The notes under the pieces were generated by a model that was not told the origin of the DNA, searched no databases, and was given only the letters and a program-made list of their open reading frames with translations. This document shows positions 1 to 47,221 of a stretch of DNA of 47,221 nt, piece by piece (position 1 is the stretch's first letter; the number at the start of each line of letters is the position of its first letter). Position numbers and translations under genes: made by a program. This stretch comes from Fibrobacterota bacterium (GTDB lineage: Bacteria > Fibrobacterota > Fibrobacteria > UBA11236), in NCBI GenBank assembly GCA_028287505.1, contig JAQBPN010000049.1, positions 1-47,221 on the forward strand. The letters run 5' to 3'.

Positions 1-48
1 GAGGCGCGGCTCCAGGAGCCGGCTTTGGCCGGGAACACCACGACTTAG
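1..48 (+). CDS. C-terminal tail of an upstream gene (partial)
   Basis: From base 1 an open frame runs 15 codons (ending ...LAGNTTT) to a TAG at 46-48, 11 bp before the start of gmhB on the same strand. The spacing and strand fit the last codons of an upstream co-transcribed gene. Too little is visible to assign a family. It may simply be an open stretch by chance. Confidence 0.3.
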   Translation, partial: EARLQEPALAGNTTT

Positions 49-59
49 GGATTTCGCGA

Positions 60-644
60 TTGACATCTAAACAGGAAACCAGCCGGAAGGCCGTTTTTTT
101 GGATCGGGACGGTACCCTGAACAAGAATACCCATTACTTGATCGATTTTGAGGATTTTGAGCTCCTTCCGGGGGTGGAAACGGCCCTCCGGTTGTTGCAG
201 GAATTGGATTATCGCCTGTTCGTGGTCAGCAATCAAAGCGGCATAGCGCGCGGATTATTCCCTTTCGAGGCCGTGGAAGCCCTGCATCGGAAAATCGAGT
301 CCCACCTGGCCGGCCTGGGCATCCGCCTTGAGGAAATGGCCTTTTGCCCGCATCACCCGGAAGGCTTGGTGGAGCCGTATTCGAAGGAATGCGACTGCCG
401 AAAACCCAAGCCGGGCATGCTGCGTTACCTCGCCTCGAAATACGATATCGATATCGCCGAAAGCATCATGGTCGGCGACAGTGAATCCGATGCGCTTACC
501 GGGGTGAATGCCGGGGCGCGCGGCGTATGGCTGAGGCCGGATGCAGACGTGATCCCGCTTACCGGGCGGGTTGACAACCGGGCAAATATAAAGGAATTTG
601 TTTCGCTACTTGATTTTGCCGAGAGTTTAAGGGACATTGACTGA
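60..644 (+). CDS. gmhB: HAD-type D-glycero-D-manno-heptose-1,7-bisphosphate 7-phosphatase
   Basis: Cytoplasmic HAD-superfamily phosphatase, 194 aa, the usual GmhB length. It starts with TTG at 60. The DxDGT nucleophile motif (VFLDRDGTLN, Asp15/Asp17) is close to the N-terminus. The GmhB zinc loop is visible near residues 97-115 as CPHH followed by CDC and then RKPKPGM, and the acidic motif IMVGDSESD follows. GmhB removes the 7-phosphate from heptose 1,7-bisphosphate on the way to ADP-heptose for LPS inner core, so it implies a Gram-negative envelope. Histidinol phosphatase is the main alternative in this subfamily, but the zinc loop is shared by both and no his gene is adjacent. A 12-bp gap separates it from the next gene, so the two are probably co-transcribed. 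Confidence 0.9.
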   Translation: MTSKQETSRKAVFLDRDGTLNKNTHYLIDFEDFELLPGVETALRLLQELDYRLFVVSNQSGIARGLFPFEAVEALHRKIESHLAGLGIRLEEMAFCPHHPEGLVEPYSKECDCRKPKPGMLRYLASKYDIDIAESIMVGDSESDALTGVNAGARGVWLRPDADVIPLTGRVDNRANIKEFVSLLDFAESLRDID

Positions 645-656
645 CGGGCCAACGGT

Positions 657-1052
657 ATGGATGAAGAGCTGAAAATTATCGAAGGGTTGTACAAGGCCGG
701 GCAGTTGAACAGCATCTGCGCCCACTTGTTGGAATTCGTCTCCCGCCATCGCGAGGAGATCAAGGCCATGGCAATCCGGAACCACCGCGTCGACAATACC
801 GTCGTCGACGCCACCAAGCAATTGATCCAGCACCGCGGCTCCATCCACCTCCCCTCCGAGATGGCCGATCAGATCAAGGAAATCAACAACGAGATCTGGT
901 ACCGCGGCGAGCACGGCGATTACAACCGCTCCAAAATCCAGGAAGAGTGGGCCATGCGCTATGCCTCCATGTGGCGCAATTTCCGCATCAAGGAAATCCT
1001 CTTCGTCTGCGACCAGAAAGCCCCGGAAATCGAAACCATCCTGAAGGGATGA
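657..1052 (+). CDS. Conserved-looking hypothetical protein, 131 aa
   Basis: I do not recognise the family. The protein is soluble, charged and mostly predicted helical, with no signal peptide or membrane segment. The middle (about residues 35-75) is rich in His, Asn and Asp, and a Trp/Arg-rich stretch (EEWAMRYASMWRNFRIKEI) precedes the C-terminus. ATG at 657 follows the gmhB stop by 12 bp, suggesting one transcript. Codon composition matches its neighbours, so the frame is likely real. Function is unknown; a structural or nucleic-acid-binding role would be a guess. Confidence 0.75.
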   Translation: MDEELKIIEGLYKAGQLNSICAHLLEFVSRHREEIKAMAIRNHRVDNTVVDATKQLIQHRGSIHLPSEMADQIKEINNEIWYRGEHGDYNRSKIQEEWAMRYASMWRNFRIKEILFVCDQKAPEIETILKG

Positions 1053-1234
1053 CCGTTATCCTCCAGGGATGACGATTTTTCAAAGCCGGCTCGGCGCCCT
1101 TCGCAGGCGTGACCACCGCGCCCTACCGGGCGTGACCCCGCTCCCGGCCCCATTCCGCCTCCTTCCCCGCCTTACACCGCCCTCCCAATGGTTTCTATCT
1201 TGAAGAAGCCTAAGCCATGACTGGTGAGAAGCGC

Positions 1235-1316
1235 GGAGTTTGCCTTCGCAAACTCCAAAGCGACGAACCGGCAGGCCAATAAACGCGAGGAGCGTGGAGT
1301 TTGCGAAGCAAACTCC
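1235..1316. repeat. Tandem pair of GGAGTTTGC hairpins
   Basis: Two related palindromes lie 40 bp apart. The first has 9-bp arms GGAGTTTGC at 1235-1243 and GCAAACTCC at 1248-1256 with loop CTTC. The second has identical arms at 1296-1304 and 1308-1316 with loop GAA. Their flanks are also similar (AGCGnGG before, AAAGCGAC or ATAGCGAGG after), so the unit is about 35-40 bp. The second copy ends 14 bp before the ATG of the HD-domain gene and its right flank supplies that gene's GAGGAG ribosome-binding site. Possible roles are an RNA 5'-UTR structure, or copies of a short dispersed repeat. Confidence 0.65.
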
Positions 1317-1330
1317 ATAGCGAGGAGCCT

Positions 1331-1966
1331 ATGGAACCGGAACATGTCACAGACCGCCTATTCGGCTTTTTCGAACGGCTCAAGACCATGAGCTCCATCA
1401 AGCGATTCGGCACCCTGCCCATGATCGAGATCGAGAGCGTGGCCTCCCATTCCTACAACGTGGCCATCATGGCCCTGATGATCGCCGACTACGATGACGA
1501 GTTGCAGGTCAATCGGGAAGCGCTCCTGCGAAAAGCGCTGTTCCACGATTTCGAGGAAACGATCCTCTCGGACATTCCCCATCCCATCAAGCATCGCTTC
1601 AAGGGCGGCAAGCTGGGGCAACTGCTCAAGGAAATCGTCCCGGAACTCATCGAGAACGAGATTTTCAAGGAACTTCCGGACAAGCTGAAGCATCAATACG
1701 TGCGCGCGGCCCTGAGCGCCAAAGAGGATCTGGAAGGCCAGATCGTGGCGGCCGCCGATGCCATGGACATCATCATGACATCGCTGCGCGAGCTTAAGCT
1801 GGGCAACCAGTATTTCGATCGGATTTTCGAAGTGGGACTCGGGATGCTGAAGAAGTACGAGCGCTTCAAGTTCGCGAAGCTGTTCGCCGAGAGCGCCCGG
1901 CGCTATAAGACCCGGGGCGGGGAACTGAATGGACAGCCCACGTTCTCGGACGAGTTCGTGACCTGA
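1331..1966 (+). CDS. HD-domain phosphohydrolase, YfbR-like 5'-deoxynucleotidase
   Basis: HD-superfamily metal-dependent phosphohydrolase, 211 aa from ATG 1331; the frame stays open back to 1301 but GAGGAG at 1322-1327 supports 1331. The metal-binding pattern is visible: a His in ESVASHSYN (about residue 39), the HD pair in ALFHDFEE (about 70-75), and a later Asp in AADAMD. This arrangement, with an Arg/Lys-rich N-terminus and the ESVAEHS-like motif, matches the YfbR/YGK1 group that dephosphorylates deoxynucleoside 5'-monophosphates. The substrate is inferred from family resemblance only. The gene sits right after the twin hairpins and is followed by a convergent membrane-protein gene. Confidence 0.85.
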   Translation: MEPEHVTDRLFGFFERLKTMSSIKRFGTLPMIEIESVASHSYNVAIMALMIADYDDELQVNREALLRKALFHDFEETILSDIPHPIKHRFKGGKLGQLLKEIVPELIENEIFKELPDKLKHQYVRAALSAKEDLEGQIVAAADAMDIIMTSLRELKLGNQYFDRIFEVGLGMLKKYERFKFAKLFAESARRYKTRGGELNGQPTFSDEFVT

Positions 1967-1976
1967 CGCACCCGCG

Positions 1977-2408
1977 TCAGGAAAAGAGGCCGATGGGTTT
2001 CATCAACACATAGATGACGCCCGCGGCGGCGGCCAGATTCAGGACATTGTCGATGCGGCTGAAGGCGTGCTGCCTGGGCGAATACTCCCCGCCGACCATG
2101 ATGCGCCGCTCCGCGCGGATGTCCATGAAAGCCGTGTAGGCGAACTTGATCGCCAACGCACCCAGCACCCGGGATTCCACCTCCGAGACGCGCAGCATCG
2201 CCAGATAGACGATAGGCAACACCGCGTAGAAGACGATGTTCAGGCGGATGAGGCCGGAAGAACCTTCCGACTGGGCCAGCAGCGCCCGGAACTGTTCGAT
2301 CTTCTCGGACAGATAGGCGTAGGAACTGGTGAGCTGGTGCAGGTTCATGCCCGCGTAGAGCACGGTGATCACGGCGGAAAGCTTGGTGAAGAACAGGATG
2401 GAGAGCAT
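1977..2408 (-). CDS. Small integral membrane protein, 143 aa, unknown function
   Basis: Four hydrophobic segments are visible: about residues 3-21 (FFTKLSAVITVLYAGMN), 54-72 (IRLNIVFYAVLPIVYLAML), 80-95, and 121-136 (LNLAAAAGVIYVLM). A hydrophilic loop rich in Glu/Gln lies between the first two, and an Arg-rich loop (RAERRIMVGGEYSPRQ) between the last two. I do not recognise the family. The start at 2408 lies 9 bp downstream of the rsgA stop (2418), so it is probably the last gene of the ABC-F/rsgA operon. It ends 10 bp from the convergent HD gene. Confidence 0.75.
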   Translation of the reverse strand: MLSILFFTKLSAVITVLYAGMNLHQLTSSYAYLSEKIEQFRALLAQSEGSSGLIRLNIVFYAVLPIVYLAMLRVSEVESRVLGALAIKFAYTAFMDIRAERRIMVGGEYSPRQHAFSRIDNVLNLAAAAGVIYVLMKPIGLFS

Positions 2409-2417
2409 GCGGGAGGA

Positions 2418-3380
2418 TTATTCCTCCATGGACTCCTGGATGCGCAGGTAGGACTGGTACCGGAAATCCGGAAGCTTGCCGGACGCCACGGCTTCGATGA
2501 TGGCGCAGCCCGGTTCATTCCTATGGGCGCAATCCCGGAAGCGGCAGCTTTGCAGATAGGGGCGGAAATCCCGCCAGTACTCGGCCAACTCCTTCTTGGA
2601 GACGCCGCGGATGCCGAGCTCGCGGATGCCGGGAGTATCGATGATGCAGACCCCGCCCGATCGGTACAGATTGGATGAGGTGGTGGTATGCCGCCCCTTG
2701 CCGTCGCCCTCACGCACCTCGGCGACGCCGGGATCGGCGCCCGGAATGAGCTTGCGGATAAGGGAGGACTTCCCCACTCCGGATGGCCCGCTGAGCACCA
2801 CTTTCAGGCCCTCCAGGGCGCTCCGCAGTTCTTCCATGCCCAGGCCCTGCTTGGCGGATACGGCCAGCACCGGGTAGCCCACGGTTGCGAGGTATTCCAG
2901 TTCCGCGGGCAGGGAAGGTTCCAGGTCCGCCTTGTTCATGCAGATGATGGCGCCGATGCCGAAGATCTCGGCCAGGGCCAGGTAGCGATCCACCATCCGG
3001 GGATTGAAGTCCGGCCGTTGCGGCGTGGTCACCACCACCAGAGCGTCCACGTTGGCGGCCAGAATCAGTTCCTGGGAGATGCGGTCCTTGGGGCCGGGGC
3101 GGGAAATCTTGCTGGTGCGGGGCAGGATGCCCGTGATCATGGCTTCCTGCTGGGTGCCGGCCCGGATGTAGGTGACCCGGTCGCCGACGGCGAAGTTGGA
3201 AAATCCCGCGAGATCGATGGTGGGACTGTACTGGCACCTGGTTTCGCTGCCGTCGTCGCCGCAAACGGTGGCGGTGCGGCGCTGGACTTCCACCAGCGTG
3301 CCCAGAAGCGGGGCCGCCGGACCCGGTTCGGACCGGTGATCCGGCCCGCCGGGCGGGTGAACGTCCAGGTTACCCTCCAT
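2418..3380 (-). CDS. rsgA: Ribosome small-subunit-dependent GTPase A
   Basis: Circularly permuted GTPase that acts late in 30S subunit maturation, 320 aa from ATG 3380. An N-terminal OB-fold (to about residue 90) is followed by the GTPase motifs in permuted order: NKAD (G4, about 148), SAKQG (G5), GPSGVGKSSL (G1, about 198), GRHTTT (G2) and DTPGIRELG (G3, about 247). A C-terminal zinc knuckle (C-x5-C-x-H-x5-C, in CRFRDCAHRNEPGCA) completes the family pattern. The frame is open further upstream into the ABC-F gene, but ATG 3380 overlaps that gene's TAA by 11 bp (ATGGAGGGTAA), a typical coupled junction. Pairing with an ABC-F factor makes a translation/ribosome operon. Confidence 0.95.
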   Translation of the reverse strand: MEGNLDVHPPGGPDHRSEPGPAAPLLGTLVEVQRRTATVCGDDGSETRCQYSPTIDLAGFSNFAVGDRVTYIRAGTQQEAMITGILPRTSKISRPGPKDRISQELILAANVDALVVVTTPQRPDFNPRMVDRYLALAEIFGIGAIICMNKADLEPSLPAELEYLATVGYPVLAVSAKQGLGMEELRSALEGLKVVLSGPSGVGKSSLIRKLIPGADPGVAEVREGDGKGRHTTTSSNLYRSGGVCIIDTPGIRELGIRGVSKKELAEYWRDFRPYLQSCRFRDCAHRNEPGCAIIEAVASGKLPDFRYQSYLRIQESMEE

Positions 3381-5418
3381 AGCCTTCGGCTTCCAGTTGC
3401 TCGAGCTCTTTGTAGAGCGCTCCCAAGGCGTCCTCCGCCTCGCGCTTTTCCCTGGCCAAACGCGTGGACAAAGCCTGGTCGGCATACGTGTCGGGCAGGC
3501 ACAGTTCCGCGTCCAGGGTCGAGACCTTCTGATCGAGGCCGGAGATGGCGGATTCGATTTCGCCCCAGCGCTTTTCCGCCTTGCGCTTCTGTTTCTCCGC
3601 CTCTTTCTTGGCTTCGTAGTCGAGCGAAGCGGATCCGTTCACGGCGGCCGGGGCGGCTTTGGCGGCGGATGGAACGGCGGCCGTAGCGGTCGCGGAGGCG
3701 ATGGATTGGGCCACGTTCGCGTTCGACAGCTTGGAAAGCCCGGCGGGCTTGGATTCGGACTTGGCGGACCCCGACTTGGCCGTTTTTCCGCCCGCTTGCT
3801 TGGCCTCGGTCGCGTAGCGATCGTCGCTCAGCAGTTTGTTCAGGTAATAATGGTAGTCGCCCGGATAATCCGTGACCTTGCCGTTCTTCACGAGAATGAC
3901 GCGCGTGGCGATGTTTTCCACGAAGTAGCGATCGTGCGAGACGAAAAGCACCGTGCCCGTGAACGCTTCGATGGCGCGCATCAACAGCTGCTTGGAATCC
4001 ATGTCCAGATGGTTCGTGGGTTCGTCCAGGATGAGCACGTTGCAGTTCTGCAACAGCAGGCGGCACATGCGCACGCGGGCGCGCTCGCCGCCGGAGAGGA
4101 TGCCGAATTTCTTGAATGCGTCGTCGTCGCTGAAGAGCATGGCGCCCAGCACCGAGCGCAATTGCTGGGTCGGGATCTTGGGAAGCGAGTATTCCAGGTA
4201 GGTGATCAGATCCATCGCCGCTTCCGCGGCGGTTGGCTCTTCGTACTGGGCGAAATAACCGATGACGACGTTCGCGCCGACGGTCACCTTGCCCCCGGTC
4301 GGTTTCTCGATGCCCTGGAGCACCTTGAGCAGCGTGGTCTTGCCCGCGCCGTTGGGACCCACCAGCACGGCATGATCGCCCCGCTGGATGCTGAACTTTC
4401 CGTCGCGGAAGATTTCCTGATCGCCGTACGCCTTGTCCACGTCCTCGGCGTCGAAGACCCATTGACCCGAAGGGGGCGCTTCCGGGAACTTGAGCCGGAT
4501 GGTCGATACGCCGCCCGGGATCACGATGCGTTCGATCTTGTCGATCTGCTTCTGCTTGCTCTGGGCCTGCGTGGCTTTGCTGGCCTTGGCCTTGAAGCGT
4601 TCCACGAACCGTTCCAGGCTGGCGATTTCGTCGGTCTGCTTCTTGTGCGCCTTGACCAATTGCTCCATGCGCAGGGCCTTTTCCTCTTCGTACCGGGTAT
4701 AGGGCACGGGGTAATAGGTCAACTGGCTGTTGGTGATCTCCAAAATGCGATCGCAGGTGCGATCCACGAAGGCGCGATCATGGGAGATGAGGACCAGGCT
4801 GCCGGAGTAGTCGCGGATATAGCTTTCCAGCCAGACGATCGATTCGAGATCGAGATGGTTGGTGGGCTCATCCAGGAACAAGGTCGTGGGCTGGGCCAAG
4901 AGCACCTTGGCCAAAGCCACGCGCATGCGCCAGCCGCCGGACATGGCCCCCAGGGGCCTGTCCTGCTCATCGTTGCTGAAGCCGAGGCCGGCCAGCACGG
5001 TGCGCGTCTCGCTCTCGGCGGTATAGTAATTGCTGCGGATGAGTTCATCCTGGAGGAAGTCCATGCGGTTGAGCTCGGCTTCCGTGGCCTCGCGCTCGCC
5101 GAGGATCGCATGCAGTCCGTCGAGCTCCTTGGCGAAATCGAGGGCATCGCCGAAGGCCTGCAATGCGGCCTCGTAGACGGTCGCGCCTTTGTCTTCGCCC
5201 AGATGCTGGCGCAGGTAGCCGATCTTGACGGAGTTGGAGCGGATGATCTGGCCCCCGTCCGTCTGCTGCTCGCCGCACAGGACCTTGAGGAGGGTGGTTT
5301 TTCCGGATCCGTTGGGTCCGGCCAGGCAGATCTTCTCTTTATCTCCCAATTGGAAGGAAAGTTCCTTGAAGAGGTATCTATCGCCGAAGGAAAGGCTGAG
5401 GTTGCGTACGTCAATCAT
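3370..5418 (-). CDS. ABC-F family ATPase (Uup/YdiF-like ribosome-associated factor)
   Basis: 682-aa twin-ATPase ABC protein without membrane segments, the ABC-F layout. The first cassette has Walker A GPNGSGKTT at residues 34-42, the signature MSGGWRMRVALA and Walker B TLFLDEPTNHLD. A charged linker rich in Lys/Glu (KAHKKQTDEI onward, about 220-270) is the P-site-tRNA-interaction motif. The second cassette has GPNGAGKTT, LSGGERARVR and LILDEPTNHLD. The C-terminal 150 residues hold a low-complexity Ala/Lys/Ser segment and then a coiled coil like the Uup/YdiF C-terminal domain. ABC-F proteins bind the ribosomal E site and modulate elongation or relieve stalls; the exact subgroup is not decided here. 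It starts the operon, with a 63-bp gap to the divergent UbiA gene. Confidence 0.93.
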   Translation of the reverse strand: MIDVRNLSLSFGDRYLFKELSFQLGDKEKICLAGPNGSGKTTLLKVLCGEQQTDGGQIIRSNSVKIGYLRQHLGEDKGATVYEAALQAFGDALDFAKELDGLHAILGEREATEAELNRMDFLQDELIRSNYYTAESETRTVLAGLGFSNDEQDRPLGAMSGGWRMRVALAKVLLAQPTTLFLDEPTNHLDLESIVWLESYIRDYSGSLVLISHDRAFVDRTCDRILEITNSQLTYYPVPYTRYEEEKALRMEQLVKAHKKQTDEIASLERFVERFKAKASKATQAQSKQKQIDKIERIVIPGGVSTIRLKFPEAPPSGQWVFDAEDVDKAYGDQEIFRDGKFSIQRGDHAVLVGPNGAGKTTLLKVLQGIEKPTGGKVTVGANVVIGYFAQYEEPTAAEAAMDLITYLEYSLPKIPTQQLRSVLGAMLFSDDDAFKKFGILSGGERARVRMCRLLLQNCNVLILDEPTNHLDMDSKQLLMRAIEAFTGTVLFVSHDRYFVENIATRVILVKNGKVTDYPGDYHYYLNKLLSDDRYATEAKQAGGKTAKSGSAKSESKPAGLSKLSNANVAQSIASATATAAVPSAAKAAPAAVNGSASLDYEAKKEAEKQKRKAEKRWGEIESAISGLDQKVSTLDAELCLPDTYADQALSTRLAREKREAEDALGALYKELEQLEAEGYGG

Positions 5419-5481
5419 ATTCGAAGCTGCGCCTTAAGTTAATTAAATGTGGACCCGGGCCCGAATAGCTACCATTATCGC

Positions 5482-6306
5482 ATGTTCGGCGATTGGGTGA
5501 AACTCGCGCGGCTTGCAAATGCCGTTACTGCGGGAATGGGCGTTTGGCTGGGCCATGCCTGCCTTCCCGGCCCCCTGGCCTGGAAGGCCGCCGTCCTTGG
5601 GTCGGCCGCCATGGCCGTTCTGGCCGCAGCCGGCAATATGCAAAACGATGTGCTGGATTTACAGGCCGATCGCATCAACCGCCCAGATCGTCCCCTGCCT
5701 TCCGGCCGCGTGGCGCCCGGCCCCGTGCTTTCCGCCTCCATCGCCCTGTATCTCCTGGCCGTCCTGCTTGGGTTCGCCTTGGGGGGATCTGAGGGTTTTT
5801 TGACCTTGGCCATGGGGCTGCTCTTGTGGCTATACAATCTCAAGCTCAAGGCCATGCCCTTATGGGGTAACCTGGCGGTGGCGGCCCTGTGCGCGCTCGC
5901 CATCTACCTGCCGGAACTCGGCCGCTTTCCCGATTTCACGGCCATTCCGGTGCTTTTCGCGTTCCTGACCACGCTGGCCCGGGAAGTGGCCAAGGATGCC
6001 GAGGACGTGGCCGGGGACATGGCCATCGGCTACAACACCCTGCCCATCCGTTTCGGCCCGGACGCCGCCAAGGGCGTTACGGCCGCGGCCTGCATCCTGG
6101 TGGTCCTGATGCTGCCCGTCCCTTGGCTGCACCTGCGCTACCATGCGGGATACGCCGTTCTCGCGGCTTTGGGTCCGTTGCCCTTGTTGGCCACCATCCT
6201 GGCGGCCCTGAGGCATTCCGTAACGGACTGGAGAGCGGTGCAACGCCGGATGAAGTGGATTATGCTGACGGGGATGGCGGCGATTCTGGCCGGGGTGCTG
6301 GGATGA
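5482..6306 (+). CDS. UbiA-family prenyltransferase, digeranylgeranylglyceryl-phosphate-synthase-like
   Basis: Integral membrane prenyltransferase, about 274 aa from ATG 5482 (an in-frame GTG at 5449 would add 11 residues; neither start has a clear Shine-Dalgarno). The first prenyl-diphosphate Asp motif is the textbook NDVLDLQADRINRPDRPLPSG. The second is KDAEDVAGDMAIGYNTLPI, the pattern of geranylgeranylglycerol-phosphate geranylgeranyltransferases and not UbiA, MenA or chlorophyll synthase. Eight or nine hydrophobic helices are recognisable. The family transfers a second isoprenoid chain to a glyceryl ether in archaeal lipid synthesis, and homologues have been reported in FCB bacteria. Substrate here is inferred; no GGGP synthase is seen in this window. 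It ends 54 bp before heptamer element A. Confidence 0.85.
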   Translation: MFGDWVKLARLANAVTAGMGVWLGHACLPGPLAWKAAVLGSAAMAVLAAAGNMQNDVLDLQADRINRPDRPLPSGRVAPGPVLSASIALYLLAVLLGFALGGSEGFLTLAMGLLLWLYNLKLKAMPLWGNLAVAALCALAIYLPELGRFPDFTAIPVLFAFLTTLAREVAKDAEDVAGDMAIGYNTLPIRFGPDAAKGVTAAACILVVLMLPVPWLHLRYHAGYAVLAALGPLPLLATILAALRHSVTDWRAVQRRMKWIMLTGMAAILAGVLG

Positions 6307-6360
6307 AGAGGCGGATCGGGAATGCAAGTGGATTTTGAAACCGAGGCCCTCGGGGATGCG

Positions 6361-6490
6361 TTTCGTCGGGCGACGGGCGTCGGGCGTCGGGCGCAAAACC
6401 GGGAGAATGCGAGGGCATTCTCTTCCTCGGTTTATGCGCTCGCGTAAGTGCGGAAAAAGTTTTACGCCCGACGCCCGACGCCCGACGAAA
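6361..6490. repeat. Heptamer inverted-repeat element A
   Basis: The left arm (6361-6398) reads TTTC, then GTCGGGC, GACGGGC, GTCGGGC, GTCGGGC and G, then CAAAA. The right arm (6460-6490) is its reverse complement: TTTTAC, three GCCCGAC units and GAAA. Between them lie an inner AAACCG...CGGTTT stem and a nested GAGAATGC (6403-6410) / GCATTCTC (6415-6422) hairpin. The element lies between two convergent genes: 54 bp after the UbiA stop and 56 bp from the PorV-like stop. It shares the tail TGCGGAAAAAG plus TTTACGCCCG with element D. Confidence 0.85.
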
Positions 6491-6546
6491 CGCTATTCAG
6501 GAGTAAATTCGCCCCCGAAACACAGCCCTCCATCAGCACGTCCTCC

Positions 6547-7479
6547 TCAGTACCGGATGTCCAGCGACCAATAGTGCGCCGGGCTCAGCGTCTCATGGCT
6601 CTGGTACGCGTATTGGAATTGAAACATGGACCAGCGTAATCCCAGCCCGGCGGCCAGGCCAGGCTCCTGCTCTCCGAACGGGAAGCCCGCGCGGGCGAAG
6701 AGGACTTTCTTCCAGGCCAGCTCCAGCCCCGCCGGCCAGACCATCTGCTCGTCATTGCGCGTGCGCGCGTCCACCTCCGCGGCCGCCTCGAAGTTCGCGC
6801 CCAGGGAATGGGAATAGGCGAGTCCGGCCTGCAGCGCAGTGGGAGGGAAGGGATCCCGGTTGTTCGCGTCCTTGGCCTTGGAGTCCCAGAAATCCGCGTT
6901 CACGGCGCTGGCGCCGGCCACCAAGCCGGGCAGGATGATGTAACGGGCTCCCGCGCTGATCATGCCCGATGAATAGTTCGCGTTGGCGATGCTGTTTCCG
7001 GCATAGCCGAGGGTGGCGCCCCAGTAGAGGTTATGTAACACGCCGGCTACCCCGGCCTGGGCCTTGAGCGTGTGGGCCCCGTATTTGGAAGTCGTCTTGT
7101 CCTGCTCGCTGAATCCGGGCAGATCGTCGAAACCCAGGTAACGCGCGTTCAGGAGAATACGATAGCCCCCGGAAGGGATGGACCAGGTGATGTGGCTGCT
7201 GTTGGCCTGGAACTCCGCGAAGGGATATCCCTTGCCCACGATGAGGGCGCCGGATGAATCCGCCGCGGATGACGCGGGATTGAGATCGATTTCCCCGGCG
7301 CCGTCCGCCAGGGCCACGCCGGATCCGCCCAGGCCGACGATGCGCGGGGACAGGGGGAGCTTCAGGAATTTGAAGCTGGCTTCCCCGAACTCCTTGTCGA
7401 ATTCCAGGGCATGGGAGGAAACGCATGCGGCCAGAAGCAGAAAGAAGGGCCAGGCCTTGGCCGGAGTACGCGCATCCAT
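6547..7479 (-). CDS. PorV/PorQ-like (UPF0164) outer-membrane beta-barrel protein
   Basis: 310 aa with an N-terminal signal peptide (hydrophobic PFFLLLAACVSSHA, cleavage after about residue 24). The mature N-terminus has the hallmark of the PorV/UPF0164 family: ASFKFLKLPLSPRIVGLGGSGVALADG followed by the NPAS motif, as in barrels that start with a small lid and a 14-stranded barrel. Alternating hydrophobic strands fill the rest, and the last residue pattern (SLDIRY) ends in an aromatic as outer-membrane proteins do. PorV proteins shuttle type IX secretion substrates, but the family also has unrelated members. It follows a second PorV-like gene by 25 bp and is probably the last gene of that operon. 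Confidence 0.8.
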   Translation of the reverse strand: MDARTPAKAWPFFLLLAACVSSHALEFDKEFGEASFKFLKLPLSPRIVGLGGSGVALADGAGEIDLNPASSAADSSGALIVGKGYPFAEFQANSSHITWSIPSGGYRILLNARYLGFDDLPGFSEQDKTTSKYGAHTLKAQAGVAGVLHNLYWGATLGYAGNSIANANYSSGMISAGARYIILPGLVAGASAVNADFWDSKAKDANNRDPFPPTALQAGLAYSHSLGANFEAAAEVDARTRNDEQMVWPAGLELAWKKVLFARAGFPFGEQEPGLAAGLGLRWSMFQFQYAYQSHETLSPAHYWSLDIRY

Positions 7480-7504
7480 AGGGGGATAAACTAAAAAGAT
7501 TCGT

Positions 7505-8536
7505 TCAAAGGGTGAACCGGAAGCCCACGGCGAAGGGATTGATGGTCAACAGCCCCCGTTCGGCCACAATCGCGTAGTCGAAGAGGAGTTTGTGGGCGCC
7601 CCAAGGGAGGCTATAGCCCAGTCCGGCGCTGATGTTCCCCTGGTCCACGCCGGCCCGCACGTTCATCTGGTCGTTCAGGTGCCAATCCGCTCCCAAGCGG
7701 ACTGCCTGGGCATGGAAATTGGCGTCCGTGACGAACAAATCCCTTTTCAACTGGTAGTCGATGCCCTCCGCGGACAGATCGAAGGTCTTGTTCCAGGCCT
7801 TCACGGTGTAGAAGACCGCCGCCACCAGGGTCTTGGGCATGAAGTCCGAGGCGGTGCGCTCGAACCCTTGCGCGTCCTCGCTGGAGAGGGTGGTCTGATC
7901 GAAATCCGCGGAAAGATCCTTGTTGATGCCCAGATTGCGGACCACGACGCCGGTCTTCAGCGAATTGCTCCAGCGCTTGTACCAACCCAGGTTGAAGACC
8001 CCGATCACGTTGACGTTGCCGGTGCCGCCCCCCAGATCCAGATTGTACGAGTACCATTGCACGGCCGCGCCGAAGCTATTGCTGCGGGAGATCTTGACGC
8101 CCATGCCCAGATAGCTGCCGATGGCCTGGGGTTGCGCCGTGCCCAGGGATTTCTCATCGGCGTCATAAGCGGGCACGTTGAAATCGCCCCGGTTGAGGAT
8201 GCCGACGCCCAGCCCCATGTTCGCAGCCACGCGGCCCTGGACTCCGGCAAACCCGCCGTTGCGGGACAGGGTGCGGATATCGGCGCCCACGCCCACCGTG
8301 ACTTGGCGGTTGAAAGGCAGGATGGCGGGATTCCAGAAGGCCGCCGGCATGGCTTCCTCGGACGCCGTGCCGGTATTGCCCATCCCCAGTTCGCGGATGC
8401 CCCCGCCCATGCGATCGAGCCAGCCCTCATGGCCGCCCAGAACCTCCGGAGCGGTGCCGGCGGCATGCGCGGCCGCGATCCCGCCGCAGAGCAATCCGCC
8501 CAACGCCAGGCCACGTATCGATGGCAAGCGGCGCAT
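7505..8536 (-). CDS. Second PorV/UPF0164-like outer-membrane barrel protein
   Basis: 343 aa from ATG 8536, which overlaps the preceding TGA by one base (TGATG); a GTG at 8539 is an alternative. A signal peptide covers about the first 25 residues (LALGGLLCGGIAAAHA). Then comes the family pattern IRELGMGNTGTASEEAMPAAFWNPA, equivalent to the GxGgagtA...NPA motif. Beta-strand alternation continues to a terminal GFRFTL, with Phe two residues before the end. It is distinct in sequence from the neighbouring barrel, so the pair are paralogues rather than a recent duplication. Tight coupling to the FlgD-tailed secreted protein upstream suggests a secretion or surface-display module. Confidence 0.8.
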   Translation of the reverse strand: MRRLPSIRGLALGGLLCGGIAAAHAAGTAPEVLGGHEGWLDRMGGGIRELGMGNTGTASEEAMPAAFWNPAILPFNRQVTVGVGADIRTLSRNGGFAGVQGRVAANMGLGVGILNRGDFNVPAYDADEKSLGTAQPQAIGSYLGMGVKISRSNSFGAAVQWYSYNLDLGGGTGNVNVIGVFNLGWYKRWSNSLKTGVVVRNLGINKDLSADFDQTTLSSEDAQGFERTASDFMPKTLVAAVFYTVKAWNKTFDLSAEGIDYQLKRDLFVTDANFHAQAVRLGADWHLNDQMNVRAGVDQGNISAGLGYSLPWGAHKLLFDYAIVAERGLLTINPFAVGFRFTL

Positions 8537-10128
8537 CACAGGCCCCGCCCGTGCACGGCGATGGCTTTGCCCCAGCCCTTTTCGCCCTGATCGGATTCGA
8601 CCAGGATATAGTAGGTGCCGATGGAAACGTGGCGGCCGCCGGAATCCTTGCCGTCCCAGCGATCCTCCCCGGGATTTTCACTGCGGCCGCCGCCGCCGTT
8701 CCGCTTGGCGCTCTTCACGATGGTGGCCACTTTTTCCATCGCGTAATTGTAAACCGTGATGGTGACGCGGCCGTTTTTCTTGAGGCGATAGCCCAGGTTG
8801 ACGTATTCGGGGCTGCCGTCGCGGGCGGTTCCCGAGAACAAGGTGGGAAAAGTGATGACTTCCTGGAGGCCGCCTTTAAGGCCCTTCAGGCTGTTGACAT
8901 CGGTCCAAAGCCCGGTATTCGATCCGCCGGTCTTGCGCAGCAGAATGCCCCTGGAGGTGGTGCCTGCGGCCAATGCCGTTTGCCCGCCCTGCTTCGCCAC
9001 CGCAAGGGTGGTGAGCCGTCCCTGGCCCTGCTGGATGGGAAGCCCGTCCGCCGCGTCGAAGATGACGTCGGAGAAATTCCCCGCGCCCGAATTGGCGAGG
9101 ATGGTGTCTTTCCGGAAAAGCACCAGGCCCGGATTGTTATCGAGATTGAAGTTCACGAAGGAGGTATCGCCTACGTTCACCGCTTCCGGAGCGGGATTGA
9201 ACCCGGTCAGGGAATCCGGCGCGCTGGCCACGCCCGCGATGCGGGGCGGCTTGTGGAAGGTGGCGCCATGATCGCCGCTGAAGAAATATTCCGATCCGGA
9301 AAAGACCCATAGGATGTTGCGCGCCGCGTCCACGTGGATGCTCTCGATGCGGATGGGACTGGAAGGCTTGATTGCGGGCAGGGAAACCTTGGGAAAGGAA
9401 TTTCCGGAGAGCAGCCCCCGGCGCAGGCCCGTATGGGTGCCGATCAGGAGCCAAACGCTGTCCGCGGAGGAGTCCACGGCCAGGACCGAAACGGAGTCCG
9501 GAGAACCGATCTTCTCGGCGACGGCGGTCAAGGCCGAGACCGGGCACTTGTTCTTGTTGTTCACGGCGCAGCGGATGGCGGCCACGCCGGTGTCCTCCCC
9601 GTCGGGCAAGGCCCGGAAAATCAAGGAGTCTCCGGCCACGGCGCCCTCGCCTTCCGCCTTGGCTCCGGTGACGGCGATGCCGGCGGTCCCGGCCCCCACG
9701 ATGAGCGTATCATGCCAAAGGGCGATGGCGGAGAGCTCGACGCCGACGGTCACCCCCGTGTTTCCCGCGGAGCGGAAGAATGCGACCGTGTCCGTTTTCG
9801 TTTTGCCGGCGCGATCCAGGGAGGCCAATCCCCCCACCGTCACCGTGTCCGCCTGGGGGTAGTTGAAGAAGACCAGCGCGGTGGAAGTCCGTCCCAGGCC
9901 GCCGCGGATGCCAGCCTTGAAGGGCGCGGAACCGTTGCGGATATCCAGGACCGCCGGGAAGGGATCGATGCGGCTGAACTGGAGCCCGTCCGCGGAAAAG
10001 GCCCAGAATCCGGCGTCGTCCGCGATGATGCGGGAAATGGTCTTGGAAACCAGCGGATCGCTCTGGCCCAGGGCCAGACCCGCCGCCAGGCCGATGGCGA
10101 AGGCCGCGCGGCGGATCAAGGAGTGCAT
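8536..10128 (-). CDS. Secreted protein with C-terminal FlgD-like Ig domain
   Basis: 530 aa from ATG 10128 (an in-frame TTG at 10140 is an alternative). It has a signal peptide (IRRAAFAIGLAAGLALG). The body is a low-helix, repeat-poor region rich in beta-type sequence, resembling a propeller-like sensor fold (phrases such as GLQFSRIDPF, GLRRGLLSGN, YFFSGDHGATFHKP recall sortilin/BNR blades). The last 90 residues form a FlgD Ig-like domain: NLGYRLKKNGRVTITVYNYAMEKV, then the W-D-G-K-D motif, then GTYYILVES. Such tails are common on proteins exported by FCB bacteria and can act as secretion or anchoring modules. The exact ligand is unknown. Confidence 0.75.
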   Translation of the reverse strand: MHSLIRRAAFAIGLAAGLALGQSDPLVSKTISRIIADDAGFWAFSADGLQFSRIDPFPAVLDIRNGSAPFKAGIRGGLGRTSTALVFFNYPQADTVTVGGLASLDRAGKTKTDTVAFFRSAGNTGVTVGVELSAIALWHDTLIVGAGTAGIAVTGAKAEGEGAVAGDSLIFRALPDGEDTGVAAIRCAVNNKNKCPVSALTAVAEKIGSPDSVSVLAVDSSADSVWLLIGTHTGLRRGLLSGNSFPKVSLPAIKPSSPIRIESIHVDAARNILWVFSGSEYFFSGDHGATFHKPPRIAGVASAPDSLTGFNPAPEAVNVGDTSFVNFNLDNNPGLVLFRKDTILANSGAGNFSDVIFDAADGLPIQQGQGRLTTLAVAKQGGQTALAAGTTSRGILLRKTGGSNTGLWTDVNSLKGLKGGLQEVITFPTLFSGTARDGSPEYVNLGYRLKKNGRVTITVYNYAMEKVATIVKSAKRNGGGGRSENPGEDRWDGKDSGGRHVSIGTYYILVESDQGEKGWGKAIAVHGRGL

Positions 10129-10144
10129 TCGCGGGCGCAATCGT

Positions 10145-10642
10145 TTACCGGTAATTGACGAATTGGCATTCGAAATCCAGGTTGGCGCCCCGTACGGCCG
10201 CCATGGCGTCCTGCAAATCGTCCTTGCTTTTGCCGGTCACGCGCAATTGCTCGCCCTGGATGGCGACCTGGACCTTCAGCTTCTGCTCCTTGATCAGTTT
10301 CACGATTTTCTTCGCGTCTTCCTGCTCGATGCCGGACTGGAACTTGGCCGTCTGGCTCACGGTCATCTTGCCGCCAGGCTGGGGCGTGGAATACTTGACG
10401 GTCTTGGGGCCCAAGCCGCGCTTGACCAGCCGGCCTTCGAACATGTCCCGCAACTGTCCCAATTTGAACTCGTCATCGGCCACCAGCGTCACCACGCTGG
10501 TCTTGGAATCCAATTCCAGCGAGGCCTTGCTGCCTTTGAAATCGAAACGGATCCCCAACTCCTTCTGGGTGGCTTGCACCGCGTTGCGGAGCTCTTCCGG
10601 GTCGGTTTTGCAGACGATGTCGAAGGAACTGTCTTGGGCCAC
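10145..10642 (-). CDS. YajQ-family nucleotide-binding protein
   Basis: 165 aa, the normal length of the YajQ/UPF0234 family. The start MAQDSSFDIVCKTDPEELRNAVQ and the internal motif RFDFKGSKASLEL are characteristic. The protein has two ferredoxin-like halves, with a C-terminal LRVTGKSKDDLQDAM motif. Members bind cyclic di-GMP in Xanthomonas and have been linked to tRNA/rRNA binding; which applies here is not shown by sequence. The start is GTG at 10642, supported by GAGGTAAG seven bases upstream. It is followed by the secreted-protein gene after 16 bp. Confidence 0.92.
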   Translation of the reverse strand: MAQDSSFDIVCKTDPEELRNAVQATQKELGIRFDFKGSKASLELDSKTSVVTLVADDEFKLGQLRDMFEGRLVKRGLGPKTVKYSTPQPGGKMTVSQTAKFQSGIEQEDAKKIVKLIKEQKLKVQVAIQGEQLRVTGKSKDDLQDAMAAVRGANLDFECQFVNYR

Positions 10643-10725
10643 GGCTTACCTCGGGCTATCGGTTTAAAAGGGAAATACGCACGGGAAAAATGCAAAATGC
10701 GAAGGCGAAATCCCATGCCGCCGTT

Positions 10726-11466
10726 TCATTGTCCACGCATATCCACCACTTCCGCGCCCTTTGGGACCGCGAACCGGAACTCCTTGTCCTTGATGCCGGC
10801 GTTGCGCTTGACCGTCGTGACCGTGTATTCCGCGTCGTTCCCGGAAACGTCCCGGCTGGAGATGCGGTGCACGGAATAATCGTTCCTGTTCAGCAGCACG
10901 GCCAGACTGTCCAGGTTTTTCATGGCGCGGGAAGGATCCAGGCGCATTTCCAGGAACTCCTTTCCCCCATCCACGGCCTTGCCCAGGGAGAGCGGATCGG
11001 AATCGAGGAACCGCAACAACACTTCCCCGGGGAGCGGTTTATCCTGCATATCCTTCGCGCTCTTCAGCACCACCTGGTGCGTCTGCGCGTGATATTCCCA
11101 ATAGGACTCGCCGTCGGAAACATAGGTGCCCCCCGGAATCTCCAGGCGGAATTTGGACGCGCCTTTGAGCAGGAGCCTGCCCTGGTATTGATCCTGCTTG
11201 TCGAGGGAGGCGTTGTAGACGGAGGCCTTGAATTTGAGCGTGAGATCCTTGGCTTCGCGATGGAACCGGATCGCCTTGCGCAAGGCTTCCCGGGCCTCGC
11301 CCGCCTCCGGTGCCGCGGTCCGCGGGGCTTCCGCGGGAACCTCGGCTGCAACCGGATGCACCGCTTCGCCGGCGCGGATGCATCGCGGCAAGGCGATAAC
11401 CAGAATGAAAGCGGCAACCAACCCGAGCGGCGTGAAGCGGAGAAGGGAAACTGGGGAATCCGACAT
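10726..11466 (-). CDS. LolA-like outer-membrane lipoprotein carrier
   Basis: 246 aa from ATG 11466 (GGAGTGG upstream); the open frame reaches 11526 but that extension lacks a ribosome site. An N-terminal hydrophobic segment (LGLVAAFILVIALPRC) acts as signal or anchor. An Ala/Pro/Glu-rich spacer follows (residues 35-60), then the LolA fold core: LTLKFKASVYNASLDKQDQYQG, LLLKGASKFRLEI, YVSDGESYWEYHAQTHQVVLKS. LolA proteins carry lipoproteins through the periplasm; divergent members are common in FCB genomes and their cargo is often unknown. It lies 83 bp upstream of the YajQ-like gene on the same strand. Confidence 0.75.
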   Translation of the reverse strand: MSDSPVSLLRFTPLGLVAAFILVIALPRCIRAGEAVHPVAAEVPAEAPRTAAPEAGEAREALRKAIRFHREAKDLTLKFKASVYNASLDKQDQYQGRLLLKGASKFRLEIPGGTYVSDGESYWEYHAQTHQVVLKSAKDMQDKPLPGEVLLRFLDSDPLSLGKAVDGGKEFLEMRLDPSRAMKNLDSLAVLLNRNDYSVHRISSRDVSGNDAEYTVTTVKRNAGIKDKEFRFAVPKGAEVVDMRGQ

Positions 11467-11649
11467 CAATCCACTCCAAATGAAAGGGAACGAGAGGTAA
11501 TAAACAAATTTGGCGTAAAAAGCCAATGCGAAGCGGAACTATCCGCTTTCATCCTCATAAAACCCCCGCGAAGCCTTTTTCCGGCGGGAATGGAGGACAG
11601 AGGGGGAAAGGGAATAAAGTTTATCCCCCGGGGAAATTTTCTTAAATTT

Positions 11650-12612
11650 ATGCCTATGGAAAACGCCTCCCCCCTGGACGAAAAGCTCCAAATCCTTAAA
11701 CGCATTGAGGATATCGGAAATCGCGACTTCGACGGTGTGGATGTCACAAAGCTCCTCAAGGGCTATCTGCACTCCTCGGATCCGGAAATCATGCTCTCGG
11801 CCTTGCAGGCCGCCAGCAACTACGTGTCCGATGAAAGCCTCTTCCAGGAGATTTTCAAAATGGCCCATGATTATCCCGAAGAGGAAATCCGGGCCATGGC
11901 CAACAGCTGCCTGGGCGCAGTCATCCAGGACGGGCTTGAGTTCGAAGACCAACTGCCCCCGGGATTCCCGTCCGGCTATGCTTCCGTCACCCGGGAGTTC
12001 TATCAGACCGTCCGGGACTTCCTGCTGGCCAAGGTCGACGCGCTCATGGAAAGCATGGAAGTGCGCCGCCGCGCCCTGGAGGCCCTTGGATATCTGGGCT
12101 TCCAACCTGAAGTCCGCCAGATCGTGATGCGCTTCTACCATCAGGCTCCCAATCCCTACGTCAAGGTCAGCGCGCTCTATGCCATGGGTTTGATCAAGGA
12201 CGCCGTCTTCGAAAGACTGATCCTGGAGGAACTCTATTCCGCCAGCGAGCCCGTGCTTCTGGAGGCCGTGCATTCCGCGGCCGGCCTGGAACTCCATGCC
12301 GCCGAAGAGCGCCTGATGCAGTTGTCCAAATCCCCGAGCACGGATATCCGCTACGAGTCCGTGGTGGCCCTGGGCGCCGTGGCCCCGATCTCGCGCCTTC
12401 CGGAGATCATCAAGAATCTGGAAGCCAACGAACTGAGCGAAGAAGTCCGCGAAGCCATCCTGGTTGCCAAGAGCTGCCTCAAGCAGCGCTCCGCCCTCAA
12501 TAAAGGCGAATCCATCTGGGACGACAATTTGATCCTCAGCGAGATTGAGGACATTTTGGACAACCCTGAGTCGGAAGACGAGGGGAACTCTTCGAACAAC
12601 GACGGAGTTTAA
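11650..12612 (+). CDS. HEAT-repeat protein
   Basis: 320 aa from ATG 11650 (a second ATG at 11656). The open frame extends far upstream to 10690 but that part is antisense to the LolA-like gene and is not used. The protein is almost entirely helical with repeated HEAT-type pairs, for example DPEIMLSALQAASNYVSD, VRRRALEALGYLGF, PYVKVSALYAMGLIKD and DIRYESVVALGAVAPIS. It has no signal peptide. HEAT proteins are scaffolds; nothing shows its partner. The C-terminus is an acidic tail (LDNPESEDEGNSSNND). It has its own ribosome site and stands divergent from the LolA-like gene, with element B 24 bp after the stop. Confidence 0.85.
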   Translation: MPMENASPLDEKLQILKRIEDIGNRDFDGVDVTKLLKGYLHSSDPEIMLSALQAASNYVSDESLFQEIFKMAHDYPEEEIRAMANSCLGAVIQDGLEFEDQLPPGFPSGYASVTREFYQTVRDFLLAKVDALMESMEVRRRALEALGYLGFQPEVRQIVMRFYHQAPNPYVKVSALYAMGLIKDAVFERLILEELYSASEPVLLEAVHSAAGLELHAAEERLMQLSKSPSTDIRYESVVALGAVAPISRLPEIIKNLEANELSEEVREAILVAKSCLKQRSALNKGESIWDDNLILSEIEDILDNPESEDEGNSSNNDGV

Positions 12613-12636
12613 AGACCCCTTTGCGCCTGATTGAGA

Positions 12637-12823
12637 TTTCGTCGGGCGTCGGGCGTCGGGCGTCGGGCGTAAAAGCCGAAGACCAACACCTGGTCTTGAA
12701 CGACATCTCGGCTTTTTCGCCCTCCTGCAACTTCCAGAATTTTTTGATCCACGGCAGTTCCAACCTTTCCCAACCCGACTCCCCCTTCTCTTCGCGCCCG
12801 ACGCCCGACGCCCGACGCCCGAC
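12637..12823. repeat. Heptamer inverted-repeat element B
   Basis: This is the most regular copy. The left arm 12637-12674 is TTTC, four exact GTCGGGC units (12641-12668) and GTAAAA. The right arm 12796-12823 is four exact GCCCGAC units. Just inside the left arm AAAAGCCGA pairs with TCGGCTTTT (ending near 12716), with an inner AAGACCA/TGGTCTT hairpin, which is terminator-like on both strands. The element starts 24 bp after the HEAT gene stop. Beyond the right arm is a CGGGAT-GCG-ATCCCG palindrome (12823-12837). The left arm has four GGG tracts spaced by four bases, a G-quadruplex pattern. Confidence 0.9.
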
Positions 12824-12898
12824 GGGATGCGATCCCGAGGGCTGCGGCGTCTCAATCCACGCTCTTTCCCGATCCACCTCTTCCTCCCGGAAGCCCAC

Positions 12899-14314
12899 TT
12901 GGATTTGACTCACCCCTTCTTCTCCGGCATCGCCGGCACCGGTATGAGCGCTCTGGCGCAGTACCTGGCGTTCCAGGGCACTCCGGTATCCGGTTCGGAC
13001 CGCAGCCTGGACCGCGGCGCGGAAGCGGACAAACGCGCCTATTTCGAACGCATCGGGATTACTCTCGCGCCCCAGGACGGCAGCGGCCTGGACGGGTGTT
13101 CCTGCCTGGTGATCTCCACCGCCATCGAAGCCCAGAACCCGGAAGTCCGCCGGGCCGGGACCTTGAATCTTCCCATCATCCACCGCTCCGATCTCCTGGC
13201 GGAATTGGCGCGCCGCCGCAAGACCATCGCCATCTCCGGCACCTCCGGCAAGTCCACGGTCACGGGCATGGCCTACCACGTGCTGGAAGCGGGCGGTCTG
13301 CAACCCTCCCTGATCACGGGAGCGAACCTGGGAACGCTCGTGAGCGAGGGCTTGTTGGGGAATGCCAAGGCGGGCGCGGGCGAATGGCTCCTCATCGAAG
13401 CGGATGAATCCGACGGCAGCTTGATCAAATACTCTCCCGAACTGGGCGTCATCCTCAACGTGGAAAAGGATCATAAGGAAGTGGAGGAGTTGATTCCCCT
13501 CTTCGAACGCTTCCGCGATCAGACTGCGCGCCGCGTGATCCTGAACGGGGACGACGCGCATTGCGCCGCCCTGGCCCGTCCCGGCGATCTGCTGTTCCAT
13601 CCCGCCTCCGTGGCCGACGGCGCCGCGCGGGATATCCGCCTGGGGGATTGGGACACGCGTTTCACCATGGCGGGAACGGCCTTCCGTATCCGCGTGCCCG
13701 GCCGGCACAACCTGGCCAATGCCATGGCCGCCCTGGCCATCGGTCGCGAACTGGGGATCTCATTGGCCGATTGCGCCCGGGGCCTGGAGAATTACCGGGG
13801 CGTGGAACGGCGCCATGTCCACGTCGGCGACACGGGCGGCGTCACCGTGGTCGACGATTTCGCGCACAACCCCGCCAAGGTGAAAGCCTGCCTGGAAACC
13901 GTGAAAGCCGCCGCCGACGGATCCAAACGCAGGGTGCTGGCCATCTTCCATCCGCACGGCTTTGCGCCCATGAAACTGATGGGACGGGAGCTGGTGGAAG
14001 GCATCGTCTCGGCCCTGGACGCGTCCGACGTGATCTTCATGCCGGAGATCTATTACGCCGGCGGCACCGCGGACAAAAGCATTTCCTCCGCCGATTTGAT
14101 CCGCGAGGCCAATGCCGCCAAGCCGGTGGCCGATGCTAAGCAGGGCGCCGGGTTCGGCCGCTTCTACTCCACTAAGGACGAGGTCATCGCCGCCGTGGCG
14201 AAAGAGGCGCGCCCGGGGGATTGGATCGTCTCCATGGGGGCCCGGGATCCTTCCTTGGGCGGATTCGCCCAAAAACTCTTCGCGGCCGTGCAGGCCCGTT
14301 TCCCGGCCCGATAG
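12899..14314 (+). CDS. Mur ligase family protein, MurC/Mpl-like
   Basis: ATP-dependent amide ligase of the Mur family, about 471 aa. Start chosen at TTG 12899 because GGAAG lies 5 bp upstream and the conserved N-terminus begins there; ATG 12827 would put 24 residues in the heptamer element and its flank. Domain 1: FSGIAGTGMSALAQYLAFQG and VSGSDRS (UDP-binding). Domain 2: ATP loop ISGTSGKSTVTGM, then EADESDGS. Domain 3: GVERRHVHVGDTGG, VVDDFAHNPAKV. The P-loop reads GTSGKS instead of the GTHGKT usual in MurC and Mpl. It may be a murein-recycling ligase (Mpl) or a divergent MurC; substrate specificity cannot be settled by eye. Confidence 0.8.
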   Translation: MDLTHPFFSGIAGTGMSALAQYLAFQGTPVSGSDRSLDRGAEADKRAYFERIGITLAPQDGSGLDGCSCLVISTAIEAQNPEVRRAGTLNLPIIHRSDLLAELARRRKTIAISGTSGKSTVTGMAYHVLEAGGLQPSLITGANLGTLVSEGLLGNAKAGAGEWLLIEADESDGSLIKYSPELGVILNVEKDHKEVEELIPLFERFRDQTARRVILNGDDAHCAALARPGDLLFHPASVADGAARDIRLGDWDTRFTMAGTAFRIRVPGRHNLANAMAALAIGRELGISLADCARGLENYRGVERRHVHVGDTGGVTVVDDFAHNPAKVKACLETVKAAADGSKRRVLAIFHPHGFAPMKLMGRELVEGIVSALDASDVIFMPEIYYAGGTADKSISSADLIREANAAKPVADAKQGAGFGRFYSTKDEVIAAVAKEARPGDWIVSMGARDPSLGGFAQKLFAAVQARFPAR

Positions 14315-14362
14315 GAGGATGCGCCATGGCCTGGATGCGATTTTAGGCCATCCGGTGCGGCG

Positions 14363-14385
14363 GCGGATCCCAAGAATCCGCTTTT
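14363..14385 (+). terminator. Possible intrinsic terminator after the Mur ligase gene
   Basis: A 6-bp stem GCGGAT (14363-14368) / ATCCGC (14376-14381) with a 7-base loop is followed directly by TTTT. It lies 49 bp after the stop codon. The stem is short, so the call is weak. Confidence 0.4.
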
Positions 14386-14398
14386 AGCCTCTCCGGCA

Positions 14399-14424
14399 TT
14401 GACAGAATCCCATTTTTTTATAAA
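14399..14424 (+). promoter_or_regulatory. Possible promoter of the COX24-like mini-gene
   Basis: TTGACA at 14399-14404 is a perfect -35 hexamer. TATAAA at 14419-14424 follows after only 14 bp, shorter than the optimum, within an A/T-rich run (seven T) in an otherwise GC-rich window. It lies about 90 bp upstream of the mini-gene start. Confidence 0.4.
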
Positions 14425-14515
14425 GTTTTAGGCCCAGTTTTATTTGGCCCGGAAACGGCTAACCCATTGGAAAATCATCCATTGCGGCAGGCCCAAAACC
14501 CGGAGAAGGAAGCAG

Positions 14516-14611
14516 ATGCCTTGCGGTAAAAAGCGTAAGCGGAAGAAGATGGCGACCCATAAGCGCAAGAAGCGCCGCCGTCTGAACCGTCACAAGAAGA
14601 AGCTGGTCTAA
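14516..14611 (+). CDS. AURKAIP1/COX24-type ribosomal mini-protein (bS22/mS38-like)
   Basis: A 31-residue, extremely basic protein: MPCGKKRKRKKMATHKRKKR, then RRLNRHKKKLV. This is the AURKAIP1/COX24 domain found as a stand-alone small protein in FCB bacteria and related to mitochondrial mS38 and mycobacterial bS22, near the decoding region of the small subunit. The start is strongly supported by GGAGAAGGA six bases before ATG 14516. It has its own promoter-like sequence upstream and hairpins downstream, so it is probably monocistronic. The Lys/Arg/His content (20 of 31) fits a ribosomal extension peptide. It is easily missed by gene callers because of its size. Confidence 0.88.
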   Translation: MPCGKKRKRKKMATHKRKKRRRLNRHKKKLV

Positions 14612-14616
14612 TCGCA

Positions 14617-14633
14617 GCGGGCGTGAGGCCCGC
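14617..14633 (+). terminator. Small hairpin after the COX24-like gene
   Basis: GCGGGC (14617-14622), loop GTGAG and GCCCGC (14628-14633) begin 5 bp after the stop codon. No T-tract follows directly (next bases GCGGGCGTCATTTT), so it may only stabilise the transcript end. Confidence 0.4.
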
Positions 14634-14680
14634 GCGGGCGTCATTTTAAGACCCGACGGTTTCTAGATTACAGGATGTAG

Positions 14681-14704
14681 GAAAAGGGCTTCCAAGCCCT
14701 TTTC
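14681..14704 (+). terminator. Intrinsic terminator between COX24-like gene and recD2
   Basis: The stem GAAAAGGGCTT (14681-14691) pairs with AAGCCCTTTTC (14694-14704), perfect over 11 bp, and is followed by TCGTTTTG. The A/T-rich outer part supplies the U-tract in either direction. It separates the mini-gene from the helicase gene. Confidence 0.65.
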
Positions 14705-14726
14705 TCGTTTTGTGCCCTCCGGGGAT

Positions 14727-16961
14727 ATGGCCCTTCCCGACATGATCCAAAAAGCCATCGTCAAGACCGTCACCTTCTACAACCCGGACAACGGATATTC
14801 CGTTCTGCGGCTGACCGATCCCGATTCCAAGAAAATGTTCACCGCCGTGGGGCGCTTTCCCAAGCTGAGCCCGGGAGAAATCCTGGACCTGACCGGGGAA
14901 TGGGCCAAGCACGACGTATTCGGCGAGCAGTTCAAAGCATCGGACTACAAACTTCTGGCGCCGGACAGCTTGGAAGCGATGGAGCGCTACCTGGGCGGCG
15001 GCGTCCTGAAAGGCGTGGGGCCGGGCATGGCCAAGCGTCTGGTGGCGAAGTTCGGGCTGGAAACATTCAATGTGCTGGACAACCAGCCCGAGCGCTTGAA
15101 CGAAGTCCCCCGCCTCACCGTCAAATCCAAGCGGGCCCTGCTGGAAGGCTGGCGCGACAACAAGTCCATGCGGGAAGTGTTGTATTTCCTGCAAGCGCAC
15201 AATCTGAGCGCCAACATGAGCGAGCGCATCTTCAGGGAATACGGAGACCAGGCCGTATCCGTGCTTCGTTCCAACCCCTATCAGCTCGCCGACGAAGTGT
15301 GGGGAGTGGGATTCCTCAAGGCCGACGACATCGCGCGCAAGCTGGGCTTCGCCCCGGATTCCTATGAACGGATCAAGGCCGGACTGGCCTATGCGCTCTC
15401 CAAGTCCTCGGAGGAAGGCCATGTTTTCCTGTACCGGGATGAGCTGATGCAACGGGCCCAGGCCTTGTTGCAATGCGAGCCGGAAAAAATCGTGTTCACC
15501 CTGGACGGCCTGGGCGAAACCAGCCAGGTGCGGAACGACGGGGAGAACCGCTTCTATCTCCCCTACCTCTACCACAGCGAACGCGGCATCGCCCGCCGGG
15601 CCGCGGAACTCTCATTCTCCCCCGCGCCCATCGCCGGATCGATCATCGCCTCCGCCATCGCAGGCGCGGAAGCCGCATTCGGGAAGGGCCGGGCCGGCCC
15701 CGGGTTCGTCTACAGCGAACAGCAACGCGGGGGCATCCGCAACGCCGTGGGCCGCGGCATGTTCCTTTTGACCGGCGGTCCCGGAACGGGCAAGACCACC
15801 ACCGTCCTGGGTATTCTCGAAGTGTTCAAGCGCGCGGGTTTGCGCGTGCGCCTGGCCGCGCCCACGGGCCGGGCCGCCAAGCGGCTTTCGGAAGTCACCG
15901 GCCATCCCGCCTCCACCATCCATCGCATGTTGAAGTACGATCCGGCCCAGAAGAAATTCACCCACGACGACATCTCTCCCCTGCCTACCGACGTGCTGGT
16001 GGTGGACGAGCTCTCCATGATCGACACCGTGCTGATGTACGCCCTGCTGAAAGGCGTGAAGCCGGGGACGCGCCTGATCCTGATCGGCGATCCGGACCAG
16101 CTGCCCTCGGTGGGGCCGGGCAAGGTGCTGGCGGAATTCATCCGATCGGGGGCGGTGCCCCACCTGCACCTGGACCGGATATTCCGGCAGGCGGAGGAGT
16201 CGCTGATCGTGGCCAACGCCCATCGCATCCACCAGGGTATCCCGCCGGTTACCTTGGGGCTTCCGGAAGCGGGGGATTCCGGATCGGGCGGGACTTCGGC
16301 GGGCAATTTCCACTTCGTGCCCTTGCGGGACGCGGCCGCCGGCGCGGACCTCGTCGCCGATCTCGTGGCCCGGGTCCTGCCGCGGGACTTCGGATATGAT
16401 CCCCGCTTCGACGTGCAGGTGCTGACCCCGATGAACCAGGGACCCTTGGGGACCCTGGCCCTGAACCAGGCCTTGCAGGAACGCCTCAACCCCGCCCGGG
16501 AAGGGGACCGGAACGGCATCGAGTTCAAGGACCGCCGCTTCCGGACCGGGGACAAGGTGATGCAACTGCGCAACAACTACGACAAGAACGTGTTCAACGG
16601 GGACATCGGCTACATCTCGGCGGTATCCAAGTCCGCCCGTTCGGTGACGGTGGATTTCGACGGCGAGCCGGCCGTATACGAAGGGGAGGATCTGGATCAG
16701 CTTTCCCTGGCCTATGCCGTGACGGTGCACAAGAGCCAGGGAAGCGAATTCAAGGCGGTGGTGATGCTGGCTTGCAAGGCCCATTGGATCATGTTGCAGC
16801 GGAACCTGCTCTACACCGGGATCACGCGGGCGCGCGAGCGCCTGTTCCTGGTGGGGCAGCCGGAAGCCTTGAAAAGGGCGGTGGAGAACAATCCCTCGGT
16901 GGCGAGGAATACCATGCTTGCGGAAGCGTTGCGGGACGAGATGTCCGCGTTCGCCTTTTAG
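14727..16961 (+). CDS. recD2: RecD2-type SF1B DNA helicase
   Basis: About 744 aa from ATG 14727; GTG 14712 is an alternative. The N-terminal OB-like region and helix-hairpin-helix repeats (GVLKGVGPGMAKRLV; LADEVWGVGFLKADDIA) are the RecD2 extension absent from RecBCD RecD. The ATPase core has Walker A LTGGPGTGKTTT (about residue 350), motif II VVDELSMID (about 426), GDPDQLPSVGPG (motif III), TPMNQGPLGTLALN (motif IV), AYAVTVHKSQGSEF (motif V) and LLYTGITRARERL (motif VI). RecD2 is a 5'-3' helicase acting in mismatch or recombination repair in bacteria lacking RecBCD. No recB or recC is visible here. Confidence 0.92.
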   Translation: MALPDMIQKAIVKTVTFYNPDNGYSVLRLTDPDSKKMFTAVGRFPKLSPGEILDLTGEWAKHDVFGEQFKASDYKLLAPDSLEAMERYLGGGVLKGVGPGMAKRLVAKFGLETFNVLDNQPERLNEVPRLTVKSKRALLEGWRDNKSMREVLYFLQAHNLSANMSERIFREYGDQAVSVLRSNPYQLADEVWGVGFLKADDIARKLGFAPDSYERIKAGLAYALSKSSEEGHVFLYRDELMQRAQALLQCEPEKIVFTLDGLGETSQVRNDGENRFYLPYLYHSERGIARRAAELSFSPAPIAGSIIASAIAGAEAAFGKGRAGPGFVYSEQQRGGIRNAVGRGMFLLTGGPGTGKTTTVLGILEVFKRAGLRVRLAAPTGRAAKRLSEVTGHPASTIHRMLKYDPAQKKFTHDDISPLPTDVLVVDELSMIDTVLMYALLKGVKPGTRLILIGDPDQLPSVGPGKVLAEFIRSGAVPHLHLDRIFRQAEESLIVANAHRIHQGIPPVTLGLPEAGDSGSGGTSAGNFHFVPLRDAAAGADLVADLVARVLPRDFGYDPRFDVQVLTPMNQGPLGTLALNQALQERLNPAREGDRNGIEFKDRRFRTGDKVMQLRNNYDKNVFNGDIGYISAVSKSARSVTVDFDGEPAVYEGEDLDQLSLAYAVTVHKSQGSEFKAVVMLACKAHWIMLQRNLLYTGITRARERLFLVGQPEALKRAVENNPSVARNTMLAEALRDEMSAFAF

Positions 16962-17028
16962 AACCTAAAGGATCCGCGGAACCGGAAAGCCCCGGAAGAC
17001 CCGGGCGACCGGAAAGACCGGACGGCGC

Positions 17029-17622
17029 TCAGGCCGCGCCGGAGGGCTCCACACGGGCTCTTTTCTGGTGGGTGGAGACCGCATCCAGGCTGGAAGGCAA
17101 AGGAAGGTTGGCCTCCGTGATCTGCCGTCGCATATCGTCTATGATTTTGCAATAGGTGTCGCTCACCTGGTTGCAGGCCGCTTCCAGGCTTTGCAAATCG
17201 TCGCCCGGGCGGAACTTCAGGCGGAAGGTGAGATCGCCGCTGGTGACCACTTCCGCCCATTTGGTGACGCGGTAGATGGGCACGGAAATCTTGCGCGAGA
17301 AATACAGGCTCAGCCAGAGGCCGATGGCCAGCGAAACCACGTCCGCGATCACGAAGGCGGGCACCACCACGTCCATCAGGTTTTCTTCCACCAGCACGTC
17401 CATGAGGCCGGCATTGACCATGTCCACGCCCGCGCCCGCGCCGCCCGAAAAGCTGCCCGCATAGCGGAAATAGAACAGAGCGCAGATCGAGGTGGCCATC
17501 AGCACCCCCGCCAGGTTCACGATCGCCAGCAGCCTGATGATGTATGGCCATTGCAATTCCGGCATGATGATGAAATTGCGGATCGGGTGGCGTTTGACTT
17601 TGGGAAAGGTTTTTTCAGCCAT
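17029..17622 (-). CDS. HAMP-domain membrane protein without output domain
   Basis: 197 aa. Transmembrane helix 1 is at about 26-52 (YIIRLLAIVNLAGVLMATSI) and helix 2 at about 86-108 (VVPAFVIADVVSLAIGLWLS), with a short Gly-rich extracytoplasmic loop between them. A HAMP linker follows: SRKISVPIYRVTKWAEVVTSGDLTF, and then a helical tail of about 60 residues (EAACNQVSDTYCKIIDDM). There is no kinase, GGDEF or methyl-accepting domain, so it is probably a small signal adaptor or a remnant. Start ATG 17622 has no ribosome site; a TATAAT lies only 6 bases upstream, so the mRNA may be leaderless. Confidence 0.75.
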   Translation of the reverse strand: MAEKTFPKVKRHPIRNFIIMPELQWPYIIRLLAIVNLAGVLMATSICALFYFRYAGSFSGGAGAGVDMVNAGLMDVLVEENLMDVVVPAFVIADVVSLAIGLWLSLYFSRKISVPIYRVTKWAEVVTSGDLTFRLKFRPGDDLQSLEAACNQVSDTYCKIIDDMRRQITEANLPLPSSLDAVSTHQKRARVEPSGAA

Positions 17623-17628
17623 GTGGAT

Positions 17629-17634
17629 ATTATA
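17629..17634 (-). promoter_or_regulatory. Possible -10 element giving a leaderless mRNA
   Basis: On the minus strand TATAAT (17634-17629) is a consensus -10 box, followed by ATCCAC and then the ATG at 17622. A TTGCCG 19 bases upstream is a weak -35 candidate. Transcription would start at or next to the ATG. Confidence 0.4.
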
Positions 17635-17640
17635 GGGGCC

Positions 17641-17673
17641 GGCCTTGACGGGTCGGCAAGACCCGTCAAGGCC
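17641..17673. terminator. Perfect 14-bp hairpin between GH81 and HAMP genes
   Basis: GGCCTTGACGGGTC (17641-17654) and GACCCGTCAAGGCC (17660-17673) form an exact inverted repeat with a 5-base loop. It lies about 100 bp after the GH81 stop on the minus strand and 18 bp before the HAMP start. It lacks a U-tract, so it may act as an operator overlapping the HAMP promoter or as an mRNA-end stabiliser instead of a simple terminator. Confidence 0.55.
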
Positions 17674-17773
17674 GAATCCGGCCTCCGGCGGCCCCGGGCG
17701 TCAAACAACCCAAATACCTTTTGGTTTTCTCCGGAAAAGGCCGGATCCGGTTCCCGGTTTCCCCGGGAACCTT

Positions 17774-20152
17774 TCAGGGACCGTCGGGCAAGGTGATATA
17801 GAGGCCCTGGAATGCGCCAGTTCCGCGCCGGCCAGGGAGGTCCGCGGCCCCGGATCCGGAAAGCAGGCGTCCGCCCAGATCGTAGATGGCCGTACCCGCC
17901 GGGATACCCTGGTAACGTCCGGGATACGCCACCGCGTTCCAGAGGATTCCTCCGCCCTTGCGCCCGGACCTTGCCGTGGGAAGGACGGCGATGGCCTTCA
18001 CCGGGCCCTGTTTGGTGATCTGCGCGCGGGCCGGGACCTCCATCTGGAAGCCGTCCGTGAAGGCGACGGTGGCCGCCGCGTCCGAGGCATTGTAGGCCGT
18101 GTAGGTGCGCACTGCGGCCTTGTCGAACACGGCGAAGGACGGAACGCCGGCCCCGATATCGATGTTCAACCTGCCCGCCGCCTGCAGGCTCTTGATCTGG
18201 TAGGTGGCATGCGGCTTGGAGTCTCCGCCCTCGGGACCCACGCCGGCGCCATACTTGGCGGCCGCCTGGTCCGGGTCCGCAAAGGCGAGATATTCCAGGA
18301 AGAGGTCCGGCCATTGGCCGCGGTTGCCCTCGGCGAAGTTCTTGAGCACGTGATCGGGATGCCGGGCCAGGTAGAGGCTGCCGGCGGCGATGGGCAGGAT
18401 GTTGATGCCGTGGATGGCTCCCGGATCCCCGGAGAACCAGGTGCCGTAGGCGCCCCCGTTGGACCAGACCATGCCCACGGCGTTGTGGGTAAAGCCCGCG
18501 GGGAACACGGCGCCGTCCACGTCGAACCAGTATTGCTCCACCGCCCGCGCCTCGTTCACGTACATGAAGATGCCCAGGTCGCGGATGGTCTTGTTGCCGG
18601 TGTGGATGCCCCATTGGATGATGCCGGCATTGCAGTTCATGGACTCGGAAGAGGATTCCTGGTTGTTGCCCCGATCGAATCCCATGCCGTCCGCCCAGCC
18701 ATGGCCTTCGTAGGCGTCGAAATAACGGAAGCGGCCGAAGAGGGGATCGTTCTCGTCCCAGGAGTTCACTTCCCGGATCAGCATCTCCACCATGCCGCCC
18801 CACTTGTCCTGCTTGGCCCAGGCCGGATCGAACTGGGCGACCACGGCCGCGCCCATCAGGAAATAGCCATAGTGGAAATGGTGATCGCTCAGGCGCGTAT
18901 CCGAATTGTAGGAGGCGGGATAACCCACCAGGGCCGACCAGGTTTTGTTGTAGAACAGCTGCTGCCCGCCTCCGGCGGTGAGCCAGCTTTCCAATCCCTT
19001 CTCCAGGCTCTTCACCAAAGCGTCCCTTTTGGCGATATCGCCGGCCAGGTTGGCCAAAGGCGCCATGGCGGCCAGGCGTCCCATGCTCTTGCCGCTCCCG
19101 TAGGAATCCCCCCCGCCCACGTCTCCCGTGAATCCGGCCACCAGCGACTTGAGGGCGGCGTCATCGACGCCTACCTGGGGCATGGCGGGCAATATCCCGT
19201 TGAAGCGCATGGCTGTGGTGAAAGAGGGTCCGGCCGCCACCTTCATGTCCCCCCGCACGCTCTTGTAGGTATAGGAAGTCAACGGTGAGGCCGCGTCCAG
19301 CCATTGATGCCGCAACAAAGCGAAGACGGTGCCGTTCTCGGTTCCTTCCTTCACCTCCGTCTCCACGCCCCAGGTGGAGACAAGCCGGGCGTCTCCTTCC
19401 TGGTACTGCCAGGTGACCCGGGTCTTCTTGACGAACGAGAAGGCATATTTCCGGAAGAAGGCCAGGGTTTCCGGAGTGCCGTCCGGAAGCAGGGCCACGG
19501 ACAGATAATCCTTGCCGTTCAAGGTGGACGTGATGGTGCCGGTGCCGGTCCAGGAAGATCCGGAGGGGGCGAAGATGCCGTAGGATTTGCCTCCTACCGT
19601 CACGCCCAGGGTACCGTCCTTGTCGTACCAAAGCTTGCCCCCGGAAGTGATCGTGGCCTTGCCGCCGGTCACTTTGAAATACGCGAAGGGGAGCCCATGG
19701 CCGATGGTGGCCTCCAGGACCTTGGCGCCGCCGCCCGTCCACCGCGCCGTTACGGACCAATGAGAGTAGGACGCCACGCGCGCCGCGTCCGCGGTCATGC
19801 CTTCCACGCCCACCGTAAGATCATTGCTGTGGGAAACGGAGAAACCGGTGTTGTCCCCGCCCGCGGGGGCGCCTGGATAGCCCATTTCCAGGCCCTGGGC
19901 CGTGGCCTTGAAGGAACCCGGATGGGCGAACATGGGATCCGAGAACTGCTTGGTGATCAGGGTGGCCCACCATTGGGCGGACATGTGCTTCTGGGCGAAA
20001 TCGTCCGTGACGAAGGGCTTGCCGGGGGGAACGGCGAAAGCGCCGTCGGTGGCGTAGCTGCCGGAGCCTACGGTGGCCTGGGCGGCCGTCCGGTGGGCGG
20101 CGGCGAGGAGCAGAACCAGGGAAACTCCCAGGATACGGGTGTCCAATGCCAT
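17774..20152 (-). CDS. Secreted GH81 endo-beta-1,3-glucanase
   Basis: 792 aa from ATG 20152 (AAGGGGG upstream; the frame stays open to 20242 but without a ribosome site). A signal peptide (ILGVSLVLLLAAAHRTAAQA) indicates export. The glycoside hydrolase family 81 core is clear: VPPGKPFVTDDF at the N-terminus, the catalytic region SDHHFHYGYFLMGA (about residue 420) with its conserved Asp, and NNQESSSESMN (about 495) with the conserved Glu pair of the E-x-S-S-E motif. GH81 enzymes hydrolyse laminarin, callose and fungal beta-1,3-glucan. The C-terminal 60 residues (AIYDLGGRLLSGSGAADLPG, ending GLYITLPDGP) resemble the C-terminal secretion or sorting tails of FCB-group surface enzymes. Confidence 0.9.
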   Translation of the reverse strand: MALDTRILGVSLVLLLAAAHRTAAQATVGSGSYATDGAFAVPPGKPFVTDDFAQKHMSAQWWATLITKQFSDPMFAHPGSFKATAQGLEMGYPGAPAGGDNTGFSVSHSNDLTVGVEGMTADAARVASYSHWSVTARWTGGGAKVLEATIGHGLPFAYFKVTGGKATITSGGKLWYDKDGTLGVTVGGKSYGIFAPSGSSWTGTGTITSTLNGKDYLSVALLPDGTPETLAFFRKYAFSFVKKTRVTWQYQEGDARLVSTWGVETEVKEGTENGTVFALLRHQWLDAASPLTSYTYKSVRGDMKVAAGPSFTTAMRFNGILPAMPQVGVDDAALKSLVAGFTGDVGGGDSYGSGKSMGRLAAMAPLANLAGDIAKRDALVKSLEKGLESWLTAGGGQQLFYNKTWSALVGYPASYNSDTRLSDHHFHYGYFLMGAAVVAQFDPAWAKQDKWGGMVEMLIREVNSWDENDPLFGRFRYFDAYEGHGWADGMGFDRGNNQESSSESMNCNAGIIQWGIHTGNKTIRDLGIFMYVNEARAVEQYWFDVDGAVFPAGFTHNAVGMVWSNGGAYGTWFSGDPGAIHGINILPIAAGSLYLARHPDHVLKNFAEGNRGQWPDLFLEYLAFADPDQAAAKYGAGVGPEGGDSKPHATYQIKSLQAAGRLNIDIGAGVPSFAVFDKAAVRTYTAYNASDAAATVAFTDGFQMEVPARAQITKQGPVKAIAVLPTARSGRKGGGILWNAVAYPGRYQGIPAGTAIYDLGGRLLSGSGAADLPGRRGTGAFQGLYITLPDGP

Positions 20153-20404
20153 GCCAAGCCCCCTTGCCGGTTCGGTCCGATTTCCAACCCGGAAAACGGT
20201 TCGGGGACGGTCATGCGGCCGGAATGATCCCGCCGCTTCCATGGCCCCCGCCGTCAGTATAAAGTACGGCGGCAGTATTCCGCACTGGGGGCGAATCGCC
20301 GGAGGCTGGGGTCAAGACCGCCTCAAAAAACCGCGGCGATCCCGGGACTTTACCAGCCAAAACGGAAGAGCGGAGAAACGGGAAGGATGTTCCCGGACAG
20401 GGGG

Positions 20405-21148
20405 TCAAGGCAGGATGGATCCCAGGTATTTCTTCTGCAGGGTCACCAGTTCGCCGCAACCCTTCTCGGCCAGGTCCAGCATTTCGTTCAGCTGGGAGCG
20501 GGAATAGACGGCTTCCTCGCCCGTTCCCTGGACCTCCACGAAATGGCCGGAATCCGTGCGGACGATGTTCATGTCCACATCCGCCTCGGAATCCTCCACG
20601 TAGCAGAGATCGAGCATGGGTACGCCGTCCACGATGCCCACGCTCACGGCGGAAACGAAATGGCGCAGGATGGGTTTGACGGGGACGACCGCGGCCGCGG
20701 AAGGCGGTTGGGCCGCCTTCATGCGCTGAAGAGCCTTGGCCAAGGCCATGAATCCGCCCACGATGGACGCCGTGCGGGTGCCTCCGTCGGCTTCGATGAC
20801 GTCGCAGTCCACCACGAAACTGCGCTCGCCCAAGGCGTCCAGGTTGCACACGCCCCGCAAGGCGCGGCCGATGAGACGCTGGATCTCCTGGGTCCGGCCC
20901 GAGGCGCCGGCGCGCTCGCGCTTGACGCGGGTGGTGGTGCTGCGGGGCAGCAGATTGTATTCGGCGGTCACCCATCCCTTGCCTTTGCCTTTGAGCCAGC
21001 GGGGGATTTCCTCTTCCAGGCTGGCGCAGCACAGGATGCGCGTCTTGCCCACTTCCACCAGGTAGGAGGCTTCCGCGGTGGAAACGAAATCCTCCGTGAT
21101 CTTGATGGGGCGAAGTTGGTCGTTGCTGCGGCCGTCGATTCTGGACAT
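20405..21148 (-). CDS. rph: Ribonuclease PH
   Basis: Phosphorolytic 3'-5' exoribonuclease that trims tRNA 3' ends, 247 aa. ATG 21148 is preceded by CAGGTAAG; the frame remains open to 21568 inside pheA and that extension is rejected. The start MSRIDGRSNDQLRPIKITEDF is canonical, with EEEIPRWLKGKGKGWVTAEY, then RAGASGRTQEIQRLIGRALR (phosphate-binding Arg) and VDCDVIEADGGTRTASI. Length and motifs are complete. It follows pheA by 37 bp on the same strand, with 252 bp before the GH81 start. Confidence 0.95.
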   Translation of the reverse strand: MSRIDGRSNDQLRPIKITEDFVSTAEASYLVEVGKTRILCCASLEEEIPRWLKGKGKGWVTAEYNLLPRSTTTRVKRERAGASGRTQEIQRLIGRALRGVCNLDALGERSFVVDCDVIEADGGTRTASIVGGFMALAKALQRMKAAQPPSAAAVVPVKPILRHFVSAVSVGIVDGVPMLDLCYVEDSEADVDMNIVRTDSGHFVEVQGTGEEAVYSRSQLNEMLDLAEKGCGELVTLQKKYLGSILP

Positions 21149-21185
21149 GCTTACCTGCTTGTTGATTGGAAGTCTGAGTAGGGAT

Positions 21186-22124
21186 TCAGGCGCGGACACG
21201 GGGCTTGACCGCCCGGTCCTTGGCTGGCTTGGCGCCGCCGGTGGACTTCGCGCCCCCGGCTCCTGGAATGGAACGGGGGTAACTTCCCAGTATCTTGAGC
21301 CGGGAAGCCATGCCGCGCAATTGTTCCAGGGCCTGGTCCACCTTGGAGTTTCCCGCTTTCCCGCCGGCGCCCCGCGTGGGCGCTCCGGCGAAGTCCACGT
21401 AGAACCAGTATTCGAAGGGGGAAAGCGGATTGGGCCGGGACTCGATCTTGAGGAGATCGATTTCCCGCAGGGCGAAAACCCCCAGGATGTTGAAGAGGAT
21501 GCCCACCTGGTTCCGGTTGGGCATGAAAGCGATGCTGGTCTTGTAAGCATCGGCTTTGGATGCCGCACGTCCGGGCGTAAGCGGGCCTTTGGCCACCGCC
21601 AGGAAGCGCGTGAAGTTGTTGGGGTGGTTCTGCAGGTTGCGCTTGAGCACCTTGAGGCCGTAAAGCTCCGCCGCGTACGCGCTGGCGATGGCGCCGATAT
21701 GGGCCGGCGCTTCCTTGGCCAGGGATTCGGCGGCCCCGGCGGTATCGAAGAAGACCACGGGCTTGATCCGTTTGGTCTCCGCGAAGAAATGGCTGCATTG
21801 GGCCAAGGCCTGGGGATGGGAGCGCACCTGGGTCAGCGCTTTCAGGGACGCGAAAGGATGGCACATGAGCACGTGCTCCACCTTGAGATGGGCTTCGCCC
21901 ACGATATGGAGGTCCCGGGCCAGGAGCAGATCGTAATTCTGATGGATGCTGCCCGCCAGGGAGTTCTCGATGGGCAGGATGCCGCGCTCGGCCTTGCCCT
22001 TGGAAACCGCATCGAACACGTCCTCGAAGGACTCGCAGGGAATGGTTTGCGTGCGCGGTCCCAGCAGTTGTTTGCTGGCCAGTTCGCTATAGGCGCCATG
22101 GACGCCCTGGAATGCGGCTTTCAT
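21186..22124 (-). CDS. pheA: Prephenate dehydratase with basic C-terminal tail
   Basis: Converts prephenate to phenylpyruvate for phenylalanine synthesis, 312 aa from ATG 22124. The periplasmic-binding-protein-like catalytic part (residues 1-185) has FQGVHGAYSE, LPIENSLAGSIHQNYDLL and the catalytic NNFTRFLAV Thr-Arg. The ACT regulatory domain follows, with GILFNILGVFA and the Phe-binding ESRP motif (KIESRPNP) and FEYWFYVDF. Beyond about residue 280 the protein ends in a low-complexity Gly/Ala/Lys/Arg tail (GGAKSTGGAKPAKDRAVKPR) not part of the family. No chorismate mutase domain is fused. Feedback inhibition by phenylalanine is expected from the ACT domain. Confidence 0.93.
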   Translation of the reverse strand: MKAAFQGVHGAYSELASKQLLGPRTQTIPCESFEDVFDAVSKGKAERGILPIENSLAGSIHQNYDLLLARDLHIVGEAHLKVEHVLMCHPFASLKALTQVRSHPQALAQCSHFFAETKRIKPVVFFDTAGAAESLAKEAPAHIGAIASAYAAELYGLKVLKRNLQNHPNNFTRFLAVAKGPLTPGRAASKADAYKTSIAFMPNRNQVGILFNILGVFALREIDLLKIESRPNPLSPFEYWFYVDFAGAPTRGAGGKAGNSKVDQALEQLRGMASRLKILGSYPRSIPGAGGAKSTGGAKPAKDRAVKPRVRA

Positions 22125-22155
22125 CGGATAAAAATAGGCGTTAACGGCCCGGGGC

Positions 22156-22764
22156 TCAAGGCTCGTCGGCGGATGGCGCCGAGCCGGGCAGCGCCAGGCG
22201 GCGCGCGCCGGCGTAGTGCTCGCCGAAATAGGGGGCGTTGAGCGCGGAATAGGCCACGCCCACGCTGGAGGCGGCGTGGATGAAGAAGTTCTGGCCCATG
22301 TAAATGCCGCCATGATCGATGAATCCCAGGTTCCTGAAAAAGACCAGATCCCCGGGTTTCAGGTCCGCTTTGGAAACGGGCTTGCCCATGCGATAGATGC
22401 TGGCGGAGTTGTGCGGAAGCCTCAGGCCGTGAACCTCCTCGAACACCTGCCGGATGAATCCGGAGCAGTCCATGCCCGAACGGCTTTGCCCGCCGAACCG
22501 GTAAGGCACTCCCAGATAGGACTCGGCCACCCGGCGCAGACGGTCGTCCAGGGACCCGTCGGCGGATCCGAGTTCCGCCGGGACCTGGGTGGTGGGAGAC
22601 ATCGAAGGGTCCGGTTGCAGGTAGCCGCCTACGTCCCGATTGTAATAGGGGCGGTCCAGGGGTCCGCAAGCATCGAACAGGAGGGCAGACGCAAGGACCG
22701 CGAAAGGGATTACGACCGCAGTGAGGCGGCTGTGAATGCTCCGCCAGGTTGCGGAGCCGCCCAT
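22156..22764 (-). CDS. NlpC/P60 family lipoprotein (peptidoglycan endopeptidase)
   Basis: 202 aa from ATG 22764. A signal sequence (AVVIPFAVLASALLFDAC) ends in a Cys that could be lipidated, though the lipobox FDAC is imperfect. A Pro-rich spacer leads to the NlpC/P60 domain: VAESYLGVPYRFGG, the catalytic Cys in GMDCSGFIRQVFEE, the His in FIDHGGIYMG, and a second polar residue in FFIHAASS. Such enzymes cut D-Glu-DAP bonds in peptidoglycan stem peptides. Overlap-free with gatA (8 bp gap), so part of the gatA-NlpC-pheA-rph run. Confidence 0.88.
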   Translation of the reverse strand: MGGSATWRSIHSRLTAVVIPFAVLASALLFDACGPLDRPYYNRDVGGYLQPDPSMSPTTQVPAELGSADGSLDDRLRRVAESYLGVPYRFGGQSRSGMDCSGFIRQVFEEVHGLRLPHNSASIYRMGKPVSKADLKPGDLVFFRNLGFIDHGGIYMGQNFFIHAASSVGVAYSALNAPYFGEHYAGARRLALPGSAPSADEP

Positions 22765-22772
22765 ATTCCGCT

Positions 22773-24194
22773 TCAGTTCGCGCAGAGCTTTTCCGTGGCC
22801 GCGGCCACCTGGAGCAGTTCTTCTTCCTGGAACGCCTTGCCGATGAACTGCAGCCCCACGGAAAGCTTGCCCACGCGGCCGACCGGTTGCGACGAGGCCG
22901 GCAGGCCCGCAAGGTTCACGGCCACCGTGTAGATATCGCCCAGATACTGGGCCATGGGATCCGTGAAGATCTCCCCGAGCTTGGGAGGCAAGGTGGGCAT
23001 GGTGGGGGAAACCACCACGTCGCAGGCGGAGAAAGCCTTGTTGAAATCCTCGGTGATGAGCCTGCGTACCTTCTGGGCCTGCATGTAATACGCGTCGTAG
23101 AAGCCGGAACTGAGCACGTAGGTGCCCAGCAGGATGCGCTTCTTCACTTCCTCGCCGAAGCCCTCGGAACGGGTGTTGGCGTAGAGGCTGAAAAGATCCT
23201 TGGCGTTCTTGGAACGGATGGTGTAGCGCACTCCGTCGTATCGGGACAGATTGGCGGAAGCTTCCGCGGTGGCGATCACGTAATAGGACGCCACGGCGTA
23301 TTGGAAGCTGGGGATGGAAACCTCCCGCATCACGGCGCCGGCCTTTTCCAGGGTCTCCAGGGCCTTCATGACCACGGAACGCACTTCCTGGCTCAATCCC
23401 ACGCCGAAGAATTCCTTGGGCAGGCCGATGATCTTGCCCTTGATGCCTTTGTTCAGACTGGCGGTGAAATCCGGCACCACCACCTGGGCGGAAGTACTGT
23501 CGTGCCTGTCCCAGCCGCAAATGGAATTGAGCAGCAACGCCGCGTCCGCCACGGACCCGCCGAAGGTGCCGATCTGATCGAGGGAGGACGCGTAGGCCAC
23601 CAGACCGTAGCGGGAAACCCGTCCATAGGTGGGCTTTACCCCCACCAAGCCGCAGCAAGAGGCCGGCTGACGGATGGATCCGCCCGTATCCGAACCCAGC
23701 GCCACGGCCACGGAGCCGGAAGCCACGGCCACGGCCGAGCCGCCGGAGGATCCGCCCGCGATGACGTTTTCATCCAAGGGATTCCTGGGCGCGCCGAAAG
23801 CGCTGGTCTCCGAAGTGGATCCCATCGCGAACTCGTCCAGGTTGGTCTTGCCTACCGGTACCGCGCCCGCCGCGATCATGCGCTCCACCGCGGTGGCGTC
23901 GTAAGGAGAGCGGAATTCGCCCAGGATCTTGGAACCGCAGGTGGTCCGCCCCTGGGACATGACGATATTGTCCTTCACCGCCACGGGAATGCCGGCCAAT
24001 GGCCCCAGCTTTTCCCCCGCGGCCGCCCGTTTGTCCAGGATACGGGCCCGGTCGAGGGCTTCTTCCCCCAGCACGGATATGTAGGCGTTCAATCCCTTGG
24101 TCGCCTCGATTTTGGCCAACGAGGCCTGGACGAGGGATTCGGAGGAGATTTCCCCGGATTGCACTTTCCGGGCGGTTTCGGCGACGGTTGCCAT
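22773..24194 (-). CDS. gatA: Glu/Asp-tRNA amidotransferase subunit A
   Basis: Amidase-signature subunit of GatCAB, 473 aa. The Ser-cisSer-Lys triad is visible: Lys74 in PVAVKDN, Ser149 in AGGSSGGSA and Ser173 in SDTGGSIRQPA, with the usual spacings of 75 and 24 residues. Glutamine is hydrolysed here and ammonia passed to GatB to amidate Glu-tRNA(Gln) or Asp-tRNA(Asn). Neither gatB nor gatC is next to it, so the subunits are split over the genome. The N-terminus starts at ATG 24194 beside a 176-bp divergent region to the AraC-type gene. Confidence 0.95.
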   Translation of the reverse strand: MATVAETARKVQSGEISSESLVQASLAKIEATKGLNAYISVLGEEALDRARILDKRAAAGEKLGPLAGIPVAVKDNIVMSQGRTTCGSKILGEFRSPYDATAVERMIAAGAVPVGKTNLDEFAMGSTSETSAFGAPRNPLDENVIAGGSSGGSAVAVASGSVAVALGSDTGGSIRQPASCCGLVGVKPTYGRVSRYGLVAYASSLDQIGTFGGSVADAALLLNSICGWDRHDSTSAQVVVPDFTASLNKGIKGKIIGLPKEFFGVGLSQEVRSVVMKALETLEKAGAVMREVSIPSFQYAVASYYVIATAEASANLSRYDGVRYTIRSKNAKDLFSLYANTRSEGFGEEVKKRILLGTYVLSSGFYDAYYMQAQKVRRLITEDFNKAFSACDVVVSPTMPTLPPKLGEIFTDPMAQYLGDIYTVAVNLAGLPASSQPVGRVGKLSVGLQFIGKAFQEEELLQVAAATEKLCAN

Positions 24195-24370
24195 ATGCGA
24201 AGGACCTTGTGAGAGGAAGGGCTGAATATAGCCAAATCAGGCGGGGATTGGGAGGGAAGAGGGGCGGCGATGGGCTTCCGACGCCGCATTTCGGGGTTTC
24301 CGCCGAAGCCGGAGACGACCTAGATTGAAAAGGGTGGGCTGCCGCGAAAAGTAAACGGGGAGGTCTGAAC

Positions 24371-25162
24371 ATGAAGCTGGAATCGCTGCAACCGCATCCT
24401 GCCGTTTCGGGTTTCGTTTCCCATTTGATCGTGATCGAAAACGATAGCCCCCCGGCCGGCTTCGTCCTGCCCCTGATCGCCAATAGCTATCCCAGCCTCA
24501 TCTTTCAAACGGCCGATTCCGGACCTGCGCCTATCCCGGGAGGAAAATTCCATACCCTGTCGCTGAACGGCCAGTACGTCACGCCCCTCGAACTTCCCTT
24601 CCAAAGCCGGTTCGTCCTGATCGCCTGTTTTTTCCATCCCCATGTCCTGAAGTCGCTATTCGGAATCGACGCCGCGGAGCTGACCGACAAGAGCATCGAC
24701 TTGAGCCTCATCAAACCCGCAGAGGGAAAGAGTCTGCGGGAGCGGCTCCTCAACGCCGATTCCGCGCCTTTCCGCTTGCGGCTGATCCACGATTTCGTAT
24801 GGGGCCTGATCCATCGCGATCCGGAACCCGAAGCCAACACCGCCACCGCCGCAATCGGAGCCATCCGCCTGAGCAAGGGTTTGGTATCCATGGGCGCCAT
24901 CCAAGACCGCCTCGGGATTTCGGAGCGGGCCTTGCAGCGGGTGTTCGAATCGGACGTGGGCGTTTCGCCCCGGATGTTCGGCCGGATCTGCCGCTTCCAA
25001 TCGGCCTTCCAGCAACTCGAGGCCGGGCGATTCTCCAAATTGAGCGATCTCGCCTATGACAACGGTTTTTCGGACCAAAGCCATCTGGTCCGGGTTTTCA
25101 AAGAGTTCACCGGATTGACCCCGACGGAATATTTGCGGAAACGCTCGGAACTGGTAGGCTAG
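24371..25162 (+). CDS. AraC-family transcriptional regulator
   Basis: 263 aa. The N-terminal domain (to about residue 150) begins LQPHPAVSGFVSHLIVIEND and resembles the small sensor domain common on AraC regulators with a ligand pocket. The C-terminal AraC DNA-binding domain has two helix-turn-helix motifs: LGISERALQRVFESDVGVSP and LAYDNGFSDQSHLVRVFKEF, then TGLTPTEYL. A strong GGGGAGG precedes ATG 24371. It sits 79 bp ahead of a dihydrofolate-reductase-like gene, which it may regulate; the ligand is unknown. Confidence 0.9.
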   Translation: MKLESLQPHPAVSGFVSHLIVIENDSPPAGFVLPLIANSYPSLIFQTADSGPAPIPGGKFHTLSLNGQYVTPLELPFQSRFVLIACFFHPHVLKSLFGIDAAELTDKSIDLSLIKPAEGKSLRERLLNADSAPFRLRLIHDFVWGLIHRDPEPEANTATAAIGAIRLSKGLVSMGAIQDRLGISERALQRVFESDVGVSPRMFGRICRFQSAFQQLEAGRFSKLSDLAYDNGFSDQSHLVRVFKEFTGLTPTEYLRKRSELVG

Positions 25163-25241
25163 AACCGCTTTTTTTCCTTCTGTCGGGTTCGTTCTATTTA
25201 TCCTCCGCCGCCCAACGTAGTTTGAAGCCAAGGAGGACTTT

Positions 25242-25796
25242 ATGGGAAAAATCACGGTTTCGGAATGGATGAGCCTGGACGGCGTTTACGACGCGGATCT
25301 GATGGATCAATGGTGGAACCCCTACCATAGCGACTCCAGGGGCAAACACATCCAGGCGGGGATTGCCGCCTGCGAGGTCATGCTCTACGGACGGACCACC
25401 TATGAAATGCTCGCGCCTTATTGGTCTTCGCAAAAGAACAACGAGATGGGGGTGGCGGCCAAGCTGAACGGGGTCCGCAAGTACGTCGTTTCCACGACCC
25501 TGAAAAAGCCAGAATGGGAAAACTCGGTCGTCATCAAGGGAAACCCCATCGAAGCCATTACCCGGCTGAAACAAGAGATCGGGGGCGAGATACTCGTAAC
25601 CGGAAGCGCGACGCTGGCGCAATCGCTGCTTGAGGCGGGACTCGTCGATGAACTGCGGATCCTGGTCCAGCCCATCATCATGGGCAAAGGCAAGCGGTTC
25701 TTCAAGGATGGGATGCGAACCGGTTTGGAGCTTCTCAGGACGGAAACCCTGGACAAAGGGGTCGTCGCCGAATACTACAAACCAGTAAAGGCGTAG
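25242..25796 (+). CDS. Dihydrofolate reductase family protein (RibD C-terminal-like)
   Basis: 184 aa with the DHFR/RibD C-terminal fold pattern: MGKITVSEWMSLDGVYDADL at the start, MLYGRTTYEML in the nucleotide-binding part, and GGEILVTGSATLAQSLLEAGLVDEL near the C-terminus. AAGGAGGAC precedes the ATG. These stand-alone NADPH-binding reductases often follow AraC-type regulators. The substrate is not predictable, and folate reductase activity is unlikely because the family lacks several DHFR residues. Confidence 0.9.
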   Translation: MGKITVSEWMSLDGVYDADLMDQWWNPYHSDSRGKHIQAGIAACEVMLYGRTTYEMLAPYWSSQKNNEMGVAAKLNGVRKYVVSTTLKKPEWENSVVIKGNPIEAITRLKQEIGGEILVTGSATLAQSLLEAGLVDELRILVQPIIMGKGKRFFKDGMRTGLELLRTETLDKGVVAEYYKPVKA

Positions 25797-25881
25797 CGCC
25801 CCGGGGGGCCGGGAATATAGAGTCGGGAGTCGGCTACGGAGCCTCGCTATCCCAAGCTCGCACTCCGCCGCCCAACCGATC

Positions 25882-26193
25882 TTATCCTCTATTGGACCAT
25901 TTCATGATGTACAGGCTCAGCCCCATGCCCACGATGCTGCAGGTGTTGAACTTGAGTCCCAGTCCCAAGCGGAGCTTGACCATGTACAGGTCCAGGGCCC
26001 AGCCGTCCTTGTACCCCAGGTCCAGCTCCCAGGCCTTGACGAAGAAGTTGCGGATGGGATTGTTCATGTCTCCCCCGCTCATCACGCCGATCTGGCCCAG
26101 CACCAGGCCCAGCACTTCCCCCAGGATCCCGCCCAGGATCAATCCCAACAGGATGAAAACCACCAGACGGCCAACGCCCGCGCTCCTATTCAT
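25882..26193 (-). CDS. DUF4321 membrane protein
   Basis: 103 aa from ATG 26193; the frame opens to 26217 but GGAGCGGAAT precedes 26193 and its ATG overlaps the upstream stop (ATGAATAG). Two hydrophobic segments are visible: VVFILLGLILGGILGEVLGL near the N-terminus and CSIVGMGLSLYIMKW at the C-terminus. The pattern GRLVVFILLGLILGGILGE, then LKFNTCSIVGMGLS, is that of DUF4321, found in Firmicutes and FCB bacteria, of unknown function. It ends the truA-degP group. Confidence 0.88.
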   Translation of the reverse strand: MNRSAGVGRLVVFILLGLILGGILGEVLGLVLGQIGVMSGGDMNNPIRNFFVKAWELDLGYKDGWALDLYMVKLRLGLGLKFNTCSIVGMGLSLYIMKWSNRG

Positions 26194-26347
26194 ATTCCGC
26201 TCCCATCGCCGCGTCATGCGCCGCTTTTTTGATCATGATATCCATCGCGTCCGCCATCTTCTGGCTGATTATCGCTTTTCCACGTGCCGGGTTTCCACTA
26301 AGGAGTTCTCCGGGCTGCCTTGCGGCCGCATTCTCGTTCCGGTTCAA
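26186..26347 (-). CDS. Small protein of 53 aa overlapping htrA and DUF4321
   Basis: This open frame is too short for most callers. It starts with TTG at 26347, overlapping the htrA stop (TTGA), and ends in TAG overlapping the next ATG (ATGAATAG). The product is polar with an amphipathic helical C-terminal part (KAIISQKMADAMDIMIKKAA, then HDAAMGAEYE) and no signal or membrane segment. The double overlap is typical of a coupled operon. Internal ATGs at 26255 and 26243 would give shorter forms. Family not recognised; chance remains possible. Confidence 0.55.
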   Translation of the reverse strand: MNRNENAAARQPGELLSGNPARGKAIISQKMADAMDIMIKKAAHDAAMGAEYE

Positions 26348-27510
26348 TAGAGTTTCCGCCGTCCGGGTTTCTCTTCGAGCAGGATCAGGGCCTTCCGTTT
26401 TTCCTGGAGCCGTAGGTAGAGGATCTCCACCGATTCGCCCACCTGGAACAGTTTGAACACGTCCTGGATGTCCTGCAAGGTGTTGATCCGCTTGCCGGCC
26501 ACCTCGTAGATGATGTCCCCGGCCTTCAACCCGGCCTTGTCGCCGGGAGATCCCTTGTCGATTCCCGCCACGGTGGCCCCGGGACGGCTTTGGTCCATGT
26601 TCGGATCCGCATAGATGCCGGTGGTGAACTCGCGGATGCGGCCGTATTTGATCAATTCCTCCATCACCAGCCTGGCTTTCTGGATGGGAATGGCGAAACC
26701 GAGGCCGATGGACCCTTGCGATTGCCCGCCGCCGGTGAAGATGAAAGTGTTGATGCCGATCAGCCTGCCGTCCACGTTCACGAGGGCGCCGCCGGAATTT
26801 CCCGGGTTGATGGAGGCGTCCGTCTGGATCATGTTGTGATAGTGGACATCGCTGGTGCTGCTGAAGCTCCGGTTCACGGCGCTGATGACGCCGACCGTAA
26901 CCGTGGGTTTGGTGTCCCCGATCAGATAGCCATAGGGGTTCCCGATGGCCACCACCCATTCGCCGACCATGTTGTCGGCCCTGTCCTGGATCTGGGCCAC
27001 GGGAAGGTCCTGTGCCTGGATGCGGACCACGGCCAAATCGTTGGCATTGTCCGCCCCGATCAGTTTGGCCGGGAATTGCCGTCCGTCGGGCAAGGTCACG
27101 GTGATGGCTTCCAATTCGCCGCCCTCGGAGGCCCCCACCACGTGGCTGTTGGTGAGGATGTAGCCCTCCTTGGACACGATCACGCCCGATCCCAGGCTGC
27201 CCGTTTCCTTGCGCCGGTATTGCGGACCGAAGAAGTCGAAGAACGGATCCTGGAAAAAGGGGTTCCCGTAGGCCACTACGGACGATCGCCTCACGGTGAT
27301 CGAGACCACCGCCGGGGCGGCCTTTTCCGTGGCCACCACGATGCCGGTGCGCCGGGACTCGGAAGGATCAGAACCGACCGGGGACGCCGCTGCCGTGGCG
27401 GCAGGCGCTAAGGCAGCGGGTGCCGAGGCGGCAGTCGCCGAAGCGACGGAGGCGGCCGAGGCCACGACCGCGGCAAACGCGAGAACGAGGGTAACGTGCT
27501 TAATACTCAT
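26344..27510 (-). CDS. HtrA/DegP-type trypsin-like periplasmic serine protease
   Basis: 388 aa from ATG 27510, which overlaps the truA stop by 11 bp (ATGAGTATTAA). A signal peptide is followed by an Ala-rich low-complexity linker (residues 20-55). The chymotrypsin-like domain has the triad: His in ILTNSHVVGA, Asp in DNANDLAVVRI and Ser in INPGNSGGALV. One PDZ domain follows (GATVAGIDKGSPGDKAGLKA). This is the DegS/HhoB/DegQ-like layout with a single PDZ, 388 aa. It degrades misfolded envelope proteins or cleaves a regulatory substrate; which is not shown by sequence. Confidence 0.92.
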   Translation of the reverse strand: MSIKHVTLVLAFAAVVASAASVASATAASAPAALAPAATAAASPVGSDPSESRRTGIVVATEKAAPAVVSITVRRSSVVAYGNPFFQDPFFDFFGPQYRRKETGSLGSGVIVSKEGYILTNSHVVGASEGGELEAITVTLPDGRQFPAKLIGADNANDLAVVRIQAQDLPVAQIQDRADNMVGEWVVAIGNPYGYLIGDTKPTVTVGVISAVNRSFSSTSDVHYHNMIQTDASINPGNSGGALVNVDGRLIGINTFIFTGGGQSQGSIGLGFAIPIQKARLVMEELIKYGRIREFTTGIYADPNMDQSRPGATVAGIDKGSPGDKAGLKAGDIIYEVAGKRINTLQDIQDVFKLFQVGESVEILYLRLQEKRKALILLEEKPGRRKLY

Positions 27511-28240
27511 AGTCCCGATACACGACTTTTTCCAGGCAAAGTCCCCGGGCCGGGGCCCAGGTGCGTTCGCCAGCGTAGGATCCGGCCAGGATGTCCTTGA
27601 TGAGGGCGCCCGGCAGCGCTCCCCGCGCCACATCAAAGCAGGCCCCCACTATCGATCTCACCATTTTATGGAGAAACCGGTCGGCCTCGAGGGTCACGGT
27701 GAGGAACACCTCGTCCGCCTCCACATCGGCCCGAAGGACGTTGCACAAGGTGCTTTTCCCATCCTCCCTGGGCACACAGAAATTAACAAAATCATGCGGC
27801 CCAACAACGTCCTTAAGCGCGCGCCGGAAAAGATCCGGATCCAACGGCATGCCGGGATGCCAGGAGATGCTGCCGTAAAGCGCGGTGGGACGCAAGGCGA
27901 TGCGATACCGGTACAGCCGCGAGAGCGCGGAGTAACGCGCGTGGAAATCAGGCGCGCAGGCTTCCAGACGGCGGATGAAAACCGAGTCCGATGTCAGGGC
28001 GTTGACCGATCCCTGCACGCGGCGGACGTCCAATCCGTCCTCGCCTTCGAAATGCGCCACCTGTCCGGACCCATGCACGCCCGCGTCCGTGCGGCCCGCT
28101 CCCACCACCGCGGTGGGAACGCGCAGGCACACTTCCAACGCCTTCTCCAGCTCCGATTGGACCGTGGCCTGTCCGGGCTGGATCTGCCATCCGGCGAAAT
28201 CGGTGCCCAGATATTCCACGGCAAAGCGGTAGCGTCCCAT
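27500..28240 (-). CDS. truA: tRNA pseudouridine(38-40) synthase
   Basis: 246 aa from ATG 28240 (TTG 28258 is an in-frame alternative; neither has a good ribosome site). The start MGRYRFAVEYLGTDFAGWQI is canonical and the catalytic Asp52 lies in GAGRTDAGVHGSGQVAHF. Further motifs are LYRYRI and DFVNFC. TruA isomerises U38-U40 of the tRNA anticodon stem. It shares 11 bp with the protease gene downstream, an unusual pairing that implies translational coupling. Confidence 0.95.
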   Translation of the reverse strand: MGRYRFAVEYLGTDFAGWQIQPGQATVQSELEKALEVCLRVPTAVVGAGRTDAGVHGSGQVAHFEGEDGLDVRRVQGSVNALTSDSVFIRRLEACAPDFHARYSALSRLYRYRIALRPTALYGSISWHPGMPLDPDLFRRALKDVVGPHDFVNFCVPREDGKSTLCNVLRADVEADEVFLTVTLEADRFLHKMVRSIVGACFDVARGALPGALIKDILAGSYAGERTWAPARGLCLEKVVYRDYEY

Positions 28241-28273
28241 CGGGGGGCAATTTAGCAAACGGGGAGGAAAGGT

Positions 28274-30304
28274 TTAACCCAGCAAATCCAGATTGTTCCC
28301 GTCGGAGAGGCTCGCAGGCCGGGTCCATCCGGGATCCGGGATTGCGGGGGTATCGTTGGGCAGCAGGTCATACGTCCAGGCGCTGATGCGGAACTCCATC
28401 AGGGCCAGGCTCTTCTCCAGTTCCGGGATCGATTTGGAAAGCAAGTCACGCACGTCATGGAACTGGTTCTTGAAGTCCAGCCGCGCGCCCTTGGGTTCCC
28501 AGGACACGTTGACGCTCACTTTGCCCATGTTCTTGGCCTGGGTTTCGACCTTGACCTGCAACGGGGCCTTGGGTCCGGCCTTGCCTCGGCCTTCTTTTCC
28601 GCCGCCGCGCTCCCAGGTCACCTGCAGGTTGCGCCACTCCTGGCCTTGGTAGAAGTAGAACTGGGCCGGGCGCCCTTCCTGGATCTGTTCTTCCCGGGGA
28701 AAGGCGTTGGCCACCGCCTGCAGCAGGAACTTGGCCGCCTCATGCTCTTTGCCGGCGCTCGTCAGCGGCGACGCGTCCTTCGCCAGTTTCAGCAAATCTT
28801 CCGATCGGAATGCTTCCGGCAGCAGTTTCTTCAACCAGGTCGCCGTCGCTTCCGGGGATTCCCCGGCCTGCGCCGAGGCCGACAGGAGCGCTTCCACGGC
28901 CGCCGGGACCTTATCCCCCGCCTTGCCTGCTCCCGTCAGATGCAATGCCGTCCTGGATCGCAGCAAAGCCGCATCCTGATCCGGCCGCAGGTTTTTCAGC
29001 AGGTTCAGCATGGCCTGGGGATCCTTGACGGCGTCTCCCCAGACCTTGGCCTGGCGCTCCGGTTGTTCCTTGTCCCTGGGATAAGCCACGAACAGCTTCA
29101 ACAATCCGTCCATCTCCTTCTGATCGGGAATACCCGCGGGCTTTCCGTCCGCCGTAGGCGGATTCATCCGGCCGCTTTGCGCCAGAACTTCGCCGAAATC
29201 CTCCACCAACTGTCCGTAATACGGCTCATCCCGGAACTCCTGGAGATAATGGGACGCCAACAACATCCCCTGACGGATCTCCCCGGAAGCCCCCGCCATG
29301 GCCGTCCTGAGCCCAGCCGGCAGCGACGCGGCCGGATCCGTGAACCGGGCCTGCACCCGCCCGCCATGCCGCTCCAACTCGAAATCCGTGAACGCCCCCG
29401 GCTCGCGGGATTGGGAGGAGAAAACCTCCATGGTCCGTCCGCCCATGTCCAGCATGTACCGGAACATGGGCTCGCTCTTGGGAGGCCCGCCGGAACCGCT
29501 GAACTGCAAACGCTGCATGGGCGAAAGGAACCCGTCCGCCTGCTGCTTGTCCACGATGCGCCCGAACCAGGGCGCATGCCCGGCCCCGGACTCCGCGGTA
29601 AGAAAAGCGCCCGTATTCCCCGCCGCCCCCGCTTGCCCGTAACCTCCCTGCAACCTCCCCGCCTCCGCGGGCGGCTTCGACAAGGTCCGCAACAAATCGA
29701 TCAGAGGGGATTTGGCTCCGGCATCGCCCGGCCCCGCTTCCAAAGCGTCCAGCAAGGCGGACATCACTCCCGGATCCATCCCCGCCAGGGACTTTCCCAG
29801 GAATTCCCCGCCCCCCTGCTTATCCATCACCTTCATCATCAATTGCGGCAAGCTCAGCCGCAACAGACCGTCCCTCTCCTGCGCGGTCGCGGGCGCTCCC
29901 GGCGCCTTGCCGCCGCCCATCCACCGCACCACGTTCTCCTCGAACGCGCGCAAATCCTTGAGGGCGGACATGTTCTGGGGTAACGTGTAATCCACCCCCT
30001 GCCAATCCCCCTGCGCCGGAGCGGTGCCTTTCTCAATCCGGACGGCGGCGTTGCCGGGAAAGGACAACCGCACCTTCTCCCCCATCTGGAAATCGCCGTC
30101 GGCCTGGAATTTGATCTTGCCTTGCGCGTACTGGACCTCCAAGGTCTGCACCTCGCCGTCCTTCTTGATCCCGGTAATCGTCCCCGCAAAAACCTTCAAA
30201 GCCCCGGTCCGGTCCACACTCTCCCCGGCACGGTCAGGAGCTTTACCCGTCCCCCGATCAGGGCCCCCGCGTATGGGTTGGATGGAATTGTCTGATGAGG
30301 CCAT
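28274..30304 (-). CDS. Large hypothetical protein with FliK-like C-terminus
   Basis: 676 aa, soluble, without a signal peptide. The N-terminus (residues 35-90) has a small beta-rich region (FAGTITGIKKDGEVQTLEVQ) like a KOW/OB module. The middle is Ala/Gly/Pro-rich and helical. The C-terminal 90 residues (KVSVNVSWEPKGARLDFKNQ, then VRDLLSKSIPELEKSLALME) follow the Flg_hook pattern of flagellar hook-length control protein FliK. No flagellar gene occurs in this window, so it may instead be a length-control or scaffold protein for another system. It begins just downstream of the C-rich block and leads the truA-htrA operon (gap 33 bp). Confidence 0.6.
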   Translation of the reverse strand: MASSDNSIQPIRGGPDRGTGKAPDRAGESVDRTGALKVFAGTITGIKKDGEVQTLEVQYAQGKIKFQADGDFQMGEKVRLSFPGNAAVRIEKGTAPAQGDWQGVDYTLPQNMSALKDLRAFEENVVRWMGGGKAPGAPATAQERDGLLRLSLPQLMMKVMDKQGGGEFLGKSLAGMDPGVMSALLDALEAGPGDAGAKSPLIDLLRTLSKPPAEAGRLQGGYGQAGAAGNTGAFLTAESGAGHAPWFGRIVDKQQADGFLSPMQRLQFSGSGGPPKSEPMFRYMLDMGGRTMEVFSSQSREPGAFTDFELERHGGRVQARFTDPAASLPAGLRTAMAGASGEIRQGMLLASHYLQEFRDEPYYGQLVEDFGEVLAQSGRMNPPTADGKPAGIPDQKEMDGLLKLFVAYPRDKEQPERQAKVWGDAVKDPQAMLNLLKNLRPDQDAALLRSRTALHLTGAGKAGDKVPAAVEALLSASAQAGESPEATATWLKKLLPEAFRSEDLLKLAKDASPLTSAGKEHEAAKFLLQAVANAFPREEQIQEGRPAQFYFYQGQEWRNLQVTWERGGGKEGRGKAGPKAPLQVKVETQAKNMGKVSVNVSWEPKGARLDFKNQFHDVRDLLSKSIPELEKSLALMEFRISAWTYDLLPNDTPAIPDPGWTRPASLSDGNNLDLLG

Positions 30305-30698
30305 AAGATCCCGTCGGGAAAGGGCGCATCCTATTATACGGCATCAAGAAGACGAACCTTTAACCCCCAAACCCACTCTTTCCGTCCCCCCACCCCCCAA
30401 TTGGAGAAGTTTGAGCCCAACCCATTCCTCCCCCCAACCCCAAGCTCCCCAGCCCCACCCCACAATCGCCCCTCTTCTCTTCCCTCCCCCCGAAGGTCCG
30501 CAGTCCCGAGTCCCAACCCACCAGACAACACCCCCCGGCCTAACGCACCCCTCCAAGTCTTACGCCACCCCACAAACGACCCACTCTGAAGCCGCCAAAA
30601 GCCGAAGCGCGCGAGAAGATGTTTTTCCTGTGGGCAATGGCCGTGCGGCCTCCGCCCCCATGGGCGGAGAGACTCCAGGGAAATCCCCGCGAGGAGAC
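30305..30698. other. 394-bp intergenic region with C-rich block
   Basis: No convincing gene is present. From about 30361 to 30540 the plus strand holds about 18 runs of three to six C (for example at 30364-30368 and 30393-30398) with very little G, so the minus strand, in transcription direction of both flanking genes, is G-rich with G-quadruplex potential. At 30650-30669 CTCCGCCC and GGGCGGAG form an 8-bp hairpin near the 3' end of the membrane/HTH gene, possibly its terminator. The G-rich segment would form the 5' leader of the FliK-like gene. Confidence 0.6.
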
Positions 30699-31820
30699 CT
30701 ACCCCTTTTCGCGCCTAAGGCGAATGATGAATTCGACTTGGTCCTGGCTGATCCGCATGCGCCTGGAAATCTCGGAAGAGGTCATCCCCTTGCGCGCCAG
30801 CTTGAGCACCTGCTCCTTGCGCCGCTCCACCCGCTCCACTTCCGTGGTCGGCGGCATCACTCCGAGCGTCTCCTCTTCCTCTTCGGCCGCGGCCTCGCGC
30901 GCGTCGGCAACGTCCTCGTCTTCCATGGAGAGGCGGGAGGGATTGACCGCTCCGTGGGCGCCGATACGTTCGCCCGGAGGCGCCAGGGATTCGCCCCAAC
31001 CCGGCCCGACCTGCATGAAACGCGTTTCCCGGCCCGTGTCCTGGGGTGCGGCCGCATCGGGGAGGAGAGCCAAGGGAACGGTGTCCGGCTCCCTGCTTTT
31101 CGGACCGTCCACGAAAGTATCCGGATCCGGTCCGGGCGGTTCGACGAATGCGGCCTCGGGGATGGCGGTCGTAGGAGGTTCCAAATCCGCGGCGGACCGG
31201 GAGGGCGGCTGTTGGGACCGGACCGAAGGCGCCGCTTCCGCCACTCTTTGCGGGGGAATGGGAGGGAATGCATTGCCGAGATCCGATTCCGAAATGCGGG
31301 CCACCTTTTTGATGGCGTCTTCGAAGTTGGACAGGGCCTGGGCCCGCGCGGTTTTGTTCTGGGGTTTAGGCCGGCCCGGACGGAAACGGGAGCGGGCCCG
31401 CCAGCCGAAGAACAAGCCCGGGAAGAGCACCAGGAAAATGCCGATGGGCAGAATCCAGTAACGCAGGGAATAGATCCAGGGCCAGAATCCTTCCGCGGTG
31501 GGACGAGCATGCGCGCGGGCCAATTCCCCCAGGCGATTGCGCCAGGCTTTGTAATCCCTCCAGGCTTTGGCCTGGGCGATTTGCAGGGAATCCAATGGCT
31601 TGCCGCCGGCAACGCCGTTTTCGTGTTCGGCGATGCGCAGATCGGTCTGAGCCAGCCATTCCTGGTATTGGTCGAGCTTGGAGCGGATGTCCGCCATTTC
31701 CGGATCCGCCCCGAAATAAACGGCTTCACGGAGCGGGGAGAAAAAAAGGCCTACCAGCAGAACCAAGGCCAGCGCCAAGCCACCGAGCACGCCTAGGAAA
31801 AATGGCTTGATGACCTTCAT
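30699..31820 (-). CDS. Two-helix membrane protein with C-terminal helix-turn-helix
   Basis: 373 aa. Transmembrane helix 1 is at about 6-28 (FFLGVLGGLALALVLLVGLF) and helix 2 at about 116-139 (YSLRYWILPIGIFLVLFPGL), separated by a helical, charged region. Then comes a Pro/Ala/Glu-rich disordered stretch (about 170-320). The C-terminal 40 residues are a compact HTH (RKEQVLKLARKGMTSSEISR, then RISQDQVEFIIRL), as in membrane-tethered regulators. Function unknown; the layout suggests a membrane-anchored DNA- or RNA-binding protein. It is divergent from the FHA gene (97 bp between starts). Confidence 0.75.
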   Translation of the reverse strand: MKVIKPFFLGVLGGLALALVLLVGLFFSPLREAVYFGADPEMADIRSKLDQYQEWLAQTDLRIAEHENGVAGGKPLDSLQIAQAKAWRDYKAWRNRLGELARAHARPTAEGFWPWIYSLRYWILPIGIFLVLFPGLFFGWRARSRFRPGRPKPQNKTARAQALSNFEDAIKKVARISESDLGNAFPPIPPQRVAEAAPSVRSQQPPSRSAADLEPPTTAIPEAAFVEPPGPDPDTFVDGPKSREPDTVPLALLPDAAAPQDTGRETRFMQVGPGWGESLAPPGERIGAHGAVNPSRLSMEDEDVADAREAAAEEEEETLGVMPPTTEVERVERRKEQVLKLARKGMTSSEISRRMRISQDQVEFIIRLRREKG

Positions 31821-31917
31821 ATTTCGTTGGGAATGCTACAATACTAGCATTATTGACTCCGAGGCTCCAGAGCGGGTTGGCAAAACCGGGGTCCGGGGTT
31901 ATTTTCGGGACCCAATC

Positions 31918-32538
31918 ATGGCGAAAATCGTCATCCGATATCAGAATCAAATCCTGGGCGAAGCCCAGCTAAGACCGGGTTTCAATACCATCGGCCGCCT
32001 TCCCGCCCATCCCATCTGTATCGAAAATCTGGGCATTTCCCGCAATCACGCCTTCATCATCGGGGATATCGAGGAAAAAATCTTCATTCTCGAGGATTTG
32101 CAAAGCCTGAACGGCACCTATGTGAACAAAAAACGCGTCCACAAGTGCCTGCTCAAATCCAACGACGTCATCACCATCGGCCAGCATGCCCTGGAATACC
32201 TGGAAGACGTGCAGCGCCCCCGGGAACTCCCGGCCCCTGTTTCCCAACTCCGGGAACCCTTCCTGGAGGCCATGGATACGGGCAAATCCATTCCCCTGGC
32301 CAAGGAAACCACCTATTTCGGCAACAGCAGCAGCGACGACATCCACATTCCCGGCCTCATGATAGGCAAGCAATTCGCCAGCATCGATCGCAAGGGAACG
32401 GTCTGGGTCATCAATCTGCTGGTGAAACGTTTCTCACACATCAAGCTGAATGGCGAAGAAGTGAATTCCGCGCGCCTCAAAGACGGTGACGAAATCGAAG
32501 TGGGCGGAGTGGGATTCCGGTTTCTGCACCCGGGGTAA
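31918..32538 (+). CDS. FHA-domain protein, two FHA-like modules
   Basis: 206 aa from ATG 31918; the frame reaches back to 31807 without a good start. The first FHA domain (residues 1-95) shows the phosphothreonine-binding pattern: GRLPAHPICIENLGISRNHA with Arg and Ser in place, and LQSLNGTYVN. A second, more divergent FHA-like half (105-206) has TTYFGNSSSDDIHIPG and FSHIKLNGEEVNSARLKDGD. FHA proteins bind phospho-Thr targets of Ser/Thr kinases; no kinase is in this window. It faces the membrane/HTH gene and is followed 57 bp later by element C. Confidence 0.88.
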   Translation: MAKIVIRYQNQILGEAQLRPGFNTIGRLPAHPICIENLGISRNHAFIIGDIEEKIFILEDLQSLNGTYVNKKRVHKCLLKSNDVITIGQHALEYLEDVQRPRELPAPVSQLREPFLEAMDTGKSIPLAKETTYFGNSSSDDIHIPGLMIGKQFASIDRKGTVWVINLLVKRFSHIKLNGEEVNSARLKDGDEIEVGGVGFRFLHPG

Positions 32539-32595
32539 ATAAGACTTCTTCGACAAAGAGTAGTGGGATTTGATGCTCCGACGCTACTTGCGACA

Positions 32596-32764
32596 TTTCG
32601 TCGGGCGACCCGGCACGAAACGTGCCTGGGCGTCGGGCGTTAAGAAAAAACCCGAAGAACTCCCGAGTTGTCTTGGTTTTTTCTTTACGCCCGACGCCAA
32701 GGCGCCAAACCGATGTCTCTCAAGGGTTAAACTCTGACGCGCCGGTCGCCCGACGCCCGACGAA
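32596..32764. repeat. Heptamer inverted-repeat element C with inserted hairpin
   Basis: The left outer arm TTTCGTCGGGCGAC (32596-32609) is interrupted by a GGCACG-AAA-CGTGCC hairpin (32612-32626), then GGCGTCGGGCGT (32629-32640). AAGAAAAAACC (32642-32652) pairs exactly with GGTTTTTTCTT (32675-32685). Outside it, ACGCCCGACGCC (32687-32698) pairs with the left heptamer arm, so 32629-32698 folds as one stem of 24 nt per arm with a single mismatch. A spacer follows, then the right outer arm GTCGCCCGACGCCCGACGAA (32745-32764). It lies between the convergent FHA and ispF genes and ends 12 bp from the ispF stop. Confidence 0.85.
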
Positions 32765-32776
32765 CGAATCGAGACA

Positions 32777-33265
32777 TCAAGGTGTATTCAACATCGCCGA
32801 GGCGCACGCGAACGCCTGGATCCCCAATCCCTTTCCGAAATCCGTGAGCCCCTCCCCGGAGGTGGCCGTGATGCCGACATCCTCGGTCCCCAGTCCGGTC
32901 AGTTCCGCCACGCGGGCGGTCATGGCCGCCAGCAGCGGCAGGATCTTGGGGCGGAGACACTCCAGGGTTACGGAAACATGGGTGAGACGGTAGCCGGCCG
33001 CATCCAGGTCTTCCAGGGCCTTTTGCAGATAGGCGGAGCTATCGGTGATCCCGGCCTTGCACATGCCGTCGGCCACCGGGCCCAGGATGGGTTTGCCGGT
33101 GATGCCGGAAACCGCATTGGTGACGGCGTGCAGCACCACGTCCGAATCGCTGTTGCCCTCCAGGGCGTATGCTTCCCGCAAGGTCACCCCGCCCAGCACC
33201 AGGGCCTTCCCCGCGGCGGGTTCCTGGATACGATGGCTGTCCTGTCCGATTCCGACTTTGAACAT
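32777..33265 (-). CDS. ispF: 2-C-methyl-D-erythritol 2,4-cyclodiphosphate synthase
   Basis: 162 aa, the normal length. MFKVGIGQDSHRI holds the zinc-binding Asp and His. LVLGGVTLREAYALEGNSDSDVVLHAVTNA and later DLDAAGYRLTHVSVTLECLRPK match the family, and TATSGEGLTDFGKGLGI is the conserved C-terminal motif. It makes MEcPP in the MEP isoprenoid pathway. It follows ispD by 19 bp. The pathway also supplies any precursor for the UbiA enzyme of this window. Confidence 0.95.
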   Translation of the reverse strand: MFKVGIGQDSHRIQEPAAGKALVLGGVTLREAYALEGNSDSDVVLHAVTNAVSGITGKPILGPVADGMCKAGITDSSAYLQKALEDLDAAGYRLTHVSVTLECLRPKILPLLAAMTARVAELTGLGTEDVGITATSGEGLTDFGKGLGIQAFACASAMLNTP

Positions 33266-33284
33266 GTTCCCCTCCCCTCCGGCG

Positions 33285-34001
33285 CTACGCGTCCGGGAGC
33301 GTCTCTCCCCTATCCAGCCTTCCGGCGACCCATTCCGCCCAGGCCAGATCCGCCGCTCCCGTGATCTTGCGGTTGGCGTCGCTGCCGAGCACCCAACGCA
33401 CTTCGCATCCGGCCTGTTCGGCCATCATGGCTTCGTCGGTGGGGATGTCCCCGCTCCAGGTCCGGGAATACACGGACTCCAGGACGGTGCGGGGGAATAC
33501 CTGCGGGGTCTGCACCAGAATCAACCGGCCGCGGTCCAGGGTCCGGGAGACCAGGCCGTCCGAAACCTCCTTCACCGTATCCGAAGCGGGCAGGGCCGCG
33601 ATCACGCAGGCGTCCGGGGCCACCGCCTCCAGGCAGCGGCGGATGACGGCTTCGGAAACGAAGGGGCGGGCCACGTCATGCACGAGCACGTATCGGAGTT
33701 TCGGATCCAGGACCTGGAATCCGTTGCGCACGGAAACCCAGCGCTCCGGGCCGCCCTCCACGAGTTTGACCTTGGGAAAGGCCTGCGCCAGGGCGGTAAA
33801 GGAATGCATGCGCTCCCGGGGCAGGACCAGGGCGATGGACTTGACGCAGTCCATGCGGCTGAAGGCTTCCACGGCATACGCCAGGACCGGCCTGCCGGGA
33901 AGCAATTGGAGGAACTGCTTGGGTTCCGCGCTTCCGGCGCGGAGACCCTTGCCGCCAGCGGGGAGGATGACGCCTACGGACGGCAGGGTCGTATCCGGCA
34001 T
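33285..34001 (-). CDS. ispD: 2-C-methyl-D-erythritol 4-phosphate cytidylyltransferase
   Basis: 238 aa from ATG 34001 (GGGTAA upstream; an open extension to 34043 is possible). The nucleotide-binding signature is VGVILPAGGKGLRAGSAEPKQF, followed by LLPGRPVLAYAVEAF, then VLVHDVARPFVSEAVI and PASDTVKEVSDGLV. It transfers CMP to MEP. It lies 57 bp after argG and just ahead of ispF, the classic ispDF pair. Confidence 0.94.
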   Translation of the reverse strand: MPDTTLPSVGVILPAGGKGLRAGSAEPKQFLQLLPGRPVLAYAVEAFSRMDCVKSIALVLPRERMHSFTALAQAFPKVKLVEGGPERWVSVRNGFQVLDPKLRYVLVHDVARPFVSEAVIRRCLEAVAPDACVIAALPASDTVKEVSDGLVSRTLDRGRLILVQTPQVFPRTVLESVYSRTWSGDIPTDEAMMAEQAGCEVRWVLGSDANRKITGAADLAWAEWVAGRLDRGETLPDA

Positions 34002-34058
34002 GTTACCCAAACCGCCTCCTTGCGCGCCGGCCGGAAAAGGCATCCGGCCGGACCGTTC

Positions 34059-35345
34059 CTAGATCTTGACGTTGCTCTTCTTGCCCAACAACAGGGCGCG
34101 CATCTTCATGGGCAGACCCAGGCACTTGATGAATCCGGTCGCGTCCTGCTGATTGTAGGTGTCCACGTCCGAGAAGCCGCCCAGTCCCGGATCGTACAGG
34201 GAGAAGGGGCTATCCATCTTCGCAAGGCTGGCGTTGCCCTTGTAAAGCTTCAGCGTGACCTTGCCGGTCACCACTTCCTGGGTCTTGTCGATGAAGGCGT
34301 CCAGGGACTGGCGCAGGGGCGTGAACCACAAGCCGTCGTACGTCATCTGCGCGTACTTCTGCCCGATGGACTGCTTGTAGAGCAGGGTGTCGCGATCCAA
34401 AGTCAGCTGTTCCAGGAATTCATGCGCGCGGTAAAGCAGGGATCCGCCCGGGGTCTCGTACACGCCGCGGGACTTCATGCCCACCAGGCGGTTCTCCACC
34501 ATGTCCACCAGGCCGCAACCGTGCTTGCCGCCCAGTGCGTTCAGCTTCTCCAGCAATTCCACCGCGCCCAGGCGCTTGCCGTCCAAGCCGACGGGAATGC
34601 CCTTGGCGAACTCGATCTCCACGTAGCCGGGGGTATTCGGCGCCTTTTCCGGCGTAGCGGTCCAGCGCAGCATGTCCCAGCCATGCTCCTTCTCGGGATG
34701 TTCCAGGGATCCGCCCTCATGGGACAGATGCCAGAGGTTGCCGTCCTCGGAATAGATCTTCTTCTTCGAGACCGTAAGCGGAATGTTACGGGCCTCGGCG
34801 TACTCGATGGCGTCTTCGCGGGAACGGATCTTCCAGAGCGGATCCTTCCAGGGCGCGATGATCTTGAGGCGCGGATTCATGGCCATGTAGGTCAGCTCGA
34901 AGCGGACCTGATCATTGCCCTTGCCTGTGGCGCCGTGCGACACGGCGTACGCGCCTTCCTTCTCGGCGATGAGCACCTGGTGCTTGGCGATGAGGGGGCG
35001 GGCCATCGAGGTGCCCAGCAGGTACTGGCCCTCGTAGCGCGCGCCGGCTTTGAGCACGGGCCAGGCGTATTGCTCCAGGAATTCCTTCTTCAGATCCAGC
35101 ACGTAGCATTTGGACGCGCCGGTCTTGAGCGCCTTCTCGATGAGCGGATCGGTTTCAACCTTGCCCTGGCCGATGTCGGCGGCGAAGGCGATCACTTCCA
35201 CATCGTAATTCTCGATCAACCAGGGAATGATCACGGAGGTATCCAACCCTCCGGAATAGGCCAACACCACTTTCGGCTTGCCCCCGCTTTTCGCGGATTT
35301 CGTCGAGGAACTTTTTGCCGACGCTTTTGCGCTCTTCTTCGCCAT
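34059..35345 (-). CDS. argG: Argininosuccinate synthase with basic N-terminal extension
   Basis: 428 aa from ATG 35345 (AAAGG upstream). The first 22 residues are low-complexity (Ala, Lys, Ser: [20 protein letters not shown]) and precede the PP-loop [16 protein letters not shown], the ATP-binding signature. Other family motifs are [27 protein letters not shown] and [22 protein letters not shown]. ArgG joins citrulline and aspartate. The lysine-rich head is not part of the family and recalls similar tails on neighbouring proteins. It is in line with ispD and 123 bp downstream of element D. Confidence 0.94.
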
Positions 35346-35685
35346 GGACCCTTTCACCGCGGCCGGGTACGCCGGTCCGCTCGATTTGGCCCTCAAATGT
35401 AGTAATGGGAGGAAGATTACTCAGGGCAGTGGAAGAGGAACTGGACGCTGCAGAGGCTGTAGTTTGCGTTTCGTCGGGCGACGGGCGTCGGGCGTCGGGC
35501 GTAAAAACGGGATTGGGATTGGGCGGCTGGGGCAACTGGCAGGGCAGTCGCTGCCGCTTCCCAGCGGGCCCAATGGAAGCCTTTGTATGAACTACCGGTT
35601 TTTACTTTCGACGCATGGGTGCGGAAAAAGATTTACGCCCGACGCCCGACGCCGGGGCACGAAGCGTGCCCGACGAAATGTCGCC
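35346..35685. other. 340-bp intergenic region, mostly element D
   Basis: The region between the cNMP-protein gene and argG is occupied by heptamer element D (35469-35678). The remaining 123 bp up to argG hold its ribosome site and no clear further gene or hairpin; the promoter of argG, if any, would lie between element D and 35345. Confidence 0.6.
35469..35678. repeat. Heptamer inverted-repeat element D with inserted hairpin
   Basis: The left arm from 35469 is TTTC, GTCGGGC, GACGGGC, GTCGGGC, GTCGGGC, GTAAAAAC. GTAAAAAC (35501-35508) pairs with GTTTTTAC (35598-35605), the inner stem. The right arm (35632-35678) reads TTTACGCCCGACGCCCGACGCC, is interrupted by GGGCACG-AAG-CGTGCCC (35655-35671), and ends CGACGAAA. 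The tail before it, TGCGGAAAAAG, is shared with element A. It begins 8 bp from the cNMP-protein stop on the minus strand. Confidence 0.85.
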
Positions 35686-36228
35686 CTAAGCCACTGGCTT
35701 GTCCGAACCCGCCGCTTTTTCCACCGCAGGCTTTCCAGGATCCGCCTTGGTCTCCCCCGCCGGCTTTTCAGTCTTTACCGTGGGGTTCGCTGCCTTGTCC
35801 CCGGGCGCCCGATCCTCCAGCTTCAGGCCGTTGGCTTCCAGAAGCTGGATGGCCTCGGTCAATTTGTTGTTGGTGGCGCGCAGCCGGCTGATGAGGATCT
35901 TGATGAAGTTGACGATCCAGGGAGGCAGCAGCGTCATCTGGTTTTCGAACATGTCCTTGGTGATGATGAGGACTTCGGTGAATTCCACCGCCTTGACGGA
36001 AGCGTCGCGCTTGGTTTGGTCCAGCATGCCCATTTCCCCGAACATGCTGCCGGGTCCCAATTGCACCAATTCGATGTCGATGGGACCTTGCGGGGTGGGC
36101 TTGGTTTTGTACACGGAGACCCGGCCCGCCTGGACGCTGTAGATGCCGTCCACTTCCGCGCCTTGCTCGAAGATGACCTCTCCGGCCGCATAGGCGCGCA
36201 CGACTTTTTTGAAGAGTTTGGAAGCCAC
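35686..36228 (-). CDS. Cyclic-nucleotide-binding domain protein without HTH
   Basis: 180 aa. A single cNMP-binding beta-barrel fills residues 1-110: VIFEQGAEVDGIYSVQAG, the phosphate-binding cassette FGEMGMLDQTKRDASVKA with the key Glu and Arg, and VLIITKDMFENQM. A short helix (IVNFIKILISRLRAT) follows, then a low-complexity Lys/Pro/Ala tail (GETKADPGKPAVEKAAGSDK). There is no DNA-binding domain, so it cannot act as a Crp-type regulator alone. It directly follows argD (27 bp), an unexplained placement in an arginine operon. Element D lies 8 bp past its stop. Confidence 0.85.
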   Translation of the reverse strand: MASKLFKKVVRAYAAGEVIFEQGAEVDGIYSVQAGRVSVYKTKPTPQGPIDIELVQLGPGSMFGEMGMLDQTKRDASVKAVEFTEVLIITKDMFENQMTLLPPWIVNFIKILISRLRATNNKLTEAIQLLEANGLKLEDRAPGDKAANPTVKTEKPAGETKADPGKPAVEKAAGSDKPVA

Positions 36229-36255
36229 GGTTCCCCTAACGGGTGGGATGACGCC

Positions 36256-37422
36256 TCATCTTACCATGGAGCGGTCGAGCCGGTCAATCAGCTCCCCGAT
36301 TTCCTCCGTCGAGATGTTCAGGGGAGGGAGCAACCGGACGATGTCCTGTCCGGCGCGATGCACCAACAGACCGTTTCCGCGGCAGGCCTTCTGAAAGGCC
36401 GCCAAATCGCCCCCGAAACGGAATCCCGTCAGGAATCCCTTTCCCACCACGGGTCCGCAATCGATGCCCTGGGCGCTTTTGTTCAGGATCAGCGATTCCA
36501 ACTCCTTGCGCAGCCCCGCCGCCCGCTTCCGGGCGCCCTCCAGGAATCCCGTCTGCAGAAGCCCCTCCAAAACCGCCAGACCCGCCGCGCAGGCCACCGG
36601 ATTGCCGCCGAAGGTGGATCCGTGATCGCCTACGTGGATGGATGCGGCGACTTCCTCCCGCATCAGTACGGCGCCCAAGGGCAGTCCGCCGCCCAGGGGT
36701 TTCGCCAGGGTCACCAGGTCCGGTTTAAGGCCCAGCGCGCGCGAGGCCAGGAGTTCGCCGGTGCGTCCCAGTCCGGTCTGGATTTCATCGGCGATGAGAA
36801 GAACGCCCTTGGCCTGGGCTTCCGCCATGGCGGAAGCCGCCTCGGCCGAGACGGAGATGATGCCGCCTTCGGCCAGGATGGGTTCGAACAGGATGGCGGC
36901 GGTTTCCGGACCCACCGCGGCTTTCAAAACCGCGGCATCGTTTACGGGGAGAATGCGGAAGCCTTCCGGAAGCGGGCCGAACCCCTTGCGGATCTTCTCC
37001 TGCCCGGTGGCGGCCATGGAAGCGTAGGTCCGCCCGTGGAAGGAGGACGTGAAGCTGAGGATCTGGAATTTCCCGGGATGGCCTTTTTCCAGCCAGTGCC
37101 GGCGCGCGAATTTGATGGCGCCTTCATTGGCCTCGGTGCCGCTGTTGCAGAAGAAGGCCTTGTCCAGGCCCATGGCCCCGCACAAAGCCTCCGCCAGCCT
37201 GATTTGCGGCTCCATCAAATAGAGATTGCTGGCGTGCAGGTAACGTTCCAGTTGCGCCTTCACGGCCGCGACGATGGGAGGATGGAGATGGCCGAATGCG
37301 TTCACGGCCACGCCGGTCACGCAATCCAGATAGCGGTTGCCGTCCGTGTCCCAGACCCAGCTGCCGTGGCCGCGATCGATGGTGAGATCCCTGGGGCCGT
37401 AATTGTGGAGAAGGTGGTCCAT
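36256..37422 (-). CDS. argD: Acetylornithine aminotransferase
   Basis: 388 aa class-III PLP aminotransferase. The start MDHLLHNYGPRDLTIDRGHG is usual for ArgD. Family motifs are CVTGVAVNAFGHLHPPIVAAV, FFCNSGTEANEGAIKFARRH, and LLIADEIQTGLGRTGELLAS with the PLP-ring Asp. The PLP Lys is in LVTLAKPLGGGLPLGAV. STFGGNPVACAAGLAVLEG and FLTGFRFGG complete the family pattern. It lies 7 bp after argB, in the cluster argC-argB-argD, and may also serve as a succinyldiaminopimelate aminotransferase. Confidence 0.93.
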   Translation of the reverse strand: MDHLLHNYGPRDLTIDRGHGSWVWDTDGNRYLDCVTGVAVNAFGHLHPPIVAAVKAQLERYLHASNLYLMEPQIRLAEALCGAMGLDKAFFCNSGTEANEGAIKFARRHWLEKGHPGKFQILSFTSSFHGRTYASMAATGQEKIRKGFGPLPEGFRILPVNDAAVLKAAVGPETAAILFEPILAEGGIISVSAEAASAMAEAQAKGVLLIADEIQTGLGRTGELLASRALGLKPDLVTLAKPLGGGLPLGAVLMREEVAASIHVGDHGSTFGGNPVACAAGLAVLEGLLQTGFLEGARKRAAGLRKELESLILNKSAQGIDCGPVVGKGFLTGFRFGGDLAAFQKACRGNGLLVHRAGQDIVRLLPPLNISTEEIGELIDRLDRSMVR

Positions 37423-37429
37423 ACGTTCC

Positions 37430-38236
37430 TCAGCGGATGATCGTTCCCGTATTGCCGTCGCCGCGCACCTGCGCCGCGAATTTTTCCGCTCCGGCCCAGC
37501 CGCAGATGTGCACCTGGCCGATGCCGGCCTCCACGGCCGCGCGGCAGGATTTCAATTTCGGGATCATGCCGCCGTTGGCGACGCCGTCCGCGATCAGCTT
37601 TTCGATGCCGGCGCCGTCCAATTCAGGGATGCGCGCCCCGTCCGCGCCACGCACACCTTCCACGTCGGAAACGAAGATGAGCTTTTCCGCGCGCAGCGCC
37701 GAAGCCAGGGCCGCGGCCGCATCGTCGGCGTTAACGTTGTAATGGGCCTGGGCCGAGTCGACGGATATCGGCGACACCACGGGCAGGAACCCCGCCTGCA
37801 ACAGCGCGTCCACCAGACCTGTCCGGACTTCCCGGATGCGCCCGACCTGACCCAGGTCTTCGGAAATCTTTTCGCAGATGAAAGTGGGGCCGTCCACGCC
37901 GCTCAGTCCGGCGGCGGCGGCGCCTTCCCCGTTCAGCAGGCCGACCAGCTTCTTGTTCACGAATCCGCTCAACGTCATCTCCACCACCTTGAGGGCGGCC
38001 AGGCTGGTCACGCGCAGGCCGTCCTTGAAGACGGGCTCTTCCTGCAACCAAGCGAGATGGCGGTTGATATCCTTGCCGCCCCCATGCACGAGCACCAAGG
38101 GTGTCCCCACTACGGGGGCGCCGGACGCGCGCAGGCCCGCCAGGGAAGCGCAAAGCGCCCGCAGGGCGGACTCGTCGTCCATCATGGAGCCGCCGATTTT
38201 GACGACGGTGGGACGCCGGACGGAGGACGGAGACAC
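37430..38236 (-). CDS. argB: Acetylglutamate kinase
   Basis: 268 aa from GTG 38236, 14 bp after argC; the frame is open far upstream inside argC but the ArgB N-terminus (TVVKIGGSMMDD) begins here. Motifs: LVHGGGKDINRHLAWL (substrate Gly-rich loop), LVTSLAALKVVEM-like segment, NVNADDAAAALASAL and GGMIPKLKSC. It phosphorylates N-acetylglutamate, the feedback-controlled step of arginine synthesis. Length and motifs are complete. Confidence 0.92.
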   Translation of the reverse strand: MSPSSVRRPTVVKIGGSMMDDESALRALCASLAGLRASGAPVVGTPLVLVHGGGKDINRHLAWLQEEPVFKDGLRVTSLAALKVVEMTLSGFVNKKLVGLLNGEGAAAAGLSGVDGPTFICEKISEDLGQVGRIREVRTGLVDALLQAGFLPVVSPISVDSAQAHYNVNADDAAAALASALRAEKLIFVSDVEGVRGADGARIPELDGAGIEKLIADGVANGGMIPKLKSCRAAVEAGIGQVHICGWAGAEKFAAQVRGDGNTGTIIR

Positions 38237-38250
38237 GCTGCCCGATCCCG

Positions 38251-39282
38251 TCAGGCCAGCCCGAGAGCGGCGGGCAGCCCAAGGGCGATGTTCATATTCT
38301 GCAGGGCCTGGCCGGAGGCGCCTTTCACCATGTTGTCGATCACGGAGACGATGATGAGCTTGCGGCTTCCGGCGGGCTGATAGGATTTGATGTGGCAGAA
38401 ATTCGTGTGCTTCACGTCCCCGGTGCGGGGGAAGTCCTCGCGCAGGCGGACGAAATCCGAATCCGCGTATTGCTTCTTGAGGCAGGCATCCGCGGCCGCG
38501 CCATCCATACCGGCCGCGAAGTCGCAATAGATGGTGGAAAGGATGCCGCGCTCCATGGGAATGAGATGCGCCGTGAACAGCAAATCCAGCTTGCGTCCCG
38601 CGGCCAGGGAGAGCTGTTCGATGATTTCCCAACGGTGGCGGTGCTTGTCGCCCACGCCGTAGGCCATCACGCTTTCATTCGCGTTCACGTAATGCGTGGT
38701 TTCGGTGGCTTTCTTTCCCGCTCCGGAAACGCCCGACTTGGAATCGATGATGATCCCGTCCGGCGAAACGATGCCGTCCCGGATCAAGGGGAAGAGAGGG
38801 AGCAGAGCCGAGGTGGGGTAACATCCGGGATTCGCGATCAGCTTGGCGCCCTTGATCGCCGCGGCGTGCACTTCGCTGAGGCCGTACCGGCTTTCCGGGA
38901 GCAGGTGCGGCAGCGGATGCGTGTGCGCATAGGCTTCCGCGTAGGCTTTCGCGTCCTTGAGGCGGAAGTCCGCCGAGAGATCGATGACGATGGTCTTTCC
39001 GTTCGCCAGGAACGGCGCCGCGCATTCGGCGGACGCGCCGTGGGGCAGACAGGAAAACACCACGTCCGGCCGCGTGTTTTTCACGTCCTCGAAGCTGCGC
39101 ATTTTTTCGACGGCGGGGGAAAGCCTTCCCAGGAACTGGGGGTAGACTTTGCCGTAGGCCGTGCCCGGCTGCGATTCCGAGCTTAGCCAAGCGATTTTGG
39201 CGCGGGGATGGCGCAGGAGCAGGCCCACCAGTTCGCAACCGGTGAAGCCCGTGGCCCCCAGGATTCCAATCTCTATATCCAT
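38251..39282 (-). CDS. argC: N-acetyl-gamma-glutamyl-phosphate reductase
   Basis: 343 aa. The N-terminal NAD(P) motif is IGILGATGFTGCELVGLLLR. The catalytic Cys is in NPGCYPTSALLPLF, and SGVSGAGKKATETTHYVNAN and HLIPMERGILSTIY follow as usual. It reduces the product of ArgB. It is first in the argC-argB-argD cluster. Its start lies 246 bp from the divergent ferredoxin start. Confidence 0.95.
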   Translation of the reverse strand: MDIEIGILGATGFTGCELVGLLLRHPRAKIAWLSSESQPGTAYGKVYPQFLGRLSPAVEKMRSFEDVKNTRPDVVFSCLPHGASAECAAPFLANGKTIVIDLSADFRLKDAKAYAEAYAHTHPLPHLLPESRYGLSEVHAAAIKGAKLIANPGCYPTSALLPLFPLIRDGIVSPDGIIIDSKSGVSGAGKKATETTHYVNANESVMAYGVGDKHRHRWEIIEQLSLAAGRKLDLLFTAHLIPMERGILSTIYCDFAAGMDGAAADACLKKQYADSDFVRLREDFPRTGDVKHTNFCHIKSYQPAGSRKLIIVSVIDNMVKGASGQALQNMNIALGLPAALGLA

Positions 39283-39471
39283 ACGAAGGTCAAAAATAGC
39301 AAGGACCCCCCGGGGTTTGTAGCGCCGGAGCAGAATCTCCCGACGCTAAGCGAAATAAGTCCCCGGTCCGGCGCGACTTAGGGGCCGCAGCAGGCCGTAA
39401 AGCCTCTTGCCAAAGGGCCGGGCGCCTAGTATCTTCTTTACCTAAGCAACGCATCCAAATGGACGCTTTTT

Positions 39472-39486
39472 CTGCCGAATTGGCAG
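39472..39486. promoter_or_regulatory. Inverted repeat in the argC-ferredoxin divergent region
   Basis: CTGCC-GAATT-GGCAG is a perfect 5-bp inverted repeat, 42 bp before the ferredoxin ATG and just upstream of TAATAT (39495-39500), a possible -10 box. It could be an operator. Short repeats of this size arise by chance, so confidence is low. Confidence 0.3.
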
Positions 39487-39528
39487 CCGGGATGTAATAT
39501 ATCCCTAGTAGCACAGGAGTTTGAGGAA

Positions 39529-39756
39529 ATGGCCGTAACGAAGGTTTGGTTGGACGAGAGCGAAAACGAATGCACCATGTGCGGCGCTTGCGAAGCAACT
39601 TGCCCGGAAGTATTCGAAGTTCCCGAGAAGATGGTCGTGAAGAACGCGGCCAAATTGGAATTGACGGACGAAATCGTGGAAGCCGCCGAAGGCTGCCCGG
39701 TCGGAACCATCGCCATCGAATACGACGGAAGCGGCAAGCGCGACAATCCCATGTGA
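39529..39756 (+). CDS. Single-cluster [4Fe-4S] ferredoxin
   Basis: 75 aa, acidic. Cluster ligands are in CTMCGACEATCPEVFEV (C-x2-C-x2-C-x3-C) and the later EGCPVGTIAIE. The fourth ligand is expected to be the last Cys, and the fourth Cys of the first motif is the one that in Thermotoga-type ferredoxins makes a disulfide, here with no partner. The start ATG 39529 is preceded by CAGGAG and TTTGAGG. Function is a general low-potential electron carrier; its partner is not shown. Confidence 0.93.
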   Translation: MAVTKVWLDESENECTMCGACEATCPEVFEVPEKMVVKNAAKLELTDEIVEAAEGCPVGTIAIEYDGSGKRDNPM

Positions 39757-39799
39757 ATTTCATGTGCCCGGCCCGCAGCCGATCGCACTGCTCGAAACG

Positions 39800-39833
39800 A
39801 AAAGGCCGGCCTCGCAAGAGACCGGCCTTTTTT
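39800..39833 (+). terminator. Intrinsic terminator after the ferredoxin gene
   Basis: AAAGGCCGG (39801-39809) pairs with CCGGCCTTT (39822-39830) around an inner CTC-GCAA-GAG helix, followed by a run of six T in total (39828-39833). This is a classical bidirectional terminator between the ferredoxin gene and the convergent CBM9-like gene. Confidence 0.85.
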
Positions 39834-39883
39834 CATGTCCGTTTTCCATATCCGCATTCGCGCGGGCGCGATTTCGATTCCGA

Positions 39884-41176
39884 TCAAAAAGGAACGGAAC
39901 GCTCCGGGTCGATTCCATCCGCGCCGTCGCCGGGCATGGTGTGCCAGGGAAAGATGAGCAGAGTGGATCCGCTTCCCACGGAACGGCCGCGCAAGTCCCG
40001 GGTGCCGGCGTTCCCCGACCAAGCGCCCCGGCCCAGACGAAACGCGCTTCCGGATGTTCCCGGTTTCCCTGCAGTGGCGGTGGCCGCCGTGCACGCCGAT
40101 TTCCACGTCTGCATATCCCAAACCACGGGAGTCTCATACCGGCAGTTCAAGGTGTCTACGTTCCCGGATGCGGAGAGGGTCATGCGGCCCCAGCCGTCCC
40201 AGGATCGGGACGGATCGTAATGGGTGCTGTCCTTGGCCCGCCATCCCGGAGGCTTGTCCGGGGCATTGTCGTAGTTCAGGTAATGCTTGGCCCACCGGTA
40301 TGCGATGGGGTTGCCGTCGCAGTTGCTCCAGAGCGAGTCCGGATACATGTTGAATCCCCACGAGATGAACATGGATTTGGTCGGGGCATAGGAGGCGCTC
40401 AAGCCGCCCCAATACGGGATCTTCATCTCCACCACCACGGTGGCGGTATCCGTGGCCGAATGGCGCCGGGAAACCGCCTTGGTACCCGCGGGTATGTCCG
40501 CGCCCGCGGAGGTCACGACCTGGAACCGATCCGCGGAAACCCGGTTGCGGAAATACAGGCGCGTATCCTTGTCGTTGATGGGTTTGTCCAATTGGATCGT
40601 TTTCGGAGACGTGCCGAAGATCAGGCCGCCGGCGTCCGCGGTGAAGAAGCTCCGGTAGGAAGTGGTATCGTCCTTCCACACCGTGGGATCGAGATACACC
40701 TCGGGCGCATCTGCTTTCCAAAGGTTGTCCGTGGTGGTGCACAAGCTTCCGGAGTTGGCCACGGTTTTCGTCTTCACCAGGAAGAGGAAATACAAGGCGG
40801 TATTATCGTAGGCCGCGAGCATGGAAATGTATCCGTTCACCGGGTTCTTCACGTAAAGAGACGGATCCGCGTTGCGGACCTGCTCGGGCTGGAGAAGGAC
40901 CATGCGACGGTAATCCTGGAACGTTATGGTCGAAACCGCGGAGGGCTGGGCGGATATCGACCGCCACAAGAGCTCGGGGGTGCCGTCCACGTTTATTTTC
41001 CCGTCCGGAACCCGGTAGGCGGTTATCGTTTCCTGCGTATACAGGGCATGAGCGCCCCCGCACAGGCATGCCATCAGCAGGCACATCCGCGCCACGGGAC
41101 CGGACAAAGAGGCCCGGAACCGGAAATTCCGGATCTGGTAAACGGTTGCCTTGGGTTTATGCGGGTTCATGGCCAT
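39884..41176 (-). CDS. Secreted protein with CBM9-like carbohydrate-binding domain
   Basis: 430 aa. After a basic N-terminus a hydrophobic segment (CLLMACLCGGAHAL) is the probable signal. The first 250 residues follow the CBM9-like/sugar-binding beta-sandwich pattern: GKINVDGTPELLWRSISAQP, then YDNTALYFLFLVKTKTV, NLWKADAPEVYLDPTVWKDD and VVVEMKIPYWGG. Such domains bind cell-wall polysaccharides. The last 60 residues contain TRDLRGRSVGSGS, recalling the xDxxGRxV start of C-terminal secretion tails in FCB proteins. It may bind plant or fungal wall glycans, like the GH81 enzyme. No catalytic domain was recognised. Confidence 0.7.
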   Translation of the reverse strand: MAMNPHKPKATVYQIRNFRFRASLSGPVARMCLLMACLCGGAHALYTQETITAYRVPDGKINVDGTPELLWRSISAQPSAVSTITFQDYRRMVLLQPEQVRNADPSLYVKNPVNGYISMLAAYDNTALYFLFLVKTKTVANSGSLCTTTDNLWKADAPEVYLDPTVWKDDTTSYRSFFTADAGGLIFGTSPKTIQLDKPINDKDTRLYFRNRVSADRFQVVTSAGADIPAGTKAVSRRHSATDTATVVVEMKIPYWGGLSASYAPTKSMFISWGFNMYPDSLWSNCDGNPIAYRWAKHYLNYDNAPDKPPGWRAKDSTHYDPSRSWDGWGRMTLSASGNVDTLNCRYETPVVWDMQTWKSACTAATATAGKPGTSGSAFRLGRGAWSGNAGTRDLRGRSVGSGSTLLIFPWHTMPGDGADGIDPERSVPF

Positions 41177-41338
41177 CTACAGGGATAGTATCCAGCGTTT
41201 CTAGAAGCAATTCCAGGGCCAAGGGCCTTCCCACGGTCACTTCCGCGCTGGTCCCCGTATTTCCTGCCTGTCCCCAAAATATAATGGGTTTTCCGGTTCC
41301 AGGCGGGTCATCCTCTGATAGCGGGGCAATTTTTGACC

Positions 41339-41389
41339 AGAGGACTTGCAGGGAACGTTTAGCGTTCCCTGGAGTTATATTTGTCCTCT
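41339..41389. repeat. Nested inverted repeat upstream of the helicase-associated gene
   Basis: CAGGGAACG (41349-41357) pairs with CGTTCCCTG (41363-41371), loop TTTAG. Outside it AGAGGAC (41339-41345) pairs with GTCCTCT (41383-41389). The structure ends 22 bp before the TTG start of the next gene, so it could control its transcription or translation. A TATAAT lies upstream at 41280-41285 without a clear -35. Confidence 0.5.
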
Positions 41390-41411
41390 TCCACTTTTAG
41401 CGACCGGATGA

Positions 41412-43385
41412 TTGGATTTGCACGCTCTTCTTGAATTCCTGACGGTAGCCCCAAAATCCTTTGTCATCAAGCTTCATCGCCGGGATCAGCCCGGCGAGGG
41501 GCTTATGCAAGCGGCCAAGGTCATCCAATTGGTCTACGATTGGGCAATCCGGCCCGATCGGATCGCGCAATCCCTGAAAACCGCGGATTCCCAGGGCCGA
41601 CATCTGATCGCCCTGGTATACGCCTCCGAGGATCGCGGCGCCTCCGAGGCCGAACTGCTCGGCAGCCTGGAAGGGTTTCCTCCCTCGCAGGCGCTCATGC
41701 TTTTGGGGAAGCTGGAACAGGAACTTCTCATCTTCTCCCGCGAAGGGGACAAGACGCGCACCTTCCACGGCTTCCGCGAACTCGCGGACGAAGTGCTGCC
41801 GGCCGTGCTCGCCGATCAGTGGCTTGGCGCCACCGCGGTGGACAAAACCGGGCAAGCCGGCGCCGGTGTCGAGTCCGCCAGTTGGATCTCCTTCCGCAAT
41901 TTCCTGAGCGGACATCTCTGCCACTTCCTGTGCCAGGTCGCCCTGGGTTCGGTGAAGATCACCCAGAACGGCGAAATGCACCGCAAGGATGCGCAAGAGC
42001 TGGCCCAACGGTTCACTTTCGGGGAGCGCCTGTCTTCGGCTCTTCCCGCCGAAGAGGTGCAATTGCTTTTGCATTTCTCCGTGGGCGCATCCCTGGTGCT
42101 GCAGGAAGACGGCGTGCTTTATCTCTCCATGGAAGGCAAGGCCCTCCTGCGGGGGGAGCGCCGCGAGGCGTGGCGCAAATTCGCCGAGTGGTGGATGGAA
42201 TCCCGCGTGCACGGACTGTCCCACATCATCAAGACCCTGGCCAAGCTGCCCGCCGATCCGGCCACGGGACGCATCGCTCCCTGGGCCAACATTCTGTGGA
42301 TCTATTCGGGGCCGCAACGCAAAGGTTACCACGATCCCAAGGCCTCCTTCACCTGGGAAAACCTGCCCAAGGTTATGCAGGAACTGTGGCTTCTGGGCAT
42401 CGTCGACTTCGGCATGGTCAAAGGCCGAATCGCCTGGGTCCGCCCCGATCGCGCCGCCATCGCCTTCCTGGCCTTGCACCTGGCCGCCAATGAAGATCCG
42501 GAATCCAGCCGCAATCCCGCCGACGCGGATGAAGGGAACACCGGCCATCCGACGCGTCCCATCAGCCTGCCGAACATGGAAAGCCTGGTCCCGCTCGACT
42601 CCCCGCTCGGCTGGCAGTATCGCCTGGAGCTGGTGGGCCACAAGAGCAACGACGAGTTCATGGGGCGCTATCGCTTCACCAAGGAATCCGTGATCCAGGG
42701 ACTGCAGGCCGGACTGGGAATGGAGGAGTTCAAGGACCTCCTCACCTGGCTCGGCTTCGAAGGCCCCGCCCGCCAGACGTTGTTGGAATGGGCTTCCACC
42801 TACGCGTCCACCTTGTTCATGGACGCTCTCTTGCTCAAGGTCTCGGACCCGATGCGCTTCCGGGAACTGCAGGAAATCCCCCAGTTCCTGGAACTGGTGA
42901 CGGAGGTCATCCCGGATTACGGATTCGTGCTCAACCGCCAGAACAAAGCGCGCGTCAAGGAACTGCTGCAGCATTTCGGCCTGGTGCCGGGCGAGGACTC
43001 GCGCCGCATCCTGGATCTTGCGCCGGTCTCCCTTTCCATGGCGGGAACCGCATGGGAATTGCCGCGGCCGGAAATCGGACCGCCCGCATACCGGGAGTCG
43101 CCGGGCTCCCTGCGCGCGCCTCCCCAGGAGCCCAAGGACAAGAACGGCCAGGCCTCCCGCGAGCAGGAGATGAAGGAGCGGATCGAAACGCTGGAATCCG
43201 CCATCGCCGGGGAAAAGAAGATAGAGTTCAGCTACGCCGCCCCCACCATGAAGCGGATCGCCCTGAAGCCGTTGCTGCTGCTGAAGCACAAGGATCCCAT
43301 CAAGTTCATCGGCATCGAGCTGGACTCCGGACACCGGAACGAATACGTTCTGGAACAGGCCAAGGCTCTCAGGATCGTCGAATAG
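41412..43385 (+). CDS. Helicase-associated (XPB/Ssl2 N-terminal-like) protein with WYL-like C-terminus
   Basis: 657 aa from TTG 41412 (TTG 41418 also possible). The long helical body (about 1-540) has winged-helix-like parts and, near 480-540, the pattern LKVSDPMRFRELQEIPQF, then LTEV-like and DYGFVLNRQNKARVKELLQH, as in the helicase-associated Helicase_C_3 domain. A disordered linker is followed by a C-terminal WYL-type fold: IETLESAIAGEKKIEFSYAA, KPLLLLKHKDPIKFIGIELD, and LEQAKALRIVE. WYL domains bind nucleic acids or nucleotides. The gene ends 4 bp before dnaE, which suggests a DNA-replication or repair role. Assignment is by pattern only. Confidence 0.65.
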   Translation: MDLHALLEFLTVAPKSFVIKLHRRDQPGEGLMQAAKVIQLVYDWAIRPDRIAQSLKTADSQGRHLIALVYASEDRGASEAELLGSLEGFPPSQALMLLGKLEQELLIFSREGDKTRTFHGFRELADEVLPAVLADQWLGATAVDKTGQAGAGVESASWISFRNFLSGHLCHFLCQVALGSVKITQNGEMHRKDAQELAQRFTFGERLSSALPAEEVQLLLHFSVGASLVLQEDGVLYLSMEGKALLRGERREAWRKFAEWWMESRVHGLSHIIKTLAKLPADPATGRIAPWANILWIYSGPQRKGYHDPKASFTWENLPKVMQELWLLGIVDFGMVKGRIAWVRPDRAAIAFLALHLAANEDPESSRNPADADEGNTGHPTRPISLPNMESLVPLDSPLGWQYRLELVGHKSNDEFMGRYRFTKESVIQGLQAGLGMEEFKDLLTWLGFEGPARQTLLEWASTYASTLFMDALLLKVSDPMRFRELQEIPQFLELVTEVIPDYGFVLNRQNKARVKELLQHFGLVPGEDSRRILDLAPVSLSMAGTAWELPRPEIGPPAYRESPGSLRAPPQEPKDKNGQASREQEMKERIETLESAIAGEKKIEFSYAAPTMKRIALKPLLLLKHKDPIKFIGIELDSGHRNEYVLEQAKALRIVE

Positions 43386-43389
43386 CCGC

Positions 43390-46300
43390 ATGGAATCGCA
43401 GTCGCAGATCCCCTTCGTCCATCTCCACGCCCATTCCGAATACTCCATGCTCCAGTCCTCGGCCCGCATTTCCGGGCTGGTGAAGAAGGCGCTGGAACTC
43501 AAGCAGACGGCCATCGCCCTGACCGATCACGGCAACATGTTCGGCATGCTCGAATTCCACATGTACGCCAAGAAGGCGGGCATCAAGGCCCTGATCGGCT
43601 GCGATTTCTACGTGGCGCCGGACCGCAGGCAGAACCAGAATTATTCGCCCAACCAACCCCTGCACCATAAGCTGATCCTGATCGCGGCCACGGACGCGGG
43701 CTACAAGAACCTGATGCATATCTGCTCCGACGGATACATGGATGGTTTTTTCCAGAAACCGCGCATCGATCACGAGTCCCTGCGCGGCCGCTCCGAGGGG
43801 CTCATCTGCCTCACCTCCAACCACCAGGGCGAAGTCGGTTACTACCTGCTGAAGGGCAACGAGAAGAAGGCGCGGGAAATCCTGGACGCCTACGCCGCCT
43901 TTTTCGGCAAGGAGAACGTCTACCTGTGCCTGCAATCCCACGGCCTGCAGGACGAGGAGACGATCAACAAGCGCTTCCTGGAGCTGCACAAGGCCGAAGG
44001 CTGGAAGCTCGTGGCCGTCAACGACGTGCATTACCTGGAGCGGCCGGACGCGGAAGCGCACGAAGTGATGCTCTGCATAGAAGGCGGCCACAAGTTCAAG
44101 GACGCCAACCGCCCGCGCTTCAATTCGGATCAATACTACCTGCGCTCGGGCGCGGAGATGGCCGCCCTTTTCAAGGACTATCCCGACGCGCTCGAGAACA
44201 CCGTGCGCATCGCGGAGCAGTGCAACGTCACCATCGAGTTCGGCAAGCTCCACCACCCCCAGTTCCCCATCCCGCCGGAGTTCACGGATTCGGACGCCTA
44301 TCTGGCCCACCTGTCCCGCGAAGGCATGGCGAAGCGCTATCCGGACGTCACCGATCCCGACCAGTTCAAGGTCCTCCAGGATCGCATGGAGTTCGAGCTC
44401 GAAGTGATGAAGCGGATGAAGGTCGCGGGCTACATGCTCATCGTCCAGGACTTCTGCAACGCCGCCCGGCAAAGGAACATTCCCGTGGGCCCGGGCCGCG
44501 GATCCGCCGTGGGCTCCATAGTCTCCTACGCGGTGGGAATCACGGACGTCGATCCCATCCGGTACAACCTGCTGTTCGAGCGCTTCCTGAATCCCGAGCG
44601 CGTGTCCATGCCCGATATCGATACGGACTTTTCCGACAACGGCCGGCAGGAAGTGATCCAGTACGTGGTGGACAAGTACGGCACGGATTCCGTGGCCCAG
44701 ATCGTCACCTATGGGCGCATGAAGGCCAAGATGGTGCTCCGCGACGTGGGCCGCGTCATGGGTTTCGAGGCCCAGCGCCTGAACCAGATCTGCAAACTCT
44801 TCCCCGCCTTCAATCCGTTCGCGGATCTGCAAACGGCCCTCAACGAATCTGCGGACCTGAAAAAGGAGATGGAGAGCGAACCCGGGCTGGAAAGCCTGAA
44901 GCTGATCGCCCTCAAGCTGGAGGGTCTGGTGCGCCAGGCCGGCATGCACGCCGCCGCCGTCATCATCGCGCCCAAAGCCATCGTCAATTTCGCCCCCCTG
45001 TTCAAGCAACCCGGTTCCGACCAGGTGATGATCCAATACGACAAAACGTATTCGGAGGACATCGGCCTGCTGAAGATGGACTTTTTGGGCCTGCGCAATC
45101 TTTCCGTGATCCAGGACTGCCTGGCCCAGGTGGAAGCCTCCACGGGCGAAAAGATCGATCCCCTCAAGCTTCCGGAAACGGATAAGCAGACCTTCCAGAT
45201 GCTGGGCAAGGGCCTGACCGTGGGCGTGTTCCAGTTCGAATCCGGCGGCATGCAGGATTACCTGCGCAAGCTCAAGCCATCCGTCATCGAAGATCTCATC
45301 GCCATGAACGCCTTGTATCGCCCGGGCCCGATGGAGTTCATTCCCGATTACATCGCCCGCAAGAATGGCAATGAGAAGCCGGACTACTACCACGAGAGCC
45401 TGAAGCCCATCCTCCAGGAGACCTACGGCGTGATCGTGTACCAGGAGCAGGTGATGCAACTCGCCCAGGTCCTGGCGGGTTTCTCCCTGGGCGGCGCCGA
45501 TCTGCTGCGCCGCGCCATGGCCAAAAAAGATCTGAAGAAGATGGACGACCTGAAGCCCAAGTTCGTGGGCGGCGCCAAGGATCGCGGGTATGATCCGAAG
45601 CTGGCCGAGCGGATCTGGGAAGTGCTGGTCCCGTTCTCGAGCTACGCGTTCAACAAATCCCATTCCGCCGCTTACGCCACCGTGGCCTACCAGACCGCCT
45701 ATCTCAAGGCCCACTATCCGGCCCAATTCATGGCTGCGAATATGAACTCGGAAATGCACGACACCACCCGCCTGGTGGTGCTTCTCAACGATTGCAAATA
45801 CCTTGGCATCGAGGTCACCTTCCCCAACATCAACGTGAGCCTGGCCAAGTATACGGAGAAGAACGGCAAAATCGTCTACGGCCTGGGCGGCATCAAGAAC
45901 GTAGGCCTGGCCGCGGTGGAATTCATCGTGAAGGAACGGGACAAGAACGGACCCTTCGTCTCCATCTTCGATCTGTGCAAGCGCGTCGATTCGCAATACC
46001 TGAACCGCCGCGCTCTGGAATCCCTGGTGCTGGGCGGCGCCCTGCCCGATGACATTCCCGGCAACCGCGCCCAGCAATTCGCCGCGGTGGAAACGGCCCT
46101 GGCCTACGCCCAATCCTTCCAGCAGGATCGCGACGTCGGCCAAGTCTCCCTGTTCGACGGCGGATCCTCGGCCGGCGGCCCGTCCTCATTGGAAACGGGC
46201 GAACCGCCCCTGCCCAATGTCGACCCCTGGCCCTACAACGAAATGCTGGAAAAGGAAAAAGAGGTGCTTGGCCTCTACCTGTCCGGCCATCCCCTGGAGC

Positions 46301-46941
46301 CGTATCGTATCGAACTCAGGGGCTTTACCACCTGTTCGCTCGACCCCGAGCGCCTGCGCATCGCCGTCGGCGAAGTGAAGCAGGAAAAGCCGAAAGAAGG
46401 CGAACGCTACCGGGGCCCGCAAGGCGCTCCCGTGGTGCTGGGCGGAATGATCACCCGCCTCAAGACCAAGCTGTCGGCGAAGGACAACAAGACCTTCGCT
46501 TTCGCCGAGCTCGAGGACTTCGTGGGCAAAGTCGAAATAGTCCTCTGGTCGGATGTGTTCGAGGAGGTGCGGCATCTGGTGGAACTCGATTCCATGGTGC
46601 TCATCCGCGGCAACCTCACCTTCAATGAGGAACTGGCCATGTTCAAGCTGAATGCCCAGAAGGTGCTCAGCCTTCCGGAAGCGCGCGAGAAATTGACGCG
46701 CAGCGTCCATGTGCGGTTGAAGACGAAAGGGCTGCAAGAGCCCAACGTAACCCTGCTCCACGATGTCTGTTCGGAATACGTGGGGAATTGCCAACTGGTG
46801 CTGCACCTTGAGCATCAGGGGGGCGATGATCTCGCCATGGTGAGCGAAAAACTGCGCGTCACTCCTGAAAAGACCTGCACCGCGTCCCTGGCCGGCTTGG
46901 TGGGTGCGGACAACGTCTGGCTCAGCGCCAAAACCTTTTAG
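43390..46941 (+). CDS. dnaE: DNA polymerase III alpha subunit
   Basis: 1183 aa, the DnaE1 length. PHP domain first: FVHLHAHSEYSMLQSSARI with the HxH metal ligands intact, then ALTDHGNMFG. The polymerase core shows GPGRGSAVGS (about residue 368), the catalytic PDIDTDF (about 408), and AGMHAAAVIIAP. YRPGPMEFIPDYIARKNG, VYQEQVMQLAQVLAGFSLGGADLLRRAMAK (in parts) and FNKSHSAAYATVAYQTAYLK follow. The OB domain starts near 1010 (GGMITRLKTKLSAKDNKTFA). It is the replicative polymerase. The intact PHP may give proofreading or phosphatase activity. It is coupled to the helicase-associated gene upstream by a 4-bp gap. Confidence 0.97.
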   Translation: MESQSQIPFVHLHAHSEYSMLQSSARISGLVKKALELKQTAIALTDHGNMFGMLEFHMYAKKAGIKALIGCDFYVAPDRRQNQNYSPNQPLHHKLILIAATDAGYKNLMHICSDGYMDGFFQKPRIDHESLRGRSEGLICLTSNHQGEVGYYLLKGNEKKAREILDAYAAFFGKENVYLCLQSHGLQDEETINKRFLELHKAEGWKLVAVNDVHYLERPDAEAHEVMLCIEGGHKFKDANRPRFNSDQYYLRSGAEMAALFKDYPDALENTVRIAEQCNVTIEFGKLHHPQFPIPPEFTDSDAYLAHLSREGMAKRYPDVTDPDQFKVLQDRMEFELEVMKRMKVAGYMLIVQDFCNAARQRNIPVGPGRGSAVGSIVSYAVGITDVDPIRYNLLFERFLNPERVSMPDIDTDFSDNGRQEVIQYVVDKYGTDSVAQIVTYGRMKAKMVLRDVGRVMGFEAQRLNQICKLFPAFNPFADLQTALNESADLKKEMESEPGLESLKLIALKLEGLVRQAGMHAAAVIIAPKAIVNFAPLFKQPGSDQVMIQYDKTYSEDIGLLKMDFLGLRNLSVIQDCLAQVEASTGEKIDPLKLPETDKQTFQMLGKGLTVGVFQFESGGMQDYLRKLKPSVIEDLIAMNALYRPGPMEFIPDYIARKNGNEKPDYYHESLKPILQETYGVIVYQEQVMQLAQVLAGFSLGGADLLRRAMAKKDLKKMDDLKPKFVGGAKDRGYDPKLAERIWEVLVPFSSYAFNKSHSAAYATVAYQTAYLKAHYPAQFMAANMNSEMHDTTRLVVLLNDCKYLGIEVTFPNINVSLAKYTEKNGKIVYGLGGIKNVGLAAVEFIVKERDKNGPFVSIFDLCKRVDSQYLNRRALESLVLGGALPDDIPGNRAQQFAAVETALAYAQSFQQDRDVGQVSLFDGGSSAGGPSSLETGEPPLPNVDPWPYNEMLEKEKEVLGLYLSGHPLEPYRIELRGFTTCSLDPERLRIAVGEVKQEKPKEGERYRGPQGAPVVLGGMITRLKTKLSAKDNKTFAFAELEDFVGKVEIVLWSDVFEEVRHLVELDSMVLIRGNLTFNEELAMFKLNAQKVLSLPEAREKLTRSVHVRLKTKGLQEPNVTLLHDVCSEYVGNCQLVLHLEHQGGDDLAMVSEKLRVTPEKTCTASLAGLVGADNVWLSAKTF

Positions 46942-46975
46942 TCCTTTTTCCCCTTCCCAATTCCCCGAAACAGAA

Positions 46976-46999
46976 AAGGCCGCCCCTTGGGGCGGCCTT
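46976..46999 (+). terminator. Intrinsic terminator after dnaE
   Basis: AAGGCCGCCCC (46976-46986) pairs with GGGGCGGCCTT (46989-46999), perfect over 11 bp, preceded by A-rich sequence. It lies 34 bp after the dnaE stop. In plus orientation it is followed by TTCACGG, so the U-tract is weak; the preceding AGAAAA could serve a terminator in the other direction. Confidence 0.65.
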
Positions 47000-47080
47000 C
47001 ACGGTCTTGGTTGGCTTTTGCATCCCGAAGCGGCCCCAACCCTGGGAGCGTACCTTCAGTAAATCGTGCACAAACAAGAA

Positions 47081-47104
47081 CGGCCGTCCCCTTGGGGACG
47101 GCCG
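47081..47104 (-). terminator. Intrinsic terminator of the rRNA operon
   Basis: CGGCCGTCCCC (47081-47091) pairs with GGGGACGGCCG (47094-47104). On the minus strand it comes about 27 bases after the 5S rRNA and is followed by TTCTTGTTTG, so it fits the end of the rRNA operon. A second short ACTCC-TATT-GGAGT hairpin (47110-47123) lies between it and the 5S. Confidence 0.75.
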
Positions 47105-47130
47105 CTTGTACTCCTATTGGAGTGATTTAT

Positions 47131-47221
47131 ACCCTGGCATAGACCCACTCTCCCACGGCAAATGACCGTAGTACCATAGGCGCGTTGAGTCTTAACTTCT
47201 GTGTTCGGGATGGGAACAGGT
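47131..47221 (-). rRNA. rrf: 5S ribosomal RNA, 3' part (5' end outside window)
   Basis: On the minus strand the sequence reads CCTGTTCCCATCCCGAACAC, then AGAAGTTAAGACTC and CGCCTATGGTACTACGG, ending GTGGGAGAGTGGGTCTATGC, CAGGG. This is the conserved 5S pattern (CCCAT-CCCGAAC-AGAAGTTAAG, ATGGTA, GGGAGAGT, CCAGG). About 90 bases are visible and roughly 25 bases of the 5' end lie beyond the window. It implies that the 16S-23S-5S operon approaches dnaE from the right. The exact 3' end is estimated from the terminal stem. Confidence 0.9.

Follow-up and report, generated by a model that had tools for sequence, protein, structure and literature searches.

A probable DGGGPS-type ether-lipid prenyltransferase gene in a bacterium of the class Fibrobacteria

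The stretch of DNA analysed here (47,221 nucleotides, called the window below) comes from a Fibrobacterota genome of the class Fibrobacteria (6.07 Mb, 98.7% complete). Positions 5482..6306 of its forward strand hold an open reading frame with an ATG start, encoding a protein of 274 residues (P0001), or of 285 residues if an alternative GTG 33 bases upstream is used. From its ORF, its Pfam, NCBIfam and PDB matches, its place in a tree and an archaeal profile, it is listed as a putative UbiA prenyltransferase of the digeranylgeranylglyceryl-phosphate synthase (DGGGPS) type. The protein matches the Pfam UbiA family (PF01040) at 107 bits for a cut-off of 34, and the two Asp-rich motifs pointed out in an earlier sequence-only reading are indeed present, at residues 55-63 and 167-179, which places it in the UbiA superfamily. 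When the protein is aligned to the DGGGPS of Methanocaldococcus jannaschii (PDB 6m31), motif 1 (NDVLDLQAD, 5644..5670), motif 2 (YNLKLK, of the form YxxxxK, residues 118-123, 5833..5850) and motif 3 (REVAKDAEDVAGD, 5980..6018) can be located, all on the forward strand. N55, D59 and D63 of motif 1 correspond to N62, D66 and D70 of the archaeal enzyme, Y118 and K123 of motif 2 to Y125 and K130, and D172, D175 and D179 of motif 3 to D180, D183 and D187. All eight of the Asp, Asn, Tyr and Lys residues highlighted for the M. jannaschii enzyme, whose roles are described in the available part of a review (PMC9385802), are therefore conserved. Motif 1 is invariant in the alignments made. Motifs like these are also found in other UbiA enzymes. 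The pattern RE..KD within motif 3 is shared by the M. jannaschii enzyme and 95 of 101 DGGGPS-like rows (some genes having been fetched twice), and is found in none of 11 other UbiA proteins.

The gene is not a chance reading frame, since it has relatives at 56-83% identity in five genomes of the same genus and at about 29-46% elsewhere in the class, and since the gene order is kept in the relatives tested. An ABC-F gene lies divergent to it in all eight distinct genomes with enough flank (the flank of L022 was too short, and L019 was left out), and rsgA is kept nearby in 6/6 more distant Fibrobacterota loci. Downstream, at 6547-8539 on the minus strand, two PorV/PorQ-like proteins are encoded; they score below the model cut-off, and most of the relatives tested have them next to the gene as well. 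Recent transfer or contamination is thought unlikely, given the conserved order of the ABC-F, RsgA and PorV-like genes and the position of the protein inside Fibrobacterota in the tree. A dispersed intergenic element, in which 7-bp tandem units, (CGTCGGG)n, form two inverted arms ~60-150 bp apart, was also noticed. It occurs in the window at ~6360-6500, ~12635-12830 and ~35465-35655, with one arm near 32740, as well as in loci L034, L037, L039, L197 and L198. About nine two-armed copies were counted in the 213 kb of host genome read, and the element resembles a REP/MITE-type repeat.

The sequence-only reading had matched the protein to the GGGP geranylgeranyltransferases, and this is borne out by profiles, by the closest PDB relative and by the fold, with scores that stay under the NCBIfam equivalog cut-offs. 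The best NCBIfam match is PRK12884 at 179 bits, below that model's own cut-off, and three models of GGGP geranylgeranyltransferases are likewise missed (PRK12882 at 152 bits for 296, PRK12883 at 111 for 353, and PRK12872.1-1 at 85 for 278). These shortfalls are counted against the DGGGPS reading, and because of them the protein is filed as DGGGPS-type rather than as a proven equivalog. Models of other subfamilies score 59 bits (ChlG), 45 (BchG), 36 (UbiA-like), 27 (CyoE) and 23 (MenA), with ChlG and MenA also short of their cut-offs. The first PDB match is the M. jannaschii DGGGPS both by sequence (4e-24) and by profile (7e-46), chlorophyll synthase following by profile at 6e-15. The AlphaFold model, made from an alignment of 40 sequences, has a pLDDT of 96, and its best fold match is again 6m31 (Z 29.3, 3.7 Å over 272 residues), ahead of the UbiA proteins of Aeropyrum (Z 25.1) and Archaeoglobus (Z 21.9). 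With a profile built from nine archaeal DGGGPS sequences only, the window protein scores 171 bits and all 58 DGGGPS-like rows reach at least 120, the 11 other UbiA proteins staying at or below 106 (six paralogues at 56 or less, five references at 106 or less). Pairwise identity has no discriminating power, being 28% to the M. jannaschii DGGGPS, 29% to ChlG and 30% to Escherichia coli MenA, and this too is counted against the reading. Grouping by profile with the DGGGPS-like proteins of FCB bacteria and archaea is nevertheless supported by these sequence comparisons.

For the phylogeny, 80 of 116 relatives were kept and 54 of the 80 entered a quick tree of 78 rows, together with 11 of the 20 same-class loci besides the window, the rest being dropped as redundant or short. 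In this quick tree, MenA and the divergent paralogue L007 fell among bacterial rows; both were flagged as long rows, and the join of L007 to L158 carried a program warning. Removing 17 of the 78 rows gave a careful tree of 61 rows, in which there is no Cloacimonetes sequence, and chlorophyll synthase and MenA are each represented by one long-branch sequence, so that their placement is weak. The window protein lies inside a Fibrobacterota clade of 21 rows (support 99/98), with L086, a record titled Fibrobacteres, placed outside it. UbiA/MqnP and CyoE separate at 98/98, and the deep nodes that connect the FCB, archaeal, ChlG and MenA rows are not resolved. AU tests do not reject a single clade of all DGGGPS-like rows (p 0.334), nor a joining of the Fibrobacterota clade to ChlG (p 0.146), MenA (p 0.281) or UbiA/MqnP (p 0.066). 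Neither outcome that the sequence-only reading had named as a refutation came about: the genome encodes a GGGP synthase, and the protein is kept apart from UbiA/MqnP, CyoE, MenA and chlorophyll synthase by profile, and from UbiA/MqnP and CyoE in the tree. The alternative placements left unrejected by the AU tests are counted against the DGGGPS reading. Given these tests and the deep nodes, the subfamily assignment leans more on profiles and co-occurrence than on the tree, which by itself is not decisive.

The host genome's only GGGP synthase (GGGPS) gene, which had been suggested as something to look for, was found on contig C55 (3438-4118), where it passes three NCBIfam cut-offs (NF003198 at 277 bits for 247, TIGR01769 at 182 for 162, and TIGR01768 at 171 for 113); the DGGGPS-type gene is on another contig, C128. 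The GGGPS gene comes after alaS, an arrangement listed at L008:1483-3659 (minus strand). When at most 1.5 kb of flank was examined at further GGGPS loci (L040-L068 and L167-L195), a same-strand match to part of AlaS lay upstream of GGGPS at 12 of the 29 other class loci and at 8 of 22 loci from other bacterial groups, and at neither the one further Fibrobacterota locus nor any of the six archaeal loci. The alaS-GGGPS pair is present in some Fibrobacterota, Gemmatimonadota, Bacteroidota, Rhodothermota, Electryoneota and unclassified bacteria. A CarS-like gene, the other expected partner, did not turn up: a PF01864 search of the genome gave no match at E 0.001. Nor was a G1P dehydrogenase (G1PDH; EgsA/AraM) detected in the genome, where three weak Fe-ADH_2 matches are AroB-like or Fe-ADH proteins. 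The missing G1PDH and CarS are counted against the DGGGPS reading.

Isoprenoid supply is represented in the window itself by ispF (32777..33265) and ispD (33285..34043), both on the minus strand, and the earlier assignment of these two genes of the MEP pathway is upheld by scores over the cut-offs of TIGR00151 (127 bits for 116) and TIGR00453 (198 bits for 181). The genome encodes two prenyl-diphosphate synthases, neither of which reaches a GGPP equivalog cut-off. FPP-type synthases are marked by a Phe five positions ahead of the first DD. The clearer of the two carries it and looks to be of FPP type (NF045485, over cut-off); the second resembles medium/long-chain enzymes. With one FPP-type and one longer-chain-like enzyme, a source of GGPP is not pinpointed, which is again counted against the reading. 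Two proteins are over the cut-off of TIGR02032 and have, by family, a putative geranylgeranyl-reductase function. One of their genes, on contig C117 (L197:3373-4861, minus strand), directly follows a 4Fe-4S ferredoxin gene on the same strand. A ferredoxin gene also lies close to some archaeal geranylgeranyl reductase paralogues, according to the available text of PMC10821996.

There are seven UbiA-family genes in the genome: that of the window, a UbiA/MqnP-like gene, CyoE, a DPPR synthase, an EboC/SCO3242-like gene and two that are poorly matched. These last two encode divergent proteins (L006 and L007) that fit no subfamily well. The EboC/SCO3242-like protein is encoded near an AroB-like gene (L005 and L009, contig C95, 12538-16543), a pair that we presume may be an Ebo-type cluster. 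Roles of the window protein in quinone, haem O or DPPR synthesis are thought unlikely, as each of them seems to be covered by a gene of its own (UbiA/MqnP-like, CyoE and DPPR synthase).

Across genomes, the DGGGPS-like and GGGPS genes go together. In the class Fibrobacteria, all 61 genomes examined for both, the window's included, have a GGGPS (PF01884) match together with a protein related to that of the window, whose best E value is 2e-11 or lower in every one of them. GGGPS is also found in all 29 other named genomes with DGGGPS-like genes (22 bacteria of other groups, one Fibrobacterota and six archaea), which come from 30 loci chosen among 80 named loci with such genes. Among 14 named control genomes, GGGPS passes the cut-off in five, four archaea and Bacillus subtilis, the latter being the only one of the 10 bacterial controls to do so. 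A broader comparison was made in Bacteroidota, to which L158 (a Saprospiraceae record) belongs, and a 90% completeness filter was requested for it. Of 118 genomes, 45 have both genes, five have only the DGGGPS-like gene, none has GGGPS only and 68 have neither (Fisher p 2e-27, the genomes being related and not independent events). The DGGGPS-like call there was at least 150 bits, a line set after the scores had been seen; the lowest genome counted is at 157 bits and the highest left out, with a partial gene, at 130. Three counted best matches (G199, G242 and G262) read through one stop. The GGGPS result was named for 65 of the 118 genomes, and the other 53 are among those without a match. GGGPS is thus missing in 5 of the 50 Bacteroidota with a high-scoring relative (G214, G218, G234, G266 and G288), which is counted against the DGGGPS reading and may reflect loss, incompleteness or altered function.

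G1PDH follows another pattern. In a survey of 150 Fibrobacterota genomes, 109 of the window's class and 41 others, no genome of the class rises above 42 bits with the G1PDH model, some of these genomes being incomplete, whereas 18 of the 41 others score 145-279 bits, all below the model cut-off of 413. In the four of these 18 matches that were checked, G1PDH is the best family.

The DGGGPS reading rests on homology, motif conservation, fold, gene partners and co-occurrence, and it is likely, judging from the sequence, that the window gene encodes a bacterial DGGGPS-type enzyme (EC 2.5.1.42). The reaction in the host is inferred, as are a chain of C20, the enantiomer of the glycerol phosphate and a product that serves as a membrane lipid. 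The protein would be a helical membrane prenyltransferase whose two Asp-rich motifs, with Mg2+, activate a prenyl diphosphate. The prenyl-glyceryl phosphate that the C55 GGGP synthase produces would then receive the prenyl chain at its C-2 hydroxyl. No CarS was found, and the resulting diether phosphate would presumably be taken up by ordinary bacterial CDP-lipid and head-group enzymes, and the diether could be saturated by a geranylgeranyl reductase working with the neighbouring ferredoxin.

A variant of this scheme keeps the fold and the GGGPS-dependent acceptor and changes the substrates: with a C15 or longer donor, or a G3P-based acceptor, the product would be an isoprenoid ether other than G1P archaeol. 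It is compatible with the DGGGPS-type reading, their probabilities overlap, and we regard it as a serious possibility, though short of probable. It would account for the undetected G1PDH and for a pair of prenyl synthases of FPP type and longer-chain-like type, and it draws on the available text of two papers, in which a Cloacimonetes GGGPS took G3P (PMC7852524) and DGGGPS takes G3P-based GGGP (PMC9385802, a review). Against it, the host GGGPS scores above the cut-off of TIGR01769, the equivalog model for GGGP synthesis (182 bits for 162), and E. coli lacking araM or egsA still produced G1P lipids, as cited in part of PMC7852524.

It is improbable that the window protein prenylates another acceptor (a quinone, a pigment or another small molecule), like most UbiA enzymes, its link to GGGPS being one of shared ancestry only. 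The AU tests leave room for a clade joined to the ChlG or MenA reference, and the five Bacteroidota lacking GGGPS fit such a role, but the relative is present in all 45 GGGPS-positive Bacteroidota and GGGPS in none of the 68 without it, the DGGGPS models beat ChlG by more than 90 bits, and other UbiA genes look to serve the quinone, haem O and DPPR functions. A degradative role in species without G1PDH is raised in the available part of one study (Coleman, 2019; PMC6431249). That the GGGPS/DGGGPS pair degrades archaeal lipids would suit its retention in 61/61 genomes of a class with G1PDH undetected in 109/109; it seems very unlikely, because the genome has genes for isoprenoid supply (ispD, ispF and those of two prenyl synthases) as well as for reductases and a ferredoxin, and because the Cloacimonetes pair runs forward in E. 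coli (PMC7852524, in the part available).

The DGGGPS-type reading can be extended to the whole class. The class Fibrobacteria, Fibrobacter included, could make saturated archaeol-type diethers as a regular component of its envelope without a known G1PDH, from G3P or from an unknown source of G1P, by a pathway passed down vertically from a time before the FCB phyla diverged; we hold this tentatively and consider it rather doubtful. The vertical part is suggested by the alaS-GGGPS pair across phyla and by the DGGGPS gene lying beside rsgA and ABC-F within Fibrobacterota. Fibrobacter is a genus with cultured members, and since the gene pair is in 61/61 class genomes, the question is open to testing in pure culture, beyond uncultured MAGs. 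Whether mixed archaeal and bacterial membranes are made by living bacteria bears on the origin of the lipid divide, and a G1PDH undetected in the class and present in its sister groups is a natural contrast for tracing the bacterial source of G1P. No archaeol lipid analysis of Fibrobacterota is among the literature matches listed, and a narrow search found no printed statement that the class as a whole lacks G1PDH or that alaS and GGGPS are paired.

Among known systems, the M. jannaschii DGGGPS (PDB 6m31, 6m34 and 7bpu) shares with the window protein its fold, motifs 1-3 and RE..KD, but the two are only about 26-28% identical and the host is bacterial, not archaeal. In the heptaprenylglyceryl phosphate pathway of Bacillales, whose enzymes are PcrB and AraM, the first step is likewise done by a GGGPS-family enzyme. 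Unlike the scheme proposed here, that pathway places one C35 chain on G1P and, in the available text, adds no second isoprenoid chain (PMC9179154). Closest are the FCB bacteria, for which homologues had been mentioned in the sequence-only reading; the available part of a survey reports both genes, GGGPS and DGGGPS, for each of the 12 FCB phyla covered, and G1PDH among them only for Fibrobacteres and Cloacimonetes (Coleman, 2019; PMC6431249). The Fibrobacteres of that survey belong to the phylum of the window genome and have both transferases; as far as its available text goes, Chitinispirillum and Chitinivibrio hold GGGPS, DGGGPS and G1PDH, whereas G1PDH is detectable in none of the 109 genomes of the window's class. 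In part of another study, GGGPS and DGGGPS of Cloacimonetes make an unsaturated archaeol lipid in E. coli, and four Cloacimonetes MAGs are given as lacking CarS or G1PDH (Villanueva, 2021; PMC7852524). As described there, Candidatus Cloacimonetes resembles the window host in being an FCB bacterium with both enzymes, an MEP supply and geranylgeranyl reductases, and no CarS or G1PDH. The two genes are neighbours in Cloacimonetes, whereas in the window host they lie on separate contigs, GGGPS after alaS and DGGGPS beside ABC-F. The window gene is a further member of this known FCB pattern of GGGPS and DGGGPS, not new in kind. What the analysis adds is that no G1PDH could be detected in 109 genomes of the class, as against 18 genomes with matches among the 41 other Fibrobacterota, and that an alaS-GGGPS pairing is common to several phyla.
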